Assembly: GCF_007745175.1 (NCBI RefSeq)
Contig: NZ_CP036271.1
Coordinates: 3,732,314-3,796,313, forward strand
Length of the DNA: 64,000 bases
Direction: 5' to 3'
DNA from: Caulifigura coniformis
Lineage (GTDB): Bacteria > Planctomycetota > Planctomycetia > Planctomycetales > Planctomycetaceae
A model generated the notes under the pieces. It ran no database searches and was not told the origin of the DNA. It was given only the letters and a program-made list of their open reading frames with translations. The position numbers and the translations under genes were made by a program. Each line of letters starts with the position of its first letter. Position 1 is the stretch's first letter. Of this stretch, positions 1-64,000 are shown piece by piece.

Positions 1-1
1 G

Positions 2-553
2 ACCGGCTCGCTGGGACGAGGCCTCGCTGTGGCCGGCATCGTCGCCATCCCGGGCGTGGCCGTCTTGATCGCCCCTGGGTTCCAGCCCGGCCAGTTCGGT
101 GCCCCGGCGTTTCTGGCGATTGCGATTCCCTTGAGTCTGGGGGTGATGTCGTGCGTCCGACTGGTGAACGACCTCGGGGAATGGGTTGCGGCGACGTCGA
201 CTCGACATGAGGCCCTGGCGTTTGCGTTCACCGGATCCATGACCCGCTCGCGTCAGGCGCTCGTGACTTTGGCCGCGGTGCTGGGAGGCCTGAGTCTCCT
301 CACGCCGCAACTCGTCCCATCCGCGGTGAGGGCCGGAGTCTGGGTATCCGTCTGGGCCATGGCCGCCAGCCAGTGCATCTTCCCACTGCTCCTTTCGGGG
401 CGCCTCGGCCGACTGATTGTCCGTGATGGAGAACGGGGCCTGGACACGGTCGACGATCACGTTGTCGCCGCTCCGATCCGTCTGGAGCCGGTGATTGAGG
501 CGCCACATTTCGAGCTGGAAACGACCCGCCGGCGCGTCCGCAGTGCCGGGTGA
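2..553 (+). CDS. Membrane protein, C-terminal part (5' end outside window)
   Basis: The frame is open from the first bases of the window, so the gene probably begins upstream; a GTG at 29 is the first possible internal start. What is visible starts with hydrophobic sequence (about two membrane segments), has another pair of hydrophobic stretches around residues 75-125, and ends in a basic, Arg-rich tail. I do not recognise the family. The next gene follows after about 120 bases on the same strand. The function is unknown and the call is only that this is the end of an integral membrane protein. Confidence 0.55.
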   Translation, partial: TGSLGRGLAVAGIVAIPGVAVLIAPGFQPGQFGAPAFLAIAIPLSLGVMSCVRLVNDLGEWVAATSTRHEALAFAFTGSMTRSRQALVTLAAVLGGLSLLTPQLVPSAVRAGVWVSVWAMAASQCIFPLLLSGRLGRLIVRDGERGLDTVDDHVVAAPIRLEPVIEAPHFELETTRRRVRSAG

Positions 554-677
554 GGGCCTGCATAGGGGGGCCGTGCCGCCGGAGTCTCGCGGAGTGATGG
601 CGGTTCCGGTAGCTTGACGTGGTGGGGATGGCGTTTGTCAGCCATCCCGTCACGCACGACGCCCGTTGCAGTATTCC

Positions 678-992
678 ATGTCGACCTCGGATCAAGACGA
701 CACCCCGACGCCCCAGGATTCGGATGTCAGGCGCACTGCGCCGCTGAACATTCCTCCGCCATCCTTCACCACGCTCCTGCAGATGCTGGCCACGCAGGCG
801 ATGGCGGCAATGGGGCTCATTCCAGGCCCGGATGGCAAGTCCCACAAGGAGCCGGCCGTCGCGAAGCATTTCGTCGATCTGCTCGGCGTCCTCGAGGTGA
901 AGTGCAAAGGGAATCTCGACTCCGCGGAGGCGAAGATGCTCGACACCCTGCTGCATGACCTGCGAATGGCGTTCGTCCAGGCCTCGAAGTAA
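678..992 (+). CDS. DUF1844 family protein
   Basis: This 104-residue protein matches the DUF1844 pattern. It has a polar N-terminus, then [20 protein letters not shown] with an amphipathic helix and a GLIPGP turn, then a helix with [15 protein letters not shown] and a closing helix [14 protein letters not shown]1844 proteins are small cytosolic helical proteins of unknown role, common in planctomycetes and other bacteria. The start is taken as ATG 678 (MSTSDQ) rather than the TTG four codons upstream. It is complete and has the usual family length. It precedes the epimerase gene by about 60 bases on the same strand, so co-transcription is possible. Confidence 0.85.
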
Positions 993-1050
993 CCCTTCTT
1001 CCCGGCCGCGTCGCGTCTGGGCCGTCCTCTATTCGATTGATGGAATCTTC

Positions 1051-2019
1051 ATGGCCAAGTGCCTTGTCACCGGCGGCGCCGGATTCATCGGCAGCCACCT
1101 GACGGAGCGGCTGCTCGCAAACGGCCACCAGGTGACTATTGTCGATGACATGTCGACGGGGCGGCGTGAGAATCTCCGGAAGGTCGAATCGCATCCGGCC
1201 CTGCGGATCGTCCCCGGATCGATCACCGACCAGATCGTCCTGACGGAAGCAGTGCGCGACGCGGACGTGGTGTATCACCTGGCCGCCGCGGTGGGCGTCA
1301 AGCTCGTCGCGGATGACCCCGTTCGCACCATCGAAACGAACATCTATCCGACCGAACTGCTGCTGAGGCTCGCCGTCCAGCGGCAATGCCGATTCTTTCT
1401 CGCGTCGACGAGCGAGGTGTACGGCAAGAACCAGAAGGAAGTCTGGACCGAGGAGGACGACATCCACCTGGGGCCGACATCCAAGCCGCGATGGGCCTAC
1501 GGCTGTTCGAAGGCGATCGACGAGTTTCTGGCTCTGGCGTACCACCGCAAGTTCGGCCTGCCGGTCGTCATCGGGCGGTTTTTCAACGTGGTCGGCCCGC
1601 GGCAGGTCGGCCATTACGGAATGGTAATCCCCCGCTTTGTGGATCAGGCTCTTTCGGGCGGACCGATCGTGGTCTATGACGACGGCGGACAGGTCCGCTG
1701 CTTCGCCCATGTCCGGGAAGTCGTCGAGGCCGTTCATCGGCTGACGGAGACTCCCGCCGCGGCAGGCAAGATCTTCAACATCGGCAGCGATCAGCCGATT
1801 TCGGTCCGCCAGCTGGCGGAGGCGGTTGCGGCGAAGGTGAATCCCGACATCCGGATCGAGACCATGCCCTACCATGTGGCGTACGGACACGACTTTGAAG
1901 ACGTGCGACGACGAGTTCCAGACGTCTCCCGTCTGCGGAACACGCTGGGGCAGGTTCCGACGGCGACCTTGAGCGAGATCCTGGACGAAATTATCGCGTG
2001 GAAGCGCTCGGGAGCGTAA
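1051..2019 (+). CDS. NAD-dependent epimerase/dehydratase (extended SDR)
   Basis: This 322-residue extended short-chain dehydrogenase/reductase probably acts on a nucleotide sugar (UDP-glucose 4-epimerase or UDP-glucuronate decarboxylase type). The N-terminal Rossmann motif is [10 protein letters not shown] at residues 7-16, and the acidic turn IVDDMSTG binds the NAD ribose. The catalytic set is visible as the STSEVYG serine region and YGCSK (YxxxK), followed by [11 protein letters not shown], typical of UDP-sugar enzymes. ATG 1051 is chosen because the Rossmann motif begins immediately after it; the frame is open further upstream but that part overlaps the DUF1844 gene. The exact substrate cannot be fixed from sequence alone. 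Confidence 0.9.
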
Positions 2020-2084
2020 CAGCCGGGCGGGACCGGCCTTCGGATCGTTGGACGAAAGAATAAACCGGGCGGGGGGCGCATCTT

Positions 2085-2678
2085 ATGGATAACGCGTCCG
2101 AGTCCGGAGAGCCCCCGTTGAAGGTTGTCCCTGGCGGGCAGCAAACGCTGCTGGCCTCGCTGTTTCACGAGCATGCCGATCGCCTTCGCGGCATGCTCTG
2201 GGGTGTGCTGCGGAACCGCGATGCCGTCGAGGATGTGGTGCAAACCACGTTTGCAAAAGCACTTGAGTCAAGTGGTGAGGTTCGGTCGGTCTCCTGGAAA
2301 GCGTGGCTGTTCCAGGTGGCCTACAACGAGGCCATGTTGTTGCGGCGGAAAGAGGGTGTGCGGCAACGGGCGTTTCAGAAGATCTCGGCCGGGCAGCAGC
2401 CGCCCGGGGATGCGTGGCCAGGTGACGGTCTTGCGGCGCGGGAACTCGTCGATCAGGTCGGGCGACTTTTAGCCGAACTGCCGCCGGAACAGCGGGAAGT
2501 GGTGCGCCGGCGGATGCATCAGGAACAGACGTTCGCGGAGATCGCCGCGGATCTGGGAGTCCCCCTGGGGACGGTCCTGACCCGCATGCGGCTCGCGACC
2601 GACAAACTGCGGAAAGCGCTCCAGCGAACGGACAGCCATCACGGAGGTGGCGAAGAGAGAAGTGGCGAACAACGATGA
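2085..2678 (+). CDS. RNA polymerase sigma factor, ECF type
   Basis: This 197-residue protein has the two-domain plan of extracytoplasmic-function sigma factors. Region 2 lies around residues 25-65 (LFHEHADRLRGMLWG, then DAVEDVVQTTFAKAL). Region 4 lies around residues 135-185, with LPPEQREVVRRRMHQ and the helix-turn-helix TFAEIAADLGVPLGTV. It would direct RNA polymerase to a specific regulon in the cytoplasm. It overlaps the next gene by ATGA at 2675-2678 and so is translationally coupled to a putative anti-sigma factor. Its regulon may include the operon itself, but no autoregulated promoter was identified. Confidence 0.92.
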   Translation: MDNASESGEPPLKVVPGGQQTLLASLFHEHADRLRGMLWGVLRNRDAVEDVVQTTFAKALESSGEVRSVSWKAWLFQVAYNEAMLLRRKEGVRQRAFQKISAGQQPPGDAWPGDGLAARELVDQVGRLLAELPPEQREVVRRRMHQEQTFAEIAADLGVPLGTVLTRMRLATDKLRKALQRTDSHHGGGEERSGEQR

Positions 2679-3157
2679 ACTCCGAGTTAAACATTCTTGC
2701 CCTGCGATACGCTCTTGATGAGCTGCCGGACGCCGAGGCCCGCGCCTTTGAGGGGCGGCTGGCGGTCGACCAGGCCGCCCGCGAGGCGCTGGCTGATGTG
2801 GTGATTCTCACCTCAGCCGTCCGCCAGCTTCCCGCGCCGGTTCCCGCCGTTGCCAACGTCTCCGTCGGCGGTCGACGCTCCCGGATGGCTGCCATCGTGT
2901 CGTGCGCCGCCGCCTGCCTGCTCCTGCTCGTTGTGATCAGGATGCCGCAGCCGGGCCCGTTGGTCTCCAATGGTCAGTCCTTCGAGAACACGGAGATCGT
3001 CGGCGCCTGGTCGGAGCTCGGCAGCGACGACCTGCTCGTCTCGGAATTCGAGTCGGACTTCTCCCGTGACGACACAGCCTCGGAGATCCCGGACTGGATG
3101 GTCGCCGCCGTGCTGGAAGATGTAGAAGTCGCGCCGCGCGAGGAGGGGACGCTATGA
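2675..3157 (+). CDS. Putative membrane-anchored anti-sigma factor
   Basis: This 160-residue protein starts at an ATGA overlap with the sigma factor gene, which is the main reason for the call. The N-terminal 50 residues are helical and acidic (ALRYALDELPDAEARAFEG), resembling the start of anti-sigma domains that occlude an ECF sigma factor. One transmembrane segment follows at about residues 70-90 (MAAIVSCAAACLLLLVV), then an acidic tail. The zinc-binding HxxxCxxC signature of ZAS-type anti-sigma factors is absent. Its stop overlaps the next start, again by ATGA. The function is inferred from position and topology. Confidence 0.75.
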   Translation: MNSELNILALRYALDELPDAEARAFEGRLAVDQAAREALADVVILTSAVRQLPAPVPAVANVSVGGRRSRMAAIVSCAAACLLLLVVIRMPQPGPLVSNGQSFENTEIVGAWSELGSDDLLVSEFESDFSRDDTASEIPDWMVAAVLEDVEVAPREEGTL

Positions 3158-3858
3158 CCTCACTCCAGAATTCAGGGGCTCGAATGCTGCTCGGCGCGGC
3201 TCTGGTGCTTGGCTCCGGCCCGTCGGGATTGGCCCAATCGGAAAAGAAGACAGAAGTGCCGACGTCGAAGCCCGCCGTCCAGGCGGCCGATCTCGAAGTC
3301 GTCAACGAAGATGCTGCGCTCGAGTTCGCGAAGCGACATCATCCGGAACTCGCGAAGCTTCTGGGACCGATGAAGGCCGCATCGCCCAGGGACTACCAGA
3401 AGGCGATTCGCGAGCTCGACCGCGTCAGCGACCGACTGATCCGCATGGAGACTCGCTCGCCGGACCGCTATGCCATCGAGATCGAGCTGTGGAAAACCGA
3501 ATCACGGCTTCGGCTGGTGGCGGCCAAGACGGCGATGCTGGACGACGATGAGCGCCGCGAGCAGATTGAAAAACTGGTCAACGAACGGAATCAACTGCGA
3601 GTTCGGCTGTATGAGTTCGAACGGGATGAGGCCCGGCAGCGCATTGTGCAGCTCGACAGGCAGATCGAGTCGCTCAAAAGCCAGGAGTCGCAGGCCGTTC
3701 GAAAAGAAGTCGATCGGCTGGTGAATTCCGCGAGGTCGAGCGCCAAACGGGTCAAGACGCGTCTCAAGAACAAGGCCGGGGAAGGGGCGGCGCCGCTGGA
3801 AAAGCCGAAGGCCGCCGACCCGAAGCGCGCGCCGGGGTCCCCCGGCGCATCTCAATAG
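3154..3858 (+). CDS. Exported coiled-coil protein of unknown function
   Basis: This 234-residue protein has a signal peptide (MLLGAALVLGSGPSGLA, cleaved near AQS). A long charged helical region follows at about residues 55-205, rich in Glu, Arg, Lys and Leu heptads, and the tail is Pro/Lys-rich. It is the third gene of the sigma/anti-sigma cluster and is joined to the anti-sigma gene by an ATGA overlap, so it is probably periplasmic and may be a partner or sensor of the anti-sigma protein. No named domain is recognised. The following DUF1549/1553 gene starts about 54 bases downstream on the same strand. Confidence 0.75.
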   Translation: MTSLQNSGARMLLGAALVLGSGPSGLAQSEKKTEVPTSKPAVQAADLEVVNEDAALEFAKRHHPELAKLLGPMKAASPRDYQKAIRELDRVSDRLIRMETRSPDRYAIEIELWKTESRLRLVAAKTAMLDDDERREQIEKLVNERNQLRVRLYEFERDEARQRIVQLDRQIESLKSQESQAVRKEVDRLVNSARSSAKRVKTRLKNKAGEGAAPLEKPKAADPKRAPGSPGASQ

Positions 3859-3911
3859 GTCGAGTGAGAAGGATTGCGGCGAGTTTCCGTGGAATCCGGG
3901 GGGTGTCTGGG

Positions 3912-6680
3912 ATGAACGTCATGCGGAACACTTATTTTCGCTCTCTTGCGTTGGTCGCCCTGTTCGCAGGAACGATCGCGCAGGCCGCCGATCCTCTCCC
4001 GCAGGCCAGTGAGCGTTTCAAGACCACCGACGTCCAGGAAGTGCCCGACTTCCAGCGGCATCTCGTGCCACTGATGGGACGGGTCGGCTGCAACGGTCGG
4101 GCCTGCCACGGGTCGTTCCAGGGGCAGGGAGGCTTCCGCCTGTCGCTGTTCGGTTACGACTTCAAGATGGACCATGACGGACTGATGGAGCGGATCGACC
4201 TCGAGAATCCGCTCAAGAGCTACGCCCTCGAGAAGCCCTCAATGGTCGTCGAGCACGAAGGGGGGCTGAAGCTGAAGCCGGGTACCTGGGAATACAACCT
4301 CTTCGCACAATGGCTCAAAACGGGCGCGAAGCCGCGTCCGGCCGAGCCTGCGGACCTCTCCCGCCTGGAAGTGACCCCCTCCGAAATTCGCTTCGCCAAG
4401 ACCGGCGAGAAGATCCAGCTCCGGGCCGTGGCAATCTGGGAAGATGGTTCGCGTGAAGACGTGACCTGCCTGACGCGGTTCGTGACGAACGATCCGGCGG
4501 TTGCGGAAGTCAGCCCGGAAGGCGTCGTGACGGGCGTCGATGCGGGCGATACGCATGTCGTGGCGTTCTACGACAACGGCATCGTCCCGGTGCCGGTCCT
4601 GCGTCCTTATTCCGAGCGGACGGGCGAGAAGTTCCCGCAGGTCGCCGCGACGACGAAAGTTGATGAACTCGTCATCTCCAAGCTCGCCAAACTGGGGGCG
4701 GTTCCCTCCGACGTCTGTGCGGACGAGGAATTCCTGAGGCGGGTCAGCCTGGATATCGCGGGCACGCTGCCGTCGTCCAACGAAGTGCGCGCGTTTCTCA
4801 GCGACTCGGCCTCGGACAAGCGGGCCCGGAAGGTCGAGGAACTCCTCGCGACGCCGGCCTATGCCGCCCGCTGGACGACGATGCTCTGCGACATCACTGG
4901 CAACAACGATACACAGCTCAACAACATCACCGCCGCCCGCGGCCGCGCCAGCCAGGAATGGTACGACTGGATCTACAAGCGGGTCGCCGAGAATACCCCG
5001 TACGACCAGTTGATGGAGGGGATCATCCTCGCCGTCAGCCGGAATCCGGGCGAGTCGTACTACGACTACTGCGTCCGCACGAGCAAGATGTACGGCAAGA
5101 ATCCGACCGCGAGCTTCGCGGAGCAGCCGGGCCTGACCTACTTCTGGGGCCGGCAGAACTTCGACCAGCCCGAAGAGCGGGCCATCGGCTTCGCGTATGC
5201 CTTCATGGGAATTCGCATCCAGTGCGCCCAGTGCCACAAGCACCCCTTCGATGAATGGACGCAGGAAGATTTCACGCAGTTCCAGGCCTTCTTCGATCGC
5301 GTGCGTTTCGGCAAGACGGCTCCGACCTCCAACACTCTCACCCGGGCCCAGGACCAGGAAGACCTCCAGAAGGTGCTGGCCGACATTGGCATGACGGGCA
5401 AGAAGACCGGAGCGGATCGCCGGGAACTGGAAGCGAAGGCCAGGGATGGGCAGGTCGTTCCCGCGTCCGATCTCGGAATCCTGGCCGCCACCAGGACTGT
5501 GGACAAGAAGGCGAAGAAGGAAGGCCGGCAGGTCGCCGGCAAGGGAACCAAAGTCGCCCGCCTGCTGAAAAGCGAGGAACTGATCAACGTCGGCGCGATT
5601 GATGATCCGCGGAAGCCAGTGATGGAATGGCTGCGGAACCCCGAGAACAGGCTGTTCGCACGTGCGTTCGTGAACCGCGTCTGGGCCCAGTATTTCCATC
5701 GGGGAATTGTCGAACCGACGGACGACTTGTCGCTTGCGAATCCTCCCTCCAACGAGCCGCTGCTTGATTACCTGGCGGACGGTTTCGTGAAGAGCGGCTA
5801 CGACATGAAGTGGCTGCACCGAACGATCGTCAGCAGCGACACCTATCAGCGAAGCTGGCGTCCCAACGAAACCAACCGCCTCGACGAACGGAACTTCAGC
5901 CGGGCAATTCCGCGGCGGCTGCCTGCGGAAGTGGCGGTTGACGCCGTCAAGTGCGCGACGGCCGGTTCATCCGCCAACCTCGCAATGCGTGACCAGCTCG
6001 ACGGGCGCATGGTTGTCTACCCGGGGACGGGCAATCGCAACACGGGCGGGCCCTATGCCCTCAACGTGTTTGGCCGCTCGCTGCGTGAGAACAACTGCGA
6101 CTGCGAACGGTCTGCCGAGCCGAGTCTCCTCCAGACTCTCTACCTCCGGAACGATGGCGACACCCTGGCTGCCATCGATCGCCGCGACGGCTGGCTGGCA
6201 GAGACCGCGAAAACGATGAAAGTTCCGTTCTCGGCTCAGGCCGGCGAGCCCGAATCGGGTGATCGCAGCGAGCGGAAGCGGCTCAAGGAAACCTACGACC
6301 GCCGCGTCGCCGCCCTCAAGGAACAGGCCAAAGCGGCCGAGGCGGCCGGCGACAAGAAGGAGCTTCAGAAAGCCGAGCGTCAGCTGGCGGCCGCGAAGGC
6401 CCGCTATGCCGGAATGCTGAAAGGCGCCGCCAGCGACAAGGCCGAAGCCAGGTCGGAGAATGCCGGAGCAGCGAGCAAAGGGAACGCCTTGAAGATCTCG
6501 GAGGCCGAGTCCGCCTCGATGGTCGAGGAGGCCTATCTCCGGGTGCTGAGCCGGTTCCCGTCGCCGGACGAATCGAAGATCGCCGTCGAGGCCATTCAGA
6601 ATGCATCTGATCCGATGAACGGATTGCGGGATGTGCTCTGGGCACTGCTCAACACCAAGGAATTCATCGTCAACCACTGA
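3912..6680 (+). CDS. DUF1549/DUF1553 protein with Ig-like domain
   Basis: This 922-residue secreted protein is of the planctomycete cytochrome-associated type. A signal peptide covers about residues 1-24 (LALVALFAGTIAQA). Next comes a region with CNGRACHGSFQGQGGF, then a bacterial Ig-like (Big_2) domain around residues 160-240. DUF1549 follows with CAQCHKHPFDEW, a CxxCH haem-type motif, and DUF1553 comes after it (RLFARAFVNRVWAQYFHRG). An Ala/Lys-rich coiled-coil insertion sits near residues 790-860. Such genes are almost always followed by a DUF1501 gene, as here. ATG 3912 is chosen over an upstream GTG because the signal peptide begins there. The biochemical role of the family is not established. 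Confidence 0.93.
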   Translation: MNVMRNTYFRSLALVALFAGTIAQAADPLPQASERFKTTDVQEVPDFQRHLVPLMGRVGCNGRACHGSFQGQGGFRLSLFGYDFKMDHDGLMERIDLENPLKSYALEKPSMVVEHEGGLKLKPGTWEYNLFAQWLKTGAKPRPAEPADLSRLEVTPSEIRFAKTGEKIQLRAVAIWEDGSREDVTCLTRFVTNDPAVAEVSPEGVVTGVDAGDTHVVAFYDNGIVPVPVLRPYSERTGEKFPQVAATTKVDELVISKLAKLGAVPSDVCADEEFLRRVSLDIAGTLPSSNEVRAFLSDSASDKRARKVEELLATPAYAARWTTMLCDITGNNDTQLNNITAARGRASQEWYDWIYKRVAENTPYDQLMEGIILAVSRNPGESYYDYCVRTSKMYGKNPTASFAEQPGLTYFWGRQNFDQPEERAIGFAYAFMGIRIQCAQCHKHPFDEWTQEDFTQFQAFFDRVRFGKTAPTSNTLTRAQDQEDLQKVLADIGMTGKKTGADRRELEAKARDGQVVPASDLGILAATRTVDKKAKKEGRQVAGKGTKVARLLKSEELINVGAIDDPRKPVMEWLRNPENRLFARAFVNRVWAQYFHRGIVEPTDDLSLANPPSNEPLLDYLADGFVKSGYDMKWLHRTIVSSDTYQRSWRPNETNRLDERNFSRAIPRRLPAEVAVDAVKCATAGSSANLAMRDQLDGRMVVYPGTGNRNTGGPYALNVFGRSLRENNCDCERSAEPSLLQTLYLRNDGDTLAAIDRRDGWLAETAKTMKVPFSAQAGEPESGDRSERKRLKETYDRRVAALKEQAKAAEAAGDKKELQKAERQLAAAKARYAGMLKGAASDKAEARSENAGAASKGNALKISEAESASMVEEAYLRVLSRFPSPDESKIAVEAIQNASDPMNGLRDVLWALLNTKEFIVNH

Positions 6681-6781
6681 TGCGTCTGGCGGTGCAGGGG
6701 GCATCAGCCGCCTGAGTTCCGCCGCGTGAACTGACTGCGATCGCCCACGTACTGATTCCAATTCAAAGTCGGGAGTACCCC

Positions 6782-8083
6782 ATGGCGCTGCATATTGATT
6801 GCGAAGGATTTGCACGTCGCGATTTCCTCCGGGCCGGTTCGCTGGCGCTCGGCGGGCTGTCGCTCGGCAGCTACCTGCGGATGGCATCGGCCGGTGAAGT
6901 GGCTTCCGCGGCGAAAGCCAAGGCGGCGATCTTCATCAATCTCCGCGGCGGTCCGTCGCACATGGACATGTTCGATCCCAAGCCGGAGTCGGCGTCCGAG
7001 TACCGCGGCGAATTCAACACGATCCCCACTGGCGTTCCCGGAGTTCACTTCAGCGAACACCTCCCGCACCTCGCCAGCTGCACCGACAAGTTCGCGCTCC
7101 TGAGAGGCGTGACGCACACCCTTGCAGCCCACGAACTCGGAACCCTCTACGTCAACACGGGCAACCGTCCGCTCCCTTCGCTCGAGTTTCCCGGGTACGG
7201 CTCGGTGGTGACGAAGGAACTCGGCGGGCCGAAAGACCTGCCGCCGTTCGTCGCGATTCCGAACACGGCCCAGCGGGCCGGTTACCTGGGCGTGAAGTAC
7301 GCCCCTCTCAGCACGAGCACGTCTCCCAAGATCGGACAGGCGTACCAGGTGCGCGGCGTGTCGCTGCGCAACGGCCTCACGGTGACCGACGTCCAGCGGC
7401 GCAACAACCTGCTCGATCGCCTCGATACCACCTTCGCCGCCTACGAAAAGCAGGATCAGCTGCTTGAAGGTCTCGATCGCTTTTCCGAACAGGCGCTGTC
7501 AGTGATTACCTCGCCCCGAGCCCGGGAGGCATTCGATATCGGCAAGGAGCCGGAATCGTTCAGCAAGCAGTTCGGCTCCTCCGATTTCGGCGCGAGCTGC
7601 CTGCTGAGTCTGCGGCTTGTCGAATCGGGAGTGCGGTTCGTCACTGTCTCCAGCAATGGCTGGGATACGCACAACAACAACTGGGAATCGCTGAAGACCA
7701 AGCAGCTTCCTCCGTTCGACCAGGGGCTTTCCGGCCTGCTGACCGGCCTTCAGCAGCGTGGACTGCTCGATTCGACGATCGTCTACGTCACGGGCGAGTT
7801 CGGCCGCACTCCGAAGATCAACACCACCCGCGGCGGTCGCGATCACTACCCGCGGTGCATGTTCATGTTGATGGCCGGTGGGGGCATCAAGGGAGGCCAG
7901 GTGCTCGGCGAGAGCGATGACACCGCGAGCGGCCCGAAGAACGACGGTTTCACGCCGGACGACGTGGCCGCGACCTTCTTCCACACGCTCGGCATCGATC
8001 ACCGGAAGGAATACCACACCAATACCGGCCGACCCGTCATGATCGTCCGTGACGGCCGGGTTATCAGCGATCTGCTGGTCTGA
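6782..8083 (+). CDS. DUF1501 domain protein (sulfatase-fold, exported)
   Basis: This 433-residue protein starts with a twin-arginine-like leader (FARRDFLRAGSLALGGLSLG). The mature part has the DUF1501 hallmarks: FINLRGGPSHMDMFDPKP near the N-terminus, a SNGWDTHNNNW segment in the middle, and VTGEFGRTPKIN followed by GGRDHYP towards the C-terminus. DUF1501 is related to the alkaline phosphatase/sulfatase superfamily. It is paired 100 bases downstream of the DUF1549/1553 gene, the conserved planctomycete arrangement. Joint periplasmic action of the two proteins is inferred from that pairing; no substrate is known. A strong hairpin follows at 8112. Confidence 0.93.
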   Translation: MALHIDCEGFARRDFLRAGSLALGGLSLGSYLRMASAGEVASAAKAKAAIFINLRGGPSHMDMFDPKPESASEYRGEFNTIPTGVPGVHFSEHLPHLASCTDKFALLRGVTHTLAAHELGTLYVNTGNRPLPSLEFPGYGSVVTKELGGPKDLPPFVAIPNTAQRAGYLGVKYAPLSTSTSPKIGQAYQVRGVSLRNGLTVTDVQRRNNLLDRLDTTFAAYEKQDQLLEGLDRFSEQALSVITSPRAREAFDIGKEPESFSKQFGSSDFGASCLLSLRLVESGVRFVTVSSNGWDTHNNNWESLKTKQLPPFDQGLSGLLTGLQQRGLLDSTIVYVTGEFGRTPKINTTRGGRDHYPRCMFMLMAGGGIKGGQVLGESDDTASGPKNDGFTPDDVAATFFHTLGIDHRKEYHTNTGRPVMIVRDGRVISDLLV

Positions 8084-8111
8084 TTTCCCCGGAATACCGC
8101 AGTCTCACACG

Positions 8112-8150
8112 ACGCCCGGCGCCGAACTTCGGTGCCGGGCGTTTCTGTTT
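8112..8150 (+). terminator. Rho-independent terminator after the DUF1501 gene
   Basis: A long inverted repeat is visible: ACGCCCGGC at 8112-8120 pairs with GCCGGGCGT at 8133-8141, with further pairing of CCGAA and TTCGG inside. A T-rich stretch follows (8141-8150). It lies 28 bases after the stop codon. Confidence 0.8.
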
Positions 8151-8341
8151 TGCCGGGAATGCGGTCACCCGGTCGTGAGAACTTTGCCGCCGCGCACCGC
8201 CGCTGCTGGTCGGCGCTGATCGCCGCGATACAATCGGCAGATGCGATCAATTGCCGATTCTGGCGCTTTGGTCGCAGCCCACCTGACTTGAGTCGGCGTC
8301 CTGCCGATTCACCCGCCTGACTGCGCACGTTTGGAGAAAGC

Positions 8342-9112
8342 ATGCTGAGTTTGAATCGCTGGCTTGTCCTGGGTATGGCGGCCGTGGCCGGCCTCCAGGC
8401 TCCCTCGATCGTCCACGCCGCTGAGACCGGCACCATTGTTGGCCAGTTCATCTACGATGGCGCCGTTCCGACCCTGGCGCCGAAAGTCGCCAAGGGAGAC
8501 GCGACGGCCCGTGATGCAGCCACCTGCGCCAACGACGAAGTCCCGGATGAATCCCTGGTCGTCGATCCGGAATCGAAGGGCATCGCCAACATCATCGTTT
8601 ATCTCCGCAAGGCTCCGGCCAACATTCCGGCCGAGCTGAAGGAGAGCAAGGAAAAGAACCTGGTCGTCGACCAGAAGGGATGCCGCTACTTCCCGCACGT
8701 CCTCGCCGTGCGGACCGACCAGACGGTGACCTGCGTGTCGTCTGACCCCGTCGCTCACAATGTGAACATTGCACCGTTCACGAATCCGTCCCAGAACTTC
8801 GTCATCCCGGCGAACGACAAGACGGGAACGGCCGTGAAGATGACGAAGCCGGAGTCGCTGCCGGTCAACGTGAAGTGCGACATCCATCCCTGGATGCAGT
8901 CGTACTGGGTCGTTACCGATCATCCTTATGCGGCCGTGACCGATAAGGACGGCAAGTTCAAGATCGAAGGCCTTCCGGTCGGCGAGCACAGCTTTACGGT
9001 GTGGCAGGAATCGGCTGGCTACGTCGAGCGGTCTTTCAAGGTCACTGTGAAAGCCGGCGAGCAGACCCTGCCCCCGGTCAAAGTGCCGGCATCGAAGTTC
9101 AAAAAGAAGTGA
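8342..9112 (+). CDS. Exported cupredoxin-like protein with carboxypeptidase-regulatory domain
   Basis: This 256-residue protein has a signal peptide ending near HAA (residue 27). Residues 30-190 resemble methylamine-utilisation/plastocyanin-like proteins. A complete set of type-1 copper ligands can be read: H139 in VAHNV, C179, H182 and M185 in CDIHPWM, with the C-x2-H-x2-M spacing of amicyanin. Residues 195-245 form a carboxypeptidase-regulatory-like beta-sandwich (DKDGKFKIEGLPVGEHSFTV). Periplasmic electron transfer is plausible but inferred. ATG 8342 is preceded by GGAGAAAGC. A terminator follows at 9141, so the gene is probably a single transcription unit. Confidence 0.85.
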   Translation: MLSLNRWLVLGMAAVAGLQAPSIVHAAETGTIVGQFIYDGAVPTLAPKVAKGDATARDAATCANDEVPDESLVVDPESKGIANIIVYLRKAPANIPAELKESKEKNLVVDQKGCRYFPHVLAVRTDQTVTCVSSDPVAHNVNIAPFTNPSQNFVIPANDKTGTAVKMTKPESLPVNVKCDIHPWMQSYWVVTDHPYAAVTDKDGKFKIEGLPVGEHSFTVWQESAGYVERSFKVTVKAGEQTLPPVKVPASKFKKK

Positions 9113-9140
9113 GCCGCGAAGATCTGTCATCGCTGATCGA

Positions 9141-9170
9141 CCCGCCCGCGACCTGTGGGCGGGTCTTTTT
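9141..9170 (+). terminator. Rho-independent terminator
   Basis: The 7-base arm CCCGCCC (9141-9147) and GGGCGGG (9157-9163) enclose a 9-base loop and are followed directly by TCTTTTT. It lies 28 bases after the stop of the cupredoxin-like gene and just before the small membrane protein gene. Confidence 0.88.
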
Positions 9171-9191
9171 GTGCCCGGAGGGGCCCGATTC

Positions 9192-9359
9192 ATGCGGAAC
9201 TCCATTGGCGTCGCACTGCAGTTCCTGGCGCTCATTTTCCTCCCGCTGCTCATCATCTGGCAGCTGAATTTCGGCTTCCGCCTGCTGTGGATGCCCGGGC
9301 TCACGCTCGTCGGCATGCTCGTTTTCTGGATCGGGCACGCCCTCCGGGAGAAGGCATGA
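9192..9359 (+). CDS. Small two-helix membrane protein
   Basis: This 55-residue protein consists almost wholly of two hydrophobic segments (VALQFLALIFLPLLIIWQL and GLTLVGMLVFWIGHAL) separated by a short turn and ending LREKA. ATG 9192 is preferred over a GTG seven codons upstream that lies in the terminator tail. The stop codon overlaps the next start as ATGA (9356-9359), so it is coupled to the beta-propeller gene. I do not recognise a family. Coupling suggests that it works with, or anchors, the product of the next gene. Confidence 0.7.
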   Translation: MRNSIGVALQFLALIFLPLLIIWQLNFGFRLLWMPGLTLVGMLVFWIGHALREKA

Positions 9360-10597
9360 GCGCCTGCTCGCGCAGATCGTTCCTGCTCGGCATGGCTCTG
9401 GCGGCCGGAGCAGGGCGATCATCGCGTGCGGCCATACTGCGCCCCGGCCCGCTTCTCTGGTCGCGCAAGGTGGCCATGGGCGAAGGGGATTGGCCCAGCC
9501 GGGAAGTCGTCCCTGCGGCCGACTCGAAGCAGCTCTACATCCCGCTCATCGATCGTGTTCTGGCCATTGATCTGCAGACCGGCGAGCCCGCCTGGCCGAC
9601 GTTGCGGGAGAAAGACGACGGGGCCATCTATCGGGGACCGGCGTCCTCACAAGGACTGCCGTCTCGTGCGGTCACTTCGGCCATCGTCCGTGATGGACGT
9701 CTCCTGACGCTGACGGGCGCCATCTCCGACGCGCCTGCCTCCGTCCGCGATTTCACCCATTTCCCGACGTTATCCGCCTTTGATGTCGGCGGAAGCGAAG
9801 GGAAGCTGCTCTGGACCCAGGGGCTTGAGGGAACGCTCGCCGCGTCGGGCTGGCGAGCGGCTGCATTGCCCGCCCTCGTCGGCGATTCCGTCTGGCTGCC
9901 AGTAGTGAACCAGCAGCGCTCGATGCGGCCTGGCCTGGCGGAACTCGATCCGTCGAATGGCAGTCTGAGGGCGACGGTTCTCATGCCTGTGTCTCCGGAC
10001 GGGACTGCGAACTGGGCGGGGAATGCTCCTGTGAGCGTCGGCGGACGCCTGTTCTGCAGGCGGATCGATGGAACCGTCGTTGCAGTTTCGCTGGCCGATC
10101 GTCGAGTCGAGTGGAGGACCGAGCCGCGAGCAGCACGGCAGACACTGAAGCACGCGGGGATCGTCCCGGGCGCGGGAATGGTCCACGTGGCGACACCTGA
10201 CGGGCGGATCGAGGCGATCGACACGGATGATGGCCAGGTCCGCTGGACCTTCGACCTGGAGGAAGAAAATCCCCAGGTGTGCGGCCTTTCAGGCGACCAG
10301 TTGATCTGCGCCGGTCGCCGGATCTGGGCTCTCGATGCCGCAACGGGGGCTCCGCGAGGGCGCTGGGGCTTTGTTGATACGCCTCCGCTTGGGAGTGTCG
10401 CCATCGAGGGCCGCGCGGTCGCATGGTCGACTGAGCGCGAGCTGGTCGCATTGGACAGTTCGAACGGAGCAGTCGTCGGCCGTGATGAACTGGCCCAGTC
10501 CTGGAACCTGACCGGAGGCGATACCTGGAGCATGGGCGGTCGACTGGTGCTCGTGGGAGGAAATCGCATCAGCGTGTTCCGGGCGGACCGCGAATGA
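9356..10597 (+). CDS. PQQ-like beta-propeller repeat protein, exported
   Basis: This 413-residue protein starts with a twin-arginine-like leader (CSRRSFLLGMALAAGAG). The body is made of PQQ/YVTN-like beta-propeller blades: VLAIDLQTGEPAWP, IEAIDTDDGQVRWTFDL, IWALDAATGAPRGRW and LVALDSSNGAVVG all follow the xxALDxxTGxxxW pattern. Such proteins occur as outer-membrane assembly factors (BamB type) or quinoprotein-like binding propellers; no catalytic dehydrogenase residues are evident. The start ATG 9356 overlaps the stop of the small membrane protein gene. The exact role is unknown. It converges with the minus-strand gene ending at 10634. Confidence 0.82.
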   Translation: MSACSRRSFLLGMALAAGAGRSSRAAILRPGPLLWSRKVAMGEGDWPSREVVPAADSKQLYIPLIDRVLAIDLQTGEPAWPTLREKDDGAIYRGPASSQGLPSRAVTSAIVRDGRLLTLTGAISDAPASVRDFTHFPTLSAFDVGGSEGKLLWTQGLEGTLAASGWRAAALPALVGDSVWLPVVNQQRSMRPGLAELDPSNGSLRATVLMPVSPDGTANWAGNAPVSVGGRLFCRRIDGTVVAVSLADRRVEWRTEPRAARQTLKHAGIVPGAGMVHVATPDGRIEAIDTDDGQVRWTFDLEEENPQVCGLSGDQLICAGRRIWALDAATGAPRGRWGFVDTPPLGSVAIEGRAVAWSTERELVALDSSNGAVVGRDELAQSWNLTGGDTWSMGGRLVLVGGNRISVFRADRE

Positions 10598-10633
10598 AAC
10601 GGGGAACTCAACGAGCGCATCGAGGGAGAGGAC

Positions 10634-12199
10634 TCAGCCCCGCCTCCCGGTCACTGTTTCAGTCCGTTCGAGCAGCTGTTCGAACACGAGCAGGCCAGGA
10701 TAGAAATTCGGCTCCGTCGTTCGGACCTTGAAGAGGGGACGGTCACGATCCATCGTCCAGACGTAGAACCAGCCTTCTGAGATGTCGTAGCCGCGGATGC
10801 TGTCGATGTCCGCCGAGGCAGGCCTGGGCTTCCATCGCAGGAACCGACGCGGCTGGCAGTGCAGGGCCCCTCCCTGAATCGTGAGTTCACGCGTCCAGAC
10901 GAGTTCACCCGAAGACACCAGGCGAGCCGCCATCGCCGCGGCGATTTCCTCCGAAACGAAATCACGCACCTGGGCGATTTCATCGGTCTCATAGGCGCTG
11001 CGTTCGGTGTGCAGAATGCCCTGTTTCGGCTGTCTGTCGCTGGCGAACACCATTGTGAACAGCGTCCCCAGATACCGCCCCTTGGAATACTGGCGGCGCG
11101 CGTCAAACACGAATTGATCGATCTCGCTGAATCGCAGGGCCCTGTCGCCCGTGAGGCTCCGCTGGCTGATTCCGGTCTCATGAAGTCGGAACGCGCACTG
11201 CCACAGCCTCCGGGCGGTCGAGCCGAGCATGATTGCTCCCATCCCGGTCCCGGCGCCGAGAATCGCAAGCGGAGTCAACCGCAGCAGAACCGCGCCAAAC
11301 ACCGCCAGCATCGCCACCACTGTCGACATTCCGCAAAGCATCGTCGCCATGATCGCGGCAGAGCGAGGTCGCGATTCATGCAGGATGCGGCCGAGCCCTT
11401 CGGCCGGAGCAACGCCCGGGTCTCCCGGTGCGCCGACGGTCGAATGCAGCATCCGGCCCACGAGCCACACATCCTGTCCGGACTGCGGCAGCCGCACTGC
11501 CGGCAGTGGGTCGGAAGCCACCCAGATGCGAAGCTCGACGATGTCGTTGTCGACTGCCGACATTCCGGTGACGCGGGTGGAGCTCCGTTTTCCAGACGAA
11601 ACCGTCACGACCGCTCCGTCCTGCCACGACCAGGCGGGCCTCTCAAGAGTCCCTTCGCGTCTCAGCTCCTCAAGCGCCTTTTTCTCGAGTCGCTGCTGCA
11701 ACCGCTCAACCAGGGGAGCCAGCGGTGAGGGCTCTCCCAGCATTCCGCGTGCTTCAAAGGCGAGAACGCGCGGTTCCCCGGGCGACCTCCACACCCACAG
11801 GCGGTGCGCCTCGGCGACAATCCGGCCAACTGCGTGACGGTACTCCCTCGTCACCGCCAGCGCTTCCACCTCCGTATCGAGGATCTCCAGCGCGGTTCCG
11901 CGACCGGTCACCTGCAGTGAATCTCCCGACCAGGTCAGCCATCGGCGGCGCCAGATCTGGATCACAAAACCGACGACGCCACCGGCGGCCGCGAGCAGGG
12001 AAACGGCCGAGAAGCCGAACCGGAGAGGATGCCTGAGGAAAACGGCCGTCGTGGCAACGGCGCCGAAGATGACCGCGAGGCCCACCGCCGCCCAGCACCA
12101 CCAGGCGTCCAGATGGCCGGAAACAAGCAGCGGCGCTGGCGTCGAATCCCGGTCGCCGCCGACGTCGGAGTACAGCTCGTCGGTCGACGAAGTCCGCAT
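10634..12199 (-). CDS. Membrane protein of unknown function
   Basis: This 521-residue protein has two transmembrane helices near the N-terminus (AAVGLAVIFGAVATTAVFL and VSLLAAAGGVVGFVIQIW). A soluble region follows, with a second hydrophobic pair around residues 285-340 (MATMLCGMSTVVAMLAVFGA and LAILGAGTGMGAIMLG). The rest is beta-rich and contains repeated short LHETGIS/ITIQGGALH-like strands that could be PH-like. The start ATG 12199 is chosen over a GTG three codons upstream because AGAAGAAG lies at suitable spacing. No named family was recognised. It diverges from the Tat-signal gene at 12348. Confidence 0.7.
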   Translation of the reverse strand: MRTSSTDELYSDVGGDRDSTPAPLLVSGHLDAWWCWAAVGLAVIFGAVATTAVFLRHPLRFGFSAVSLLAAAGGVVGFVIQIWRRRWLTWSGDSLQVTGRGTALEILDTEVEALAVTREYRHAVGRIVAEAHRLWVWRSPGEPRVLAFEARGMLGEPSPLAPLVERLQQRLEKKALEELRREGTLERPAWSWQDGAVVTVSSGKRSSTRVTGMSAVDNDIVELRIWVASDPLPAVRLPQSGQDVWLVGRMLHSTVGAPGDPGVAPAEGLGRILHESRPRSAAIMATMLCGMSTVVAMLAVFGAVLLRLTPLAILGAGTGMGAIMLGSTARRLWQCAFRLHETGISQRSLTGDRALRFSEIDQFVFDARRQYSKGRYLGTLFTMVFASDRQPKQGILHTERSAYETDEIAQVRDFVSEEIAAAMAARLVSSGELVWTRELTIQGGALHCQPRRFLRWKPRPASADIDSIRGYDISEGWFYVWTMDRDRPLFKVRTTEPNFYPGLLVFEQLLERTETVTGRRG

Positions 12200-12347
12200 G
12201 CCGCACAACTTCTTCTTGTGACAGGTTCAAGGCTTACGATAACTTCTCGCGGCGTCCGGCGTCGATCCGTCGGCCGCCATTGGTTGATGGATGCCCGCCG
12301 TTCCCGTTGGAAACTCTCGGACGCCATCGTCGTCATTCCGCTCGTTC

Positions 12348-13163
12348 ATGAACCACCCCCCCTTCAACTCGCCCGAACGAAGCCCCGGGATCACGCGCCG
12401 CAGCCTGCTGGCGGCGACCGGCGCACTCTTTGTTGGAGTGAGGGGGGCGCACACGCAGGCCAATGAGCGTCCGCGCGCGTTCTCTCCCGACCCCGTCCTG
12501 CTCGAGTGGTCGACGTCCGTCCGCGGAGCATCCACGCGTCACACCCGGCTCAGGATCTACTCCAGCGGACTCCTGGAAAGCTGGCCGGTCGGACGTGGAA
12601 ACTGCCAGCGTGAACACCGCACTCCTGAGGAAGCCCGCAGGCTCTCGGCGAGCCTCGCAGCGGCGATCCGCGATGCCAGCCTGACTTCGGAGGCCATCGA
12701 CAGCGACCTGCGCGAACAATCCCGTCGGACAGGCCTCTCATTCCTGATTCAGGATGCAGATGACAGCGTTCTCCAGGTCCTCGACGAAACAACGCGCCTG
12801 GAAATCCGCTGTCCGGCCCCGCCTCTCCTGGCGGAGCGTTTCCCCGAGGCGGGCAAGCTACAGGAGTTTGTTCGCCTGGAACGGCAACTCTGTAACCTGA
12901 GCTGCATCGTTCTTTGCGGCGGGCAGGATGCCGCGGAACTGATCTGCCGGCAGGCGAACGACGGGCTCAAGTCGGAACATCCGCACGCGACGCCCTGGAC
13001 CACCGGCGACCTCATGATGGTCCGGTCGTCCCTCGATGGAGGCCGGTTCGTGCAGTTCCGGCGTGAGCACGATGCGGCCGAACAGTGGACGACGTGTGTC
13101 ATGGAGTCTCCGGGACGCGCTCCGCGGGTCACTGTGATTCCACCCGCGAGCCTGGCGCGATGA
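12348..13163 (+). CDS. Exported protein of unknown function (Tat-type leader)
   Basis: This 271-residue protein has a leader with twin arginines (GITRRSLLAATGALFVG). The mature part, starting near PDPVLLEWSTSVRG, has a mixed alpha/beta composition without a recognised domain. ATG 12348 is the first start that leaves the leader at the N-terminus; a GTG-type extension upstream is possible but weakly supported. The stop overlaps the next start by ATGA (13160-13163), so the gene is translationally coupled to the acyltransferase. Function is unknown. Confidence 0.65.
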   Translation: MNHPPFNSPERSPGITRRSLLAATGALFVGVRGAHTQANERPRAFSPDPVLLEWSTSVRGASTRHTRLRIYSSGLLESWPVGRGNCQREHRTPEEARRLSASLAAAIRDASLTSEAIDSDLREQSRRTGLSFLIQDADDSVLQVLDETTRLEIRCPAPPLLAERFPEAGKLQEFVRLERQLCNLSCIVLCGGQDAAELICRQANDGLKSEHPHATPWTTGDLMMVRSSLDGGRFVQFRREHDAAEQWTTCVMESPGRAPRVTVIPPASLAR

Positions 13164-13831
13164 GCCCGCCGGTGCGGAACGAGCTTCCACCGGGACATCG
13201 TCGGAACGCTGTCTGGCGGTCGATCCAGTTTGTTCTTCAGAACGTGTTCACGATCTGGCTGCAGTATCGTGTCCGCGGGCTGAACAACCTCCCGGAAGGC
13301 GCCGCCCTGCTCGTCGCCAACCACCAGAGCTTTCTCGATCCGTTGCTCGTTGGCCTGTCGTTGCACCGGCCCGTGAGTTACCTCGCGAGGGATTCGCTCT
13401 TCAAGGTTCCAGTCATCGGCTGGATCCTGCGGAAGACCTACGTCCTGCCGATCCGCCGCGACGCCGCCGGGACAGAAAGCCTGCGGATTTCCCTGAGACG
13501 CCTCGAAGAGGGGTTTCTGGTCGGCGTGTTTCCCGAAGGAACCCGCACGCGGGACGGCCATCTGGGACCGCTCAAGCCAGGCTTTGTCGCTCTCGTCCGG
13601 CGATCCCGGGTTCCGCTCGTGCCCGTCGCGATTTCCGGCGCTTATGAGGCGCTCCCTCGGGGAGCGTTCTTCCTCCGCCCGCGAGCGGTCCGTGTGGTTT
13701 TCGGAAAGCCGATCAGCCCGGATGAACTCGAGGCCTTCCAGGGACGCGGCTCAGAAGTCGCACTGGTCCGGCTGGTGACCGATCGCCTGAATGAAGCCCT
13801 GAACGAAGCAGATGCGTGGCGAAAAATGTGA
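13160..13831 (+). CDS. 1-acyl-sn-glycerol-3-phosphate acyltransferase (PlsC family)
   Basis: This 223-residue protein is a membrane-associated acyltransferase that transfers a fatty acyl chain to lysophosphatidate in phospholipid synthesis. The catalytic HX4D box is NHQSFLDP near residue 54. Block II follows in VLPIRRDA, and the glycerol-phosphate-binding block III is FPEGTRTRDGHL. Block IV is the proline-containing VPLVPVAISGAYEAL. The length is typical of bacterial PlsC. Translation is coupled by ATGA to the preceding exported protein. A perfect 11-base inverted repeat follows the stop. Confidence 0.92.
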   Translation: MSPPVRNELPPGHRRNAVWRSIQFVLQNVFTIWLQYRVRGLNNLPEGAALLVANHQSFLDPLLVGLSLHRPVSYLARDSLFKVPVIGWILRKTYVLPIRRDAAGTESLRISLRRLEEGFLVGVFPEGTRTRDGHLGPLKPGFVALVRRSRVPLVPVAISGAYEALPRGAFFLRPRAVRVVFGKPISPDELEAFQGRGSEVALVRLVTDRLNEALNEADAWRKM

Positions 13832-13834
13832 AAT

Positions 13835-13865
13835 CCGTGGACGATGCCAGAGAGATCGTCCACGG
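13835..13865. terminator. Bidirectional hairpin between convergent genes
   Basis: CCGTGGACGAT (13835-13845) and ATCGTCCACGG (13855-13865) are perfect 11-base complements around a 9-base loop. The repeat sits between the ends of the acyltransferase and lipoprotein genes. No long T-run follows on either side, so efficiency is uncertain. Confidence 0.6.
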
Positions 13866-13889
13866 CACGTTGATGCGGAAGCCCGACGA

Positions 13890-14135
13890 CTACGGAGTCA
13901 TCGAGGGAATCTGCTCGTTCAGCTCGCGCTGTCCGGCCTTGTAGTCCTCGATCGCCTGTCGGGCGAGTGGCAGCTGCGTTTCCGGACCTGACGGGAAGTA
14001 CTGCACGTCGTCGCGCAGGTAATAGGCCGACGGCAGGGTCTGCCCGCCGATCGTCGTCTGGCATCCGCTGAACAGACAGGTCGCCAGGCAGTTCAAAGCC
14101 AGCCCGATCATAAGATGTGATCGCGAGAGCATCAT
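13890..14135 (-). CDS. Small planctomycete lipoprotein
   Basis: This 81-residue protein has a signal peptide with a lipobox (CLFSGC, cysteine at about residue 25), followed by the conserved core QTTIGGQTLPSAYYLRDDVQ and a short helical tail (RQAIEDYKAGQRELNEQ). I recall this core from small envelope lipoproteins of planctomycetes; its function is unknown. Two adjacent ATG codons can serve as start; 14135 is used. It lies convergent to the acyltransferase and divergent from the kinase. Confidence 0.8.
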   Translation of the reverse strand: MMLSRSHLMIGLALNCLATCLFSGCQTTIGGQTLPSAYYLRDDVQYFPSGPETQLPLARQAIEDYKAGQRELNEQIPSMTP

Positions 14136-14541
14136 GGCGAACGGTCTTTCCCGGAAATCGAGTCTCGAAGGAGGGGATTCGGCCCGAACGGTCTCGGACT
14201 CCCTCAGACTGCAATGACAGTCCGAACTCTTTATCGGCCTGTCTCTCGCGGAAAATTGAGGATCTTCGGAAGAATCGACACATCCGGGCGCTCAGGGGCT
14301 ACGGAACCGGTGCTCCTCTCGAGTGTGAATTTCGGTGTATCTGACTGCTGGTGAACAGGTTGCGGAATTCTATGGCCTGGAAGGGCCGCTCGCCCCCGCC
14401 AGGGCCTCGCTCCTGGCATTCTGGCTCGTTGGCTTTTGATGTTTTCAGCGTCAAGATGGGGTCGCTCCCGGCGAAGTACAGTGGTTCCGAGCTTTCGACA
14501 CTGTCGCCGCCCGTCTGGCCCTCCTGGATCCGCCCGATTCG
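14136..14541. other. 406-base divergent intergenic region
   Basis: The stretch between the lipoprotein (minus) and the kinase (plus) must hold both promoters. I see no convincing gene, repeat or -35/-10 pair in it. Confidence 0.5.
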
Positions 14542-15966
14542 GTGAACGAAAACCTTCACGATTTCTTCTGCGCCGGCTGCAACGAGCGCTTCCTGCGGCG
14601 GGTCGACGATCCGTATTGCCCCCGGTGCGGAATGCTGGCCGCGACTGAGCAACTTCTCGATCCTTCGCAGCCGACGCTCCTGTGGCGCAGCAGCGGCGAC
14701 TGGGCTGCCGAACGCGACCGGGAAGAACGCGCCGAAGACCTCCACCAACTCGTGGGCACGCGGGTTCATATTTACGACTGCGACCAGTTCCTGGGCCGCG
14801 GGGGAATGGGCTGGGTTTTCCTCGCCCGCCACGGGGTGCTCCACCGTCCCTGCGCCCTCAAGATTCTCTCACCCCACCTCGCCGAACGCGATCCGGAATA
14901 CGTCGAGCGATTCCGGCACGAAGGCCGTGCGACGGCCGCCCTGAACCATCCCAACATCGTGACGGCGCACGCGATCGGCGAGTTCGAAGACCTGCAGTTC
15001 CTGGAAATGGAATTCGTGGCCGGACGCTCGCTCCAGCACATGCTCAACGAGCACCCTCTCAGTCCGCAGCGCGCCACGAGCATGGCGGTCGGGATCGCCG
15101 CGGGTCTTTCCGAGGCCCACCGCGCCGGGCTGATTCATCGCGATCTCAAGCCGGACAACGTTCTGATCACACATCGCGGAACCCCGAAGATCAGTGATTT
15201 CGGATTGGCCAAGCGGATTTCCGGCGGACCGGGTGAATCGGCCTACACCCTGGCGGGGACGCCGCACTTCATGGCCCCCGAACTGTTTCACGGCGAGCCC
15301 GCATCGCGCAGCAGCGACGTCTATGCACTCGGCGTCGTCTACTTCCAGATGCTCACGGGCCGGCTTCCGTTCGCCCGCGATTCCATGAACGAACTGATGG
15401 ACGCCGTCGTCCACGAGAAGGTCCCGGACGTCAGGAGACTGCGGCCCGAAGTCCCCCTCGAGATGGCGGAATGCCTGAACCTGATGCTCGACAAGAGCCC
15501 GGAGAACCGGCCCGCCGACGGGAACGGGGCACTGCTGCTCCTCGAGGCCGTGCAGGGGCATCTGCGGGATCTCGATACGCTCCTGCACGACGCGCTCGAT
15601 CGCGAGCCCGGCGTCACCTGGAAACGCCGAAACGGTCACTACGAGGTTCGCGTCCTGCTGGACGACGGGCGCGGGCAGGTCGTTACCCTGCAGAACGACA
15701 CCGACACGCTCGATGGCGAGATCGTGATCTTCAGCGTCTGCTGCCCCTCTCGGGCGGACTATTACGAGCAGGCCCTCAGGCTCAATTCCACGATCGGCCA
15801 TGGAGCGCTTTCGATCCGCGATATCGACGGCGTCCCCCATTTCGTGATGGTCAATACCTATCCACGGGCGACCATCGATCCGGAAGAAATCCGACGAACG
15901 GTCCGCGACGTCGCGGCCCACGCCGACGCTGTCGAACACCTGCTGACCGGCGCCGACCGCAACTGA
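14542..15966 (+). CDS. Serine/threonine protein kinase with N-terminal zinc ribbon
   Basis: This 474-residue Hanks-type kinase has a glycine loop GRGGMGWVF (residues 86-94), an ATP-binding Lys107 in CALKIL, the catalytic loop HRDLKPDN (199-206), DFG (219-221) and GTPHFMAPE. In front of the kinase lies a four-cysteine zinc ribbon (C10, C13, C26, C29). The C-terminal 130 residues form an alpha/beta domain of unknown role (YEVRVLLDDGRGQVVTLQND). There is no transmembrane segment, so the kinase is cytosolic, unlike many PASTA kinases. GTG 14542 is chosen because it retains the zinc ribbon. The pilin-like gene follows after about 190 bases. Confidence 0.92.
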   Translation: MNENLHDFFCAGCNERFLRRVDDPYCPRCGMLAATEQLLDPSQPTLLWRSSGDWAAERDREERAEDLHQLVGTRVHIYDCDQFLGRGGMGWVFLARHGVLHRPCALKILSPHLAERDPEYVERFRHEGRATAALNHPNIVTAHAIGEFEDLQFLEMEFVAGRSLQHMLNEHPLSPQRATSMAVGIAAGLSEAHRAGLIHRDLKPDNVLITHRGTPKISDFGLAKRISGGPGESAYTLAGTPHFMAPELFHGEPASRSSDVYALGVVYFQMLTGRLPFARDSMNELMDAVVHEKVPDVRRLRPEVPLEMAECLNLMLDKSPENRPADGNGALLLLEAVQGHLRDLDTLLHDALDREPGVTWKRRNGHYEVRVLLDDGRGQVVTLQNDTDTLDGEIVIFSVCCPSRADYYEQALRLNSTIGHGALSIRDIDGVPHFVMVNTYPRATIDPEEIRRTVRDVAAHADAVEHLLTGADRN

Positions 15967-16154
15967 GTCTCCGCCGATCGCTGCCGGCCGCCCCTGCAAT
16001 CGGGCTGTTCAGTTTTCTGAACTTCGCGACCTCGCGTTGACAGTGATGCTCAAGGCTCTTTACGTTGGGGGAGTCAGGTCCATCGGCCGCCACACACGGT
16101 CCTGTGAGCTTGCGGAAGGTTGCAGCCCTCCGCGAACGGACGATGGGGACAGAC

Positions 16155-16598
16155 ATGCGTGCTTTGAAAGCGTTGTGGTTTGACGATTCCGGCTTTGTGC
16201 TGTCGGCGGAAGCCGTCGCCGTCGGAACTCTGGGCGTCGTCGGCGCCGCTGTGGGAGCGGGGGCTGTGGCGCGGTCCGTCAATTCCGAACTGGAAGAGAT
16301 GGCCTTCGCGCTGCGGAGTCTCGATCAGAGCTACAGCATCCCCGAACAGCGGATCGGCCAGGCGTTTGTCGCCGGATCGTCTTTCACCCAGAAGCCTGTC
16401 GCAGAGGCCCACGACGAGCTTCGCCAGCAGATCCAGCGCGACCGCGAGGCCGAAGAAAAGGCCCGCCTGAAATCGGAAGAACCGGAAAAGAAACCGCGCC
16501 CCGGCGAAACGCCCCGGAAGAAGAAAAAGAAGGCCCGGCAGAACGGCGAGAATGGCGACGAGTTCGAGCCGGCCGAGTACGTCCCGCCGACGATCTGA
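16155..16598 (+). CDS. Pilin-like membrane protein with basic tail
   Basis: This 147-residue protein begins WFDDSGFVLSAEAVAVGTLGVV, an acidic-Gly-then-hydrophobic N-terminus resembling the Flp/TadE prepilin-like segments of planctomycete proteins. After the single hydrophobic helix (residues 14-38) comes a helical region with a SYSIPEQRIGQAFVAGSSF motif, and then a very charged tail with KKPRPGETPRKKKKK. ATG 16155 has GGGGA at good spacing; an alternative ATG lies at 16143. The function is unproven, and no pilus assembly gene is adjacent. Confidence 0.7.
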   Translation: MRALKALWFDDSGFVLSAEAVAVGTLGVVGAAVGAGAVARSVNSELEEMAFALRSLDQSYSIPEQRIGQAFVAGSSFTQKPVAEAHDELRQQIQRDREAEEKARLKSEEPEKKPRPGETPRKKKKKARQNGENGDEFEPAEYVPPTI

Positions 16599-16645
16599 CG
16601 GCCGCAGCCTCGCGTTGGCGTCCTTCCCCGTTCGAACTCCTCGAA

Positions 16646-16665
16646 CTCCCCGGATGTCCGGGGAG
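16646..16665. repeat. Perfect short hairpin between convergent genes
   Basis: CTCCCCGGA (16646-16654) and TCCGGGGAG (16657-16665) are exact complements around a 2-base centre. It lies between the ends of the pilin-like and TPR genes and may act as a transcription end, but lacks a T-run. Confidence 0.5.
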
Positions 16666-16703
16666 CGCGAGGCACGATCGGGCGCTGGCCGGCTATGGAC
16701 TTC

Positions 16704-19007
16704 TTATTTCGAGTCGGACGAGTCCTTCTTCGGGATTCGATCCGCCGGAACCTTCTGGAGCAGCGACTTCACCAGTTTCTCTTCCTGTTTCGGCTTCTCG
16801 AATTCGATCTCCAGCGCTTTGATCCACGCCTTGATCGCCTCCTCTTTGTCGCCGAGTTTGTCGTAGACGTCGCCCAGGTGGTCCCAGATGGTAGCGTCCT
16901 GCCGCTTCGGATCTTTCACCGCTTTGAGCAGGCTCTCCTTCGCTTCGCTGAACTGTCCAAGGCGATATTGCACCCACCCCATGCTGTCGAGATAAGCGGC
17001 GTTCTCAGGCTCGGCGGCCAGCGCCTTCTCGATCATGATCTTGGCGCGCGGCAGGTTCTTCCCTCGATCGGCCCAGAGATATCCAAGGTCGTTGTTCGCC
17101 TGCGTGTTTTCCGGCTCCTTCGCAAGAAGCTCTTCGAGGATGCTCTCCCCTTTGTCGAAATTCTCGAGGTGAACATAGATCGCGGAGAGTGAGAATCGCC
17201 AGGTATTCAGCATCTCCTGCTTCGCATTGAGCGACGGGCCCGCCTGAATCAGGGCCTCGTAGGCGGCGATCGCTTTTTCCCACTGCTGTGAGTGGTAGTA
17301 GATCCACGCTTCCCGGCTGATCAGCGGCAGGGCGCGAGGATAATCCTGCTTGGCCTGCGTCACGACTTCCAGTGCCTTGTCGGTCTGCCCATCCATCTCG
17401 AGAGCGGCAATCTGCAGATCGAGAAAATAGGGCCGTTCATCGTCCAGTGAAGGATGCTGGACAGCCTCCGTCAGGATCTCGATCGCCGGCTTGAACTTGT
17501 CAGTCTGGATCAGGTGGAGGGCGATGTCGACATACAGCTGTGCCGGCGGACTGTTCTGCATCGAGATCGCATAGCGATAGAACCCGATCGCATCTTCGGA
17601 TCGGTCGGTGTCGATGCACAGCTTCCCCATGATGTAGGCGGGGAAAAACTCGAGCTTGGGTGGGTCTTCGCTCTGTAATTTGCGGGCGTGGGCGACGAGG
17701 CCGTCGAATGCGTCCTTGTCCTTCTGGATCGCATCGACCTCTTCCTGGAACCGCAGCGTTAACTCCTCGTCCTGAGCATCCACCACCGGGAACGCGCGGG
17801 TCAACGCCGAAAACAGTTCGGGCCAATCCTTCTTCTGGCGATAGATGTGGACCAGGCCGACGAGCGCCCGCGGGTCGCGGGCCCCCCCCGGAGCGCCGCG
17901 ATAAGCAGCCAGGGCGTCGTCGAAGCGGCCAGCCGCGACGTACTGGTCGGCCAGGAAGTAGGCCAGTGCGGCGTTCTGGGTGTCGGCTTCCTTCATCTTC
18001 TCCAGCCGGCCCAGCAGTTCGCCGTCCCGCTTGAGGTCAGTCAGAAGGTCCTTCAGAAGCTGGTAGGCATCCCGCCCTTTGATCTGCAACTGGGCGGCGA
18101 AGTATTTGTCGAGTTCTGCCAGCGCCTGCTCGGGCTTCTTGGTATCCCGGAACAGAAGGGCCAGGTTATAGCTGTGAATTCCCGGGCGCGACGGACGGTA
18201 CTTCGACGCCTCGTCAAATGCCTTCAGGGCCAGTTCCGGTTGAGCGGACTGGAGGAACACATTGCCGAATTCATCGAACAGCGCCCCGGGCTCGCCAAGA
18301 AGATCCTTAATCTGCTCCGGGCTGAGCTTGCTGTCGGGCGCCTGCAGGGCATCAAAGACGAGCTTGTAGTAGTCGGATGCCTCCTGATTTTTTCCAACAG
18401 CTTTATGCAGGGCTCCCAGTTGCCGCTGCAGGGAAAGATACCGCCCCAGTTCCTTCTCCCTGGGAACCAGCGCCAGCCCCTCCTGCAGAAGGGCGATTGC
18501 CTCATCGACCTGTCGGACGCGCGTCAGGACGAGTGCCACTCCCTGGACCAGAATGATTCCTTCGGGTTTGAGGGCCGCTCCCTGCAGCGCATATTTCCGT
18601 GCCGCATCGAGGTCGCGCGCATCAAGCAGCGCGGGCACGAGGATCCGGTACGGTGTCAGCGATGAGGGGTCTTTCTCAACAGTCTTTTTCAGTGCCGCGA
18701 GCCCCTCGGAGTTTTCGCCGCGGGAATAGTGCAGCTGGGCCGTCATGAACCAGGCCAGCGCTTCGTCTTTCAGCTTCTCATCGCTCGTCTCCTCGTCTTT
18801 CGGGATAAACAGCGAAAGCGGGTCGTCCCCCTCCTGGACCGGCAGCCCCGGAAAGCGGGTGACAGGGGTCGGGGGGGCGGCTTCGGGCGCCTTGGCCGAG
18901 TCCTGCCCGGACGACGAAGCGGGGAGCAGCAGGCCGGTCATCGCCGTCAGCAGCCAGGTGCTCACCATTCGCCGGCAGACTGACCGTCTCAGAAATCCTG
19001 TCATCAA
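16704..19007 (-). CDS. Secreted TPR repeat protein
   Basis: This 767-residue protein has an N-terminal signal region (MVSTWLLTAMTGLLLPASSSG). The rest is nearly all tetratricopeptide repeats, for example LAWFMTAQLHYSRGENSEGL, LALKAFDEASKYRPSRPG and ENTQANNDLGYLWADRGKNL. TPR solenoids mediate protein-protein contacts. The protein should be exported and remain periplasmic. It starts opposite the phosphatidylserine decarboxylase gene, with about 240 bases between the two starts. No catalytic domain is seen. Confidence 0.88.
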   Translation of the reverse strand: MMTGFLRRSVCRRMVSTWLLTAMTGLLLPASSSGQDSAKAPEAAPPTPVTRFPGLPVQEGDDPLSLFIPKDEETSDEKLKDEALAWFMTAQLHYSRGENSEGLAALKKTVEKDPSSLTPYRILVPALLDARDLDAARKYALQGAALKPEGIILVQGVALVLTRVRQVDEAIALLQEGLALVPREKELGRYLSLQRQLGALHKAVGKNQEASDYYKLVFDALQAPDSKLSPEQIKDLLGEPGALFDEFGNVFLQSAQPELALKAFDEASKYRPSRPGIHSYNLALLFRDTKKPEQALAELDKYFAAQLQIKGRDAYQLLKDLLTDLKRDGELLGRLEKMKEADTQNAALAYFLADQYVAAGRFDDALAAYRGAPGGARDPRALVGLVHIYRQKKDWPELFSALTRAFPVVDAQDEELTLRFQEEVDAIQKDKDAFDGLVAHARKLQSEDPPKLEFFPAYIMGKLCIDTDRSEDAIGFYRYAISMQNSPPAQLYVDIALHLIQTDKFKPAIEILTEAVQHPSLDDERPYFLDLQIAALEMDGQTDKALEVVTQAKQDYPRALPLISREAWIYYHSQQWEKAIAAYEALIQAGPSLNAKQEMLNTWRFSLSAIYVHLENFDKGESILEELLAKEPENTQANNDLGYLWADRGKNLPRAKIMIEKALAAEPENAAYLDSMGWVQYRLGQFSEAKESLLKAVKDPKRQDATIWDHLGDVYDKLGDKEEAIKAWIKALEIEFEKPKQEEKLVKSLLQKVPADRIPKKDSSDSK

Positions 19008-19249
19008 CGCACACTCCCGGGTCCGATCCGTCCCATTGCCGTACGGAGACCATCAGCAGAAAGCAGACCGGACTCCCTTCGGCCACGCGGCTCGATTCTA
19101 GCAGTCTCAATTCGTAGCGAACAATTGGGACTCTTTGAGCCGTTCGCGGGGCTGTTGCGATCGAAAGTCGGCCGATACGATTGAGCGTTTCCCAGCCGTT
19201 TTCCGAACCGGCCTCGGTTTCCCCCTTCTTGATTGACCTGACTTCCTTC

Positions 19250-20290
19250 ATGGCGACTTCGCCCACCGAACCCGGACCGTCCGGAGGTCCGCTTTCCGAT
19301 CCTGACGGCGCGATCAACAGCCGACTCCTGCCGCTCGAGCCGATGGATCCCGGCCTCACGTGGGAACAGCCGGGCGGTGGCGTGATTGTTCACCTCGAAC
19401 TCGCATGGGGGCATGTGAGGCGCTGGTGGCTCCGTGCGTTTCGCCGCGGGTACGTCGAACGGATGCGCCGCCTGCGCAAAGGAACAGAGAATCGCTGTCC
19501 CCACGAGGTCCTCGACCCGCGCGACCTCAAGTTCTTTCGGAACCAGGGGGGCTACTGGTGGGACAAGGCGGACGATCCGTTCACCTGGCGCGATCGGCTT
19601 CCGTTCACCCGGACCGGCCTGGCCGAACTGTTCGTCTTTTCCCTGATCTTCTACGGCGGCGGAGCTGGGCTGGCGTGGTGGCTCGTCTCTCGCGAAACCG
19701 GGCGAGTCGTTGGCGCCATCGGCTGGCTGCTCGTGGCCACGCTCCTCGTCATCGGTGGACTGATCACCTGGTTTTTCCGCAATCCACAGCGCGACATTCC
19801 ACAGGGACGCGGAACCGTCGTCTCGCCCGCGGATGGAGTCATCACGACGATCGACGAAATTGAGCACGATGAGTTCGTCGGCGGACCCGCCGTGCTGATC
19901 GGCATCTTCCTGTCGATTTTCAACGTCCACATCAATCGCTCGCCGCTTCCCGGCCGCGTGATTGGCGTTCGCTACAAGAAGGGAAAATACCTCAACGCGC
20001 TGCGTCCTGAGTCGGCTCGGGAGAACGAGCAGCTCGCGTTGCGCATGCAGATGACGCAGGCGCCCTACCGGCGCTTCGTCGTCCGCCAGATCACCGGCGC
20101 CATCGCGCGCCGCATCGTCTGCTGGATGAAGCCAGGCGACGAACTCACCGCCGGCGAGCAGTTCGGAATGATCAAGCTCGGGTCACGGACGGAGCTTGTT
20201 CTGCCGCGCGAGGCAGCGCTCGAGCTGAAGATCAAACTGGGCGACACAGTGCAGGCCGGCAGCAGCATCCTGGCGACCTACCGGGAATAA
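19250..20290 (+). CDS. psd: Phosphatidylserine decarboxylase, PSD-A type, with N-terminal extension
   Basis: The 346-residue protein converts phosphatidylserine to phosphatidylethanolamine at the membrane. The C-terminal 210 residues match the short PSD-A class: VSPADGVITTIDEI (D195), FLSIFNVHINRSPLPG with the conserved His, and the self-cleavage site LGSRTEL (G311-S312), where Ser becomes the pyruvoyl group. Two hydrophobic segments at about residues 125-175 come just before the catalytic part. An extra N-terminal region of about 110 residues is not typical for PSD-A. ATG 19250 is used; a GTG start upstream would extend it by 23 residues. Confidence 0.9.
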   Translation: MATSPTEPGPSGGPLSDPDGAINSRLLPLEPMDPGLTWEQPGGGVIVHLELAWGHVRRWWLRAFRRGYVERMRRLRKGTENRCPHEVLDPRDLKFFRNQGGYWWDKADDPFTWRDRLPFTRTGLAELFVFSLIFYGGGAGLAWWLVSRETGRVVGAIGWLLVATLLVIGGLITWFFRNPQRDIPQGRGTVVSPADGVITTIDEIEHDEFVGGPAVLIGIFLSIFNVHINRSPLPGRVIGVRYKKGKYLNALRPESARENEQLALRMQMTQAPYRRFVVRQITGAIARRIVCWMKPGDELTAGEQFGMIKLGSRTELVLPREAALELKIKLGDTVQAGSSILATYRE

Positions 20291-20378
20291 AAGCGGCCCC
20301 CCCGGAAACCAGGGAGGGCACGCAAGGGGTTGGTCTCCCGGCAGTTTCGCTCCGCGACCGTTGCCGGGGACGCACCGG

Positions 20379-22358
20379 TCAATCTCCCCCAGTGATTTTC
20401 GCCTCATCCACCGGCAGGCCCAGCTGCTTCATCTTCCGGTAGAGGTTTGAGCGATGCAGCCCCAGCACGCGGGCCGCGTCGCTCATGTTGTTCTGTGCCC
20501 GCTTGATCGCCCGGCGGATGTATTCCTGCTGGAACCGGTCCGTCGCTTCGGCCAGCCCGATTCCTTCGGACAGGTCTTCATAGGCGTCCCGCTGCGGACT
20601 GAGAATGAATGCCAGGTCTTCCGATCCCACCTGGTCCCCGGCGGTCAGGAAGGCGACCCGCTCCATCAGGTTTCGCAGTTCGCGGACGTTGCCCGGCCAG
20701 CCATGCAGTTGCAGCCGTTTGGCCGCCTCGGGACCGATGACGAGCTTCTTGCGGTTCGCCTGCCGGCAGAAACGCTCCAGGAAGAATTCCGCCAGAGGCA
20801 GAATGTCCTCGGGACGGTCCCGGAGCGGGGGAATGTCGAGCGTGACGACGCTGAGGCGGTAGTACAGGTCCTGGCGGAACTTCTTGTCGCGAACCATGTC
20901 TGCGAGGCTGGCGTTCGTCGCCGCGAGGACGCGGACATTGATCGGAATCGTCTGTGACCCGCCGACCCGCGTGATCACTTTCTGCTCGAGGACGCGCAAC
21001 AGTTTCGCCTGGCCGCCAAGGGACATATCGCCGATCTCGTCGAGAAACAGCGTGCCCCCCTCAGCCAGTTCGAACTTTCCTTCACGCGTCTGGTGGGCAT
21101 CGGTGAACGCCCCTTTCTCGTGGCCGAACAACTCGCTTTCCAGCAGCGTCTCCGTCAGCGCCGCGCAGTTCACGGCAATGAACGGCTGATTGGACCGCGG
21201 CCCCATGTAATGCAGCGACTGCGCCGCAACTTCCTTCCCCGTGCCGCTCTCACCCAGGATCAAGACGGGCAGGTCGGTATTGGCGAGACGGTCGATCGTC
21301 CCCCGGAGCGCGTTCATCGCCGGGCTGTCCCCGATGATCTCCACACCTCCCATCACGCGTTCCGTCAGCTGCTTGTTGCTGCGGACAAGCTGGTCATGCC
21401 GCCGGGCGTTCTCGATCGCGACCGCGGCCTGCGCGCCCAGATCAATCAGCGTCCGCTGGTCGTCGGCATTGAAGTCTCCCCGGTTTTTGTTGATCAGTTC
21501 GAACGCACCGATCCGCTGGTTCGCTCCATTCACGAGCGGCACGCAGAGCAGGTTCCGCGTGCGATAGCCGTTGGCCTTGTCGACGCTCTGGTCGAAACGG
21601 GGATCGGAGTACGCCTCGTCCACCTGGGCGATGGCGCCCGTCTGGATCACGTTTCCGACGATGCCCTTTGAGTCCGGCAGGTACAGTTTCCCTCCGGAGA
21701 CTCCCAGCGCCGGCGAGGCGACAAGCTGCTTCTGCTCCCGGTCCCAGATGAAAATGCTCGCTCGATCGCAGTCCAGGAGACGCGTCGCTTCCCGAGCGAT
21801 CGTTTCCAGCAGCGGCTGGGTTTCCGTTTCATTCGCGAGCCGACGCGAGATCTCGAGGATCGCACGCAGCCGCGTCGCTTCGCGCTCTTTCCCGGCTGCA
21901 GACGTCAGCATCGACAGCGCCGTTGAAATCACGCGCGCCATCGCCAGCAGCGGCGAGAGTTGTTCAGCCGACACTCGCCCCATCAGCACCAGGGCGGACT
22001 GTGGCCGCGTGGAAAGCGGGGCCACGAGCACGGGCAGCGATTGGTCGTCATGCGGACCGATCCAGCCGGCGGCGTCGCGATCGGCCGCTTCCTCCACCTC
22101 CCGGACCGGCAGGGGAAGGCCCCCCTTCATTCCCTGTTCGGCGATCACCTGCCAGGTGTCGCGTCGCTCGACGATGGCAGACCAGCTTGCCCCGAACTCC
22201 ATGGAGAGCGGCGACAGCAGCGATGATCGAAACACCTGCGGCGAACTCGATTCGGCGGCGACAGAGGCCAGCCGATCAGAAAGATGCAGCCATTGTGAAT
22301 TGGGTTGGGAACGTTGCAGCCAGGGAAGATCGGACCACGCGAGCCAGCGTGCGGGCAT
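20379..22358 (-). CDS. Sigma-54-dependent transcriptional activator with GAF domain
   Basis: This 659-residue NtrC-family regulator has a GAF-like sensor at about residues 165-325 (LLDCDRASIFIWDREQKQLV). The AAA+ domain carries Walker A GESGTGKE (370-376), the sigma-54 contact loop GAFTDA (416-421) and Walker B TLFLDEIGD. A Fis-type helix-turn-helix lies at about 615-647 (NNMSDAARVLGLHRSNLYRK). It would remodel sigma-54 RNA polymerase at enhancer-dependent promoters. The contact loop reads GAFTDA rather than the common GAFTGA. The gene lies downstream of the ExbB-like gene on the same strand. There is no receiver domain, so the signal probably enters through GAF. Confidence 0.93.
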   Translation of the reverse strand: MPARWLAWSDLPWLQRSQPNSQWLHLSDRLASVAAESSSPQVFRSSLLSPLSMEFGASWSAIVERRDTWQVIAEQGMKGGLPLPVREVEEAADRDAAGWIGPHDDQSLPVLVAPLSTRPQSALVLMGRVSAEQLSPLLAMARVISTALSMLTSAAGKEREATRLRAILEISRRLANETETQPLLETIAREATRLLDCDRASIFIWDREQKQLVASPALGVSGGKLYLPDSKGIVGNVIQTGAIAQVDEAYSDPRFDQSVDKANGYRTRNLLCVPLVNGANQRIGAFELINKNRGDFNADDQRTLIDLGAQAAVAIENARRHDQLVRSNKQLTERVMGGVEIIGDSPAMNALRGTIDRLANTDLPVLILGESGTGKEVAAQSLHYMGPRSNQPFIAVNCAALTETLLESELFGHEKGAFTDAHQTREGKFELAEGGTLFLDEIGDMSLGGQAKLLRVLEQKVITRVGGSQTIPINVRVLAATNASLADMVRDKKFRQDLYYRLSVVTLDIPPLRDRPEDILPLAEFFLERFCRQANRKKLVIGPEAAKRLQLHGWPGNVRELRNLMERVAFLTAGDQVGSEDLAFILSPQRDAYEDLSEGIGLAEATDRFQQEYIRRAIKRAQNNMSDAARVLGLHRSNLYRKMKQLGLPVDEAKITGGD

Positions 22359-22511
22359 CAGAAATTTTCCGGGGATGACGAGGGCGAATCACAGCGCGCC
22401 CCCGCCGCGATGTCGGTGCGCACCTTCGGTGTGATACTTCTGGACCGCGGCAGCGTCAAGATGATGGCACGTGGAGGTGTGCCGCGCGTTCAATCTGACG
22501 ATGATTGAACG

Positions 22512-23375
22512 TCACCTCTTCTTCGGGCCCGCCGCGACCGCAGCAGCATGGCCAGCGGGAGCAGGGGGCGCGGCCGGCGCTTCGCGTACGGCTCGCCGTG
22601 GACGCGCTGCCCGATCAGCCAGACCCTCTGCGGAAATCGCCGCAACCAGCCGCTGGGACAGCCCATCCATTTCCATCACCAGAGCATCGACCCGGCCGGC
22701 GAAGTACAGGTAGAGGAGGATTGCCGGAATCGCGACGGCCAGCCCGGCGGCCGTCGTCACGAGCGCCAGTGCAATCCCCGCCGCCAGTTGCTGGCTGTTT
22801 CCCATCGCGCCGGCATTTGCGATTCGCTCGAACGACATCAGCATGCCCCACACCGTTCCGAGCAGCCCGAACAGAGGACCGACGGTGTAGATCGCGTTGA
22901 GCACTCGCAGGTTCGAACGCAGGCCCGCGACCTGACGTTCGCCCCCGTCAATGATGGCCTGCTCGACCTCAACGCTCGATTTGCCCCATTTGCGGACACC
23001 ATGGGAGAAAAGCTCGGCGATCGGGCTGCCGTTCTCTTCGCAAACCTGGAGTGCTTCTTCCCGCTCGAGTTCGCCCGTCTCAACCAGGTTGAGGAATCGC
23101 TGGACGAACGGCTTCGGAACGACCCGGCCGCGTCGCAACATTACGAAACGCTCGACAGACGACCAGAGCAGGACCAGCGACAGGACGGCGAAGGGAAGCG
23201 CCCACAGCCCCAGCGACTCGACCATCTCGATGATGTTCGTCGGCATCTGCTGCTCGATTGCCGGAGCTGCCGCGGCCGGCGCTTCCTGGGCCAGCAGGGC
23301 AGGAGCGACACAGAGCAGAGAGGCCGCAAAGGCGCAGAGGCCGATCCATCGCGATCGGTAACTGCTTGGGGCCAT
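22512..23375 (-). CDS. MotA/TolQ/ExbB-type proton channel protein
   Basis: This 287-residue protein has a signal peptide ([14 protein letters not shown]). A transmembrane helix around residues 55-72 ([15 protein letters not shown]) and a cytoplasmic loop follow. The conserved pair of helices comes next ([20 protein letters not shown] and [20 protein letters not shown]), which is the core of the MotA/TolQ/ExbB family that uses the proton gradient to drive envelope machines. The C-terminus is Ala/Pro-rich and ends in KKR. It follows the giant TPR gene by about 140 bases on the same strand. No ExbD/TolR partner gene is adjacent. Confidence 0.9.
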
Positions 23376-23514
23376 TTCGCTTCCTTCAAGGCGTCAAAAA
23401 CAGGGGGCGCTGCATTGTTGCGCGTCCGGACCGATCAGTCCAGACGGCTCTCCCCATCACACGCTCTGCCTGATTCTCCACGTTAACTGACGGCGGCCGA
23501 CGCCCGCTCGCTCG

Positions 23515-26500
23515 TCAGGGAATAGACGGCAGCGTCGGACTGGTCGCCGGCGTCGGTTCCGGCTCGGGAGCAGGTTTTGGAAGATCCTCGGCCGGCTTGG
23601 GCTCTGGCGACGTCTTGGGAAGGTCCTCGGCAGGCTTGGGGGCTGCCCCCTCAGCGGGTGCCGCGTCCGCGCCCAGCGCTTTCAGTCGCGCCCGGGCCTT
23701 CTCCGCCTCCGTCGAAGTCGGAAATTTCATCAACAGCTCGCGGTATGTCTCCACAGCGCCGTCGCGTTTCGCCATTTTCTCCTGGATCTCACCCGCCTTA
23801 AACAAGGCCGCCGCCTGGATCACCGGATCCTCATAGCGGACGGAAACGTCGTAATACAGCCGGTAAGCCGTCGGGTATTCGTCTGCTTTCTGGGCCAGCA
23901 GGTAGGTGTCGGCCAGCCTCAGGTGGGCGTTCGCCGCCGTTTCGGTGTTCTTTCCGTCAGGCGAATCGACGACCGACTGCAAGACGATGCGGGCCTTTTC
24001 CACATCCGGAGGCGCCCGGCGAATCAGGCTCCGCCCCTGGATGTAATCGATCAGGTACGTCAGTTTCGACTGCGGAAACCGTTTGTGGAATTCCTCAACC
24101 AGTCCGTCGATGGCCGCGTGATCGACCGGAACTGCAGTCTGGTTGGCCGCCGGCGTTGCGATGGCCGCCTCGGCGGACAGGATCCAAATCCCCTCGGCCA
24201 GCTCGGAGTCGGCCGGCGACATCTCAGCGTTCAACGCGATTCTCAGCTCGGTGAACAGTTCCCGCGCCGTCGCCACGTCGCCTGACTTCAGCGCCGCTTC
24301 TCCCAGCCGATATTTCGCGTTGGTGCGATGCGAAGAATTCGGGAACCGTTCGATCAATTCCCGGGCGAACGTCTGGACGTCGTCCCAGCCATCGCGGTCG
24401 GCTGCGAGTTCAACCAGGTTGTGCAGCACCTCGGGCCGCACCGCGTCGTCCGTCGTCGGCGAGGCCAGGAGCTTCTTCAGTTCGATCTCCGCCTCAGCCG
24501 ACTTGCCACTCAGCACCATGCTTTCGGTGAGGTAGAGGGCAGCGTCGTCCGCGAACGAGCTGGCCGGATGGTTCCGCAGCAGCCGGGCGTACAACTCGTC
24601 CGCCCTATCGAACTTCTTGGCGACGTAATTGGCCCTCGCCCAGCTGTAGAGCAGCTTGTCGAGGTTCGCCTTCTTGTCGGCCGGAAGCTTCTGAAGGTAT
24701 TCCCAGGATTGGGCGTAGGCGTCGTCCGCCTTCACGATGTCGTCCATCGCCTCGTATTGAGTGGCGGCGGACCGCATCGACTCGAAGGCCAGCCACGCTG
24801 CGCGCGGCTCAGCCGGCGGATCGCCGAGGCGACCCTCCTTGCCGGCGATCAACAGCGCGCCGCTTTGAAACGCCGCGGCCGCATCTTCACGCCGCTGCGC
24901 CTGGTCGAGCGAATGCCCCTTCATGAACGCCGCGTCCGCGACAAGCACCGGGTTGTCCGTCGGCGGATCGCTGATCAGCCGTCCAAACGCCTCGGCCGCA
25001 GCCACATAATCCTTCTGATTGAATTTCGCATGCCCCAGCCCCGAACGGGCCGCCGCATGAAACTTCGCGGCCTCCGGAAGGGCCTCGAGACGCTCGAACA
25101 GCTGGGCCGCTTCGGCGAATCGTTCCTGTTTCATCGCGGAATCCGCTGCGGCGAGAATCGCGTTGCCCAGGTCTTCGGCCGGCACGCCCGCCTCGGTGAA
25201 CCGCGGCCAGAGTTCGTCCAGCTCGTTCAGTTTGCCCGCCTTGGTTCGCGCCAGGACCAGCTGCGACAACGCGGCCGCGGCGTTCTTGGGATCGTTCGTG
25301 AGTTTCAGATACCTGTCGAAAGATGCGTCCGCCAGAACCCATTGCTGCAGTTCTGCCGCTGCGACCCCTGTCAGGTACAGCGACTCGGCAAACTCCTCCG
25401 GTTTCTCGAGGGCCGACAACCGCTCATTCAGAGGCGTTGTCGCTTCGATGACCCCCTGCCAGTCGGGAAGCTTTGAGCGTGTTCGCGCCAGCAGCAGCGT
25501 CGCCCAGGCACTCGTCCGTTCGATTTTCGACGCCTTGGCCACGCCGTCGAACACCTCGGCCGCAGACAGCAGTGCGGCCCGCGCATCGGCGCCGGGCGGC
25601 GGGGCAGGGCTCAGCGCTTCGGCGCGCGCCAGCAGGATTCGGCCATGCAGGATCGATTCCAGCATCGTCAGGCCGCTCCGCGGATAGTCCCGGAGAAAAC
25701 GCTGATGCAGCTCCTCGGCCCGGGCGAGATCGCCCGCTTTCAGCGACGCTTCGACCGCGTAGTGCAGACTGTCGTCCGCAAAGTCGTGCGTTGCGTAGGT
25801 GTCGGCAAATCGCACGAACAAAGGAACCGCTGCTTCCAGATCCCCTTTGCGGAATTCGCAGTCACCCCAGTAGTAGAGGAGCTTTGCTGCGTTCGGATCG
25901 TCCTTGAACTCTTCGTAGGCCGCCTTGTTGATGGCAATGGCGTCGTCGTACCGTTCCTGGCTCCGCCGCGCCTGCGCAGCCCAGAAACGGGCCGTCAGCC
26001 TGTCCCCCGGTCCTTGCGCGGCCGCTTCGAAGGCGGTCACGGCTTTGTCGTATTCCTTGAGCTTGTAGTACGACGAGCCGGAGTTGAGGGCCGCCTCGAC
26101 GGCCTGTCGATACTTCGGGAACTTCTCGCGCACCGCGTCGAACGCCGCCGCCGCTTCCGCCAGGTGGCCCGCGTCAAACTGCATCGATCCCAGGGCAAAC
26201 AAGGCGTCCGGAGCCCGTGGATTCATCGGATCGTCGGCGATTTCCTGGAACGTCCTGGCGGCTTTTTCGATGTCCTTCAGCGAGGAGTACGCACGTCCCA
26301 TCGCAAATTTCGTTTCGGCCGCTCGCGGACTGGTCGGAAACTTTTCGAGTCCTGATTGAAATGCCGTCGCCGCTTTTTCAGGGCTGCCGAGCTGCAGGTG
26401 GCTTTCCCCCAGGTAATACCATGCCCACGCGCTCAGCTCGTTCTCCGGAAACTTCGCGACGAACGCCGCGAACAGCTGGCTTGCCGCGGTCAGGTCGTTC

Positions 26501-26847
26501 ACGAAAAACGCGCATTCCGCCTCTCGATACATCGCGAGCGCGTAGTCGGTATGCGTCGGGTTGGCTTTGAGAAACTCGGAAAAGACGGCCCGCGCCTCCG
26601 GGAAACGCCTCAGCTGCATCAGCGATTGCCCGTAGTACAGGTCGGCCAATGCGCGCCGCTCGTGGTTCGGAAATTTCGCGATGAAGTCGCCGAAACCTGC
26701 CGCCGACAGGTCGAACTTCTTGTTCTGGTAGTGCTTCAGCGAGACGTCGAAATCTTCAACCGGGCCGGCCCAGGCGGGCATCGTGCAAGCAACCGCCAGA
26801 AGAAAAGCGGCTGTGGAACCGGCACGAAATTTCAGTTTGTCTATCAT
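23515..26847 (-). CDS. Giant secreted TPR repeat protein
   Basis: This 1110-residue protein has a signal peptide (AAFLLAVACTMPAWA). A YbgF/BamD-like array of tetratricopeptide repeats covers almost the whole chain, for example YYGQSLMQLRRFPEARAVFS, WYYLGESHLQLGSPEKAA and YRLGEAALKSGDVATARELF. The last 50 residues are a Pro-rich tail with the PAEDLPK unit repeated. The gene directly precedes the ExbB-like channel gene. Long TPR proteins beside ExbB-like channels are, as I recall, frequent in planctomycetes and suggest a trans-envelope complex. The start is near the divergent mutY start (26937). Confidence 0.9.
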   Translation of the reverse strand: MIDKLKFRAGSTAAFLLAVACTMPAWAGPVEDFDVSLKHYQNKKFDLSAAGFGDFIAKFPNHERRALADLYYGQSLMQLRRFPEARAVFSEFLKANPTHTDYALAMYREAECAFFVNDLTAASQLFAAFVAKFPENELSAWAWYYLGESHLQLGSPEKAATAFQSGLEKFPTSPRAAETKFAMGRAYSSLKDIEKAARTFQEIADDPMNPRAPDALFALGSMQFDAGHLAEAAAAFDAVREKFPKYRQAVEAALNSGSSYYKLKEYDKAVTAFEAAAQGPGDRLTARFWAAQARRSQERYDDAIAINKAAYEEFKDDPNAAKLLYYWGDCEFRKGDLEAAVPLFVRFADTYATHDFADDSLHYAVEASLKAGDLARAEELHQRFLRDYPRSGLTMLESILHGRILLARAEALSPAPPPGADARAALLSAAEVFDGVAKASKIERTSAWATLLLARTRSKLPDWQGVIEATTPLNERLSALEKPEEFAESLYLTGVAAAELQQWVLADASFDRYLKLTNDPKNAAAALSQLVLARTKAGKLNELDELWPRFTEAGVPAEDLGNAILAAADSAMKQERFAEAAQLFERLEALPEAAKFHAAARSGLGHAKFNQKDYVAAAEAFGRLISDPPTDNPVLVADAAFMKGHSLDQAQRREDAAAAFQSGALLIAGKEGRLGDPPAEPRAAWLAFESMRSAATQYEAMDDIVKADDAYAQSWEYLQKLPADKKANLDKLLYSWARANYVAKKFDRADELYARLLRNHPASSFADDAALYLTESMVLSGKSAEAEIELKKLLASPTTDDAVRPEVLHNLVELAADRDGWDDVQTFARELIERFPNSSHRTNAKYRLGEAALKSGDVATARELFTELRIALNAEMSPADSELAEGIWILSAEAAIATPAANQTAVPVDHAAIDGLVEEFHKRFPQSKLTYLIDYIQGRSLIRRAPPDVEKARIVLQSVVDSPDGKNTETAANAHLRLADTYLLAQKADEYPTAYRLYYDVSVRYEDPVIQAAALFKAGEIQEKMAKRDGAVETYRELLMKFPTSTEAEKARARLKALGADAAPAEGAAPKPAEDLPKTSPEPKPAEDLPKPAPEPEPTPATSPTLPSIP

Positions 26848-26936
26848 GAGTCGCCACGCAGTCCGGCGGCGTCGCCCGAAGAGGCTCCTGCCGCGTCGAT
26901 GAATCAGTCAAACGCTTGCCTCGCGAAATCATAATT

Positions 26937-28172
26937 GTGCCACGGACGAATGTCGTCCAATCCGGACGCCCCCCCAGGATTCGCCGTTCCTCTCCGCAGA
27001 GCGCCAAGGCCCCGGAGGGCGACTGGTCGGCCGACGAGATCCGCTCGCTCCAGACCAGTCTCAAAGCCTGGTCGAAACGGACGCCCCGCGACATGCCCTG
27101 GCGTGGAGTCGGCGATCCCTACCGCGTCTGGATCAGCGAAATCATGCTGCAGCAGACCACCGTTGCCGCCGTCGTCCCCTATTACGAACGGTTTCTCGCC
27201 CGATTCCCCGATATCGCGACGCTGGCCAACGCTCACGAGCAGGACGTTCTCAGCGCCTGGGAAGGCCTCGGTTATTACAGCCGTGGCCGGAACCTGCATC
27301 GTGCGGCCCAGGCAGTGATGTCGAACCACGGCGGCGAGTTCCCCCGCGACGTCGAAGCCCTTCGCGGGCTCCCTGGAGTTGGCCGATACACCGCCGGCGC
27401 CATTGCGTCGTTCGCTTTCGATGTGAAGGCCCCGATCCTGGAAGCGAACACACAGCGGGTCTACGCCCGACTGGCGGGCGATGAAGGAGACCCGCGCACG
27501 TCCGATGGGCAGACGCGTCTCTGGAACTTCGCTGAAAGGATTCTCCCTGCGCGAGGAGCAGGGCCCTTCAACCAGGCGCTGATCGACCTGGGCGCGCTCG
27601 TCTGTGTGCCGGGACGGCCGAAATGCGAGGAATGCCCGCTGGTCCATCTCTGCCGCGCGCATCGCGCCGGCAGGCAGGATCAGATTCCCCCCGCGAAGGC
27701 CCGGCCCAAAGTCACCGACGTCCACGAGGCTGTCATGGCAGTCCGGCGGAACGGCACGTGGCTCGTCCGGCAGCGTCAGCCCGGCGAACGCTGGGCCGGC
27801 ATGTGGGATTTCCCCCGGCTGCCACTGGAACGGCCCATCGAAACTCCCGGCAAGGCTTTCGCCGGACTGCAGGATGCGCTCATGGATTCGACCGGGCTGC
27901 ACGCACTCCCTGCCGCCTTGCTCCCCCATTTCTCGCATTCGGTGACGCGCTATCGCATTCATCTTGCCCGCGTCGTCGCGAACTATGCGGCTGGCGAGTG
28001 GTCTCAATTGGCTGAGGTTCGCTGGTTGAAACTCGAAGAACTCGCGGCCCTGCCCATGCCGATGGCCGCCCGCCGCCTCGTTCGCGACCTGGACCAGCCA
28101 GGCTGGGCCCCTGATGCCCCCTTCGAACTTTCTTCAACCTCGGGCCGCCGCAGGAACGCGAAACCGCGATAG
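26937..28172 (+). CDS. mutY: A/G-specific adenine DNA glycosylase
   Basis: This 411-residue base-excision repair enzyme removes adenine mispaired with 8-oxoguanine. Motifs in order are the catalytic Glu region WISEIMLQQTTV, the helix-hairpin-helix LPGVGRYTAGAIASFAF with the catalytic Asp just after it, and the [4Fe-4S] ligands C-x6-C-x2-C-x5-C (CVPGRPKCEECPLVHLC). The C-terminal Nudix-like domain recognises 8-oxoG (WAGMWDFPRLPLE). GTG 26937 and TTG 26916 are both possible starts because no ATG precedes the domain; GTG is preferred. It is divergent from the giant TPR gene with about 90 bases between the starts. Confidence 0.93.
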   Translation: MPRTNVVQSGRPPRIRRSSPQSAKAPEGDWSADEIRSLQTSLKAWSKRTPRDMPWRGVGDPYRVWISEIMLQQTTVAAVVPYYERFLARFPDIATLANAHEQDVLSAWEGLGYYSRGRNLHRAAQAVMSNHGGEFPRDVEALRGLPGVGRYTAGAIASFAFDVKAPILEANTQRVYARLAGDEGDPRTSDGQTRLWNFAERILPARGAGPFNQALIDLGALVCVPGRPKCEECPLVHLCRAHRAGRQDQIPPAKARPKVTDVHEAVMAVRRNGTWLVRQRQPGERWAGMWDFPRLPLERPIETPGKAFAGLQDALMDSTGLHALPAALLPHFSHSVTRYRIHLARVVANYAAGEWSQLAEVRWLKLEELAALPMPMAARRLVRDLDQPGWAPDAPFELSSTSGRRRNAKPR

Positions 28173-28184
28173 CAGGTCGGCAAC

Positions 28185-28271
28185 GCGAAAGCCCGGCGTC
28201 TCCAATGAAATCAATGTGATCCGTTGTCGACGGGCCGTCTGGAGAACACAGGCTGAAGCCGGGCTTTTCGC
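28185..28271 (+). promoter_or_regulatory. Structured intergenic element downstream of mutY
   Basis: GCGAAAGCCCGGC (28185-28197) pairs with GCCGGGCTTTTCGC (28258-28271) with a single bulged base. Inside, TCTCC (28199-28203) can pair with GGAGA (28241-28245). It may be a long terminator-like hairpin or a small structured RNA; sequence alone cannot decide. Confidence 0.45.
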
Positions 28272-28455
28272 ATCTGAACACGGCACCCCGGATTCAGCCA
28301 TTCGAGATTGCAACCGCCAGTCGCCTTCGACTCTCACCCGCGTCGGGCACTTGTCAGCCTGCGCCGACGCGGGGAACATGCGTCTGTCGGTCGCAACGCG
28401 ACCGATTCGGTCCTGATGCCTGGAAACGATTCACTTGAACGGAGGCCTGCTGGGA

Positions 28456-29241
28456 ATGGTGCGCTGCCTGATTATCGCCGCGATTGCGGTTCTGATGTGC
28501 GAGTCAACATCGATCGCTGCCGTCCAGACGAAGACCGTCACCTACAAGCACGGCGCCCAGGAGTTCAAAGGGTTCCTGGCCTGGGATGATGCCTCGACGG
28601 AAAAGCGGCCGGGGATCCTCGTCGTCCATGAATGGTGGGGGCTGAACGAATACGCCCGCGAGCGGGCGAAAGAACTTGCCGCCGAGGGCTACATCGCCTT
28701 CGCAGCAGATATGTACGGCGACGGAAAAACAGCCGAGCATCCACAGGAAGCCCAGAAGATGGCGGGCATGGTCCGTCAGAATGTCGACGAATGGGTCAAA
28801 CGTGCGACCGCGGCCCTCGATGTCCTGAAGTCGCAGCCGCAGTGCGATTCGTCGAAGCTGGCATCCATCGGATACTGCTTCGGTGGCTCCACGGCCCTGC
28901 AGCTCGCCTTCAGCGGTGCAGATCTGAAAGCCGTTGCCTCTTTCCACGGAGCACTCCCCGTCCCCACGGCCGATCAGGTGAAAAAGACGAAGGCGACGAT
29001 CCTGGTCTGCCACGGCGCTCAGGATTCATTCATCCCGGAAGAGACGATCCAGCAGTTCCGCGCGGCCCTCGATGCCGGCGGGGCCGACTGGGAAATGGAT
29101 TACTACGCCGGCGCGCAGCACAGCTTCACCGTCATATCGGCCGATGCACTCGGCCTGAAGGGGATGAAGTACGACGCCGAAGCCGACAAACGCTCGTGGG
29201 CCCGCCTGCAGGGCCTCCTCAAAGAAAAGTTCAGCAGGTAA
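28456..29241 (+). CDS. Dienelactone hydrolase family protein, exported
   Basis: This 261-residue alpha/beta hydrolase has an N-terminal signal peptide (CLIIAAIAVLMCESTSIAA). The catalytic triad is readable: the nucleophile Cys in GYCFGGSTAL, Asp in HGAQDSFIPEE, and His in GAQHSFTV. HEWWGLNEYARERAKELA is the usual motif near the N-terminus. The true substrate is unknown; the family hydrolyses lactones and esters. ATG 28456 is chosen because GGAGG lies 10 bases upstream. A terminator follows at 29262. Confidence 0.9.
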   Translation: MVRCLIIAAIAVLMCESTSIAAVQTKTVTYKHGAQEFKGFLAWDDASTEKRPGILVVHEWWGLNEYARERAKELAAEGYIAFAADMYGDGKTAEHPQEAQKMAGMVRQNVDEWVKRATAALDVLKSQPQCDSSKLASIGYCFGGSTALQLAFSGADLKAVASFHGALPVPTADQVKKTKATILVCHGAQDSFIPEETIQQFRAALDAGGADWEMDYYAGAQHSFTVISADALGLKGMKYDAEADKRSWARLQGLLKEKFSR

Positions 29242-29261
29242 TGACGCTTGGGATGAACGCG

Positions 29262-29294
29262 AATCCCGGCATGCCCCAGGCGGCCGGGATTTTT
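29262..29294 (+). terminator. Rho-independent terminator
   Basis: AATCCCGGC (29262-29270) pairs with GCCGGGATT (29283-29291) around a 12-base loop and runs into TTTTT. It lies 20 bases after the hydrolase stop codon. Confidence 0.8.
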
Positions 29295-29332
29295 CATTGC
29301 CGCAGTGCGTCTGCTCAGGTCTCGCCGACGAG

Positions 29333-30586
29333 CTATTGAGTCACCGGGACCGGCAACCCTGTTACGCGAACCGGCACATCGATCACCAGCGATGGCGCTT
29401 CATAGACAAACGTCAGGTCCGCGGCCGGGGCCACGACGTTGTCGAACGTGAATCCGAGGGTCGCGCCGGTGCTGGAGATCTCTTTCAAGTCGACGCTTTC
29501 GGGGACGATTGCCTCACCCCCCTCGCTCAGCTCCAGCCAGGCGGCATTCTGGTAGATCCACATCCGGTGCGACTCGAACTCCGGTCCGCCACGCTCGTAG
29601 GAGACGGTCAGTTCCAGAGAAATCGTTCCGGCTCCTGGATCGGCTTTGACGCGGCGGACCGCTCCGGTCACCGCTCCCCGTCGCAGGGGACGCGGGACAG
29701 GAACCTGCAGGTCGTCAAAGCGCAGTCGCAGGGGCAACGCAGCCACTTTCAGCGTCGCGTCGGCCGAGAACTCGAGCTTGGATCGATCGACACCCCGCGG
29801 CGCCTGGAACGCCGTGTCGATCTCGCACCCGTCCCATCGGTCACACGGAATCTCCCGCCGCGCATCGGGGCTCAGGGGAGCAAATCGCTCGGGGCCCATT
29901 CCAAGCGAGCACTGCCGGTCTGCCACGATCAGGTACAGCGGTCTCAGTCGCGGTTCGGTACGCACCCGCCATCGCGCCGTCAGTAACGACATCGTGGGAT
30001 CGACCAGATTGGCCCGTTCCGACACTCCGACCAATTCCACGCGGCATGGCCCCGACGTCGCGACGGCACTCTCGGTCTTGTTCGTCAGCGGCCTGAGAAA
30101 CAGCGCCTCGGCCGCGCGTTCCGGAGCGGCGGAAGTTCCAGTCTGCGTTTCGAGTTCCCGCACCGCGTCCCAGAAAGGCTTCTCCGTCCAGTCGAGAGGG
30201 CCCGACGGCGCGCGGATTCCTGCCAGCCGGATGACTTGCCCGGTCTGGTCGTGGAACGCCTTCTCGATGTCGCTCCACGATCGCTGTCCTGTCAGCGAGA
30301 TCCGGGAGGCGAGGCCGGCGAGTCGCGCCGCTTCCTGCTCCAATTCCCTTCGGATCCGGTCGAGAGCCGCCGACACCGCCGGGGACCCTGCGGACTGTGG
30401 TAGCAGGTCCAGCACCTCCGGTCCGCTGGCGACGAGATTCTCTTCGGCCAGCTCACGGTCGCGCCGGCTCGCTGAACCGAGGTCGGTGACCAGCTTCTCC
30501 ACCACGTTCCGGTCGGGCTTCCCCGCCGCGCAATATGGCGCCGTGCAATGGAAGACGAGCAGGAGGACAGGCAGGAACCGGCGCAT
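29333..30586 (-). CDS. Exported protein of unknown function
   Basis: This 417-residue protein has a signal peptide (RRFLPVLLLVFHCTAPYCAA). Residues 25-95 are helical and charged, resembling a single HEAT-like pair (SRRDRELAEENLVAS). The remainder is beta-rich, with several Asp/Arg-rich strands and VRVTGLPVPVTQ at the end. ATG 30586 is used in preference to a TTG three codons earlier. It starts opposite the DUF1570 gene; the two coding starts lie 178 bases apart. I do not recognise a domain with confidence. Confidence 0.7.
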   Translation of the reverse strand: MRRFLPVLLLVFHCTAPYCAAGKPDRNVVEKLVTDLGSASRRDRELAEENLVASGPEVLDLLPQSAGSPAVSAALDRIRRELEQEAARLAGLASRISLTGQRSWSDIEKAFHDQTGQVIRLAGIRAPSGPLDWTEKPFWDAVRELETQTGTSAAPERAAEALFLRPLTNKTESAVATSGPCRVELVGVSERANLVDPTMSLLTARWRVRTEPRLRPLYLIVADRQCSLGMGPERFAPLSPDARREIPCDRWDGCEIDTAFQAPRGVDRSKLEFSADATLKVAALPLRLRFDDLQVPVPRPLRRGAVTGAVRRVKADPGAGTISLELTVSYERGGPEFESHRMWIYQNAAWLELSEGGEAIVPESVDLKEISSTGATLGFTFDNVVAPAADLTFVYEAPSLVIDVPVRVTGLPVPVTQ

Positions 30587-30763
30587 GGCAATCAACAGGA
30601 TCGACGGGGACGCCTCACTCTACCACGCCTGACCGGCATAACCCGAACATTCCTTCCCGCGGTTCCGATCCTGTCCCCGCATCCCGCGCCCGGTGACGTA
30701 GGGTTCTCGCAACGGCTGAGGCAACGACGCCGGAATGTGCCCTCTTTGCTGGTCCCGATATTC

Positions 30764-31960
30764 ATGCTGCGACACCTCGCCATTTGCCTCGCCCTGGCGT
30801 CGACCACGCCGGCGGCCGCGGCGCCGTTGATCGAACTCACGACCGCCGGAAAGGCCGTGCAGGGACGGCAGCTCGCCTCCAACAAGGACGAATGCTGGCT
30901 CGTCGACATCGACGGCCGGTTGGTGCAGGTGAAGCTCGCGTCCGTCACTGCATTCCGCCAGGTGACGCCCGAATTCAAATCCCGCCCCATTCAGGAAGTG
31001 AAGAAGAACCTGGCCGCCGAACTGGGAACCGGCTTCGAAGTGGCGGTCCGCGGCGGATATGTCGTTGCCGCCCCGCGGGGCAAGGCAGACCAGTTCGCCG
31101 CACTGTTCGACCAGGTCTCCCGCGAGTTCCTCCAGTACCTGCGGGTCCGCAAGTTCGCCATCGTCGACCCTGACGTACCGCTCGTCGCGATCGTCTTTCC
31201 GACCCGCGACCAGTTTCTCGCCCAGTGCGCGAAAGACGGCGTGACTCCAGGCGCAGCCCTTCGCGGCTATTACCACCCGCATTCCAATCGCGTCATGCTC
31301 TATGACGATCCGGCGGACAATCCCACGGCCGGGGAGCCGGCCCGATCCGCCGGCGGCAGACGGACCGGCGGTTCACGGGGCCCGGCCTCAATGCCCAGCT
31401 CGCACGAAGCCAATTCCGGCCCGATCGATTCGTCCACCCCGGCCTGCGACACCGCCGTTCACGAAGCGATCCACCAGCTCGCCTTCAATTCGGGCCTGCA
31501 TTCACGGATCGGCAACAACCCGTTGTGGGTTGTGGAGGGACTGGCCATGCAGTTCGAACGTGGCCAGGACGGATACCTCAAGACCAGGACCTCGACCCGT
31601 GTGAATGTTCCCCGCATCGCGAGCTGGAGTTCCTTCCAAAAGGATCGCCAGCCGCAGCAGGGGCTTTCGGAGCTGATCGCCAGCGACGATTCGTTCAGAC
31701 AGTCGCCCGTCGATACCTACAGCGAAGCCTGGCTGTTCACGAACTACCTGATCGAAACCCGCGCCCGGAAATTCAGCTGGTATCTTCAGACTCTCGCCAC
31801 CCGCAACCCGCTCGATCCCTATCCGCCCGAAGAACGCCTCCGCGATTTCCAGGAGAACTTCAAGGAAGATATGGTCTGGCTCGAGATCGAGTACGTGCGC
31901 TACGGCGAAAAGGTGGCCGCGGAAGCCTTGTCCGCCTCCGAACTCGATAAGAAGCGATAG
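30764..31960 (+). CDS. DUF1570 family putative metallopeptidase, exported
   Basis: This 398-residue protein has a signal peptide (MLRHLAICLALASTTPAAAA). The middle contains the DUF1570 core: HEAIHQLAFNSGLHSR with an HExxH zinc-site motif, then PLWVVEGLAMQFE with the downstream acidic residue that would complete a gluzincin-like site. LFTNYLIETRARKFSWYLQT follows near the C-terminus. The peptidase activity is inferred from the motif. ATG 30764 is used; the frame stays open upstream but that part overlaps the divergent gene. Confidence 0.85.
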   Translation: MLRHLAICLALASTTPAAAAPLIELTTAGKAVQGRQLASNKDECWLVDIDGRLVQVKLASVTAFRQVTPEFKSRPIQEVKKNLAAELGTGFEVAVRGGYVVAAPRGKADQFAALFDQVSREFLQYLRVRKFAIVDPDVPLVAIVFPTRDQFLAQCAKDGVTPGAALRGYYHPHSNRVMLYDDPADNPTAGEPARSAGGRRTGGSRGPASMPSSHEANSGPIDSSTPACDTAVHEAIHQLAFNSGLHSRIGNNPLWVVEGLAMQFERGQDGYLKTRTSTRVNVPRIASWSSFQKDRQPQQGLSELIASDDSFRQSPVDTYSEAWLFTNYLIETRARKFSWYLQTLATRNPLDPYPPEERLRDFQENFKEDMVWLEIEYVRYGEKVAAEALSASELDKKR

Positions 31961-32149
31961 GCGACGCTCCGCCCGCGGCATCGACGGTCACGACCTCAAA
32001 AGAGGGCCCGGAAACCCGTTCGCCGGACCTCTTCGTCTGAAGTTGTGCTGCTTTCCAGTTCGCTGCTATACCTCGCCTCTTGATACGCCGTGGCGGCCGG
32101 TGTTTCGCCGCGGCGCCCGAATACACTTTCCATGGCGAGGGAGCCCGCG

Positions 32150-32488
32150 ATGTCTCAGGAGAAACCCACTCAGCCCGATGCGGCCGCTGGCCAGCAGGTT
32201 CGTTTGGAAATCGACGATTCCACGGTCCAGGCGCTCTACGCCAACTTCTGCCGCGTCGCCACCACCCCCGAAGAAGTCATCCTCGACCTCGCTCTCAATC
32301 CCGATCCGACCGGCGGCCCGGTCCAGAAGATCAAGGTCTCGCAGCGCGTCATTCTGAATCATTACACCGCCAAACGGCTCGCTGCCCTCCTGGCGGAAAC
32401 CGTCAAGCGGCACGAAAAAGTCTTCGGCACGCTCGAAATGGACGTCCGGAAGCGCGTGCAGCCGGAAATGTCGGCGATGGTGCGATAA
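32150..32488 (+). CDS. DUF3467 family protein
   Basis: This 112-residue protein is nearly all one DUF3467 domain: [20 protein letters not shown], then [20 protein letters not shown], then a C-terminal helix. DUF3467 is a small domain of unknown function. ATG 32150 is preceded by GAGGGAG seven bases upstream, which decides the start over in-frame alternatives further upstream. The next gene encodes two more copies of the same fold and starts 10 bases after this stop, so the two are probably one operon. Confidence 0.88.
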
Positions 32489-32498
32489 CATCCGGTTC

Positions 32499-33164
32499 AT
32501 GTCCCACCCTGAAAACGACGATTCTGGCGAACCCGTCCCATTACATGGACAGGTTCGCCATTCTCATTTGAGCGCCCGCGTGCCCGAGGCCGTCGGCCGC
32601 GGCGTCTTCTCGAATGGAACCATGATTCTCACGGGCGCGTACGAAATCGTTCTCGATTTCGTACTGCGATTCGGCGAGCCCAACCGAATCGTCGCCCGCG
32701 TGATACTCCCGCACGTCGTCGCGCGGCAATTGATCGCGGTGCTGCAGGAAAACCTGCAGGCGTTCGAGACCCGTTTCGGACCGGTCCCTCGGCTCCCGCG
32801 CGTCCGGCAGGTCCAGGAAGAGACACCGCCCCCCCCTCCGCCCGAAGAGGATCCGGGTCCAGCCGGAGCAGGAGGAATGACCGCGGCGCAGCACCCCGAG
32901 AACATGCCGCAGTCGCCGGCCCAGCCGCAGATTGAAGATATCTACGACGAACTGCGCCTTCCGGACGCCATGTTGAGCGGGTCGTATGCGAACGCCGTCC
33001 TCGTCAGGCACACCGGAACGGAATTCTGCTTCGATTTCATCACCAACATCTTCCCGCGGAGCGCCGTCTCGGCCCGCGTCTATCTCGCGGCGCCGCACGT
33101 CCCGCTCCTGCTGCAGTCGCTCATCCGCTCCCTGAACCCCGGCCCTGACCCGGGACGCAATTAG
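32499..33164 (+). CDS. Two-domain DUF3467-like protein
   Basis: This 221-residue protein contains two DUF3467-like units. The first lies at about residues 33-92 (MILTGAYEIVLDFVLRFGE, then VARVILPHVVARQLIAVLQ). The second lies at about residues 150-215 (SGSYANAVLVRHTGTEFCFD, then SARVYLAAPHVPLLLQSLI). A Pro/Glu/Gly-rich linker of about 45 residues joins them (TPPPPPPEEDPGPAG). It starts 10 bases after the preceding single-domain gene and ends close to the convergent gene at 33199. The function is unknown. Confidence 0.82.
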   Translation: MSHPENDDSGEPVPLHGQVRHSHLSARVPEAVGRGVFSNGTMILTGAYEIVLDFVLRFGEPNRIVARVILPHVVARQLIAVLQENLQAFETRFGPVPRLPRVRQVQEETPPPPPPEEDPGPAGAGGMTAAQHPENMPQSPAQPQIEDIYDELRLPDAMLSGSYANAVLVRHTGTEFCFDFITNIFPRSAVSARVYLAAPHVPLLLQSLIRSLNPGPDPGRN

Positions 33165-33198
33165 CCCGCGGACTCAACACGCTGTGCGGAAGGCTCGC

Positions 33199-36100
33199 TC
33201 ACGGCGTCTTCGGGGCCTGCACGAACGCGATCACGTCCGCCACGTTCTGCGCCGTCAACTCCTTCTCCAGCCCTTCGGGCATGAACGACTTTCCGGTGCT
33301 CGACAGCTCATCCAGGTCGATCCGCAGCAGCGTCTCGCGCTGCCCGTCCGGCCGCGCCAGCGTGATGCTCGTCGCCGTCTGCTCCACGATCATGCCGGTG
33401 AACGTCCGCCCGTCGGCCATCGCGGCGACGTAACCCACATACACTCCCTCCACCGCCTGGTTGGGATCAAGGATGGCCGTCAGCAGGCTTTCCGTCGACT
33501 TGTTCGTCAATGACGACAGCTTTGCGCCGACGTCGTTGCCTCGTTCGTGCAGCCGATGGCAGGCGCCGCAGGTTTTCATGAACACTTCAGCTCCGCGCGT
33601 CGCGTCCCCTTTCAGTGTCAGAACCCCGGCATATTCCTGCAGAACGTCCTGACGCCCCGCAGCTGGCTTCAACACCACCGACGCCCGTTGCCGGATCGCT
33701 TCGTCAGGGTGTTGCAGCAGCCGCGACTGGATCGCAGCGGTTAGTTCGGACGGCCGGATCGCTCCCGATTCCACCGCCTCGACGAGCCCCGCCGTCCATT
33801 CGCGGCGGGAGATCAGCGCGTTCAGGACATCCTGGCGCAATCCCGGTTCCTGCGTTTTCCAGTTGTCGAGCAGGAGCGCAGGAACAGTCGCGGTCTGGGA
33901 GCTGGTAATTGCCGCGACGGCCCCCTTCTGCACGGCGACAGGCTGCCGCGCCGAGAGGAGGGTCGCGAGCGTCTTCAGGTCCTCGTCCCGGGTCGCCCGT
34001 CGGCGTGCCAGCACCGGAATTGCCAGCAGACGCCGCTGGGGGGACGCACTGTCATCGGCCGCAATGCTCCGGGCCGATTCGAAAATCGGGGCGATCGCCT
34101 TCACCGCGGCCGCGAGTTCCTTCCCACCATTTTCTTCGATCGCATCCAGCGATTGCTTCTGCCGCGCCAGCCCGTTCAGGCACGCCGCCAGCACCTGCAG
34201 TTGCCAGTTTTCGACCGAGGAGCCCGAGGCCCCCCCCAGCAGGGAAAAGACCTTCCTGGCCCCCCTCACCGGGTCGTCTCCAAGGACGGTTGCGGTCAGG
34301 TGTGTCGCCAGCGTCGTTGTGGTGACGCGATCCGCGGCCGATTTCATCAGCGTCGCCAGGATCTGGTCGGCCTTGCCCCGGGACGACGACAGGACGGCCG
34401 CCCGCATCCACTCGTCCTCCAGGTCGGCCAGTGCCAGCGCCGCCAGCGCCTGGCTCGCTTCGCCGCACTTCCATCCTCCCAGGACGACTGCCAGCTGCAC
34501 CCGCACTCGCAGATCCGGGTCGCTCACCAGTTCGAGAAGCGACGATTTCAGTCCCGCATCGCTCGGTTCATCCCGCCCCACCAGGTTGACGCAGATCCGC
34601 CGGACCCGCGGGTCGGCGTGCGCGAGAAGCGGCGAAAGCGGCAGGACGTCCCGGGGCGCCAGCTGCTTGCGGGTTGCCATGGCCTGGATCAGCACCGGGG
34701 GCGATGTGTCCGACGCCAGGATGGCGTCGAGGTAGGGCAGGGCCCAGTGATCATTCCGCTCCACCAGCAGTTGCTGGGCGAGATCCCTGCGCGCTCCGCT
34801 GGGATCGCGCAGGACCCCCACGAGATCCTGGATCGACAGCTTCGACAGGTCGCTGATCGGCTCCGGCTCATGTGCCCGGCTGGACAGTCGGTAGATGCGT
34901 CCTTTGTCTGCGCCGGCGCGCACGTCCAGTTGCGACTGCCAGGCCTCCGGAATCCACTGCGGATGCTCGATCACATGCCGGTACATATCGGCGACCCACA
35001 ACGTGCCGTCCGGAGCATTGATCACTTTGACGGGGCGAAACCAGTTGTCCCGCGAACTGAAAATCTCCGAACTGGCCTCAGACGCGTGACGCCCCCCCTG
35101 GAAGGTGGCTCCCTTGGGCGTCAGCGAAAGACGGCTGACGAGGTTGTGAACCGGCTCACAGAAGAGAGCGGCCGCATCCAGACCCTCGCCCAGCCGCGCG
35201 TCCCTCGCGATCGCCGCACCGCACGCCGATGTAACCCGGTTCGCCCGGTCCAGATCGTTGAAGCGGTCGACCGTCCGGCTTGTCGGGAAGACGGCCGCGG
35301 CCACCGCACTTTGAAGTACATAAGGAGGCGGTGAAGGGACGAATGGATTCCGCAGGAGATCCTGATCGTCCATGGGAACATGAAACAGCGGCAGGCTGTT
35401 GTTGTTGCCGAACCATTCGTCGTAGTCGTTGCGTGTGCGACCGAACTGCGAGCGACCGCTCACCGTCTGCATCTCGCCGCTGTCGGGATGAAACCGCATG
35501 TCCCGTCCCGACATGTTGATCGTCTTCCCCATCTTGTGGCACACCACGTCCTCGCTGAAGTCGCCGCTGGCGACGTACACCCAGCCATCGAGGCCATAGG
35601 CGAATCCGTTGATGCGGTGCTGCGGGTTCGCCAGCTTGAAGCCCGAGAACCACACATCACGCTTATCGGCGCGTCCGTCGCCGTCCGTGTCTTTCGCAAA
35701 GAAGATCTCCGGCGCGGCGCTGACGAACGCCCCGTCCCGATACGGAAAAACACCGGTGGGATAGGGGAGCCCCTCCAGGAAGACTTTCGATTCGTCGTAG
35801 CGTCCGTCGTGGTCCGTATCGGTCAGGACGACGACCTTGCCTCCCGGCTGTTCCTTATCATCAAGGCCTCGCGGATAGTCTCCCATCTGGACCACCCACA
35901 ACCGGCCGTCCGCGCCGACCGCCATGTTGACCGGGTCGGAGATCAGCGGCTCCGCAGCCACGATGCTCAGTTCCATGTCCGCCGGAATCGTGAACGACTT
36001 GAGCGCCTCGTCGAGGGACAGAGCCCGGTCGGTCGTCGACGATTTCAGCAGCTCGTGAAGGCGGCGCATGATCACCTCCTCCGTCCCCGTCGACCAGCGC

Positions 36101-37464
36101 CCCGGCTGGAGGTAGTAGATCATCGACGTGTCGACTTCATATCCCCCTTCTGAACGAACCCGTTCCGAGGCGACATAGCCGAACACGTCATTCGCGTAGG
36201 CCGTCACCCACACGGGCCCTTTGGTCGAGGGCAACGGTTCCTGGGGAGCCTTGAAGTTCGCGCTCTGGTACTTGGACGGAAATCCCAGTTCCTGCTTGAT
36301 TCGCAGGGCATAGTCGACGACCACTTCCCCCCCCAGGAACACCATCGTGAACTCATCGCCGAAACGCCACGTCTGGATCGGCATCGGGTAAGTCTCCGGC
36401 AGACGCCCCATCCGCTGCTGCGTGGCCATCATGTGCTCGGCGTGTTTCCGAATCGCCGTGTTGGCGTCCTTCAGGTTCTTCTGCAGGTCCGGAATCGTCG
36501 GGCGGTCGATCGGAAGTCCGGCGTACCCGAACGACGCCTTCGGCGCGGCAGTGAGGACGCGGCCCTGATCCTTCGTCAGGCTCGTGACTTCGTCGGACAG
36601 CATCTTCCCCTGCTGCTGTGAAAGCTCCATCTGCATCGGGCCTTCGCGCATCGGGTTGGCGTCGGCCCCGCAGCCGACCGTGCACACGGCGACGATCCCA
36701 GGCTCGGCAGCCTCCAGGTTGGCCATTGCATAGCCGGCCCAGTCGCCATTCACCCGGTTATGCGTGCCGCCGAACGTCGTGCAGTGGCAGGCGTAGTTGA
36801 ACACCAGGCCTCGCGTCTTGCCGGTCGTCGGATCGGTGACGCGAATCAGCGGGACTGCGTGGTCGACCGGGCCTGCTGGAGAGTCCCCCAGGCCCACCCA
36901 TTGGCCCGTCTGTGGGCGTCGGCGGTTCTTCGCGAAGGGAACGGAGCCTTCCGATACGGAAAGTTTCGCCGGCTTCAGGTCCGCGATCGCTGCCTTCGCG
37001 GCCTCAATGCACCGGGCCTGGAGCAACGCCGTGTAACGCTCCGTCGCGGCAGCCTCTTCCGGGGGCTGGGGGGTGAAGAACAGGTTGCTCAGAGCCCCGG
37101 CGACGTGCGGCGCGGTGTGGGAATGCGTCGAAGCCATCACGAAAAGTGCCCGGTCGCCGCGGACGGGTTCCGGCAGAGCTTCGAACACTGCCTTGCTCAA
37201 CGTTCCAGAAAATCCGATCGATTCCACGCCGAGGAGCACATGCGGAGGCCCGTCCCCGTGCTGCACCGCCACGCCGCGGACAAAGATCGGGACGTCGACT
37301 CCATCCATCGGCGCGGTCCGGACCGCGTACCCGGACAGGCGGACCGGTTCTTCCGGCGTGATGTCCACCTTGGAAAATCCGGCTTTGAACTCCTGGCCAG
37401 CGACAGGCTGGACGGTCGCGACGAACGCGGCGACCAGCAAGGTGACCTGAACCTGACGCAGCAT
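33199..37464 (-). CDS. Fusion of neutral ceramidase-like, PVC-type dehydrogenase, HEAT and cytochrome c domains
   Basis: This 1421-residue secreted protein has a signal peptide (TLLVAAFVATVQPVAGQ). Residues about 25-470 resemble neutral/alkaline non-lysosomal ceramidase (KVDITPEEPVRLSGYAVRT; MASTHSHTAPH). Residues about 490-900 are a PVC-type membrane-bound dehydrogenase propeller (DPVNMAVGADGRLWVVQMGD; GFAYGLDGWVYVASGDF). HEAT-like repeats follow, then a cytochrome c domain with CGACH (1299-1303) and a possible axial Met near FMPEGLEKEL. AGAGG lies nine bases before the ATG. The protein should act in the periplasm; the true substrate is unknown. Confidence 0.9.
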   Translation of the reverse strand: MLRQVQVTLLVAAFVATVQPVAGQEFKAGFSKVDITPEEPVRLSGYAVRTAPMDGVDVPIFVRGVAVQHGDGPPHVLLGVESIGFSGTLSKAVFEALPEPVRGDRALFVMASTHSHTAPHVAGALSNLFFTPQPPEEAAATERYTALLQARCIEAAKAAIADLKPAKLSVSEGSVPFAKNRRRPQTGQWVGLGDSPAGPVDHAVPLIRVTDPTTGKTRGLVFNYACHCTTFGGTHNRVNGDWAGYAMANLEAAEPGIVAVCTVGCGADANPMREGPMQMELSQQQGKMLSDEVTSLTKDQGRVLTAAPKASFGYAGLPIDRPTIPDLQKNLKDANTAIRKHAEHMMATQQRMGRLPETYPMPIQTWRFGDEFTMVFLGGEVVVDYALRIKQELGFPSKYQSANFKAPQEPLPSTKGPVWVTAYANDVFGYVASERVRSEGGYEVDTSMIYYLQPGRWSTGTEEVIMRRLHELLKSSTTDRALSLDEALKSFTIPADMELSIVAAEPLISDPVNMAVGADGRLWVVQMGDYPRGLDDKEQPGGKVVVLTDTDHDGRYDESKVFLEGLPYPTGVFPYRDGAFVSAAPEIFFAKDTDGDGRADKRDVWFSGFKLANPQHRINGFAYGLDGWVYVASGDFSEDVVCHKMGKTINMSGRDMRFHPDSGEMQTVSGRSQFGRTRNDYDEWFGNNNSLPLFHVPMDDQDLLRNPFVPSPPPYVLQSAVAAAVFPTSRTVDRFNDLDRANRVTSACGAAIARDARLGEGLDAAALFCEPVHNLVSRLSLTPKGATFQGGRHASEASSEIFSSRDNWFRPVKVINAPDGTLWVADMYRHVIEHPQWIPEAWQSQLDVRAGADKGRIYRLSSRAHEPEPISDLSKLSIQDLVGVLRDPSGARRDLAQQLLVERNDHWALPYLDAILASDTSPPVLIQAMATRKQLAPRDVLPLSPLLAHADPRVRRICVNLVGRDEPSDAGLKSSLLELVSDPDLRVRVQLAVVLGGWKCGEASQALAALALADLEDEWMRAAVLSSSRGKADQILATLMKSAADRVTTTTLATHLTATVLGDDPVRGARKVFSLLGGASGSSVENWQLQVLAACLNGLARQKQSLDAIEENGGKELAAAVKAIAPIFESARSIAADDSASPQRRLLAIPVLARRRATRDEDLKTLATLLSARQPVAVQKGAVAAITSSQTATVPALLLDNWKTQEPGLRQDVLNALISRREWTAGLVEAVESGAIRPSELTAAIQSRLLQHPDEAIRQRASVVLKPAAGRQDVLQEYAGVLTLKGDATRGAEVFMKTCGACHRLHERGNDVGAKLSSLTNKSTESLLTAILDPNQAVEGVYVGYVAAMADGRTFTGMIVEQTATSITLARPDGQRETLLRIDLDELSSTGKSFMPEGLEKELTAQNVADVIAFVQAPKTP

Positions 37465-37769
37465 TGACTCGACCTCTCTGGGAATGTGGGTCGCCGGGCG
37501 TTTTCTCGATCGCGCAGATCCGCGCCAGACGCGATTACGCTACCACCCTCCCGTCCCGCATTCGAGTCGGGACCCGGACGCCGCATGCGGGAAAACGATG
37601 CCGGCACAATCGTCATAATCGCTTCTCTGTGAATTCGCGCGACGAGGGATCGGGGAGGACGCCTTTCCGCAACACGCCTCTCGCCGGGTTTCCCCGGACA
37701 TGACGTAGGGTTCGGCGGTTGATCCTCCAGGGGGGCGGATCAGCGGGCGCACCATGAAAGTCATACGAG
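37465..37769. other. 305-base divergent intergenic region
   Basis: The region between the fusion gene (minus) and the HD-PAS-GGDEF gene (plus) must carry both promoters. No gene, repeat or clear promoter pair was found. Confidence 0.5.
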
Positions 37770-39878
37770 ATGTCCGAGGCCCTCAATTCCATGGTGGAGG
37801 AGTACATTTCCGTCGGTCCCACCGCGGGAAGTGCCCATCCGATGGATTCGTCGCGAGTGCTCATGGCACTGCTTTCCCTGGCGCGCGACGGCCAGACTCC
37901 CGAATACGAAATCGACGATCTCGAAGGGATCGTTTCGTCGCGAGTCCTCCGGCGCATTCTTTCCGCCCTCCAGTTCCGCGATGAGGCCACGCTCAGTCAC
38001 GCCCGCCGCGTCTCGTGCATGGCCACCGGAATGGCCAGCCGACTCGGATGGGAAGGGCGGATGCTCCGCGTCCTCGAGGTCGCCGCGCTGCTTCACGATG
38101 TCGGCAAGATCGGCGTCCCCGACCACATCCTGATGAAGCCGGCCAAGCTCAGCCCCGACGAATCCGACTTCATGTCGGCCCAGCACGACGTCGGAATCCA
38201 GCTCCTGCAGGCCTGTCGTATCGACCCCGCCGTCATCCAGATCATTTCGGAGATGTACTCGCACGCGGAAGGCGATTCGTCGACGGGCCGGATTTCAGGC
38301 CAGGGGGCCAAGATCCTCGCGGTCGCCGATGCCTTCGATTCGCTGTCCAACGATCAGGCCTATCGGCGGGGCCTGAGCCGCATGGAAGTCCTCAACATCC
38401 TGACCAGCAAGACGGGGCGGCGCTTCGACCGGAACATCGTGCTCGCCCTCGGACGATGGCTCGACAGCGACGGAGGTTTCCTCTTCGACCCGGAGCTCGA
38501 CCTCCGGACCACCGCGGTCAACGCGGTCGTCGACTGGGAGACCGTCCGTCAGGCCAGCACCATGGGACACATCGTCTCGTATCTCTACCTGATCGAGACG
38601 CTGTATGACGGCTTCTACATCGTCGACTCCGACCTGAAATTTGCCGTCTGGAACCGCGGGTCCGAGAACCTCTTCGGACTGGGGTCCGGAGAAGCACTCC
38701 AGGAAATCTGGTCCCGACGCCTGGCCAGGTTCGTCGACGAGGCCGGAAGAGAGATTCCGGAGAAGGAATACCCGCTCTACAAGGTCATGGAGACGGGCCG
38801 CCCCCACTCGGCCACGTTCAACCTGATCCGTGAGGACAACTCCCGTGAAAGCGTCGAGATCCTTTCGCTTCCGCTGCTCGACCATGACGGCAGCCTGCAG
38901 GGAGCTGCCGAGATTTTCCGCAATCTGGCCGGCGTCAAACGGAACCCCGGTCGCTATCGCGAGCTGCAATGGGCGGCGACGCGCGATCCCCTGACAGGTG
39001 TCGCCAATCGCGGGTCACTGCAGGCAAAACTGAACGAGCTGCATGCCGCCTGGGCGGAACGGACCGATGCCCCGCCGCTCAGCGTCGTGTTCCTCGACAT
39101 CGATCACTTCAAGGCGATCAACGACAACTACGATCACAGCACCGGCGACCGCGTCCTGATTGATCTCGTGCAGCTGCTCCAGGACGAGCTCTATTCGGGC
39201 GAACTCCTCGGACGCTACGGCGGGGAGGAGTTCGTCATCCTCTGCCCCGAGACCAACATCGAACAGGCCGTCGAGCGGGCCGAGCGCCTGCGTCGCAGCG
39301 TGATGGGCATGCGGGTGACCAATCAGCCCACACTGCACGTCACCGCCTCGTTCGGCGTGGCGCAGATCCGGCAGGGCGACACCCCGGAATGCCTGATGAA
39401 ACGTGCCGACCAGGCCCTGTACGAAGCCAAGCGGGCCGGACGCAACAAGACCTGTCACATCGGCGGTCCCGGTTCAGCGGCGGAACCGGCGGAGACCCTC
39501 GTCCCTGCCTGTGACCCCTTCGTGTACGACTCGTCGTTCATCTCCTGCGATGCGTCCGACGTCATTGTCACCAAGCTGAGCGGCTTTGTGAACGACAACG
39601 CGGGACGCGTGCTGGCGGTGGAAGAGAAGAAAGTCCGGATCCGCATCGGACGCTCCCGCCTGCTCGCCGGATGGGGCAAAACCTCGCTCAAACAGCCGGT
39701 TCAGCTCGAACTGGAGCTCGCGGCCGCCGTGAAAGGGATGGGAAAGCGGGACGTGAGCCGCCGCCGCGAGATCAGAGTCTCCGTGCGGCCCGTCGGTCAG
39801 CCGAAAGACGAAAACCAGTTTCAACAGAGGGCCGGGCAGGTGGTCGAACTGCTCCGTTCCTACTGCCTGGCCGAGTAA
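37770..39878 (+). CDS. HD domain, PAS and GGDEF signalling protein
   Basis: This 702-residue cytosolic protein has three recognised parts. An HD-GYP-like domain lies at about residues 70-240, with the HD pair H109-D110 in ALLHDVGKIG, but the usual DGxGYP stretch is degenerate. A PAS-like domain lies at about 275-390 (GFYIVDSDLKFAVWNRGSEN). A GGDEF domain lies at about 400-565 with an intact GGEEF (484-488), so cyclic-di-GMP synthesis is likely. The I-site position reads YSGE rather than RxxD, suggesting no product inhibition. The last 110 residues are an unrecognised domain. No transmembrane segment is visible. Confidence 0.88.
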   Translation: MSEALNSMVEEYISVGPTAGSAHPMDSSRVLMALLSLARDGQTPEYEIDDLEGIVSSRVLRRILSALQFRDEATLSHARRVSCMATGMASRLGWEGRMLRVLEVAALLHDVGKIGVPDHILMKPAKLSPDESDFMSAQHDVGIQLLQACRIDPAVIQIISEMYSHAEGDSSTGRISGQGAKILAVADAFDSLSNDQAYRRGLSRMEVLNILTSKTGRRFDRNIVLALGRWLDSDGGFLFDPELDLRTTAVNAVVDWETVRQASTMGHIVSYLYLIETLYDGFYIVDSDLKFAVWNRGSENLFGLGSGEALQEIWSRRLARFVDEAGREIPEKEYPLYKVMETGRPHSATFNLIREDNSRESVEILSLPLLDHDGSLQGAAEIFRNLAGVKRNPGRYRELQWAATRDPLTGVANRGSLQAKLNELHAAWAERTDAPPLSVVFLDIDHFKAINDNYDHSTGDRVLIDLVQLLQDELYSGELLGRYGGEEFVILCPETNIEQAVERAERLRRSVMGMRVTNQPTLHVTASFGVAQIRQGDTPECLMKRADQALYEAKRAGRNKTCHIGGPGSAAEPAETLVPACDPFVYDSSFISCDASDVIVTKLSGFVNDNAGRVLAVEEKKVRIRIGRSRLLAGWGKTSLKQPVQLELELAAAVKGMGKRDVSRRREIRVSVRPVGQPKDENQFQQRAGQVVELLRSYCLAE

Positions 39879-40028
39879 GAATCGGCGATCGGCCGGTGGG
39901 GGGCCACTGGCCCGCTGCAGTTCCCCTCCACGCTGCCGGGGGGGCGTGCGTCCCGTTATGCTGATGGCCTTTCCGCGGTTCTTATCTGAGGAACTGGCGG
40001 TCAGTGATTCGGTAACCAGGCGGACAGC

Positions 40029-40775
40029 GTGGAAACGGCAGTTGATAAATCGGGCGATCGTATTCGCCGCATGTTCGGTGGAATCGCTCCGCGATACGAC
40101 CTTCTGAATCACACGCTGTCGGGCGGCGTGGACACCTATTGGCGGGCACGGACTGTCAGGCTGGTGAAGCCCGAAGGAACCGCCCCGATTCTCGACCTCT
40201 GCACCGGGACCGGTGACCTTGCCTTCGCCTATGCCCGCGCCGGCCAGCTCAAGACGCCAATCGTCGGAGCCGACTTCACCCCCGAGATGATCGAACTGGC
40301 GAACGCCAAACGCGAAAAGGCGGAGGCCGCCGGGAAGGTCCCGCCCGGTCTGCTCAAGTTCCTGGTGGCAGACGCCCAGGAGTTGCCGTTTGAGAGCGAC
40401 AGCTTCCAGATTGTTTCCGTCGCGTTCGGGCTGCGCAACGTCGCCGACACCATGCGGGGCCTGAAGGAAATGGTCCGCGTCTGCCGGCCGGGAGGCCAGG
40501 TCGCCGTGCTCGAGTTCTCGAAGCCCCAGAACCGCGCCTTCAATGCCCTCTATCAGGCCTACTTTCGGACGGTCCTCCCGCGGATCGGACAGGTCGTCTC
40601 CGGCAGCCGCGATCTCGCCTATGAGTACCTTCCGCAGTCGGTCGCGGCGTTTCCCTGCGGACGGGAACTGACCGCCCTGATGGAACAGGCCGGCCTCGAG
40701 AAGACGCAATTCAAGCCGCTGACCTTCGGCATCGCCACGCTCTACTGGGGGCGAAAGCCGGCCGGCGATGCCTGA
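40029..40775 (+). CDS. menG: Demethylmenaquinone methyltransferase (UbiE/MenG family)
   Basis: This 248-residue SAM-dependent methyltransferase performs the final methylation in menaquinone synthesis. The UbiE/MenG signature is visible: RRMFGGIAPRYDLLNHTLS near the N-terminus, the SAM loop LDLCTGTGDLAFAYAR, and AFGLRNVADTMRGLKEMVRV. The GTG start at 40029 places the family N-terminus correctly. The stop region overlaps the next gene by 8 bases, so the two are translationally coupled. Menaquinone is inferred rather than ubiquinone because no ubiquinone genes are seen here. Confidence 0.93.
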   Translation: METAVDKSGDRIRRMFGGIAPRYDLLNHTLSGGVDTYWRARTVRLVKPEGTAPILDLCTGTGDLAFAYARAGQLKTPIVGADFTPEMIELANAKREKAEAAGKVPPGLLKFLVADAQELPFESDSFQIVSVAFGLRNVADTMRGLKEMVRVCRPGGQVAVLEFSKPQNRAFNALYQAYFRTVLPRIGQVVSGSRDLAYEYLPQSVAAFPCGRELTALMEQAGLEKTQFKPLTFGIATLYWGRKPAGDA

Positions 40776-41178
40776 CATCTATTTCCACGAGCACACCGTT
40801 CACGCAGACGAGATTGATCCCCTCGGCCATGCGAACAACGTGTCGTTCGTGAAATGGATGCAGGATGCGGCGATTGCCCATTCCACGGCCCAGGGTTGGC
40901 CCATGTCGCGCTATCGCGAGCATGGCGTCGCCTGGGTTGTCCGGCGGCACACCGTCGAATACCTGCTTCCCGCCGTTGAAGGCGAACGCATCGTCGTGAA
41001 GACATGGGTCGCCGACATGCAGCGCGTCACCTCGCTGCGGCGTTACGAGATTTCGACCACCGATCGGCTCTTGGCGCGGGCGGAGACGAACTGGGCCTTC
41101 ATCCGCACCGGCGACGGCAAGCTGACCCGGATTCCGGAGCACGTCTCCGCATCGTTCGTCCTCGTCCCAGGGACATGA
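40768..41178 (+). CDS. Hot-dog fold acyl-CoA thioesterase (4-hydroxybenzoyl-CoA thioesterase family)
   Basis: This 136-residue protein has the hot-dog fold catalytic block DEIDPLGHANNVSFVKWMQ, where the Asp and the GHxNN motif are diagnostic of this family. It overlaps the MenG gene by 8 bases. That context suggests it may be the 1,4-dihydroxy-2-naphthoyl-CoA thioesterase step of menaquinone synthesis, although generic YbgC/FadM-type activity is equally possible on sequence alone. The length is typical of the family. Confidence 0.88.
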   Translation: MPDIYFHEHTVHADEIDPLGHANNVSFVKWMQDAAIAHSTAQGWPMSRYREHGVAWVVRRHTVEYLLPAVEGERIVVKTWVADMQRVTSLRRYEISTTDRLLARAETNWAFIRTGDGKLTRIPEHVSASFVLVPGT

Positions 41179-41196
41179 TCGGCGCCGGCGGCGCGT

Positions 41197-43611
41197 TCAG
41201 GCCGTCGTCGCGCCTGGAGGGACGGTGGAGTCATAAGGCTTCGCAGCCTGCCCGTTGCCCGAGTGAGCGTCCCGCCAGCCTTTGGCGACCGGCCCCTGAA
41301 CCAGCCACCAGAGAAGCGGAGCGGCAATCACCGCACACCCGCCGAGCAGCCCCCATGTGAATTGGGGAGACGCCGCAGTGGCCTCTGCTTCGTAAATCCC
41401 CCAGCGTTTCAGCGCCTCAAGATTTGAGGGGACCGTCAGCATCCGCGCGGCGACCACCTGGAGGCCGTTGAAGATCAGGTGGAAGATGATGCCCGGAATC
41501 AGGCTGCCGCTCCGCAGTGCGAGTGCCGCGAGGACGAGGCCGAGCAGCGTCGCGTTGAACACCTGCTGCGGAATCATGTGGACGATGCCGAACGCGATGC
41601 TCGACATGACTGCCGCGAGCCGGTACCGATGCGTTCTCTGCAGTCCGCTCAGGATGAACCCGCGGAAAGCCAGCTCCTCGCAGATGGCCGGCGTCACGGC
41701 GAATGCCAGGAACGGCAGCCAGAGCGGAAGCTCGTGCGTCGACATCGATTTCATGATGCGGTCCATCCCCGGCGGCAGCGGCGGGAAGAACCAGTGCAGA
41801 CGGCTCAGCAGCTCGAGCGCCAGCGGCTGCAGCACCACCGGCAGCACGATCGCCGCGCCGATCCATTTCAGGTGGCAGCCGCGCAGCTTCAGCGTCTTCA
41901 GAGGATTGCTCGTCAGCATCACCGCCATCATCAGCGCCGGAGTCGCCACGGTCGCGAGCAGGTAGATCATCTGCAGCTGCAGCGCCATGGTGTCGCTCTG
42001 CGCGTCCAGCAGCCGGTCGCGCATGATGTTGAACGACGCAAACTGCAGCATCAGGATCAGCACAAAGCAGAACAGCGCTTCCGAGAAGCTCGGCGTGTCT
42101 TCCTTCTTCCTCAGCAGATGCCGGAACCACAGCCGCAGGTCGAACCTCTCCGCATCCCGGAACAGCACGTCCTCCCGCTGAAACTGTTCAATGGCCCACC
42201 ACAGCGCCAGCAGGCTGTAACAGATGCTCGAAATCGTCACGGCGACGGCAAAGAACGGCAGCGACCCTCCCGGGGCCGAACCGAGGATCAGCGCCTTGAG
42301 CAGCAGCGACGGCCCCACCACCGGCAGCACGCTGTAAAACGGCGTCAGTTCCACAGCCGGATTCAACGAGAACATCATCAGCCCCATCGTCACCATCAGC
42401 AGAGGCGTCAGGTAGTACTGGCCTTCCTTCGTGCTGCGGGCAAACATCGCGAACGCCAGGCTCAGAGCGCTGAACAGCGCCGCCAGCGGAATCGACAGGA
42501 GCACGACCCACATCAGCGGCTCGAAGCCGGGGAAAGCCACATCAGCCGCCGAATTCGGGCCGCCGGGTCGGGCCGACAACATGTGTTTGCCCGTGTAACC
42601 GATGCTGGCGATGTTCAGGAGCGCGGTCGAAATACTGAACAGCATCACCGTCAGGAACTTCCCCGTCACGATCTCCTTGCGAGACGCCGGAGAAATCAGC
42701 AGCGTTTCCATCGTGCCCCGTTCCTTCTCGCCCGCGCCCAGGTCGATCGCGGGGTAGAAGGCGCCTGTGACGGCCATCATGACCAGCAGGGCAGGGAACA
42801 TCTTCGCCCACACATTCGCCGACAGCTTTTCGCTGCGGGCCAGGTCGACAGTCACCGGGTCGACCGGCGCGGAAATCGACAGCGGCAGCTCCGCCTGTTC
42901 CAGACGCGATCGCAGAACGTCGTCTTCCCACGCAGAAAAGACGTCCCGCACCCGGCGAAACGCGATGGCCGATTTCTCGTCGGCGCTGTTCTCCAGAAGC
43001 ATCGGATGGGCCGGCAGCTCGCGCGGCCCGTTCGAGCGATCTCCCTTTGCAAGCGCCTCGTTGATCTCCTTCACCTGCTGCTTCAGCCCGGGAGGGACGA
43101 TCACCAGCACCTGGACAGGTGCGTTCTCGAACCAGTTGCTGATCTCCGTCCGCAGTTCATCGGCCCGGCTGGAAATCTCGGCGGAGCGGGCCGCATCGGC
43201 CTTTGGAGAGAGGCTTCGCGCCTCCAGCACCAGCCGTCCCAGCTCTTCGATCTTCGGCAGGCGTTCCTTCGCCCCCTCGAGAAAGGCCTGTTCCTCTTCG
43301 GAAAGAGAGGCGGCCTTCGTGCGGGCGTCGTCCGTCAACACGTGGATCTTGTCCAGGTCGTCCGGCGACTTGAAATACTGCGCCAGGAACCGGCCCTCCT
43401 TGATCAGCTGCGGCTCCGGCAGGTCGTCGGCGTTCAGCACCACCACCGTGCGGGGCTGTTCGGTGAATGTCACCGTCATCTCCATCATTCCGACACCCAG
43501 AATCGGGTACAGGAACAATGGCAGCAGCACCACCATGAACAGCGTGCGACGATCGCGCAGTTGATCGGAGACTTCGCGCCAGAAGATCAGCTTGACGTTA
43601 CGCCAGTTCAT
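41197..43611 (-). CDS. ABC-2 transporter permease fused to CPBP intramembrane protease
   Basis: This 804-residue integral membrane protein has two parts. Residues 1-500 are a NatB-type ABC-2 permease (FWREVSDQLRDRRTLFMVVL at the start; ERGTMETLLISPASRKEIVT between transmembrane helices). Residues about 520-770 are a CPBP (Abi) glutamic protease-like domain with EELAFR (645-650), FGIVH (His678) and HLIFN (His711, Asn715), the three conserved motifs. It lies 31 bases downstream of its ATPase gene on the same strand, forming an exporter. The substrate is unknown. Confidence 0.9.
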   Translation of the reverse strand: MNWRNVKLIFWREVSDQLRDRRTLFMVVLLPLFLYPILGVGMMEMTVTFTEQPRTVVVLNADDLPEPQLIKEGRFLAQYFKSPDDLDKIHVLTDDARTKAASLSEEEQAFLEGAKERLPKIEELGRLVLEARSLSPKADAARSAEISSRADELRTEISNWFENAPVQVLVIVPPGLKQQVKEINEALAKGDRSNGPRELPAHPMLLENSADEKSAIAFRRVRDVFSAWEDDVLRSRLEQAELPLSISAPVDPVTVDLARSEKLSANVWAKMFPALLVMMAVTGAFYPAIDLGAGEKERGTMETLLISPASRKEIVTGKFLTVMLFSISTALLNIASIGYTGKHMLSARPGGPNSAADVAFPGFEPLMWVVLLSIPLAALFSALSLAFAMFARSTKEGQYYLTPLLMVTMGLMMFSLNPAVELTPFYSVLPVVGPSLLLKALILGSAPGGSLPFFAVAVTISSICYSLLALWWAIEQFQREDVLFRDAERFDLRLWFRHLLRKKEDTPSFSEALFCFVLILMLQFASFNIMRDRLLDAQSDTMALQLQMIYLLATVATPALMMAVMLTSNPLKTLKLRGCHLKWIGAAIVLPVVLQPLALELLSRLHWFFPPLPPGMDRIMKSMSTHELPLWLPFLAFAVTPAICEELAFRGFILSGLQRTHRYRLAAVMSSIAFGIVHMIPQQVFNATLLGLVLAALALRSGSLIPGIIFHLIFNGLQVVAARMLTVPSNLEALKRWGIYEAEATAASPQFTWGLLGGCAVIAAPLLWWLVQGPVAKGWRDAHSGNGQAAKPYDSTVPPGATTA

Positions 43612-43642
43612 GAAAAGTCGTTTCGATCAATCGAACAGCGAA

Positions 43643-44431
43643 TCAGACAGCAACCGTTTCCGACGCAGCCAGCGACTGGTCGTGTCGCTGGATCAGTTCG
43701 AAGAACAATTCTTCGACATCCGGCTGATTGTATTTCGCAGTGAGTTCCGCCAGCGTCCCGCTCGCCAGGATCCGGCCTTTGTGGATCACGGCGATCCGCT
43801 CACAAAGCTTCTCCACCTCGCGCATGATGTGCGTCGAGAAAATGATGCATTTCCCCTGGTCCTTCAGGTATTCAATCGTCTGCAGCACCGCCCGCGCCAC
43901 GAGAACGTCGAGCCCGGAAGTCGGCTCGTCGAAAATGAGCACCGGCGGATCGTGAACGATGGTCCTCGCGATCGACACCTTCTGCTTCATGCCGGTCGAC
44001 ATCTTCGACCCCAGCACGTCCCGGATCTCGTTCATCTGCAGCGTCGTGAAGATTCGATCCAGCCGTTCCTGCAACTGCTCCTCGGGAATCCCGTAGAGCC
44101 GTCCGTAGTACTGCACGAGCTCCCAGGCGGTCATACGGTCGTAGATGCCCGTATTGCCCGACATGAAGCCGATGTTCCGGCGCACCTCGCTCGACTGGGT
44201 CGCCACGTCATAGCCCGCGACCATCGCCCGGCCGTCCGTCGGCCGGAGCACTGTGCTGAGAATTCGCAGACACGTCGTTTTGCCGGCCCCGTTGGGCCCC
44301 AGCAGCCCGAACACCTCCCCCGGATACACCTCGAACGTCGCGTCTTCCAGAGCCGCCACGGCTCCGCGCTTGAGATCGACGAAGCTCTTGGAAAGCCGAT
44401 CGACGGAAATCATGGCCTGACGGTCGGTCAT
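43643..44431 (-). CDS. ABC transporter ATP-binding protein (NatA-like)
   Basis: This 262-residue ATPase has Walker [10 protein letters not shown], a signature-type loop [14 protein letters not shown], Walker [13 protein letters not shown] and the H-loop in [12 protein letters not shown]. It drives the adjacent permease-protease protein, encoded 31 bases downstream. ATG 44431 (MTDRQAM) is used; the open frame continues 18 codons upstream but without conserved sequence. NatA-type ATPases of this class often export Na+, small hydrophobic compounds or peptides; the substrate here cannot be told. Confidence 0.92.
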
Positions 44432-44802
44432 CCTGCTGGGTTTCCTTCGTTGCGTTCGCCCTTCGGCCAATCTTGGCTCAGGCAATCGTCAGCCCCGGAG
44501 GGGGATTCCGGTGAACGACGACTTTCCCGGGAATCGCGTGTCAGGGAACGTGACAGCTCCTGAACGTTGCGAAACCGCCCGCCGGATGAGGCGAAATGTC
44601 AACATCCGCGTCGATTTGAAGTTTCGGCATATTCGTCAATTGCGCTCTGTTCGCCAACGTCGTCTTTCAACCAGCGGGAAATCCCTGTGCAGCTCGCGGC
44701 CTGTTCCGGCGGAATGAGCCACTGGAAGTAAAGTCGTCATATCCGGAGTCTTCAGGTTCCTGCATCTTGAACAGCGCGCCGCCTCTCAGTCTGTAAGCCG
44801 AA
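44432..44802. other. 371-base divergent intergenic region
   Basis: This region separates the ABC exporter operon (minus) from the sugar transferase gene (plus). A small open frame inside it has no supporting codon pattern or motif. No terminator or clear promoter was identified. Confidence 0.45.
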
Positions 44803-45642
44803 ATGTCCTCACAGTTGCTTGAAAAACCGCCGCACGCAGACCCCGCCGATCTCTCGGACGTCGTGGACTTCGCCTCGTCGGAGTTCATGCCCGATGTCCC
44901 CTGGCTGACGCGACTCAACCTCGGATCCCGGCGGCTGAACGTCCGCTGCCTCGGACCGGAGCTCCGCACGATGAAGCGGACCGTCGACATCGGGGTCTCG
45001 CTGCTCCTCCTGGCCCTCCTGTGGCCCGTGATGCTGCTGACCGCCCTGCTCGTCAAACTGACGTCCCGCGGTCCCGTCATCTTCCGACAGACTCGTGTCG
45101 GCCTGAACCTCCGCACCGCCGACCGCAGGCATCTCGACCTCGGACCTCCTCCTCCGGGCGACGAACGCCGAAATGCACTCTACGACCGACGCGGAAATCC
45201 GACGTACGGCCGGCATTTCACCCTCTACAAGTTCCGCACGATGCGCGTCGACGCCGAGAAAGACGGCGCGCAGTTCGCCCGCAAGAACGACTCCCGAATC
45301 ACCCCCATCGGACGCTTCCTCCGCAAGACGCGGCTGGATGAACTCCCCCAGTTGTGGAACGTCCTCAAAGGCGAAATGACGCTCGTCGGGCCTCGACCGG
45401 AACGCCCTGAGTTTCTCGAACAGCTCTCCGAGCAGATTCCGAACTATCTGGAACGCCTCGGGCTGAAGCCCGGCCTCACCGGCGTTGCGCAGATCGTGAA
45501 CGGCTACGACAACGAGATTGAGAGCTTCCGCCGAAAGGTGGCGTTCGACCTGCTCTACCTGCAGAACTGCTGTCTCTGGAACGACATCAAGATCCTGTTC
45601 CGGACGATTCGCACAGTCCTCACCGGAAGCGGCGCTCTCTGA
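44803..45642 (+). CDS. Undecaprenyl-phosphate sugar transferase (bacterial sugar transferase family)
   Basis: This 279-residue initiating glycosyltransferase transfers a sugar phosphate to undecaprenyl phosphate to start exopolysaccharide or capsule synthesis. The membrane helix lies at about residues 65-85 (VSLLLLALLWPVMLLTALLV). Catalytic motifs follow: FRQTRVGLN, KFRTMRVDAE, RFLRKTRLDELPQLWNVL and TLVGPRPERPEF. It lacks the N-terminal CoA-binding domain of the long WcaJ-type enzymes. No other polysaccharide gene is adjacent, so its pathway partners must lie elsewhere. Confidence 0.9.
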   Translation: MSSQLLEKPPHADPADLSDVVDFASSEFMPDVPWLTRLNLGSRRLNVRCLGPELRTMKRTVDIGVSLLLLALLWPVMLLTALLVKLTSRGPVIFRQTRVGLNLRTADRRHLDLGPPPPGDERRNALYDRRGNPTYGRHFTLYKFRTMRVDAEKDGAQFARKNDSRITPIGRFLRKTRLDELPQLWNVLKGEMTLVGPRPERPEFLEQLSEQIPNYLERLGLKPGLTGVAQIVNGYDNEIESFRRKVAFDLLYLQNCCLWNDIKILFRTIRTVLTGSGAL

Positions 45643-45684
45643 ACCTCAGGGGCGGACGCCCGCATTCCGGCAAACCCGTCGGAT

Positions 45685-46530
45685 CTACAGCGCGATCTCC
45701 TTGTTGTCGATCAGCCGCGTTGTCCCGAGTCGTGCGGCGACGAGCGCGACCATCCGCGGTTGCGGCGCGGTTAGCTCCTGGAGCGTCTGCGGGTCGGCAA
45801 TGACGGCGTAATCGGGAACGACTCCAGCCGCCTTCTGCAGGTGTTGCAGCATCGCAGCCGCCACCGCCTGGATATCGGTCTCGCCGTCATGCAGGCGATC
45901 TTCGGCGAGGTTCAGGCTCTCCCACAGCGCGATGGCCGATTTCCGCTGTTCGGCAGAGAGGTAGACGTTGCGGCTGCTCATCGCCAGCCCGTCGTGCTCG
46001 CGCATCGTCGGCGCGGTGATGACCTCCACCGGCACGTCGAGATCCTTCACCATCCGACGGATCAACGCCTGCTGCTGATAGTCCTTGGCGCCAAACACCG
46101 CGACATCTGGCTGGACGAGATTGAACAGCTTCAGCACGATCGTCGCGACGCCGCGAAAGTGAGTCGGTCGGAGCGCCCCTTCCATTGGCGCGGACACGCC
46201 TTCCACCGTGACGTAGGTCGAGTACCCCTCTGGATAGAGGCCTTCCTTCGTGGGGGTGAACACCAGGTCGACTCCCGCGAGCTTCGCGGCCTCGAGGTCC
46301 TTCTCGAGCGGGCGAGGGTACTTCGAGAAGTCTTCATGGGGGGCGAACTGCGTCGGGTTCACGAAGATCGTCGCCACGACAAAGTTCGCTTGCGACCGGC
46401 AGGCGTGGAACAGGCTGACATGCCCGGCGTGCAGTGCCCCCATCGTCGGCACGCATCCGATCCGTTTCCCCTGCGAGCGGGCCGCCTTGATGGCCTCACG
46501 AAGTTCACCTGTCTCGGAAATCACCTGCAT
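45685..46530 (-). CDS. panC: Pantothenate synthetase
   Basis: This 281-residue enzyme condenses pantoate with beta-alanine using ATP in coenzyme A synthesis. Typical motifs are present: PTMGALHAGHVSLF (with the HIGH-type nucleotide site), KLFNLVQPDVAVFGAKDYQQ and AMSSRNVYLS. ATG 46530 follows AGGTGA at good spacing and is preferred to a TTG two codons earlier. The gene stands alone on the minus strand between the sugar transferase and the sulfatase; no panB or panD is adjacent. Confidence 0.95.
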   Translation of the reverse strand: MQVISETGELREAIKAARSQGKRIGCVPTMGALHAGHVSLFHACRSQANFVVATIFVNPTQFAPHEDFSKYPRPLEKDLEAAKLAGVDLVFTPTKEGLYPEGYSTYVTVEGVSAPMEGALRPTHFRGVATIVLKLFNLVQPDVAVFGAKDYQQQALIRRMVKDLDVPVEVITAPTMREHDGLAMSSRNVYLSAEQRKSAIALWESLNLAEDRLHDGETDIQAVAAAMLQHLQKAAGVVPDYAVIADPQTLQELTAPQPRMVALVAARLGTTRLIDNKEIAL

Positions 46531-46599
46531 GTTCAATTCACCTGTTCGCCGGAATCGGCTGGCTGACTCTGAAACCCCGGGAGGGGCCCAAACGCGGTC

Positions 46600-48072
46600 T
46601 CACCGGATCTTCAGGTCCGGCAGTTCCTGTTTGATCCCCGCGTCGATCGGCATCCGGTCCGGCGTCGCTCCCGTCCGCTTGAGTTCCGCAGCGATCAGCG
46701 CGCTCAGTTCTTCGATGCGCGACCTCTGCGTCGGATCATCGATCAGATTCTTCCGCTCGTCAGGATCGTTCTTGAGATCGTAAAGCTCGGCCCGATGTCG
46801 ATCGGGGCCTCCGTCGCCGTGAGGATACCGGATGAGTTTCCACTCGTCCGTCCTCACTCCGCGGATGTTCGGCGTGTACGGGAACTGTTTCTCGTAGTTG
46901 TATTCGTACAGCCAGCCGGTGCGCCAGTCCCTGGATTTTCCCTGCACCAGGGACACCCAGCTCCGGCCATGCGCTTGCTTCAGCGGAGCGGCACCGCACA
47001 GTTCCAGCAGGCTCGGCGCCAGGTCGAGCGTCAGCACCTGGGCCGTTTCCTTGCGGGGCCTGTCCTTCGGCGTCAGCTGCGGGGCGCGGATCACCAGCGG
47101 AATACGGATGCTCGGCTCGTGCATCGTCCGCTTGTCGACCATCCCGTGCTCACCGTTCAGCAGGCCGTTGTCTCCCATGAACACGAACACCGTGTTGTCG
47201 AGTCGCCCGGCCTCCTCGAGCGCCCTGGTCATCCGGCCCACGCTGTCGTCGACCGAAAGCACCGTTCCCCAGTACCCCCGGATCATCGCCTCGAAATGCT
47301 TCACCGATTCGGGCCGCGAGTCCGGAAACTTCTTCCGGTAGTCGAACAGCGGACCGTAGATCCCATGCCAGGTCGACAACCGTGTCTTGTACCACGCGGG
47401 ATTGTCGCCCAGCTCAAAGGCCGAATCGGGGTAGGGGATCGCCACGCTCTCAAACGCATCCGCGTACTTCGGTTCCGGCGTGTAAAAGCTGTGCGGCGCC
47501 TTCTGGCCGACCATGAGGAAGAACGGCTTCTCGTCCGTCTGCTTCTGAAGCCAGTCGAGGGCCATTTCCGTCACGACGTGCGTGTAATAGCCGGGAACGA
47601 CCTTTCGCTCTTTCCCGTTCAAATTGAACTCGGTGTCGAAGTATTTTCCCTGGCCCTTGTGGGTCACGAACCAGTCGAATCCCGGACGCGGCTCGTCGTT
47701 CTCCTCTCCCATGTGGTACTTGCCGATGTACGCAGTGGCGTAACCGGCAGCCTGCAGGTTCCTCGGAAGGCTGTCCAGGCTCCGGGGATACTCCGTGAAA
47801 TTGTCGACGACCCCGTGAGAATGGGCATACTGGCCGCTGAGGATCGATGCCCGGCTGGGGGAACACAGTGACGTCGTGCAGAACGCATTGACGAAATGGA
47901 CCCCTTCATTCGCCAGCCGATCGATGTTCGGCGTCTTCACCTGCGGATGCCCCGCGCATCCGAGCGTGTCCCAGCGCAGATCGTCACACAGCACGATCAT
48001 CACGTTGGGGCGATCGGCGGCCGGGAGGGCAGACCCGGCAAAGACCATCGTCAGAATCAGGAGCGGGCGCAT
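46600..48072 (-). CDS. Formylglycine-dependent sulfatase, exported
   Basis: This 490-residue type-I sulfatase has a signal peptide ([17 protein letters not shown]). Metal ligands begin with [10 protein letters not shown], and the catalytic Cys70 sits in CSPSR (70-74), which is converted to formylglycine. [13 protein letters not shown] and [19 protein letters not shown] follow as expected. Such sulfatases act on sulfated polysaccharides and are abundant in planctomycetes. No sulfatase-modifying gene is adjacent. Confidence 0.93.
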
Positions 48073-48318
48073 GCTGCTGTGTCCTTGGGGGAACGCGGGG
48101 CGACGGGGTCTTCGGGCAGTTAAGAGGGCCGTTTCGTCCCCGTCAACCGCCGCAGGATCGAAAAAACTCGTCGATTCTGCGGGACGACTCTCGCCAGCGG
48201 CAGATTCTCGGATGGACGTTCGCGGATCGGAACTCGACCGTTACAGTACGACCAGTGAAAGGCCGTAGGACGCTCCCCGCGGCTCTCGATGCTGGCATCT
48301 GGACGGGACCGCGCGGTA

Positions 48319-48756
48319 ATGGCAAAGGAAATGGAATCGGTTCGGTCCTGCGGGTTTCTCGTGCTTCGCGAACGCCCGCTGCGCGAGTTTCTCCTGATGA
48401 AGCACAAGGTCAGGTGGGATCTGCCCAAGGGGCATGTCGATCCGGGCGAAACGGACCTTGAGTGTGCGCTGCGTGAGTTGTGGGAAGAAACCGCGATTCC
48501 GGCCGACGCCATTAAGGTCGATCCTGAATTCCGCTTCATGCACCAGTACCCCGTTCGCACGAACCGGGTGAAGAGCGGACGGGCCATCAAGACCCTCGTG
48601 ATCTTCCTCGCCGAATTGATCAACGACGTGAAGATCAAGACCACGGAACACCCATCCTACGCCTGGCTCCCCTGGCAGCCGCCGCATCGCCTGCAGGAGC
48701 AGACCATCGACCCCCTGCTGAAGGCGGTCGAGGAATACCTGATCACGCGGAACTGA
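48319..48756 (+). CDS. Nudix hydrolase
   Basis: This 145-residue protein carries a full Nudix box, GHVDPGETDLECALRELWEE, with an Ala where many family members have Gly after EET. MutT-like enzymes hydrolyse nucleoside diphosphate derivatives; the substrate is unknown. ATG 48319 is used because it lies just before the conserved SCGFLVLRE; a start at 48289 would add 10 residues. It converges with the Prc gene and shares a bidirectional terminator. Confidence 0.85.
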   Translation: MAKEMESVRSCGFLVLRERPLREFLLMKHKVRWDLPKGHVDPGETDLECALRELWEETAIPADAIKVDPEFRFMHQYPVRTNRVKSGRAIKTLVIFLAELINDVKIKTTEHPSYAWLPWQPPHRLQEQTIDPLLKAVEEYLITRN

Positions 48757-48781
48757 ACTGCGAAGCCTGGAGACAATGAAA

Positions 48782-48807
48782 AAAGGCCGGTGTTTTCACC
48801 GGCCTTT
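48782..48807. terminator. Bidirectional terminator between Nudix and Prc genes
   Basis: AAAGGCCGGTG (48782-48792) pairs perfectly with CACCGGCCTTT (48797-48807) around a TTTT loop. Flanking A- and T-rich tracts give a U-run in each direction, fitting the convergent arrangement of the two genes. Confidence 0.9.
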
Positions 48808-48829
48808 CTTCGTTTCGACTCCGGGCGTC

Positions 48830-50899
48830 TTACGGACGGCGCGTGCTCGCCGCCAGGGCCGGGAAGGCTTCGACGTAGTCGAGAGCCACGTTCAGCACTT
48901 CGTCGTTGTAGAAGCCTTTCGGGAAGATCGGCTCGTTCGGATCCTTGGCCTTCACTTCGTCTGGATCCTTCGGATTGTCCTTCGCCGTTTCTTTCTCGAG
49001 GTCGCGTTCCGCTTTCAGGATGGTTTCATTCAGCGAAACCGATTTCTTGTTCTTCCGCTCCAGGTACTGCCGGATCACCTTCTCGACCTTCTGGAAGTCC
49101 TCCACGGTCGCCACCCGCTGTTCGCTTCGCTTCTGGAGGCTGGCGACAACGTCGCTGGAGACCAGGCGGCTTGCGGAGTAACGGGCCGGCTCGATGTGAT
49201 CGAACGGCAGGGCGTTGTCGAGGCTCGACTCGCCTTCATCGATATGGTCCAGCAGCGACGGCAGGACCACATCCGAGGTGACGCCGCGATTCTGCGTGCT
49301 GTCGCCGTTCACGCGGTAGAACTGCTGGATCGTCAGCTTCAGCTTGCCGCGATCCTGTCCGCGGAACAGCCGGAACGGCTCGCGGGGCGCGACGTCCATC
49401 AGGTTCTGGACGGTTCCCTTGCCGTGCGTGGTCTGGTCCCCGATCACGATCCCGCGGCGGTAATCCTTGATCGCGCCGGCGAAAATCTCCGAGGCCGACG
49501 CGCTCAGGCGGTTGCACAGCACCACCAGCGGCCCGCGATAGATCACGCCCGGATCCTCGTCGTTCAGCTGCTTGGGCGCGCTGCCGGTCTCCTTGACCTG
49601 CACGATCGGGCCCTGGTCGATGAACAGTCCCGAGATTTCGATCGCCTCGCTCAGCGCGCCGCCGCCGTTGTTCCGGAGGTCGACGACGATCGCATCCAGC
49701 TTCTGGTTCGCGAAGACTTCCTTGAACACCTTGCGACAGTCAGCCGCAGCGCTCTTGAAGCCTTCCGTTCCGTCCTGGGCCTGCTCGAAGTCACGATAGA
49801 ACGACGGGATGCTGAGGACGCCGATCCGTCCCTCGCGACCCACGCGGGCGCCGGTCTCGATGATTTCGCCTTTGACGGCCTGTTCGTTCAACTCGATCTT
49901 CTGGCGGACCAATTGATAGATCTGGGTGTCCCCCCCCTTTTCTGGCTTCACCTGCAGCCGCAGCGGAGTGCCGCGCGGGCCGCGGATCTTGCGGACCACT
50001 TCGGTCAGCTTCATGTCGTAGATATCTTCGATCTCGGCGTTCCCCTTCGAGTCCACGCCGGTGATCTTGTCGCCCACTTTCAGCCGGCCGTCGAGGGCCG
50101 CCGCTCCGCCGGGAACGATCGACGCCACCACCGTATATCCGTCATCCGAACGCAGCGCCGCGCCGATCCCGTCCAGGCTCAGCTTCAGCTGGATCTCGAA
50201 ATCCTGCCAGCTCCTCGGCGACATGTACGTCGAATGCGGATCGAACGCCGTCGTCATCGACGTCAGGTACATCTCCAGCTTCTCGTCGGGCGTCGTCTGC
50301 TCGATCACCCGGCCAATATTGCGATAGCGCTTGTGGAGTTTCTCCCGGGCCTTGTCGAGGGGCTCTTCGTCCAACTTGTATTGCAGCATGTCGAACTTCA
50401 CCCGCTTGCGCCAGCGGTCGTCGAGTTCTTCCTGCGTGGCCGCCCAGTCGAGAACCTTCGAGTCGGTGATCATCGACTCGTCGACGCTGTAGTCCTGATC
50501 CTGGTCGATCAGCAGATGGGCCTTCTGCAGCTGATCGGTCAGCCGCTGCTTGAAGATGTCGAAAACGGTGTACGCGAACTGCACGTCGCCCGCTTTGATT
50601 TCGTCGTCCAGCGTCAGCCGGTGCGGAGCGAACTGATCGATATCCGACTTCAGGAAGTACATTTTTCCCTGGTCGAGCAGCTTCAGGTATCCGTCGAAGA
50701 TCTTGACCGAAGCGGCATCGTCAATCTTCGGATGGTGCAGGTGAAACCGCGGAACCAGCTGGGTCACAAGCTGGGCGGTCTGGGCATCTGCCGGGGAAGC
50801 GGCGGGGGCCGCGGGCTGCTGGGCGGCGAGGAATCCAGCGCCGGAAAACAGTGCGAACCCGACAACAAAGCGCAGCGTGCGCGGAGACAACGTCATCAT
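48830..50899 (-). CDS. Carboxy-terminal processing protease (Prc/S41A family)
   Basis: This 689-residue periplasmic serine protease has a signal peptide (LRFVVGFALFSGAGFLAA), an N-terminal helical domain, a PDZ domain at about residues 235-320 (IVPGGAAALDGRLKVGDKIT) and the S41 catalytic core. The Ser-Lys dyad is S468 in NRLSASASEIF and K494 in GDQTTHGKGTVQ. A helical C-terminal tail follows, giving nearly the same length as E. coli Prc. ATG 50899 is used because the signal peptide begins there, although the frame is open about 85 codons upstream. Confidence 0.9.
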   Translation of the reverse strand: MMTLSPRTLRFVVGFALFSGAGFLAAQQPAAPAASPADAQTAQLVTQLVPRFHLHHPKIDDAASVKIFDGYLKLLDQGKMYFLKSDIDQFAPHRLTLDDEIKAGDVQFAYTVFDIFKQRLTDQLQKAHLLIDQDQDYSVDESMITDSKVLDWAATQEELDDRWRKRVKFDMLQYKLDEEPLDKAREKLHKRYRNIGRVIEQTTPDEKLEMYLTSMTTAFDPHSTYMSPRSWQDFEIQLKLSLDGIGAALRSDDGYTVVASIVPGGAAALDGRLKVGDKITGVDSKGNAEIEDIYDMKLTEVVRKIRGPRGTPLRLQVKPEKGGDTQIYQLVRQKIELNEQAVKGEIIETGARVGREGRIGVLSIPSFYRDFEQAQDGTEGFKSAAADCRKVFKEVFANQKLDAIVVDLRNNGGGALSEAIEISGLFIDQGPIVQVKETGSAPKQLNDEDPGVIYRGPLVVLCNRLSASASEIFAGAIKDYRRGIVIGDQTTHGKGTVQNLMDVAPREPFRLFRGQDRGKLKLTIQQFYRVNGDSTQNRGVTSDVVLPSLLDHIDEGESSLDNALPFDHIEPARYSASRLVSSDVVASLQKRSEQRVATVEDFQKVEKVIRQYLERKNKKSVSLNETILKAERDLEKETAKDNPKDPDEVKAKDPNEPIFPKGFYNDEVLNVALDYVEAFPALAASTRRP

Positions 50900-51167
50900 C
50901 GAGGGAGACCTCGGTTGATCGGAAGGAATGACGATCGAGCCGTTCGCAAAAAATCGAACGGACAACACCGGCAAGCCGGAGTAGCAGGGCATTTCATCCT
51001 GAAATCCACTGCCGACGAAGGATTTGTCGACACGGAATCGTAGGCAAACTGAGGGAAGCCAACAAGATGCAGTTTCCGTCGGAAAGTCGCGGTCGCAGAC
51101 TCGCGGCGACCGGACCACATCCCCCGCGCGCACGCCGGAATCCTTCATTTCCAATCAGGTTGGCCAC

Positions 51168-51452
51168 TCACGGCGGATCGTAGCCACCCGGATGCCACGG
51201 ATGGCATCTCCCGATCCGGCAGATCCCTTTCCAACTCCCCACGACTGCCCCGTACTTCCGGACGGCCCCGATGAAATAGCGGCTGCAACTCGGCTCGAAC
51301 CGGCACTGCCGACCGAAGATCGGGCTCAGGGTCAGCTGATAGATCCGAACGAGCACGATCAGCACGAGCGCCAGCCAGTCGGCCGGATGCCGCCAGTTCA
51401 ACTCCCGGCCAGACTCTTCACCCGATTCCGGACGGTCCACGGCGTCGCTCAT
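51168..51452 (-). CDS. yidD: Membrane protein insertion efficiency factor YidD
   Basis: This 94-residue protein has the YidD core: [25 protein letters not shown], written here as QLTLSPIFG and [11 protein letters not shown], followed by [16 protein letters not shown]. YidD is an amphipathic protein that assists the YidC insertase at the inner membrane. The N-terminal 25 residues are a polar extension. Its start overlaps the stop of the upstream oxidoreductase gene by ATGA, so it is co-translated with a molybdoprotein, an unusual partner; rnpA and yidC are not adjacent here. Confidence 0.92.
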
Positions 51453-52111
51453 TCGGTGAAGCGTTCTTCACGCCACGGATCGCCGTAATTGTGGTAGCCC
51501 ATCTCTTCCCAGAAGCCCGGCCGGTCATCCGCGACCAGAGTCAACCTCTTCAGCCATTTGGCGCTTTTCCAGGCGTACAGCCTCGGAACGATCAGCCGGA
51601 CCGGCCCGCCATGATCCGCGTCGAGCAGTTCGCCGTCGTGACGATCCACCACGAGGGCGTCGGGCTGGTCGAATTCCGGGAGCGGCAGGTTGGTGGTCCA
51701 GTCGGAATCGTAAGCACCCGCGATCACGAAACGGGCCGTCGGCTTGACGCCCGCCATCTGCAGCAGCGTTTGAACCGCCACCCCTTCCCAGAGATTGCCC
51801 AGCCGTGACCAGCGGGTCACGCAGTGGAAGTCGGCGAACACCTTCGACCGCGGGAGAGACTGGAACTGCTCCCAGCTGAACTCCAGGGGGCGTTCCACGA
51901 GCCCGTCAATCGTCAGCCTCCATTCCGCAATCGGAATGGAGGGGACGGTCGTCGCATGCAGCACCGGCCACTTGCGCGTGCGGACCTGTCCCGGTGGAAT
52001 CCGGTTCGATCGCCGCGTGTCCGGACTGACGATCACCTCCGGCGCCACGCTCCCGGGCTCGGGAGGACTGCCGGACTGGTACTTCGGATCATCGGGTCCG
52101 GAAAGACTCAT
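51449..52111 (-). CDS. Sulfite oxidase-like molybdopterin oxidoreductase
   Basis: This 220-residue protein matches the oxidoreductase molybdopterin-binding domain: [20 protein letters not shown], then [16 protein letters not shown] with the conserved molybdenum-ligating Cys, and [19 protein letters not shown]. It lacks a Tat leader and the dimerisation domain of true sulfite oxidase, so it is probably a small cytosolic relative. The stop overlaps the yidD start by ATGA. The substrate is unknown. Confidence 0.88.
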
Positions 52112-52121
52112 CGACTGCTGA

Positions 52122-52220
52122 TTAAGTCTTGATCATCGCACGCTTTGCGCGCCGAGCCTTGTGGCTGGCGGGGCGCTTTCCGTGATTAGCCCGCTTCAGT
52201 TTCTTTGCATTCTTCGCCAT
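52122..52220 (-). CDS. 32-residue very basic microprotein
   Basis: A short open frame starts ATG at 52220 and ends TAA at 52122. Of its 32 residues, 8 are Lys and 5 are Arg; it begins MAKNAKKLKRANHGKRP and ends AMIKT. This composition resembles very small ribosome- or nucleic-acid-associated proteins. A weak AAGG lies upstream. It sits 10 bases from the start of the oxidoreductase gene on the same strand. The function is unknown; the call rests on composition, compact start and stop, and tight placement. Confidence 0.6.
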   Translation of the reverse strand: MAKNAKKLKRANHGKRPASHKARRAKRAMIKT

Positions 52221-52430
52221 CGGTGACTCAACCTTGATCAACGCTCAAAACAACACGACCCGACCTGCATTGAGATCGGGACGAAACCGGTCCACAGTGA
52301 AGCGAAAGAGCGTAACAGCCGTTGTGCCAATTGGGAAGGGCGACAAAGATACGGTTGCCCCACCTCTGAGCCAGCAATGCGGCCTGTGATTCGCTGGCGC
52401 CTGTGAGCTTCCCACCGCGTCGGCGTCCTC

Positions 52431-53930
52431 ATGGCCTTCAAATCCAACGATCCGCCCCCGCCCCCCGGAAAAGGTCCGGCCCCAGCCGCCGCCACCCGGC
52501 CGGCGACGCCCACTGCAAAAACCGATGTCACGGGAAAGCCCCCGCTGAAGCCTCCCGCAAATGTTGCGAGTTTGCGGCCGGAACCCGCCAGCAAACGCCT
52601 CGTCTCACTCGATGCCTACCGCGGGTTCATCATGACCCTGCTCGCGGCCAACGGTTTCGGCATTCTGACGCTCTCCAGAACCAGCGAGGACTCCCCGCTC
52701 TGGAAAATCCTGGACCGCGAAACCTGGCAGCACATCGGTTTTCACTTCAATCATCCGGCCTGGCTCAGCAATTTTCCCTTCGGCCCGTCGACCAATCCGC
52801 TGGAAGGAAGTCCCTGGACGCGCGGCGCCGTCTCCCTCTGGGACCTGATTCAGCCCGCCTTCATGTTCATGGTCGGCACGGCGATGGCCTATTCGGCTCG
52901 CAAACGCGACGCCCTCGGAGAGCCGCGCTGGAAGCAGTGGCTGCATGCCTTCCTCAGGGCCATCGTCCTCGTGCTGCTTGGCGTCTTCCTCTCCTCGTTG
53001 GACACACGGCAGACGCACTGGGAGTTCCCCAACGTCCTCGCCCAGATCGGCCTCGGATACGTATTCGTCTTCGCGACCGTTCGCTGGAAATGGTGGGGAC
53101 AGGTCGCCGCCATCGCGACGATTCTCATCGCCACATGGGCCGCATTCTTCACCTTCACTCCCCCTGACAACTACGACTTCGCAGCCGTCAACGCCTCGGC
53201 GGAGCAGGGCGAAGTGCTCGAGAAGCCATTCCGGCAGTGGTCGAAGAATGGCAACTTTGCACACGACGTCGATCTGAAGCTGCTCAACAAGCTCCCGCGC
53301 CTCGAGGACAAGGAAGGGAAGCCGATCCCGTTCACCCACAATCGCGGCGGCTATCAGACCCTCAACTTCTTCCCGTCGATCGCGACGATGATCCTCGGTG
53401 TTCTCTGCGGCCAGATCCTCCAGCGGCCGGTCTCCGCCTGGAAGCGGGTCGGGCTCCTGCTCGGGCTGTCGCTGCTCTGCTTCGGCCTGGCGATGGTCGC
53501 CAGCGTGTACGCCTGTCCGATCGTCAAGCGGATCTGGACTCCCTCCTGGGTGCTGTTCAGCGGCGGCTACGTGATCGCGATGCTGGCGCTGTTCTTTGCC
53601 CTGTTTGACGCGCTCCCCCTCGGCGTCCTCGCGTTCCCGCTGGTGGTCGTCGGAACCAATTCGCTCCTGATTTACCTGATGGGGCAGACTCTTCGCGGCT
53701 GGACGAGCGGCAAGATCATCCACACCCACTTCCACAAGCTCATCGAAAGCGGCCTCGGTGGGCTGGCGAACATCACGGGCCTGACGCCACGCCTCCCGCA
53801 GACAGGGCAGACTCCGGGCGCCGTCATGTACGACCTCTTCGGACCCGTCGTCGATTCGACGGCCGTGTTCTTTGTCTTCTGGCTCGTCCTCTTCGCCCTC
53901 TATCGCAAGCGTCTGTTCCTGCGAATCTGA
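52431..53930 (+). CDS. DUF5009 / heparan-alpha-glucosaminide acetyltransferase-like membrane protein
   Basis: This 499-residue polytopic membrane protein has a Pro/Ala-rich cytosolic N-terminus (about 55 residues) and then the family signature RLVSLDAYRGFIMTLLAANG. About nine or ten hydrophobic segments follow, such as FMFMVGTAMAYSARKRD, IVLVLLGVFLSSLDTRQ and LAFPLVVVGTNSLLIYLMGQ. DUF5009/DUF1624 proteins are related to HGSNAT, which moves acetyl groups across membranes onto glucosamine; the bacterial role is inferred. It converges with mgtE. Confidence 0.88.
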   Translation: MAFKSNDPPPPPGKGPAPAAATRPATPTAKTDVTGKPPLKPPANVASLRPEPASKRLVSLDAYRGFIMTLLAANGFGILTLSRTSEDSPLWKILDRETWQHIGFHFNHPAWLSNFPFGPSTNPLEGSPWTRGAVSLWDLIQPAFMFMVGTAMAYSARKRDALGEPRWKQWLHAFLRAIVLVLLGVFLSSLDTRQTHWEFPNVLAQIGLGYVFVFATVRWKWWGQVAAIATILIATWAAFFTFTPPDNYDFAAVNASAEQGEVLEKPFRQWSKNGNFAHDVDLKLLNKLPRLEDKEGKPIPFTHNRGGYQTLNFFPSIATMILGVLCGQILQRPVSAWKRVGLLLGLSLLCFGLAMVASVYACPIVKRIWTPSWVLFSGGYVIAMLALFFALFDALPLGVLAFPLVVVGTNSLLIYLMGQTLRGWTSGKIIHTHFHKLIESGLGGLANITGLTPRLPQTGQTPGAVMYDLFGPVVDSTAVFFVFWLVLFALYRKRLFLRI

Positions 53931-53946
53931 GCCAGCTCCTGGCACG

Positions 53947-55320
53947 TCAGAACAGGTACATCTTGGCGATCGAGAAGTAGATCACGATCCCCGTCACGTC
54001 GACGAACGTCGCCACGAAGGGGCTCGATGCGTAGCCCGGGTCGAACCCGAGTTTCGTGAAGATCATCGGCAAGATCGAACCGACCAGCGTCCCCCACAGG
54101 CAGATGGCGGCCACGGTCTGGCCGATGACGAACGACAGCGTCAGGCGGTCGACTGCGCCGATGACGCTCGTGGGCGTCAGCACAGGAATCATCACCCGCA
54201 GAAAGCCAATGATTCCCAGCGAAACTCCCAACGCCAGTCCCATCAGCAGCTCGTGGCGGATCACCGTCCACCACTGGCGGACGCCGATGTGCCCCAGGGC
54301 CATCGCGCGGGTGATCAGCGTGGCCGCCTGCGACCCGGAGTTGCCACCCGTCGAGATGCACAACACGGTGAACATCGCCAGCACGACGTGCTCTTCCATC
54401 ACCTTCTCGTAGCGACTCATCGCCGAAAACGTGAAGAATTCCGCGACGAACAGGCACGACAGCCAGACCGCCCGTTTGCGCCACATCGTCGTGAACGGCA
54501 CATCAAGGTAGGGCTCTTCCAGCGGGGCCATGCCGCCCATCCGCTGGGCGTCCTCGGTCGCCTCTTCCACCACGACGTCCAGGGCGTCGTCGTGCGTGAT
54601 GATTCCCACGATCCGGTGATCGTTGTCGACCACCGGAATGGCGATGAAGTCGTACTTGCCCACGATCCGCGCGACTTCCTCCTGGTCCAGGTCGACCCGC
54701 ACATACACCACGTCCGACTGCATGATGTCGCGAACGAGGGCGTTCAGCTTCGCCAGGATCAGGTGCCTCAGTGAAACGAAGCCCAGCAGTTTGCGGTCTT
54801 CGTTCGTCACATAGATGTAGTAGATCGTTTCCTTCTGGGTGGCCTGCTGACGCAGTCGATTGATCGCTTCTTCGACCGTGATGTCCGGCAGCAGGGTCGC
54901 GTAGTCGGTCGTCATCATCGACCCCGCGCTCCCCTCGGGGTACGACAACAGCTTCCGGATATCCTCGCGGTCGGCCTTCGCCATCAGGGGCAGCAGCGAT
55001 TCCACCGCCTGCGGATCGACCCGTTTCAGGAAATCGACGCGGTCGTCGTGCGACATCGCCCCCAGCAGCTGCGACATCCGCTCACGCCCCACCCCCTCCG
55101 CGAGTTCCAGCTGCCTTTCCTCGGGAAAAAACGAGAAAATGTCGGCCTGCCGCTCGACGTCCCCGTGCCCGAGGAGTGCCCAGATTTCCTCGTCCGAAAG
55201 CCCCTCCGTGAACTCCGCCACGCTCGCCGGATGCAGGTCGTTCACCAGCGCCGCCATCCCTTCCGCGTCGCCTTCGGCGAGCATCATCCGGATTTCAGGC
55301 AGCAGAAGCGGGTTCATCAT
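53947..55320 (-). CDS. mgtE: Magnesium transporter MgtE
   Basis: This 457-residue transporter has the three MgtE parts. The N-terminal helical regulatory domain is at about residues 1-130 (LHPASVAEFTEGLSDEEIWA), followed by two CBS domains at about 135-255 (AGSMMTTDYATLLPDITVEE; IMQSDVVYVRVDLDQEEVA). The membrane domain has five helices (VVLAMFTVLCISTGGNSGSQ; ATFVDVTGIVIYFSIAKMYL). ATG 55320 (MMNPLLLPEIR) is chosen over an upstream start that adds an Arg-rich segment. No Mg2+ riboswitch was recognised upstream. Confidence 0.93.
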   Translation of the reverse strand: MMNPLLLPEIRMMLAEGDAEGMAALVNDLHPASVAEFTEGLSDEEIWALLGHGDVERQADIFSFFPEERQLELAEGVGRERMSQLLGAMSHDDRVDFLKRVDPQAVESLLPLMAKADREDIRKLLSYPEGSAGSMMTTDYATLLPDITVEEAINRLRQQATQKETIYYIYVTNEDRKLLGFVSLRHLILAKLNALVRDIMQSDVVYVRVDLDQEEVARIVGKYDFIAIPVVDNDHRIVGIITHDDALDVVVEEATEDAQRMGGMAPLEEPYLDVPFTTMWRKRAVWLSCLFVAEFFTFSAMSRYEKVMEEHVVLAMFTVLCISTGGNSGSQAATLITRAMALGHIGVRQWWTVIRHELLMGLALGVSLGIIGFLRVMIPVLTPTSVIGAVDRLTLSFVIGQTVAAICLWGTLVGSILPMIFTKLGFDPGYASSPFVATFVDVTGIVIYFSIAKMYLF

Positions 55321-55563
55321 GGCGGCACGCACGAGTTCGGGGAGGGCCCGCCCATGGTAACGCCGCCCGCGCAACTTGCAGCGGGGCGAAGTCGCATTCA
55401 GTCAAGACTTCGCCCGCTCCCAACGACCAGGCCGCCGGCGAAACCGGCAAAGCGCCGCACACCGGTCGCAATCGGCTGCGACGTCATTCCCCCTCGTCTC
55501 AGCAATCGGCTCTTCACTGCCTCGTGGACGTGCCAGCCGGCGAGAGGGGCGGGGCGACGAGGG

Positions 55564-56031
55564 TCAATCGGGGATGCGGGTCAGGACGTCGATGCCGACC
55601 GAGTCGGGCGGATCCAGGTGGATCTCACTGTCGGTCACCTTGACGATCCGGACGGGGACCTCCGTCCCCCAGAATTCGACGCCCGTGAACTGACGCATCC
55701 ACGCGGTCAACCATCGACTGACTCGACTTTGAGGAAAGGGCAGGCGCGACCCGAAAACCACATGCGAACCCTTCACCCTCCACGTCTGGATCGGCCAGTT
55801 CTTCAACCGCTTGTGATCGTCGAAAGACACTGTTCCGTTTCGGGAAAACGTGACCTTTCGCACCTTGGAGTTCATCCGGCCGACTTGGCTCCACTGCTGC
55901 CACTTCCCCACGAACCTCGCATCCCCTCGCGGCCAGAACCACCACGAGACCATCGACACCAGCACGAGCACAAACGCGAAGATCAGCCAGCGGTGACGTC
56001 GTCTTTTCGGCGGCGGTGTACTGGGTTCCAT
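55564..56031 (-). CDS. Shared-anchor paralogue A, small membrane-anchored protein
   Basis: This 155-residue protein begins MEPSTPPPKRRRHRWLIFAF, a basic stretch leading into a single transmembrane helix (FVLVLVSMVSWWFWP). It continues with RGDARFVGKWQQ, a lipocalin-like start, and a beta-rich domain of about 110 residues. An N-terminus nearly identical to it is found in three neighbouring genes on the same strand (57727, 58166 and 59109). GAAGGG lies eight bases before the ATG. It is probably anchored in the inner membrane with the domain outside. Function unknown. Confidence 0.8.
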   Translation of the reverse strand: MEPSTPPPKRRRHRWLIFAFVLVLVSMVSWWFWPRGDARFVGKWQQWSQVGRMNSKVRKVTFSRNGTVSFDDHKRLKNWPIQTWRVKGSHVVFGSRLPFPQSRVSRWLTAWMRQFTGVEFWGTEVPVRIVKVTDSEIHLDPPDSVGIDVLTRIPD

Positions 56032-56136
56032 CGGAGCGCCCTTCGAAGATGAGTCTGCTGGAGATCGCGGGATCGCGGTGAGTAGGGAGGAGCGGGTAGA
56101 CTTGCCGTCGCTTCACCCTCGATTCAGACCAAGGCA

Positions 56137-56358
56137 ATGAGTGAGACGGCTCAGACAATCCATCCTCGCTGGCTCGATCCCGTCGCAATAATCCTCACTG
56201 CGCTCAGCGTCATCTACTTCGGTGTGATTTTCACTCTGCGAGCGTACGAATACCCGATCACGTCGGGTTGGTTTCTTCTTCCGGCGTTCGCTTTCTCGTC
56301 GATGTGGATCGCTGTTGGCATTGCCGTGCGACGGCGGATGAAGAGTGAAGATCGCTAG
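56137..56358 (+). CDS. Small two-helix membrane protein
   Basis: This 73-residue protein has a polar N-terminus (MSETAQTIHPRWLDP) and two hydrophobic segments (VAIILTALSVIYFGVIFTL and GWFLLPAFAFSSMWIAVGIA), ending in a basic tail. It lies on the plus strand between shared-anchor paralogues, and its stop codon is directly followed by the start of the next gene, indicating one transcript. No family recognised. Confidence 0.65.
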   Translation: MSETAQTIHPRWLDPVAIILTALSVIYFGVIFTLRAYEYPITSGWFLLPAFAFSSMWIAVGIAVRRRMKSEDR

Positions 56359-56781
56359 ATGGCCGACACCTCTCCCAGGCCGAGACGCAGACTCTGGCCT
56401 TTGCTGCTGACGGTGGCGGGACTGTTACTCGCCGCCGTGACGGCAATCCAGATTCATGATCATCACCGCGAGACGCAGCGAATTCGGCTCATCGCCGATT
56501 TGAAACAAACAGGCGCCTTCGCACAGCTCTACATCAAACCTTCGGAATCTCCCTTGGCTCGCCTTCCGATGCTGGAGGAGTTTTTCGATCGTACCGAGGT
56601 CCTGCTTTACGTCCCCGATGCCGAGAGTGCTGAGGCCGTCCTTCCCATGTTGACGGACGACATCACACGGATCGAGATCCGCGGCCCCGCCCGTGGTCCT
56701 CTGTTCACGTCTCTCAGCGACAAGTTTCGTACCGCCGCTCCTCACGCGGAAGTGCTGTCACGGACAAGGCACGAGCCCTAA
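56359..56781 (+). CDS. Small membrane-anchored protein of unknown function
   Basis: This 140-residue protein has a basic N-terminus (MADTSPRPRRRLWPLL), one transmembrane helix (LLTVAGLLLAAVTAIQI) and a soluble alpha/beta domain containing YVPDAESAEAVLPMLTDDI. It abuts the preceding small membrane gene with no intergenic base and probably forms a two-gene unit with it. It is not a clear copy of the shared-anchor family, although the basic-then-TM layout is similar. Function unknown. Confidence 0.65.
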   Translation: MADTSPRPRRRLWPLLLTVAGLLLAAVTAIQIHDHHRETQRIRLIADLKQTGAFAQLYIKPSESPLARLPMLEEFFDRTEVLLYVPDAESAEAVLPMLTDDITRIEIRGPARGPLFTSLSDKFRTAAPHAEVLSRTRHEP

Positions 56782-56802
56782 GAATGAAGCTGTCGACGCG
56801 CC

Positions 56803-57171
56803 TCAGGTCTGGCCGGCTGGCCCGTGCGACGTTGAGAGCTCGCGGCTGTCAATCGTGAGAACTTGCCCGACAGCGATCGTTTTCCCCTCCCATAGCGTGA
56901 CCGGGGCACCGGGCGAGACCCATTTCATCGCACGTTCGGGATATAGAAACCGGATCGGTATGTCGTACTCTTGTCCGAGTTCATAGCCACCGGCGGCAAA
57001 TGGCCAGAACCGACAATCGAATGCTTGGCCATTCAGGTAGACAGGGCAGCCGTACTTCACGTCTTGAATCCCTTCCCTCACGCCTTGAATTGCCGTCTTT
57101 CGTCCACCTTCGGCGGTCGTGAGGAACCTGACGCGAATCACCGCATGGGGCATGAGAACATCGACGGTCAT
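56803..57171 (-). CDS. Stand-alone EF-Tu domain III-like protein
   Basis: This 122-residue protein resembles the third beta-barrel domain of elongation factor Tu: VIRVRFLTTAEGGRKTAI matches the EF-Tu domain III start, and the pattern PGAPVTLWEGKTIAVGQVL matches its end. There is no GTPase domain. ATG 57171 is chosen because AAGG lies six to seven bases upstream; an alternative start at 57195 adds eight residues. The similarity is by pattern only and the function is unknown. Confidence 0.6.
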   Translation of the reverse strand: MTVDVLMPHAVIRVRFLTTAEGGRKTAIQGVREGIQDVKYGCPVYLNGQAFDCRFWPFAAGGYELGQEYDIPIRFLYPERAMKWVSPGAPVTLWEGKTIAVGQVLTIDSRELSTSHGPAGQT

Positions 57172-57268
57172 TGGTTGCCTTGCGCCTACCGCCACTTCCC
57201 CGTGCTGACAGCGACCCTGCCAAACAACATTCGTCGCCTGCGCTGGTTCAGTGGTGATGAGAGAGAGG

Positions 57269-57727
57269 TCATCGGGTGCGCACTCGTTGCAGATTGAATG
57301 AGTTCCCCGACCGCGACAAGCGGGTATTCAGAAGGTCCCCGGTCAACGTGATGACTTCGGCCCTTTCCTCATAGGCGAGGAGACTGGTTCCGAGATATTT
57401 CCGCATCGCGCCGCTGATCTCGGTGAGCCATCGACTACGTCCGAGGCCCAGTGGTGGGCGGTAGACCAAGGCTCGACCATCGAACTCCCACGAGAAATGC
57501 GTCAATGATTTTCCCGAGATGTCGACAGTACGTCCCCCGCCGCTGCGGTCGAAGATCATGAAAGCCGGGAGAGGTCCGTCGTCGCGAATCAACTGCCACG
57601 TCCCCACAAACCTCGCATCCCCTCGAGGCCAGTTCCACCACGAGACCATCGACACCAGCACCAGAACGAACGCCACGACTGGCCAGCGGCGGAGTCTTCT
57701 AACCGGTTCGATCTGAGTCTTGTCCAT
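57269..57727 (-). CDS. Shared-anchor paralogue B, small membrane-anchored protein
   Basis: This 152-residue protein has the anchor module in altered form: the first residues are MDKTQIEPVRRLRRWPVV, then the transmembrane helix AFVLVLVSMVSWWNWPRGDA and RFVGTWQLI. About 80 bases of its 5' region are nearly identical to paralogue A. The remaining domain is unlike those of the other copies. The start at 57727 overlaps the 3' end of paralogue C by 29 bases on the same strand, so translation may be coupled. Function unknown. Confidence 0.75.
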   Translation of the reverse strand: MDKTQIEPVRRLRRWPVVAFVLVLVSMVSWWNWPRGDARFVGTWQLIRDDGPLPAFMIFDRSGGGRTVDISGKSLTHFSWEFDGRALVYRPPLGLGRSRWLTEISGAMRKYLGTSLLAYEERAEVITLTGDLLNTRLSRSGNSFNLQRVRTR

Positions 57728-58166
57728 CGTGATGCGATTCCAACCCATCAAGTGTCAATAAGGCCTGCTCGACTTTCTGACGGTTGACCGCGACGTCGCC
57801 TCGACGCCGTGCCTTCAAACCTGCGATCGCTGAAGTAAAGCTGCGTCCGGTGCTTTTGGCATCCACGAGAACAATTTGTTCGTCGAGAGTCAGGCTTTCC
57901 CAGACTCTCTGCGCTTCAGGTCTGTCAGACCGGTCAAAGTGCCACAGCCTCCACCCGCCATCTCGTGACTCGATTGGTTCGTTGTTCGGGGGGCGCACGG
58001 GCGGGCGAACGACGTCGCTCACAGGCGGGTGTTCAAATACGAAGTCGTAGCTGCGATCTCGCTGCGGCCAGCACCACCACGCAACCGTGGACGTCAGTAC
58101 AAGGACGAACGCGACGATCAGCCACCGGCGTCGGCGTTTCTTCGGCGGTGGTGTGCTCGGTTCCAT
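57699..58166 (-). CDS. Shared-anchor paralogue C, small membrane-anchored protein
   Basis: This 155-residue protein starts MEPSTPPPKKRRRRWLIVAF, followed by VLVLTSTVAWWCWPQRD. The downstream domain differs from the other copies and has no ARFVG lipocalin start. It contains PPVRPPNNEPIES and a C-terminal helix (LTLDEQIVLVDAKSTGRSF). The anchor half matches paralogues A and D, so the module has been joined to an unrelated C-terminus. Its 3' end overlaps the start of paralogue B. Function unknown. Confidence 0.75.
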   Translation of the reverse strand: MEPSTPPPKKRRRRWLIVAFVLVLTSTVAWWCWPQRDRSYDFVFEHPPVSDVVRPPVRPPNNEPIESRDGGWRLWHFDRSDRPEAQRVWESLTLDEQIVLVDAKSTGRSFTSAIAGLKARRRGDVAVNRQKVEQALLTLDGLESHHDGQDSDRTG

Positions 58167-58292
58167 GTCAGTGGCACAGGTGTCTTCTACGAGGCGTCTG
58201 AGAGGCTGGAGGACGGATCGTCTAGATGGCTCTGCTGTTGGTCCGTGTCGGAGAGCCGGGGAAGGCGGCTAGTTCGGCGACGACCGTAGCTG

Positions 58293-58535
58293 TCAGTCGA
58301 GGCTGGAGTGGTCTGGTTCTCCTTCTTTACCGAAGAACCCAAGACTGAAGCCAAGTGCAAGACCGCCCACCGCTCCCAGGATCCCCGCCATTTGAAGTCC
58401 AATTGCCGCAGCGATTCCGCCGCAGAATGTCCCGGCGACAACCCGACGCGTCATTGAGCGTTGATCTTCGTCGTCCTTAGGAGCGTTGCCGGTTCGCCGG
58501 GCAGGGCCCCACTGGTTGCCGTGATTTTTCACCAT
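58293..58535 (-). CDS. Small glycine-rich membrane protein
   Basis: This 80-residue protein has a polar first third and a Gly/Ala-rich hydrophobic stretch (GIAAAIGLQMAGILGAVGGL and ALGFSLGFFG) with glycine-zipper spacing, ending in an acidic tail. It lies between paralogues C and D on the same strand. ATG 58535 is used, but a second ATG at 58454 would start just before the membrane segment. No named family; the call is on composition. Confidence 0.5.
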   Translation of the reverse strand: MVKNHGNQWGPARRTGNAPKDDEDQRSMTRRVVAGTFCGGIAAAIGLQMAGILGAVGGLALGFSLGFFGKEGEPDHSSLD

Positions 58536-58650
58536 GCCAGAACTCTATTTCCGTCACGCCGCTCAGACCACCAGCACGGCCCTATCGCCACGACAGCGAG
58601 CGTGACGACGATTCGTCGCCAGCGCCGGTTCGGATGTGACGGAGGAGAGG

Positions 58651-59109
58651 TCATTCGGGGATGCGTTGAATCGTGTATGTCGTCGGCTTCGAACCTGGTC
58701 CGCTTAGCCCTCGAAGCGTCACCACCGCCGGGGTGAAACTGACGATTTCACCATCGTAGAACAACTCGTCGCGTGCGCGTCGCCAAAGGAGCAGTTTGAT
58801 GTCGTTGAACGCGGCCTGCCAACCGATCGCCTGATCTGGCATAACCCGCAGCCGGCTCCCGACGGCTTTAAATCGGGCCAGCCCCCGCACAGCAAAGAGA
58901 AGGCGAACACCATCGAATTGCGCGAAGCTGTCGACGAGTCCGTCGTCACGAAACTCGATAATCTGATCGCCGCACTGCCACCTCCCAACAAGCCGAGCGT
59001 TGCCCCGCGACAAGTTCCACCACGAGACCATCAACACGAGCACAAGAACCACAGTGACGATCAGCCAGCGGCGTCGGCGTTTCTTCGGTGGTGGTGTGCT
59101 TGGTTCCAT
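58651..59109 (-). CDS. Shared-anchor paralogue D, small membrane-anchored protein
   Basis: This 152-residue protein starts MEPSTPPPKKRRRRWLIVTV, then the transmembrane helix VLVLVLMVSWWN and ARLVGRWQCGD, as in the lipocalin-like start of A and B. The rest is beta-rich (DGLVDSFAQFDGVRLLFAV) and ends TYTIQRIPE, similar to the ends of A (VLTRIPD) and B (FNLQRVRTR). GGAGGG lies seven bases before ATG 59109, which fixes this start; the open frame continues 109 codons upstream without a conserved pattern. Function unknown. Confidence 0.8.
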   Translation of the reverse strand: MEPSTPPPKKRRRRWLIVTVVLVLVLMVSWWNLSRGNARLVGRWQCGDQIIEFRDDGLVDSFAQFDGVRLLFAVRGLARFKAVGSRLRVMPDQAIGWQAAFNDIKLLLWRRARDELFYDGEIVSFTPAVVTLRGLSGPGSKPTTYTIQRIPE

Positions 59110-59356
59110 CGGGTAGCCCTCCGCACCGAGTTGACCGGGGCGCATGCCGTTGCGGCGAGAGGGTGGCGTTGAGGTCGGGGAATCGCCGGCTGGTGCGTTC
59201 GGTCGTCTCGGGCACAGGGGCGGCCTACGGGGCGTCTGGTGGGCGTGTGTCGCAGCTCGCTGGAAGCCAGAGAGTGGCCGCTTGATGACCGGCATCGGCG
59301 GGCTATGCTCGAAGCGTGGCGAATCGTTTTCCTGTGCATCGGAGGTGCCAATCCCC

Positions 59357-59623
59357 ATGTTCAAGGCCGACGTGATCTCACTCGACGACCAGGTCATCGC
59401 TCGACAGGCGCAAGTCGCTGGCCAGAGTTTTCTCAAGGGCGAGGGACCTGCCCTCTGGCGGGGCTCCTTTCACATCCCGAAGAGTGCCAGGGGGCGGGTG
59501 CAGATGGGCGACACCTTGTACCTGTTGCTGCCGGATCGCGGTCGAATCGGAACGCTCGTCACCGAAGTCGCCGCCCCCATGGTTCACTTCCGGGCCAGGG
59601 GACGGATTCAGGAGTCCGATTGA
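59357..59623 (+). CDS. Small conserved-looking protein of unknown function
   Basis: This 88-residue protein reads MFKADVISLDDQVIARQAQV and continues with FLKGEGPALWRGSFHIPKSA and MGDTLYLLLPDRGRIGTLV, suggesting a compact beta-barrel. GGAGG lies 11 bases before the ATG. It is likely cytosolic, with no signal peptide or membrane segment. It sits just past paralogue D in a divergent arrangement. Not recognised. Confidence 0.6.
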   Translation: MFKADVISLDDQVIARQAQVAGQSFLKGEGPALWRGSFHIPKSARGRVQMGDTLYLLLPDRGRIGTLVTEVAAPMVHFRARGRIQESD

Positions 59624-59679
59624 GGCGTGGACCTCGACAAGACACACCCAAGGACACAGTTCTTCTGTCGGAGACTTTC

Positions 59680-59991
59680 ATGTCGAACCGATTCGCCGTA
59701 GGGACCTTCGTATTCGCTGCTGCGATGTCCGTCATCCTGACGTTTCAGGCTCACTTGAACGCTCAGCAAAAGAGGCCAGAACCGGCGCCGATCGGCACGA
59801 TCAACGATTTAGAGAACAACCAGGTCGTCCCAGCGGCTCCGAGACAGGATGTCGGGCGGCGGCAGTGGGAGTACAAGATCGTCAACGGAGTGACAACCCT
59901 CGATCAGCTGGGGAACGACGGCTGGGAACTGGTGGCTGTCACTCGTGACGACAGCAAGGTGCGAGAGTTGTTTCTCAAGCGTCCGAAGTAG
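59680..59991 (+). CDS. Exported DUF4177-like small protein
   Basis: This 103-residue protein has a signal peptide (VGTFVFAAAMSVILTFQAHL). The mature part contains the DUF4177 pattern WEYKIVNG followed by LDQLGNDGWELVAVTRDD, a short beta-hairpin domain of unknown role. GGAG lies about seven bases before ATG 59680. It follows the preceding small gene by about 57 bases on the same strand. Confidence 0.7.
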   Translation: MSNRFAVGTFVFAAAMSVILTFQAHLNAQQKRPEPAPIGTINDLENNQVVPAAPRQDVGRRQWEYKIVNGVTTLDQLGNDGWELVAVTRDDSKVRELFLKRPK

Positions 59992-60533
59992 TCCGCCGCA
60001 TGCAGCCCGAAGCGTGACACCGTCGGAGATGCCGGAGCAGCCAGGTCCGCACCGAAGTACCTCGGAAGCGGGCGGAAGGGTGACGCGGGGCTGGTGTCCG
60101 TGAGATCATTGTCGACGGAGAGTCCGACGGCCAATGGTACGAGATTCGACGACGATTGAATCATCAGTCACGTCGTGAAACCAATACATCTCATGAAAGG
60201 AGAGGTTTGGCTGTGGACCGAACGCATACTGCAACCGACTGACGAACCACCATATTCGGCTGGGTGGCGCTGGTCTGCTTGCAGCCAGTGCCGAACGTCG
60301 CCGAGACCGCCCTTCGACAAGTACCGTCAGCGCATGCAGGGCCATCGCAAGTAGCTCAAGCGGTTTCACGAGCCGGAGGGGCGGCCGGGGTTGGAGCCGT
60401 TTTCGGCGAAACCCCGGTCGCATGCCAGGGAGGGCAAACGAAGAGAAGTGACTCAGCGGAACGTTGATGAGAAAACGCGGCCTCGGCAACGCTTGACCGG
60501 GGCTTCCTGCGCTTCGCTACGTCCAGCCCCGGC
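59992..60533. other. About 540 bases with no supported gene
   Basis: Open frames occur on both strands, but none has a start signal, a motif or credible codon use. The stretch runs up to the truncated transposase and may contain decayed mobile DNA, but no repeat or remnant was recognisable by eye. Confidence 0.45.
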
Positions 60534-60920
60534 CACCCCGCCGATCACGTCCATACGGTTTGGGAACTGCCACCAGGCGATTCGGATTACTCAACCCGCT
60601 GGCGTCGAATCAAGGGGCTGTTCACGACCGCGTGGATGGCAGCCGGCGGAATGTGCGCTGGAGTGACGCGCAGCCGGTCTGAACGCGGTGAGCGCGGAGT
60701 CTGGCAGCGGCGATTCTACGAGCACACCTGCCGCGATGAAGCGGATCTCAAATGCTGTCTCGACTACCTGCACGTCAATCCGCTAAAGCATGGCCTCGTA
60801 TCGCGAGTTCGGGATTGGCCGTGGTCGTCCTTTCATCGGCATCAGCGGCTCGGTGAATATGAACTCGGCTGGGGCGATGCCTCCGTCTGGTATGGAGATG
60901 AGTTTTCGCAGTTCGAGTAA
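60534..60920 (+). pseudogene. REP-associated tyrosine transposase, 5'-truncated
   Basis: The translated frame [17 protein letters not shown], then [15 protein letters not shown], is the middle of a Y1/REP transposase, with the HxH metal-binding pair readable as HVH. The C-terminal part [32 protein letters not shown] and [10 protein letters not shown] is intact. No start codon or N-terminal domain precedes it, so the gene has lost its 5' end. A palindrome follows immediately (60917-60942), as expected for REP-type elements. Confidence 0.85.
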
Positions 60921-60942
60921 GGTGCGTCTCGACGCACCCTAC
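60917..60942. repeat. REP-like palindrome
   Basis: GTAAGGTGCGTC (60917-60928) and GACGCACCCTAC (60931-60942) are complementary over 11 of 12 positions around a TC centre; the inner 8 bases per arm are perfect. It overlaps the last bases of the transposase remnant and lies just before the toxin-like gene. Confidence 0.7.
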
Positions 60943-60950
60943 GTTCCTAC

Positions 60951-62012
60951 ATGAGCGGCGGCCAGGCCTCGGGCGATTCCGATCCCAATGCGAATGAAGC
61001 CTGGATCGTCCGGGCAATTGCCGGCGTCGGCGGAAAGACGCTCGCGGGCGCGAACGACTTCCAACTCTTCGCGGGAACTACGGCTGTCGCCGCGGGGCTG
61101 GCGTTTGGCGGGTACTACGGACTGGCAGCCGCAGGCTTTACGAGCGCTGCAACGGTTGGTGTTCTGGGTAACTCGCTGGCCGTGGTCAATACGCTCAGTC
61201 TGGGTCTCAGCGGTGCAACTGTGGCGTTTTCGCCGACCGGGTGGAACAGCGCGAACTTCGTCGCCGACACCGCCAACTTGGCAATTCAAGCGACGATCGG
61301 GCGCTTCACCGGCTTAGCGCGTTTAGGTCTGCAGGGATTGGACATTGGGATCAATCTGTTCCAGAGCGGCCAGTCGGCTATTGCCGCCCGCGAATCGTTC
61401 TCGCGGGGCAATAACGTCGCGGGTACGTTTGAGGCAATCGGAGCAGGATTTGGGATTTCCGCCGCTGGGCTTCAAGGAGTACGGGCACTCCACAGAAGTG
61501 CGGCGATAATGGGCCAAGCACCTCAAATCTCGCCTGCATGGAGAATCAACGAAGGCGGCGTAGTACGAGCGGAGACCGAAATTCCGGGAATCCTGGCGCG
61601 AGCAGGAGTCCACGTTCCTGAGGACGTTATTCTTTCGGTTGGCAATGCAAGCGACTTTCATGGAACGATCGAAGACATCTTTGCTGGGCGCAGTGTGTTG
61701 ACTGGCATGATTCCTGGAATTGGCACTTATGGGCGATATGTGCAGTTCGACCGTATGAGAAATAGGTTCGGCAAGATCCCGATTCGGATCAACCCCGATA
61801 TGATGAGAAGCGATGAGGCAATCGTCGGCGTATTCGCACACGAGCTCCACGAGCTGTCCTTATTCAGGAATGCGTTTTCGAAAGGAGGCGGGAGGCTCAC
61901 ATTTGAGCGTTGGAGTGGAGAAGCAATGCCAGGAAATTATGGAAATTTCCATGACCAAGCTTGGGATGCAGCAGATACTGCCGTCCGACGTATGCGAGGC
62001 TACCAGCCATGA
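60951..62012 (+). CDS. Candidate polymorphic toxin C-terminal protein
   Basis: This 353-residue protein starts nine bases after the REP-like palindrome and has no recognisable secretion leader. Residues 30-180 are Ala/Gly-rich and hydrophobic, resembling the pre-toxin region of RHS-type proteins. The C-terminal 170 residues are distinct and contain AHELHEL (296-302) and FHDQAWDAAD (333-342), which could be catalytic but match no family that I can name. G+C falls from about 67 % at 61021-61080 to 50 % at 61741-61800. The stop overlaps the next gene by ATGA. Toxin activity is inferred from this architecture. Confidence 0.6.
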   Translation: MSGGQASGDSDPNANEAWIVRAIAGVGGKTLAGANDFQLFAGTTAVAAGLAFGGYYGLAAAGFTSAATVGVLGNSLAVVNTLSLGLSGATVAFSPTGWNSANFVADTANLAIQATIGRFTGLARLGLQGLDIGINLFQSGQSAIAARESFSRGNNVAGTFEAIGAGFGISAAGLQGVRALHRSAAIMGQAPQISPAWRINEGGVVRAETEIPGILARAGVHVPEDVILSVGNASDFHGTIEDIFAGRSVLTGMIPGIGTYGRYVQFDRMRNRFGKIPIRINPDMMRSDEAIVGVFAHELHELSLFRNAFSKGGGRLTFERWSGEAMPGNYGNFHDQAWDAADTAVRRMRGYQP

Positions 62013-62263
62013 ATGCAGTTGAAGAGGCCTTGCATGACTATGATACAGGGCGATTTACCGCATATGATACGGTATGTAAAATACTTACTAACGTTGACTC
62101 AGTGGGCTCACTCGAAGTGTTGAACCACCTGACTCCGGACTTGGTTCACGAGCTACGTGAACTGATTAGCGCTCTCGACGCGGGAGAACGCATGTCGGGC
62201 CATTGGGTCCCAACAAGTAAACAGCTTGATGCTGCGAAGTTGTGGCTCAAAGCACGAGATTAG
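62009..62263 (+). CDS. Candidate immunity protein partner
   Basis: This 84-residue helical, acidic protein begins MNAVEEALHDYDTGRFTAYD and contains LEVLNHLTPDLVHELRELIS. Its start ATG 62009 overlaps the stop of the toxin-like gene by ATGA. The small size, coupling and very low G+C (23 of 60 bases at 62041-62100) are typical of immunity genes in polymorphic toxin modules. No family recognised. Confidence 0.6.
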   Translation: MNAVEEALHDYDTGRFTAYDTVCKILTNVDSVGSLEVLNHLTPDLVHELRELISALDAGERMSGHWVPTSKQLDAAKLWLKARD

Positions 62264-62279
62264 TTGTCAGCGGCCGGGT

Positions 62280-63164
62280 GCGTTCGACGTGTGCCTGCTG
62301 ATTCGGCGAGGCAATCGCCGTCCTGACGACTTCTGACCCCGCCGATTCCAGAAGCTAGTCAAACTCCGGCGTGAACGTCGTGTCGTTGTCGTGGACGATG
62401 TGGGTCGGCGACAAACAGGCGTCCTCGGCCATGAACTGAAAGTTCCTCGCCTGCTGGGCGACCCAGGCCGAATCCGGCCTGGCCGTACAGGGGCTGATCC
62501 ACACCCGCCGAGTCCCCAGGTGCAGGAATACCAGCAGGTACAGATCGATGGGACCGCGCAGCGTCCACAACCGCTTGGTGCAGAAGTCGCATTCCAAAAG
62601 CGTCGCTGCGTGACGCTTGAGAAAGCCGCCCCAGGTGTCGCTGTCATCGTCCGGAACCGGAGGAATGTCAGCCTCCGCCAGAATGCGGGCCACCGTCTGT
62701 CGAGACAGTTTCAGTCCCAGCTTTCGCAATTGTCCGAGCAGCCGGCGGTAGCCATATCCGGTTTTCCGACGAATCCTGATCACGAGTTCGCAAAACTCGA
62801 CATCCGTTTTGGGGCGTCCGGGAGTTTTTGGGATCGTCTGCTTCTTTCGGATCGGCCTCTCCGTTTGGCGCATCCAGCGGCGAAAGGTGTCGTAGCTGAC
62901 AATCGTCAGCAGTTCACGCAGACTGGCCCCCAGCTGCCGTCCGGCCCGAATCAGACGGCGACGTTCCTGGACGGTGGTGACGATCCGCGGGGGCAATCGC
63001 GTTCGCAGAATCTGGTTCTCGACCTTGAGGTAGGCCACCTGCCGGGCCAGTTCTTGCCGGCTGACCGACGCCAGGATCGCGAACAGTGGATGCAAGAGGC
63101 GCATGGCGAAACACGGAAAGCTGTGAAAAGTCGCGACAATGAGCGAGCGGTAAAAACTTGGCAC
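62280..63164 (-). pseudogene. Integrase-core (rve/DDE) transposase, in-frame stop and lost C-terminus
   Basis: The open part (63164-62355) encodes a helix-turn-helix region (RAGRQLGASLRELLTIVSYD) and the rve catalytic core, with the first Asp in LLECDFCTKRLW and the second in VHDNDTTFTPEFD. A TAG stop then interrupts the same frame (62355-62357). Reading continues LLESAGSEVVRTAIASPNQQ and AHVER, which contains the expected catalytic Glu, before the similarity ends near 62280. The whole C-terminal domain is missing. This is a decayed insertion sequence; no terminal repeats were found. Confidence 0.85.
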
Positions 63165-63430
63165 CTTGTGGCACGAGCATCAAGTTCGTTCATGATGTCT
63201 TGATGGCGAACGGGCTGCCGACGATGCCCGGCATTCCAAACGCTGCAAAGTCGTTGCCACGGAGCGACACATCTGTCGCATTTCGTTCACTCGGATTGTT
63301 CGCCATGAATTTCAGAGCGGTGGCATGTCTCCGTGACGGCCCAAAGGACCGTCAATCAGGGCTTGATGTTCCTTCCTCCAGACACCGCCTCAGCGAGGCA
63401 TCCCATCCGCGGATGGCTGCCAGAAAAAGT

Positions 63431-63787
63431 TCAATTGGCGTCCTGTTGCCTCCACTCGTCGCCGGCCTTGTCAGCCGGCGACTTTTTTTGTCCCTTCGTG
63501 CCAGAAGCTGACTTCCTGCTGAGGGTTCCGTCGACCGTCGGATCGTCCGTGCTCTGTCCCACTGTGCCACGCGGTGCCTCTGCGGGACTCGAAACGACGC
63601 CCGAAATGCGACCAATATGCTGACACGGGTTCGGCAGGGCAGCCAGAGCTCGGGCTTGGTCCTTCAGCGGGATGTGCGAATAGGCGATCGTCATCTTCAG
63701 GTCTGAATGGCGGGCCAGCTTCATCGCCTCCATCGGCGAAGCCCCCCGCCGAAACACTTCGGTGATGTAGGTGTGCCGCCCGGCGAA
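63431..63787 (-). pseudogene. Tyrosine recombinase/phage integrase C-terminal fragment
   Basis: The frame FAGRHTYITEVFRRGASPME, MKLARHSDLKMTIAYSHI and KDQARALAAL corresponds to the catalytic C-terminus of a tyrosine recombinase, with Arg and His of box II, His in ARHSD and the nucleophile Tyr in IAYSHI. The N-terminal part and box I are absent: upstream of residue F the frame runs into sequence belonging to an oppositely oriented IS3-type fragment at 63785. A low-complexity tail follows the domain. Confidence 0.75.
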
Positions 63788-63934
63788 TTGGAGCTGGTGG
63801 ACTACGGGAGCGACTTTGAGGCGCGGCGGGAGCTGTCCAGTTACGTGCGGTACTACAACGCGGAGCGTCGTCATTCAGCGCAGGGGTACGTATCCCCAGT
63901 GGAATTCGAGAGGCAACAGGCCGTCCGGAAGTAA
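63785..63934 (+). pseudogene. IS3-family transposase C-terminal fragment
   Basis: About 50 codons encode ELELVDYGSDFEARRELSSY, VRYYNAERRHSAQGYVSPVE and FERQQAVRK, the conserved tail of IS3-family OrfB (YYNxxRRHSALGYxSPxxFE). Nothing upstream in this frame belongs to a transposase, so it is a cut-off remnant abutting the integrase fragment. It is on the opposite strand to the transposase pseudogene at 62280-63164. Confidence 0.75.
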
Positions 63935-64000
63935 GCACAACGGACTGTCCGCGCAAACTGAAGCACCTCAATCCACGTCGAATGGTCCGAGAAGCCTGTA

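Follow-up and report, generated by a model that had tools for sequence, protein, structure and literature searches.

Families of genes whose ends are conserved and whose middle varies are, to our knowledge, best known from parasites, in which they are usually explained by host immunity. Terminal reassortment of type III effectors, reported by Stavrinides et al. in 2006 and cited in PMC9963460, is said to fuse a promoter and an N-terminal targeting segment to new C-termini. The erp genes of Borrelia are paralogues on co-resident prophages which combine one promoter, leader and localisation sequence with diverse outer parts, and whose copies recombine (PMC10016077). The babA, babB and babC genes of Helicobacter pylori have near-identical ends and a divergent middle and undergo gene conversion between loci (PMC4552749).

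Here we analysed a window of 64,000 nucleotides from the planctomycete Caulifigura coniformis, in which four neighbouring genes (A, B, C and D, Table 1) had been predicted to share one N-terminal anchor module, a layout for which no described system was known. This last claim does not hold, since the erp genes of Borrelia and the bab genes of Helicobacter are organised in a comparable way. In layout, leaving homology aside, type-1 genes are like erp in having conserved 5' non-coding DNA, a conserved targeting segment, a divergent outer part and many copies. Carriage of erp on co-resident prophages may compare with three related integrase-bearing elements that carry clusters here; the window cluster is not near an integrase, and the prophage nature of the elements is read from weak matches. 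Erp proteins are lipoproteins encoded on circular prophage plasmids of a parasite, the Lyme-disease bacteria, whereas the present proteins have a transmembrane anchor and one lipocalin-like domain family and belong to chromosomal elements. The bab genes likewise have conserved ends and a divergent middle, but they are described as a few outer-membrane adhesin genes, compared with about thirty dispersed short proteins here. Gene C and a gene at 3423875 resemble terminal reassortment as outlined above, whereas most members keep one domain family.

All four genes are confirmed as minus-strand open reading frames at the predicted places. A, B and D most likely belong to a large, lineage-specific family of membrane proteins with a signal anchor, of which C would be a chimeric or decayed member. 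As predicted, three of the four start with MEPSTPPPK (A, C and D, not B), a basic stretch and a VLVLVS/VLVLTS-type helix are common to all, and R(F/L)VGxW is found in A, B and D and is absent in C. The 5' ends had been called nearly identical. Their DNA is homologous beyond chance (A/B 84% over 108 bp, E 4e-26; A/D 76% over 149 bp, 7e-23; A/C 80% over 103 bp, 6e-18; C/D 82% over 93 bp, 6e-18; B/D 77% over 100 bp, 1e-13), but the wording is too strong for 76-84% in five pairs and for B/C, which gave no match at E 1e-5. Of the small membrane genes noted between the four, one does lie between D and C. Similarity to other loci reaches into the non-coding DNA before the ATG, by about 70 bp in A and 54 bp in D, and it continues past the stop codon at B and D, not at A. 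In the window, 60951-62012 may be Rhs-like and 56803-57195 EF-Tu-like; Pfam supports neither.

Table 1. Features of the gene cluster (positions in the window)
Feature	Position	Strand	Description
Gene A	55564..56031	-	155 aa: basic start, single helix (signal anchor), VGKW, lipocalin-like domain, end LTRIPD
5' block of A	55900..56102	-	about 70 bp non-coding upstream (degenerate inverted repeat) and codons 1-44; blastn matches to other loci stop at the W codon
Gene B	57269..57727	-	152 aa from ATG; lipocalin-like domain; start overlaps 3' end of gene C
Partial 5' block in B	57596..57700	-	from about codon 10 to W codon 44
3' block at end of B	57207..57276	-	remnant of a type-2 gene start; 77% to L083 over 71 bp
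Gene C	57699..58166	-	155 aa: type-1 module and orphan tail
Module part of gene C	58064..58166	-	codons 1-34; 85% over 106 bp to L084
Weak match to distal block of E2 cluster	58147..58202	-	56 bp, 77%, E 2e-5; overlaps start of C
Gene D	58651..59109	-	152 aa: type-1 module and lipocalin-like domain, end IQRIPE
5' block of D	58978..59163	-	54 bp upstream and codons 1-44; 79% to L083 over 187 bp
3' block of D	58567..58665	-	last codons (RIPE) and type-2 gene start, similarity to about codon 29; ATGA overlap with D; 83-85% to L084 and L083
41-aa ORF after D	58529..58654	-	decayed type-2 paralogue
Piece of distal non-coding block upstream of D	59171..59238	-	similar to E2 (68 bp, 78%) and to E1 (52 bp, 81%)
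80-aa membrane ORF between D and C	58293..58535	-	no Pfam or NCBIfam family at E <= 1

In C. coniformis the lipocalin-like family consists of about thirty small membrane-protein genes with very different versions of one outer domain, which according to modelling is probably barrel-shaped. The family profile gave 34 matches in the own genome at E <= 0.001, 20 of them rows of the profile itself. The genes fall into 21 clusters, a count resting on 38 places, some of them module-only matches with E up to about 0.06. The one congener searched (G001) contained no match to gene A or to the family profile. With gene A as query the family was found in one of 40 genomes, and the profile was positive in 17 of 170 same-family genomes, the own included, with only 22 candidates per genome scored. 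A module that is ubiquitous and not clustered had been named as an argument against the original prediction; ubiquity is contradicted by these counts, and the family is both clustered and dispersed.

The C-terminal halves had been described as not alike. This holds for their DNA and for the tail of gene C, which payload profiles do not recover and for which 40 genomes contained, apart from itself, nothing better than E 0.012; it does not hold for the domain in A, B and D. Leave-one-out payload-only profiles recovered A at E 1.1e-13, B at 2.2e-5 and D at 3.6e-4, the best of 2000 shuffled decoys being 0.011, 0.12 and 0.16, respectively; 28 of the 32 payload-bearing matches were covered (left out: L011, 2834590, 5931850 and 5570645). 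Unrelated C-termini in all four genes are thereby ruled out, and on profile evidence A, B and D carry one common domain family. Attachment of the module to varying domains thus applies to gene C and not to A, B and D. Structure prediction, proposed as a check, was informative for gene A only. Its low-confidence model (pLDDT 61.6) gave a best Foldseek E of 3.1e-4, and the top six rows are chains of 5byp, 4qrl and 3hty (prob 0.99-1.00, TM at most 0.62); 4qrl and 3hty are described as lipocalin-like and 5byp as uncharacterised. The gene D model (pLDDT 50.1) is uninformative. Weak Pfam matches, from a table without cut-offs, were obtained among 20 members for DUF5640 (two members, best E 7e-4), Lipocalin_8 (one, E 0.005) and Lipocalin_3 (three, best E 0.0066), and gene A itself had only a sub-cut-off FixQ match over its helix in family databases. 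The Foldseek matches of gene A and the Pfam matches of a few members suggest that the family resembles bacterial lipocalin-like domains; it differs from them by its transmembrane anchor and by a helix predicted before the last three strands in the gene A model. Three PHROGs families were each matched by one of 20 members (best E 0.0056), and PADLOC models by none of the 20. Relatives were found neither in phage records nor by pattern search in viral contigs; a short-pattern search of genome contigs gave two weak loci in unrelated organisms.

Module and payload differ in age. At four-fold sites of the eight type-1 genes (28 pairs), the N module matches at 275/458 (0.60) and the rest at 102/307 (0.33), with saturation at 0.284; on conserved columns the values are 0.61 and 0.34 (bootstrap difference 0.26, interval 0.05 to 0.49). 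The other 11 family genes show a weak contrast (0.37 versus 0.31). These statistics comprise 19 genes and leave out L011 (in-frame stop), L028 (no helix), gene C (no payload) and the third-type genes. As control we used the unrelated PF07596 family of the same genome, which has a conserved N-terminus, in 22 of 30 loci fetched from 115 matches (one of the 231 pairs being the same gene read twice). Its silent match is 0.43 in the N-terminus and 0.40 in the rest, at an N amino-acid identity of 0.95, and some pairs reach high N values (95% quantile 0.62). The DNA identity of type-1 paralogues falls from 0.80 to 0.28 at one codon, the W of VGxW (45 pairs), and a type-3 pair is identical (1.00) for 60 nt and then drops to 0.40 and 0.20. 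The younger silent sites of the N module, this one-codon step and module starts joined to unrelated tails (gene C, 3423875) or left as stubs (5746609, remnant after D) support the prediction that a module is being copied. The same lipocalin-like fold with ordinary divergence had been put forward as the outcome that would speak against it. Because A, B and D carry one domain family, the same fold is probable for these three, not for C; ordinary divergence is set aside by the silent-site ages and the control family. The suggested dN/dS comparison of the two halves would have no meaning, as the silent sites of the payload are saturated.

Payload similarity does not track module identity (19 genes, Mantel r 0.10, p 0.14; -0.02 without L025). 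Among the 30 best pairs, no payload identity under different modules is high (best 0.40, same type; next 0.34), so payload exchange within this genome was not seen directly. The loci L083 and L085 have two common genes with silent matches of 29/48 and 55/130. Payload saturation is therefore unsurprising there and the young blocks are the anomaly; these old shared genes weaken payload replacement alone as an explanation of the pair.

Three family clusters are located in related integrase-bearing elements (E1, E2 and E3), which carry integrase domains, a serine recombinase, AAA_25, an excisionase-like HTH and a weak tape-measure match (E 1.6e-3); head, portal and large-terminase proteins had no match among 10 element proteins tested. 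They are multi-copy integrative elements, perhaps of phage origin, the phage nature resting on weak matches. The elements are themselves mosaic, and their genes differ in age, one having a silent match of 73/76 and the others of 0.39-0.62. E2 and E3 have 757 bp in common at 92.7%, spanning a stretch without recognised gene and stopping 13 bp before the L012 stop codon; their MAKKSA genes are 0.70 identical and their other common genes 65-85%. Three clusters have the exact inverted repeat, and each of them is less than 20 kb from an integrase (p 0.0024); when E3 and the window, whose copies are degenerate, are included, this is true of four of five clusters (p 0.005). The nearest integrase match to the window cluster is 179 kb away, and 14 of the 21 clusters are more than 20 kb from an integrase. 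Enrichment over all clusters has p 0.046 at 20 kb and 0.025 at 5 kb, thresholds which were chosen after looking.

The explanation that we favour, and consider fairly probable, is that the genes encode anchored proteins that face outward, and that their start and junction blocks recombine between copies of the elements, the outer domain being what differs. The basic N-terminus would lie inside, followed by one helix and a lipocalin-like beta-barrel facing the periplasm; we infer the membrane side, and the fold is weakly modelled. Part of the family would be tied to multi-copy integrative elements, as is seen for three clusters, and the window array may be an old, element-free copy. Short blocks (5' promoter and anchor, junction with the start of the next gene, distal) would be kept similar by recombination among co-resident copies, through gene conversion or crossing-over, while the domain-coding segments that they enclose would diverge fast, decay or get exchanged. 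Recombination between copies would then be the cause of the age discordance; payloads may actually be exchanged, and the outer domains may contact a variable partner. Points against this explanation are the distance of the window cluster and of most other clusters from an integrase, the lack of highly identical payloads under different modules, the weak contrast in the other 11 genes, the modest or absent contrast in two other genomes, a contrast in one orthologue pair that could reflect constraint (both given below), the high N values of some control pairs, the weak phage matches and the poor structure models.

Ordinary gene duplication with rapid later divergence of the outer domain, where the anchor is maintained by purifying selection at the protein level and no recombination takes place, is improbable and already disfavoured. 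It would suit the homologous payloads of A, B and D, as well as L024 and L025, which with payloads 40% identical look like an ordinary diverged pair; most backbone genes of the elements have the silent match of 0.39-0.62 given above, which makes those loci old, so that saturated payloads by themselves are not surprising. However, the silent sites differ between module and rest within the same genes, and the control family conserves its N-terminal protein far more than its silent sites. The identical 60 bases followed by random-like sequence, the 757 bp at 93% in elements with less similar genes, and non-coding flanks that align where coding payloads do not, also argue against it. The blocks might instead be conserved as functional DNA or mRNA sequence (promoter, operator, leader structure) and not by copying, which we regard as unlikely. 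In its favour, the inverted repeat AGTCTACC-N-TAGACT occurs at only four places of the genome, all just upstream of this cassette, and three copies have folding z of -3.4, -2.3 and -1.9. One pair of putative orthologues from two other species, in which constraint could lie behind the contrast, has silent matches of 18/21 (N) and 19/36 (C). In tandem clusters of two other genomes the contrast is modest or none (N versus rest 16/33 and 12/42 in G085, 35/89 and 60/170 in G089), the G085 paralogues agreeing with the functional reading. Incomplete copies of the block whose ends differ (B, C, D and 5746609), the silent N match of only 0.37 in the other 11 genes together, and the extent of the 757-bp block over a stretch without recognised gene are against it, and Rfam has no family in 53000-62500.

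Site-specific cassette exchange, in which a recombinase joins payloads at the VGxW codon in an integron- or shufflon-like manner, is very improbable. The boundary does lie at the same codon in three module types, and serine and tyrosine recombinases are present inside the elements, but chimeras and remnants also break at about codons 28, 29 and 34, and the boundary DNA is alike partly because it encodes VGxW. 

A tentative reading that goes further, and is less probable than not, is an erp-like diversification in a planctomycete not known as a parasite: integrative phage-like elements would carry anchored lipocalin-like arrays, the start, junction and distal blocks would be recombination handles, payloads would move from one element or strain to another, and the variable partner that is recognised would keep changing. 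Our best guess on function, a rather doubtful one, is envelope cargo, e.g. for exclusion of competing phages or elements. The layout in a planctomycete, the measurable age difference between block and payload and the link to integrative elements allow one to ask whether phage or element competition alone is able to drive shuffling. Comparison of silent sites on either side of the domain boundary, with an unrelated family as control, is a simple test for such systems elsewhere.

A 256-aa element protein has no relatives in viral contigs and distant relatives in 52 of 170 same-family genomes, the own included, and is therefore not specific to these elements. Recurrent neighbours of the family genes are the MAKKSA gene, two large unrelated families and a few single pairs.

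Open reading frames lie at the positions claimed for the four window genes A to D, and all of them carry the basic start and VLVLVS-type helix described for them. The MEPSTPPPK start of the original prediction is present in A, C and D, with gene B starting differently. Likeness of the 5' DNA holds for five of the six pairs (76-84% over 93-149 bp), the exception being B/C, which gave no match at E 1e-5; the start of gene B overlaps the end of gene C. We call the basic start and helix up to VGxW the N module (types 1 to 3) and the outer C-terminal part the payload. The payloads had been regarded as unlike one another. This applies to the tail of gene C; judged by leave-one-out profiles, A, B and D are to be assigned to one domain. 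With the tested gene left out, payload-only profiles recovered 28/28 payloads at E <= 4.4e-4 (best of 2000 shuffled decoys, E 0.007-0.3) but missed the tail of gene C and that of the gene at 3423875.

Positions of the genes, elements and neighbouring reading frames
Feature	Position	Strand	Remark
Gene A	window 55564-56031	-	
Gene B	window 57269-57727	-	
Gene C	window 57699-58166	-	
Gene D	window 58651-59109	-	
E1	genome, roughly 3406-3425k		carries family cluster
E2	genome, roughly 5746-5770k		carries family cluster
E3	genome, roughly 4509-4528k		carries family cluster
165-aa membrane-protein gene	L185:10779-11273 and L187:10763-11257		97% between E1 and E3; other compared genes 67-84%
ORF, 130 aa, between A and B	window 56803-57195	-	no Pfam or NCBIfam match; by eye presumably resembles part of EF-Tu
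Fragment	window 60636-60920	+	no Pfam match; recalls, we assume, REP-associated transposases
ORF, 353 aa	window 60951-62012	+	no Pfam match; taken by us to recall the C-terminal region of Rhs/polymorphic-toxin proteins
Transposase-like ORF	window 62355-63164	-	HTH and rve matches, both sub-cut-off

The modelled structure makes a lipocalin-like outer domain likely. The gene A model, made from three window sequences (pLDDT 61.6), runs helix, five strands, helix, three strands; its best Foldseek match is 5byp, an uncharacterised Bacteroides protein (E 3.1e-4), and further top matches are 4qrl and 3hty, Bacteroides proteins described as lipocalin-like. The gene D model was unusable (pLDDT 50.1). 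A few of 20 members weakly match Lipocalin_3, Lipocalin_8 and DUF5640; gene A exceeds no curated cut-off in Pfam or NCBIfam and matches nothing in PHROGs or PADLOC. Queried against 40 whole genomes, gene A gave 22 matches, all of them in its own genome; the other 39, a congener among them, gave none. With 20 paralogues combined in a profile, the own genome yielded 38 places at E <= 0.1; of the 34 that stayed at E <= 0.001, 20 are rows of the profile itself. Similarity was confined to the module in gene C and in the gene at 3423875. The family forms 21 clusters there. Within the same GTDB family, a profile search scoring at most 22 candidates per genome found matches in 17 of the 170 genomes, the own one among them; two others, G085 and G089, each have three copies in tandem on a single contig.

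The boundary between module and payload is one codon wide, at the W of VGxW. Over 45 type-1 pairs, ungapped identity falls from 0.80 in the 15 bases that lead up to this codon to 0.28 in the following 15, and in one type-2 pair from 0.80 to 0.27. In a type-3 pair the last 60 bases before the boundary are identical, the next 15 stand at 0.40, followed by 0.20, and alignment of the payload DNA scores at the level of shuffled sequence (z 1.2). Module identity does not predict payload similarity (Mantel r 0.10, p 0.14, 19 genes; -0.02 without locus L025), with a mean payload z of 3.14 within module types (45 pairs) versus 2.97 between types (231 pairs). Payload pair comparison in the own genome did not reveal a payload under two different modules.

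Judged from silent sites, divergence in the type-1 genes is not ordinary. Of the four-fold sites, 275/458 (0.60) match in the N module, against 102/307 (0.33) downstream of it (28 pairs, eight genes; saturation 0.284). Conserved columns alone give 0.61 versus 0.34; bootstrapping puts the difference at 0.26 [0.05, 0.49], and in 1.25% of replicates it is zero or reversed. The other 11 family genes show a weak contrast (0.37 versus 0.31). As control served 22 genes of the prepilin-like family PF07596, which is very large in the own genome (115 matches) and absent from all 14 control genomes; these copies and the original prediction are our grounds for taking the host to be a planctomycete. Its N part has a protein identity of 0.95, yet a silent match of only 0.43 versus 0.40 in the rest (N-part median pair 0.41, 95% quantile 0.62; 0.31-0.38 in a smaller sample of four genes), so a conserved N-terminus alone does not keep silent sites. 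Results from other genomes count against exchange among copies. The tandem cluster of G085 shows a modest contrast (16/33 versus 12/42), that of G089 none (35/89 versus 60/170). One putative orthologue pair, without further copies found, contrasts as well (18/21 versus 19/36), as constraint on the 5' end would lead one to expect.

Conserved DNA blocks extend beyond the gene ends. About 70 bp of upstream non-coding DNA are common to A, the loci L010, L011 and L012 and a stub at 5746609 consisting of the module start only; gene D has 54 bp of it. This block carries an inverted repeat, AGTCTACC...TAGACT, found in exact form at four places genome-wide, each adjoining this cassette, and degenerate at gene A and at E3. 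At the 3' junction, RIPE forms the end of several type-1 genes and overlaps the ATGACC with which a type-2 gene starts; the type-2 gene is reduced to a stub after B, D, L012 and L028, and none follows A. The 180-bp distal block of E1 recurs at two further loci (85-88% identity). A stretch of 757 bp is common to E2 and E3 at 92.7%. It stops 13 bp before the L012 stop codon, and from where it stops E3 continues with unrelated small ORFs.

The related integrative elements E1, E2 and E3 each have a tyrosine-integrase domain and share relatives of an excisionase-like HTH protein, a 312-aa protein, a serine recombinase, a 256-aa protein, the MAKKSA gene and an 812-868-aa protein whose match to a tape-measure protein is weak (E 1.6e-3). 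AAA_25 proteins occur in E2 and E3, the E1 counterpart being 26% identical to that of E3. The E1 integrase does not match that of E2; a partial integrase beside L010 is 62% identical to it. An integrase match lies no more than 20 kb from seven of the 21 clusters (3.2 expected, p 0.046), from all three with the exact inverted repeat (p 0.0024) and, when the degenerate repeats at E3 and in the window are counted too, from four of five (p 0.005). For the window cluster the distance to the nearest integrase is 179 kb, and we infer that this cluster is an old copy lying apart from its element. Silent match of the element genes is mostly 0.39-0.62 and reaches 73/76 in one 165-aa gene (E1, E3); such unequal ages point to recent exchange among element copies. 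A point against this is that most backbone genes are older than the blocks, so that homogenisation of the blocks is better supported than replacement of payloads.

By the positive-inside rule, the positively charged side of a membrane helix stays inside. The helix would hold the protein in the inner membrane, positive side in and barrel outside. A barrel varying under constant promoter and anchor suggests that its partner varies too; a guess at function would be that the proteins exclude competing phages or elements, and no PADLOC defence model matches the family (20 members). Passages on Borrelia erp genes trace them to a single promoter/leader/localisation sequence and to many diverse outer sequences; they are carried by cp32 prophages that reside together and recombine (PMC10016077; PMC5870499). 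H. pylori bab genes are described with near-identical ends, a divergent middle and gene conversion (passage in PMC4552749), and terminal reassortment is cited in a passage of PMC9963460. Titles and abstract openings from a restricted search yielded no planctomycete counterpart.

A second small family at 3560848 (L084), 6439293 (L182) and 6158912 (L183) has a similar basic-anchor start and a different conserved outer part; at its start, 46 bp are common to 5750290 (L085) and 3560848 at 91%.
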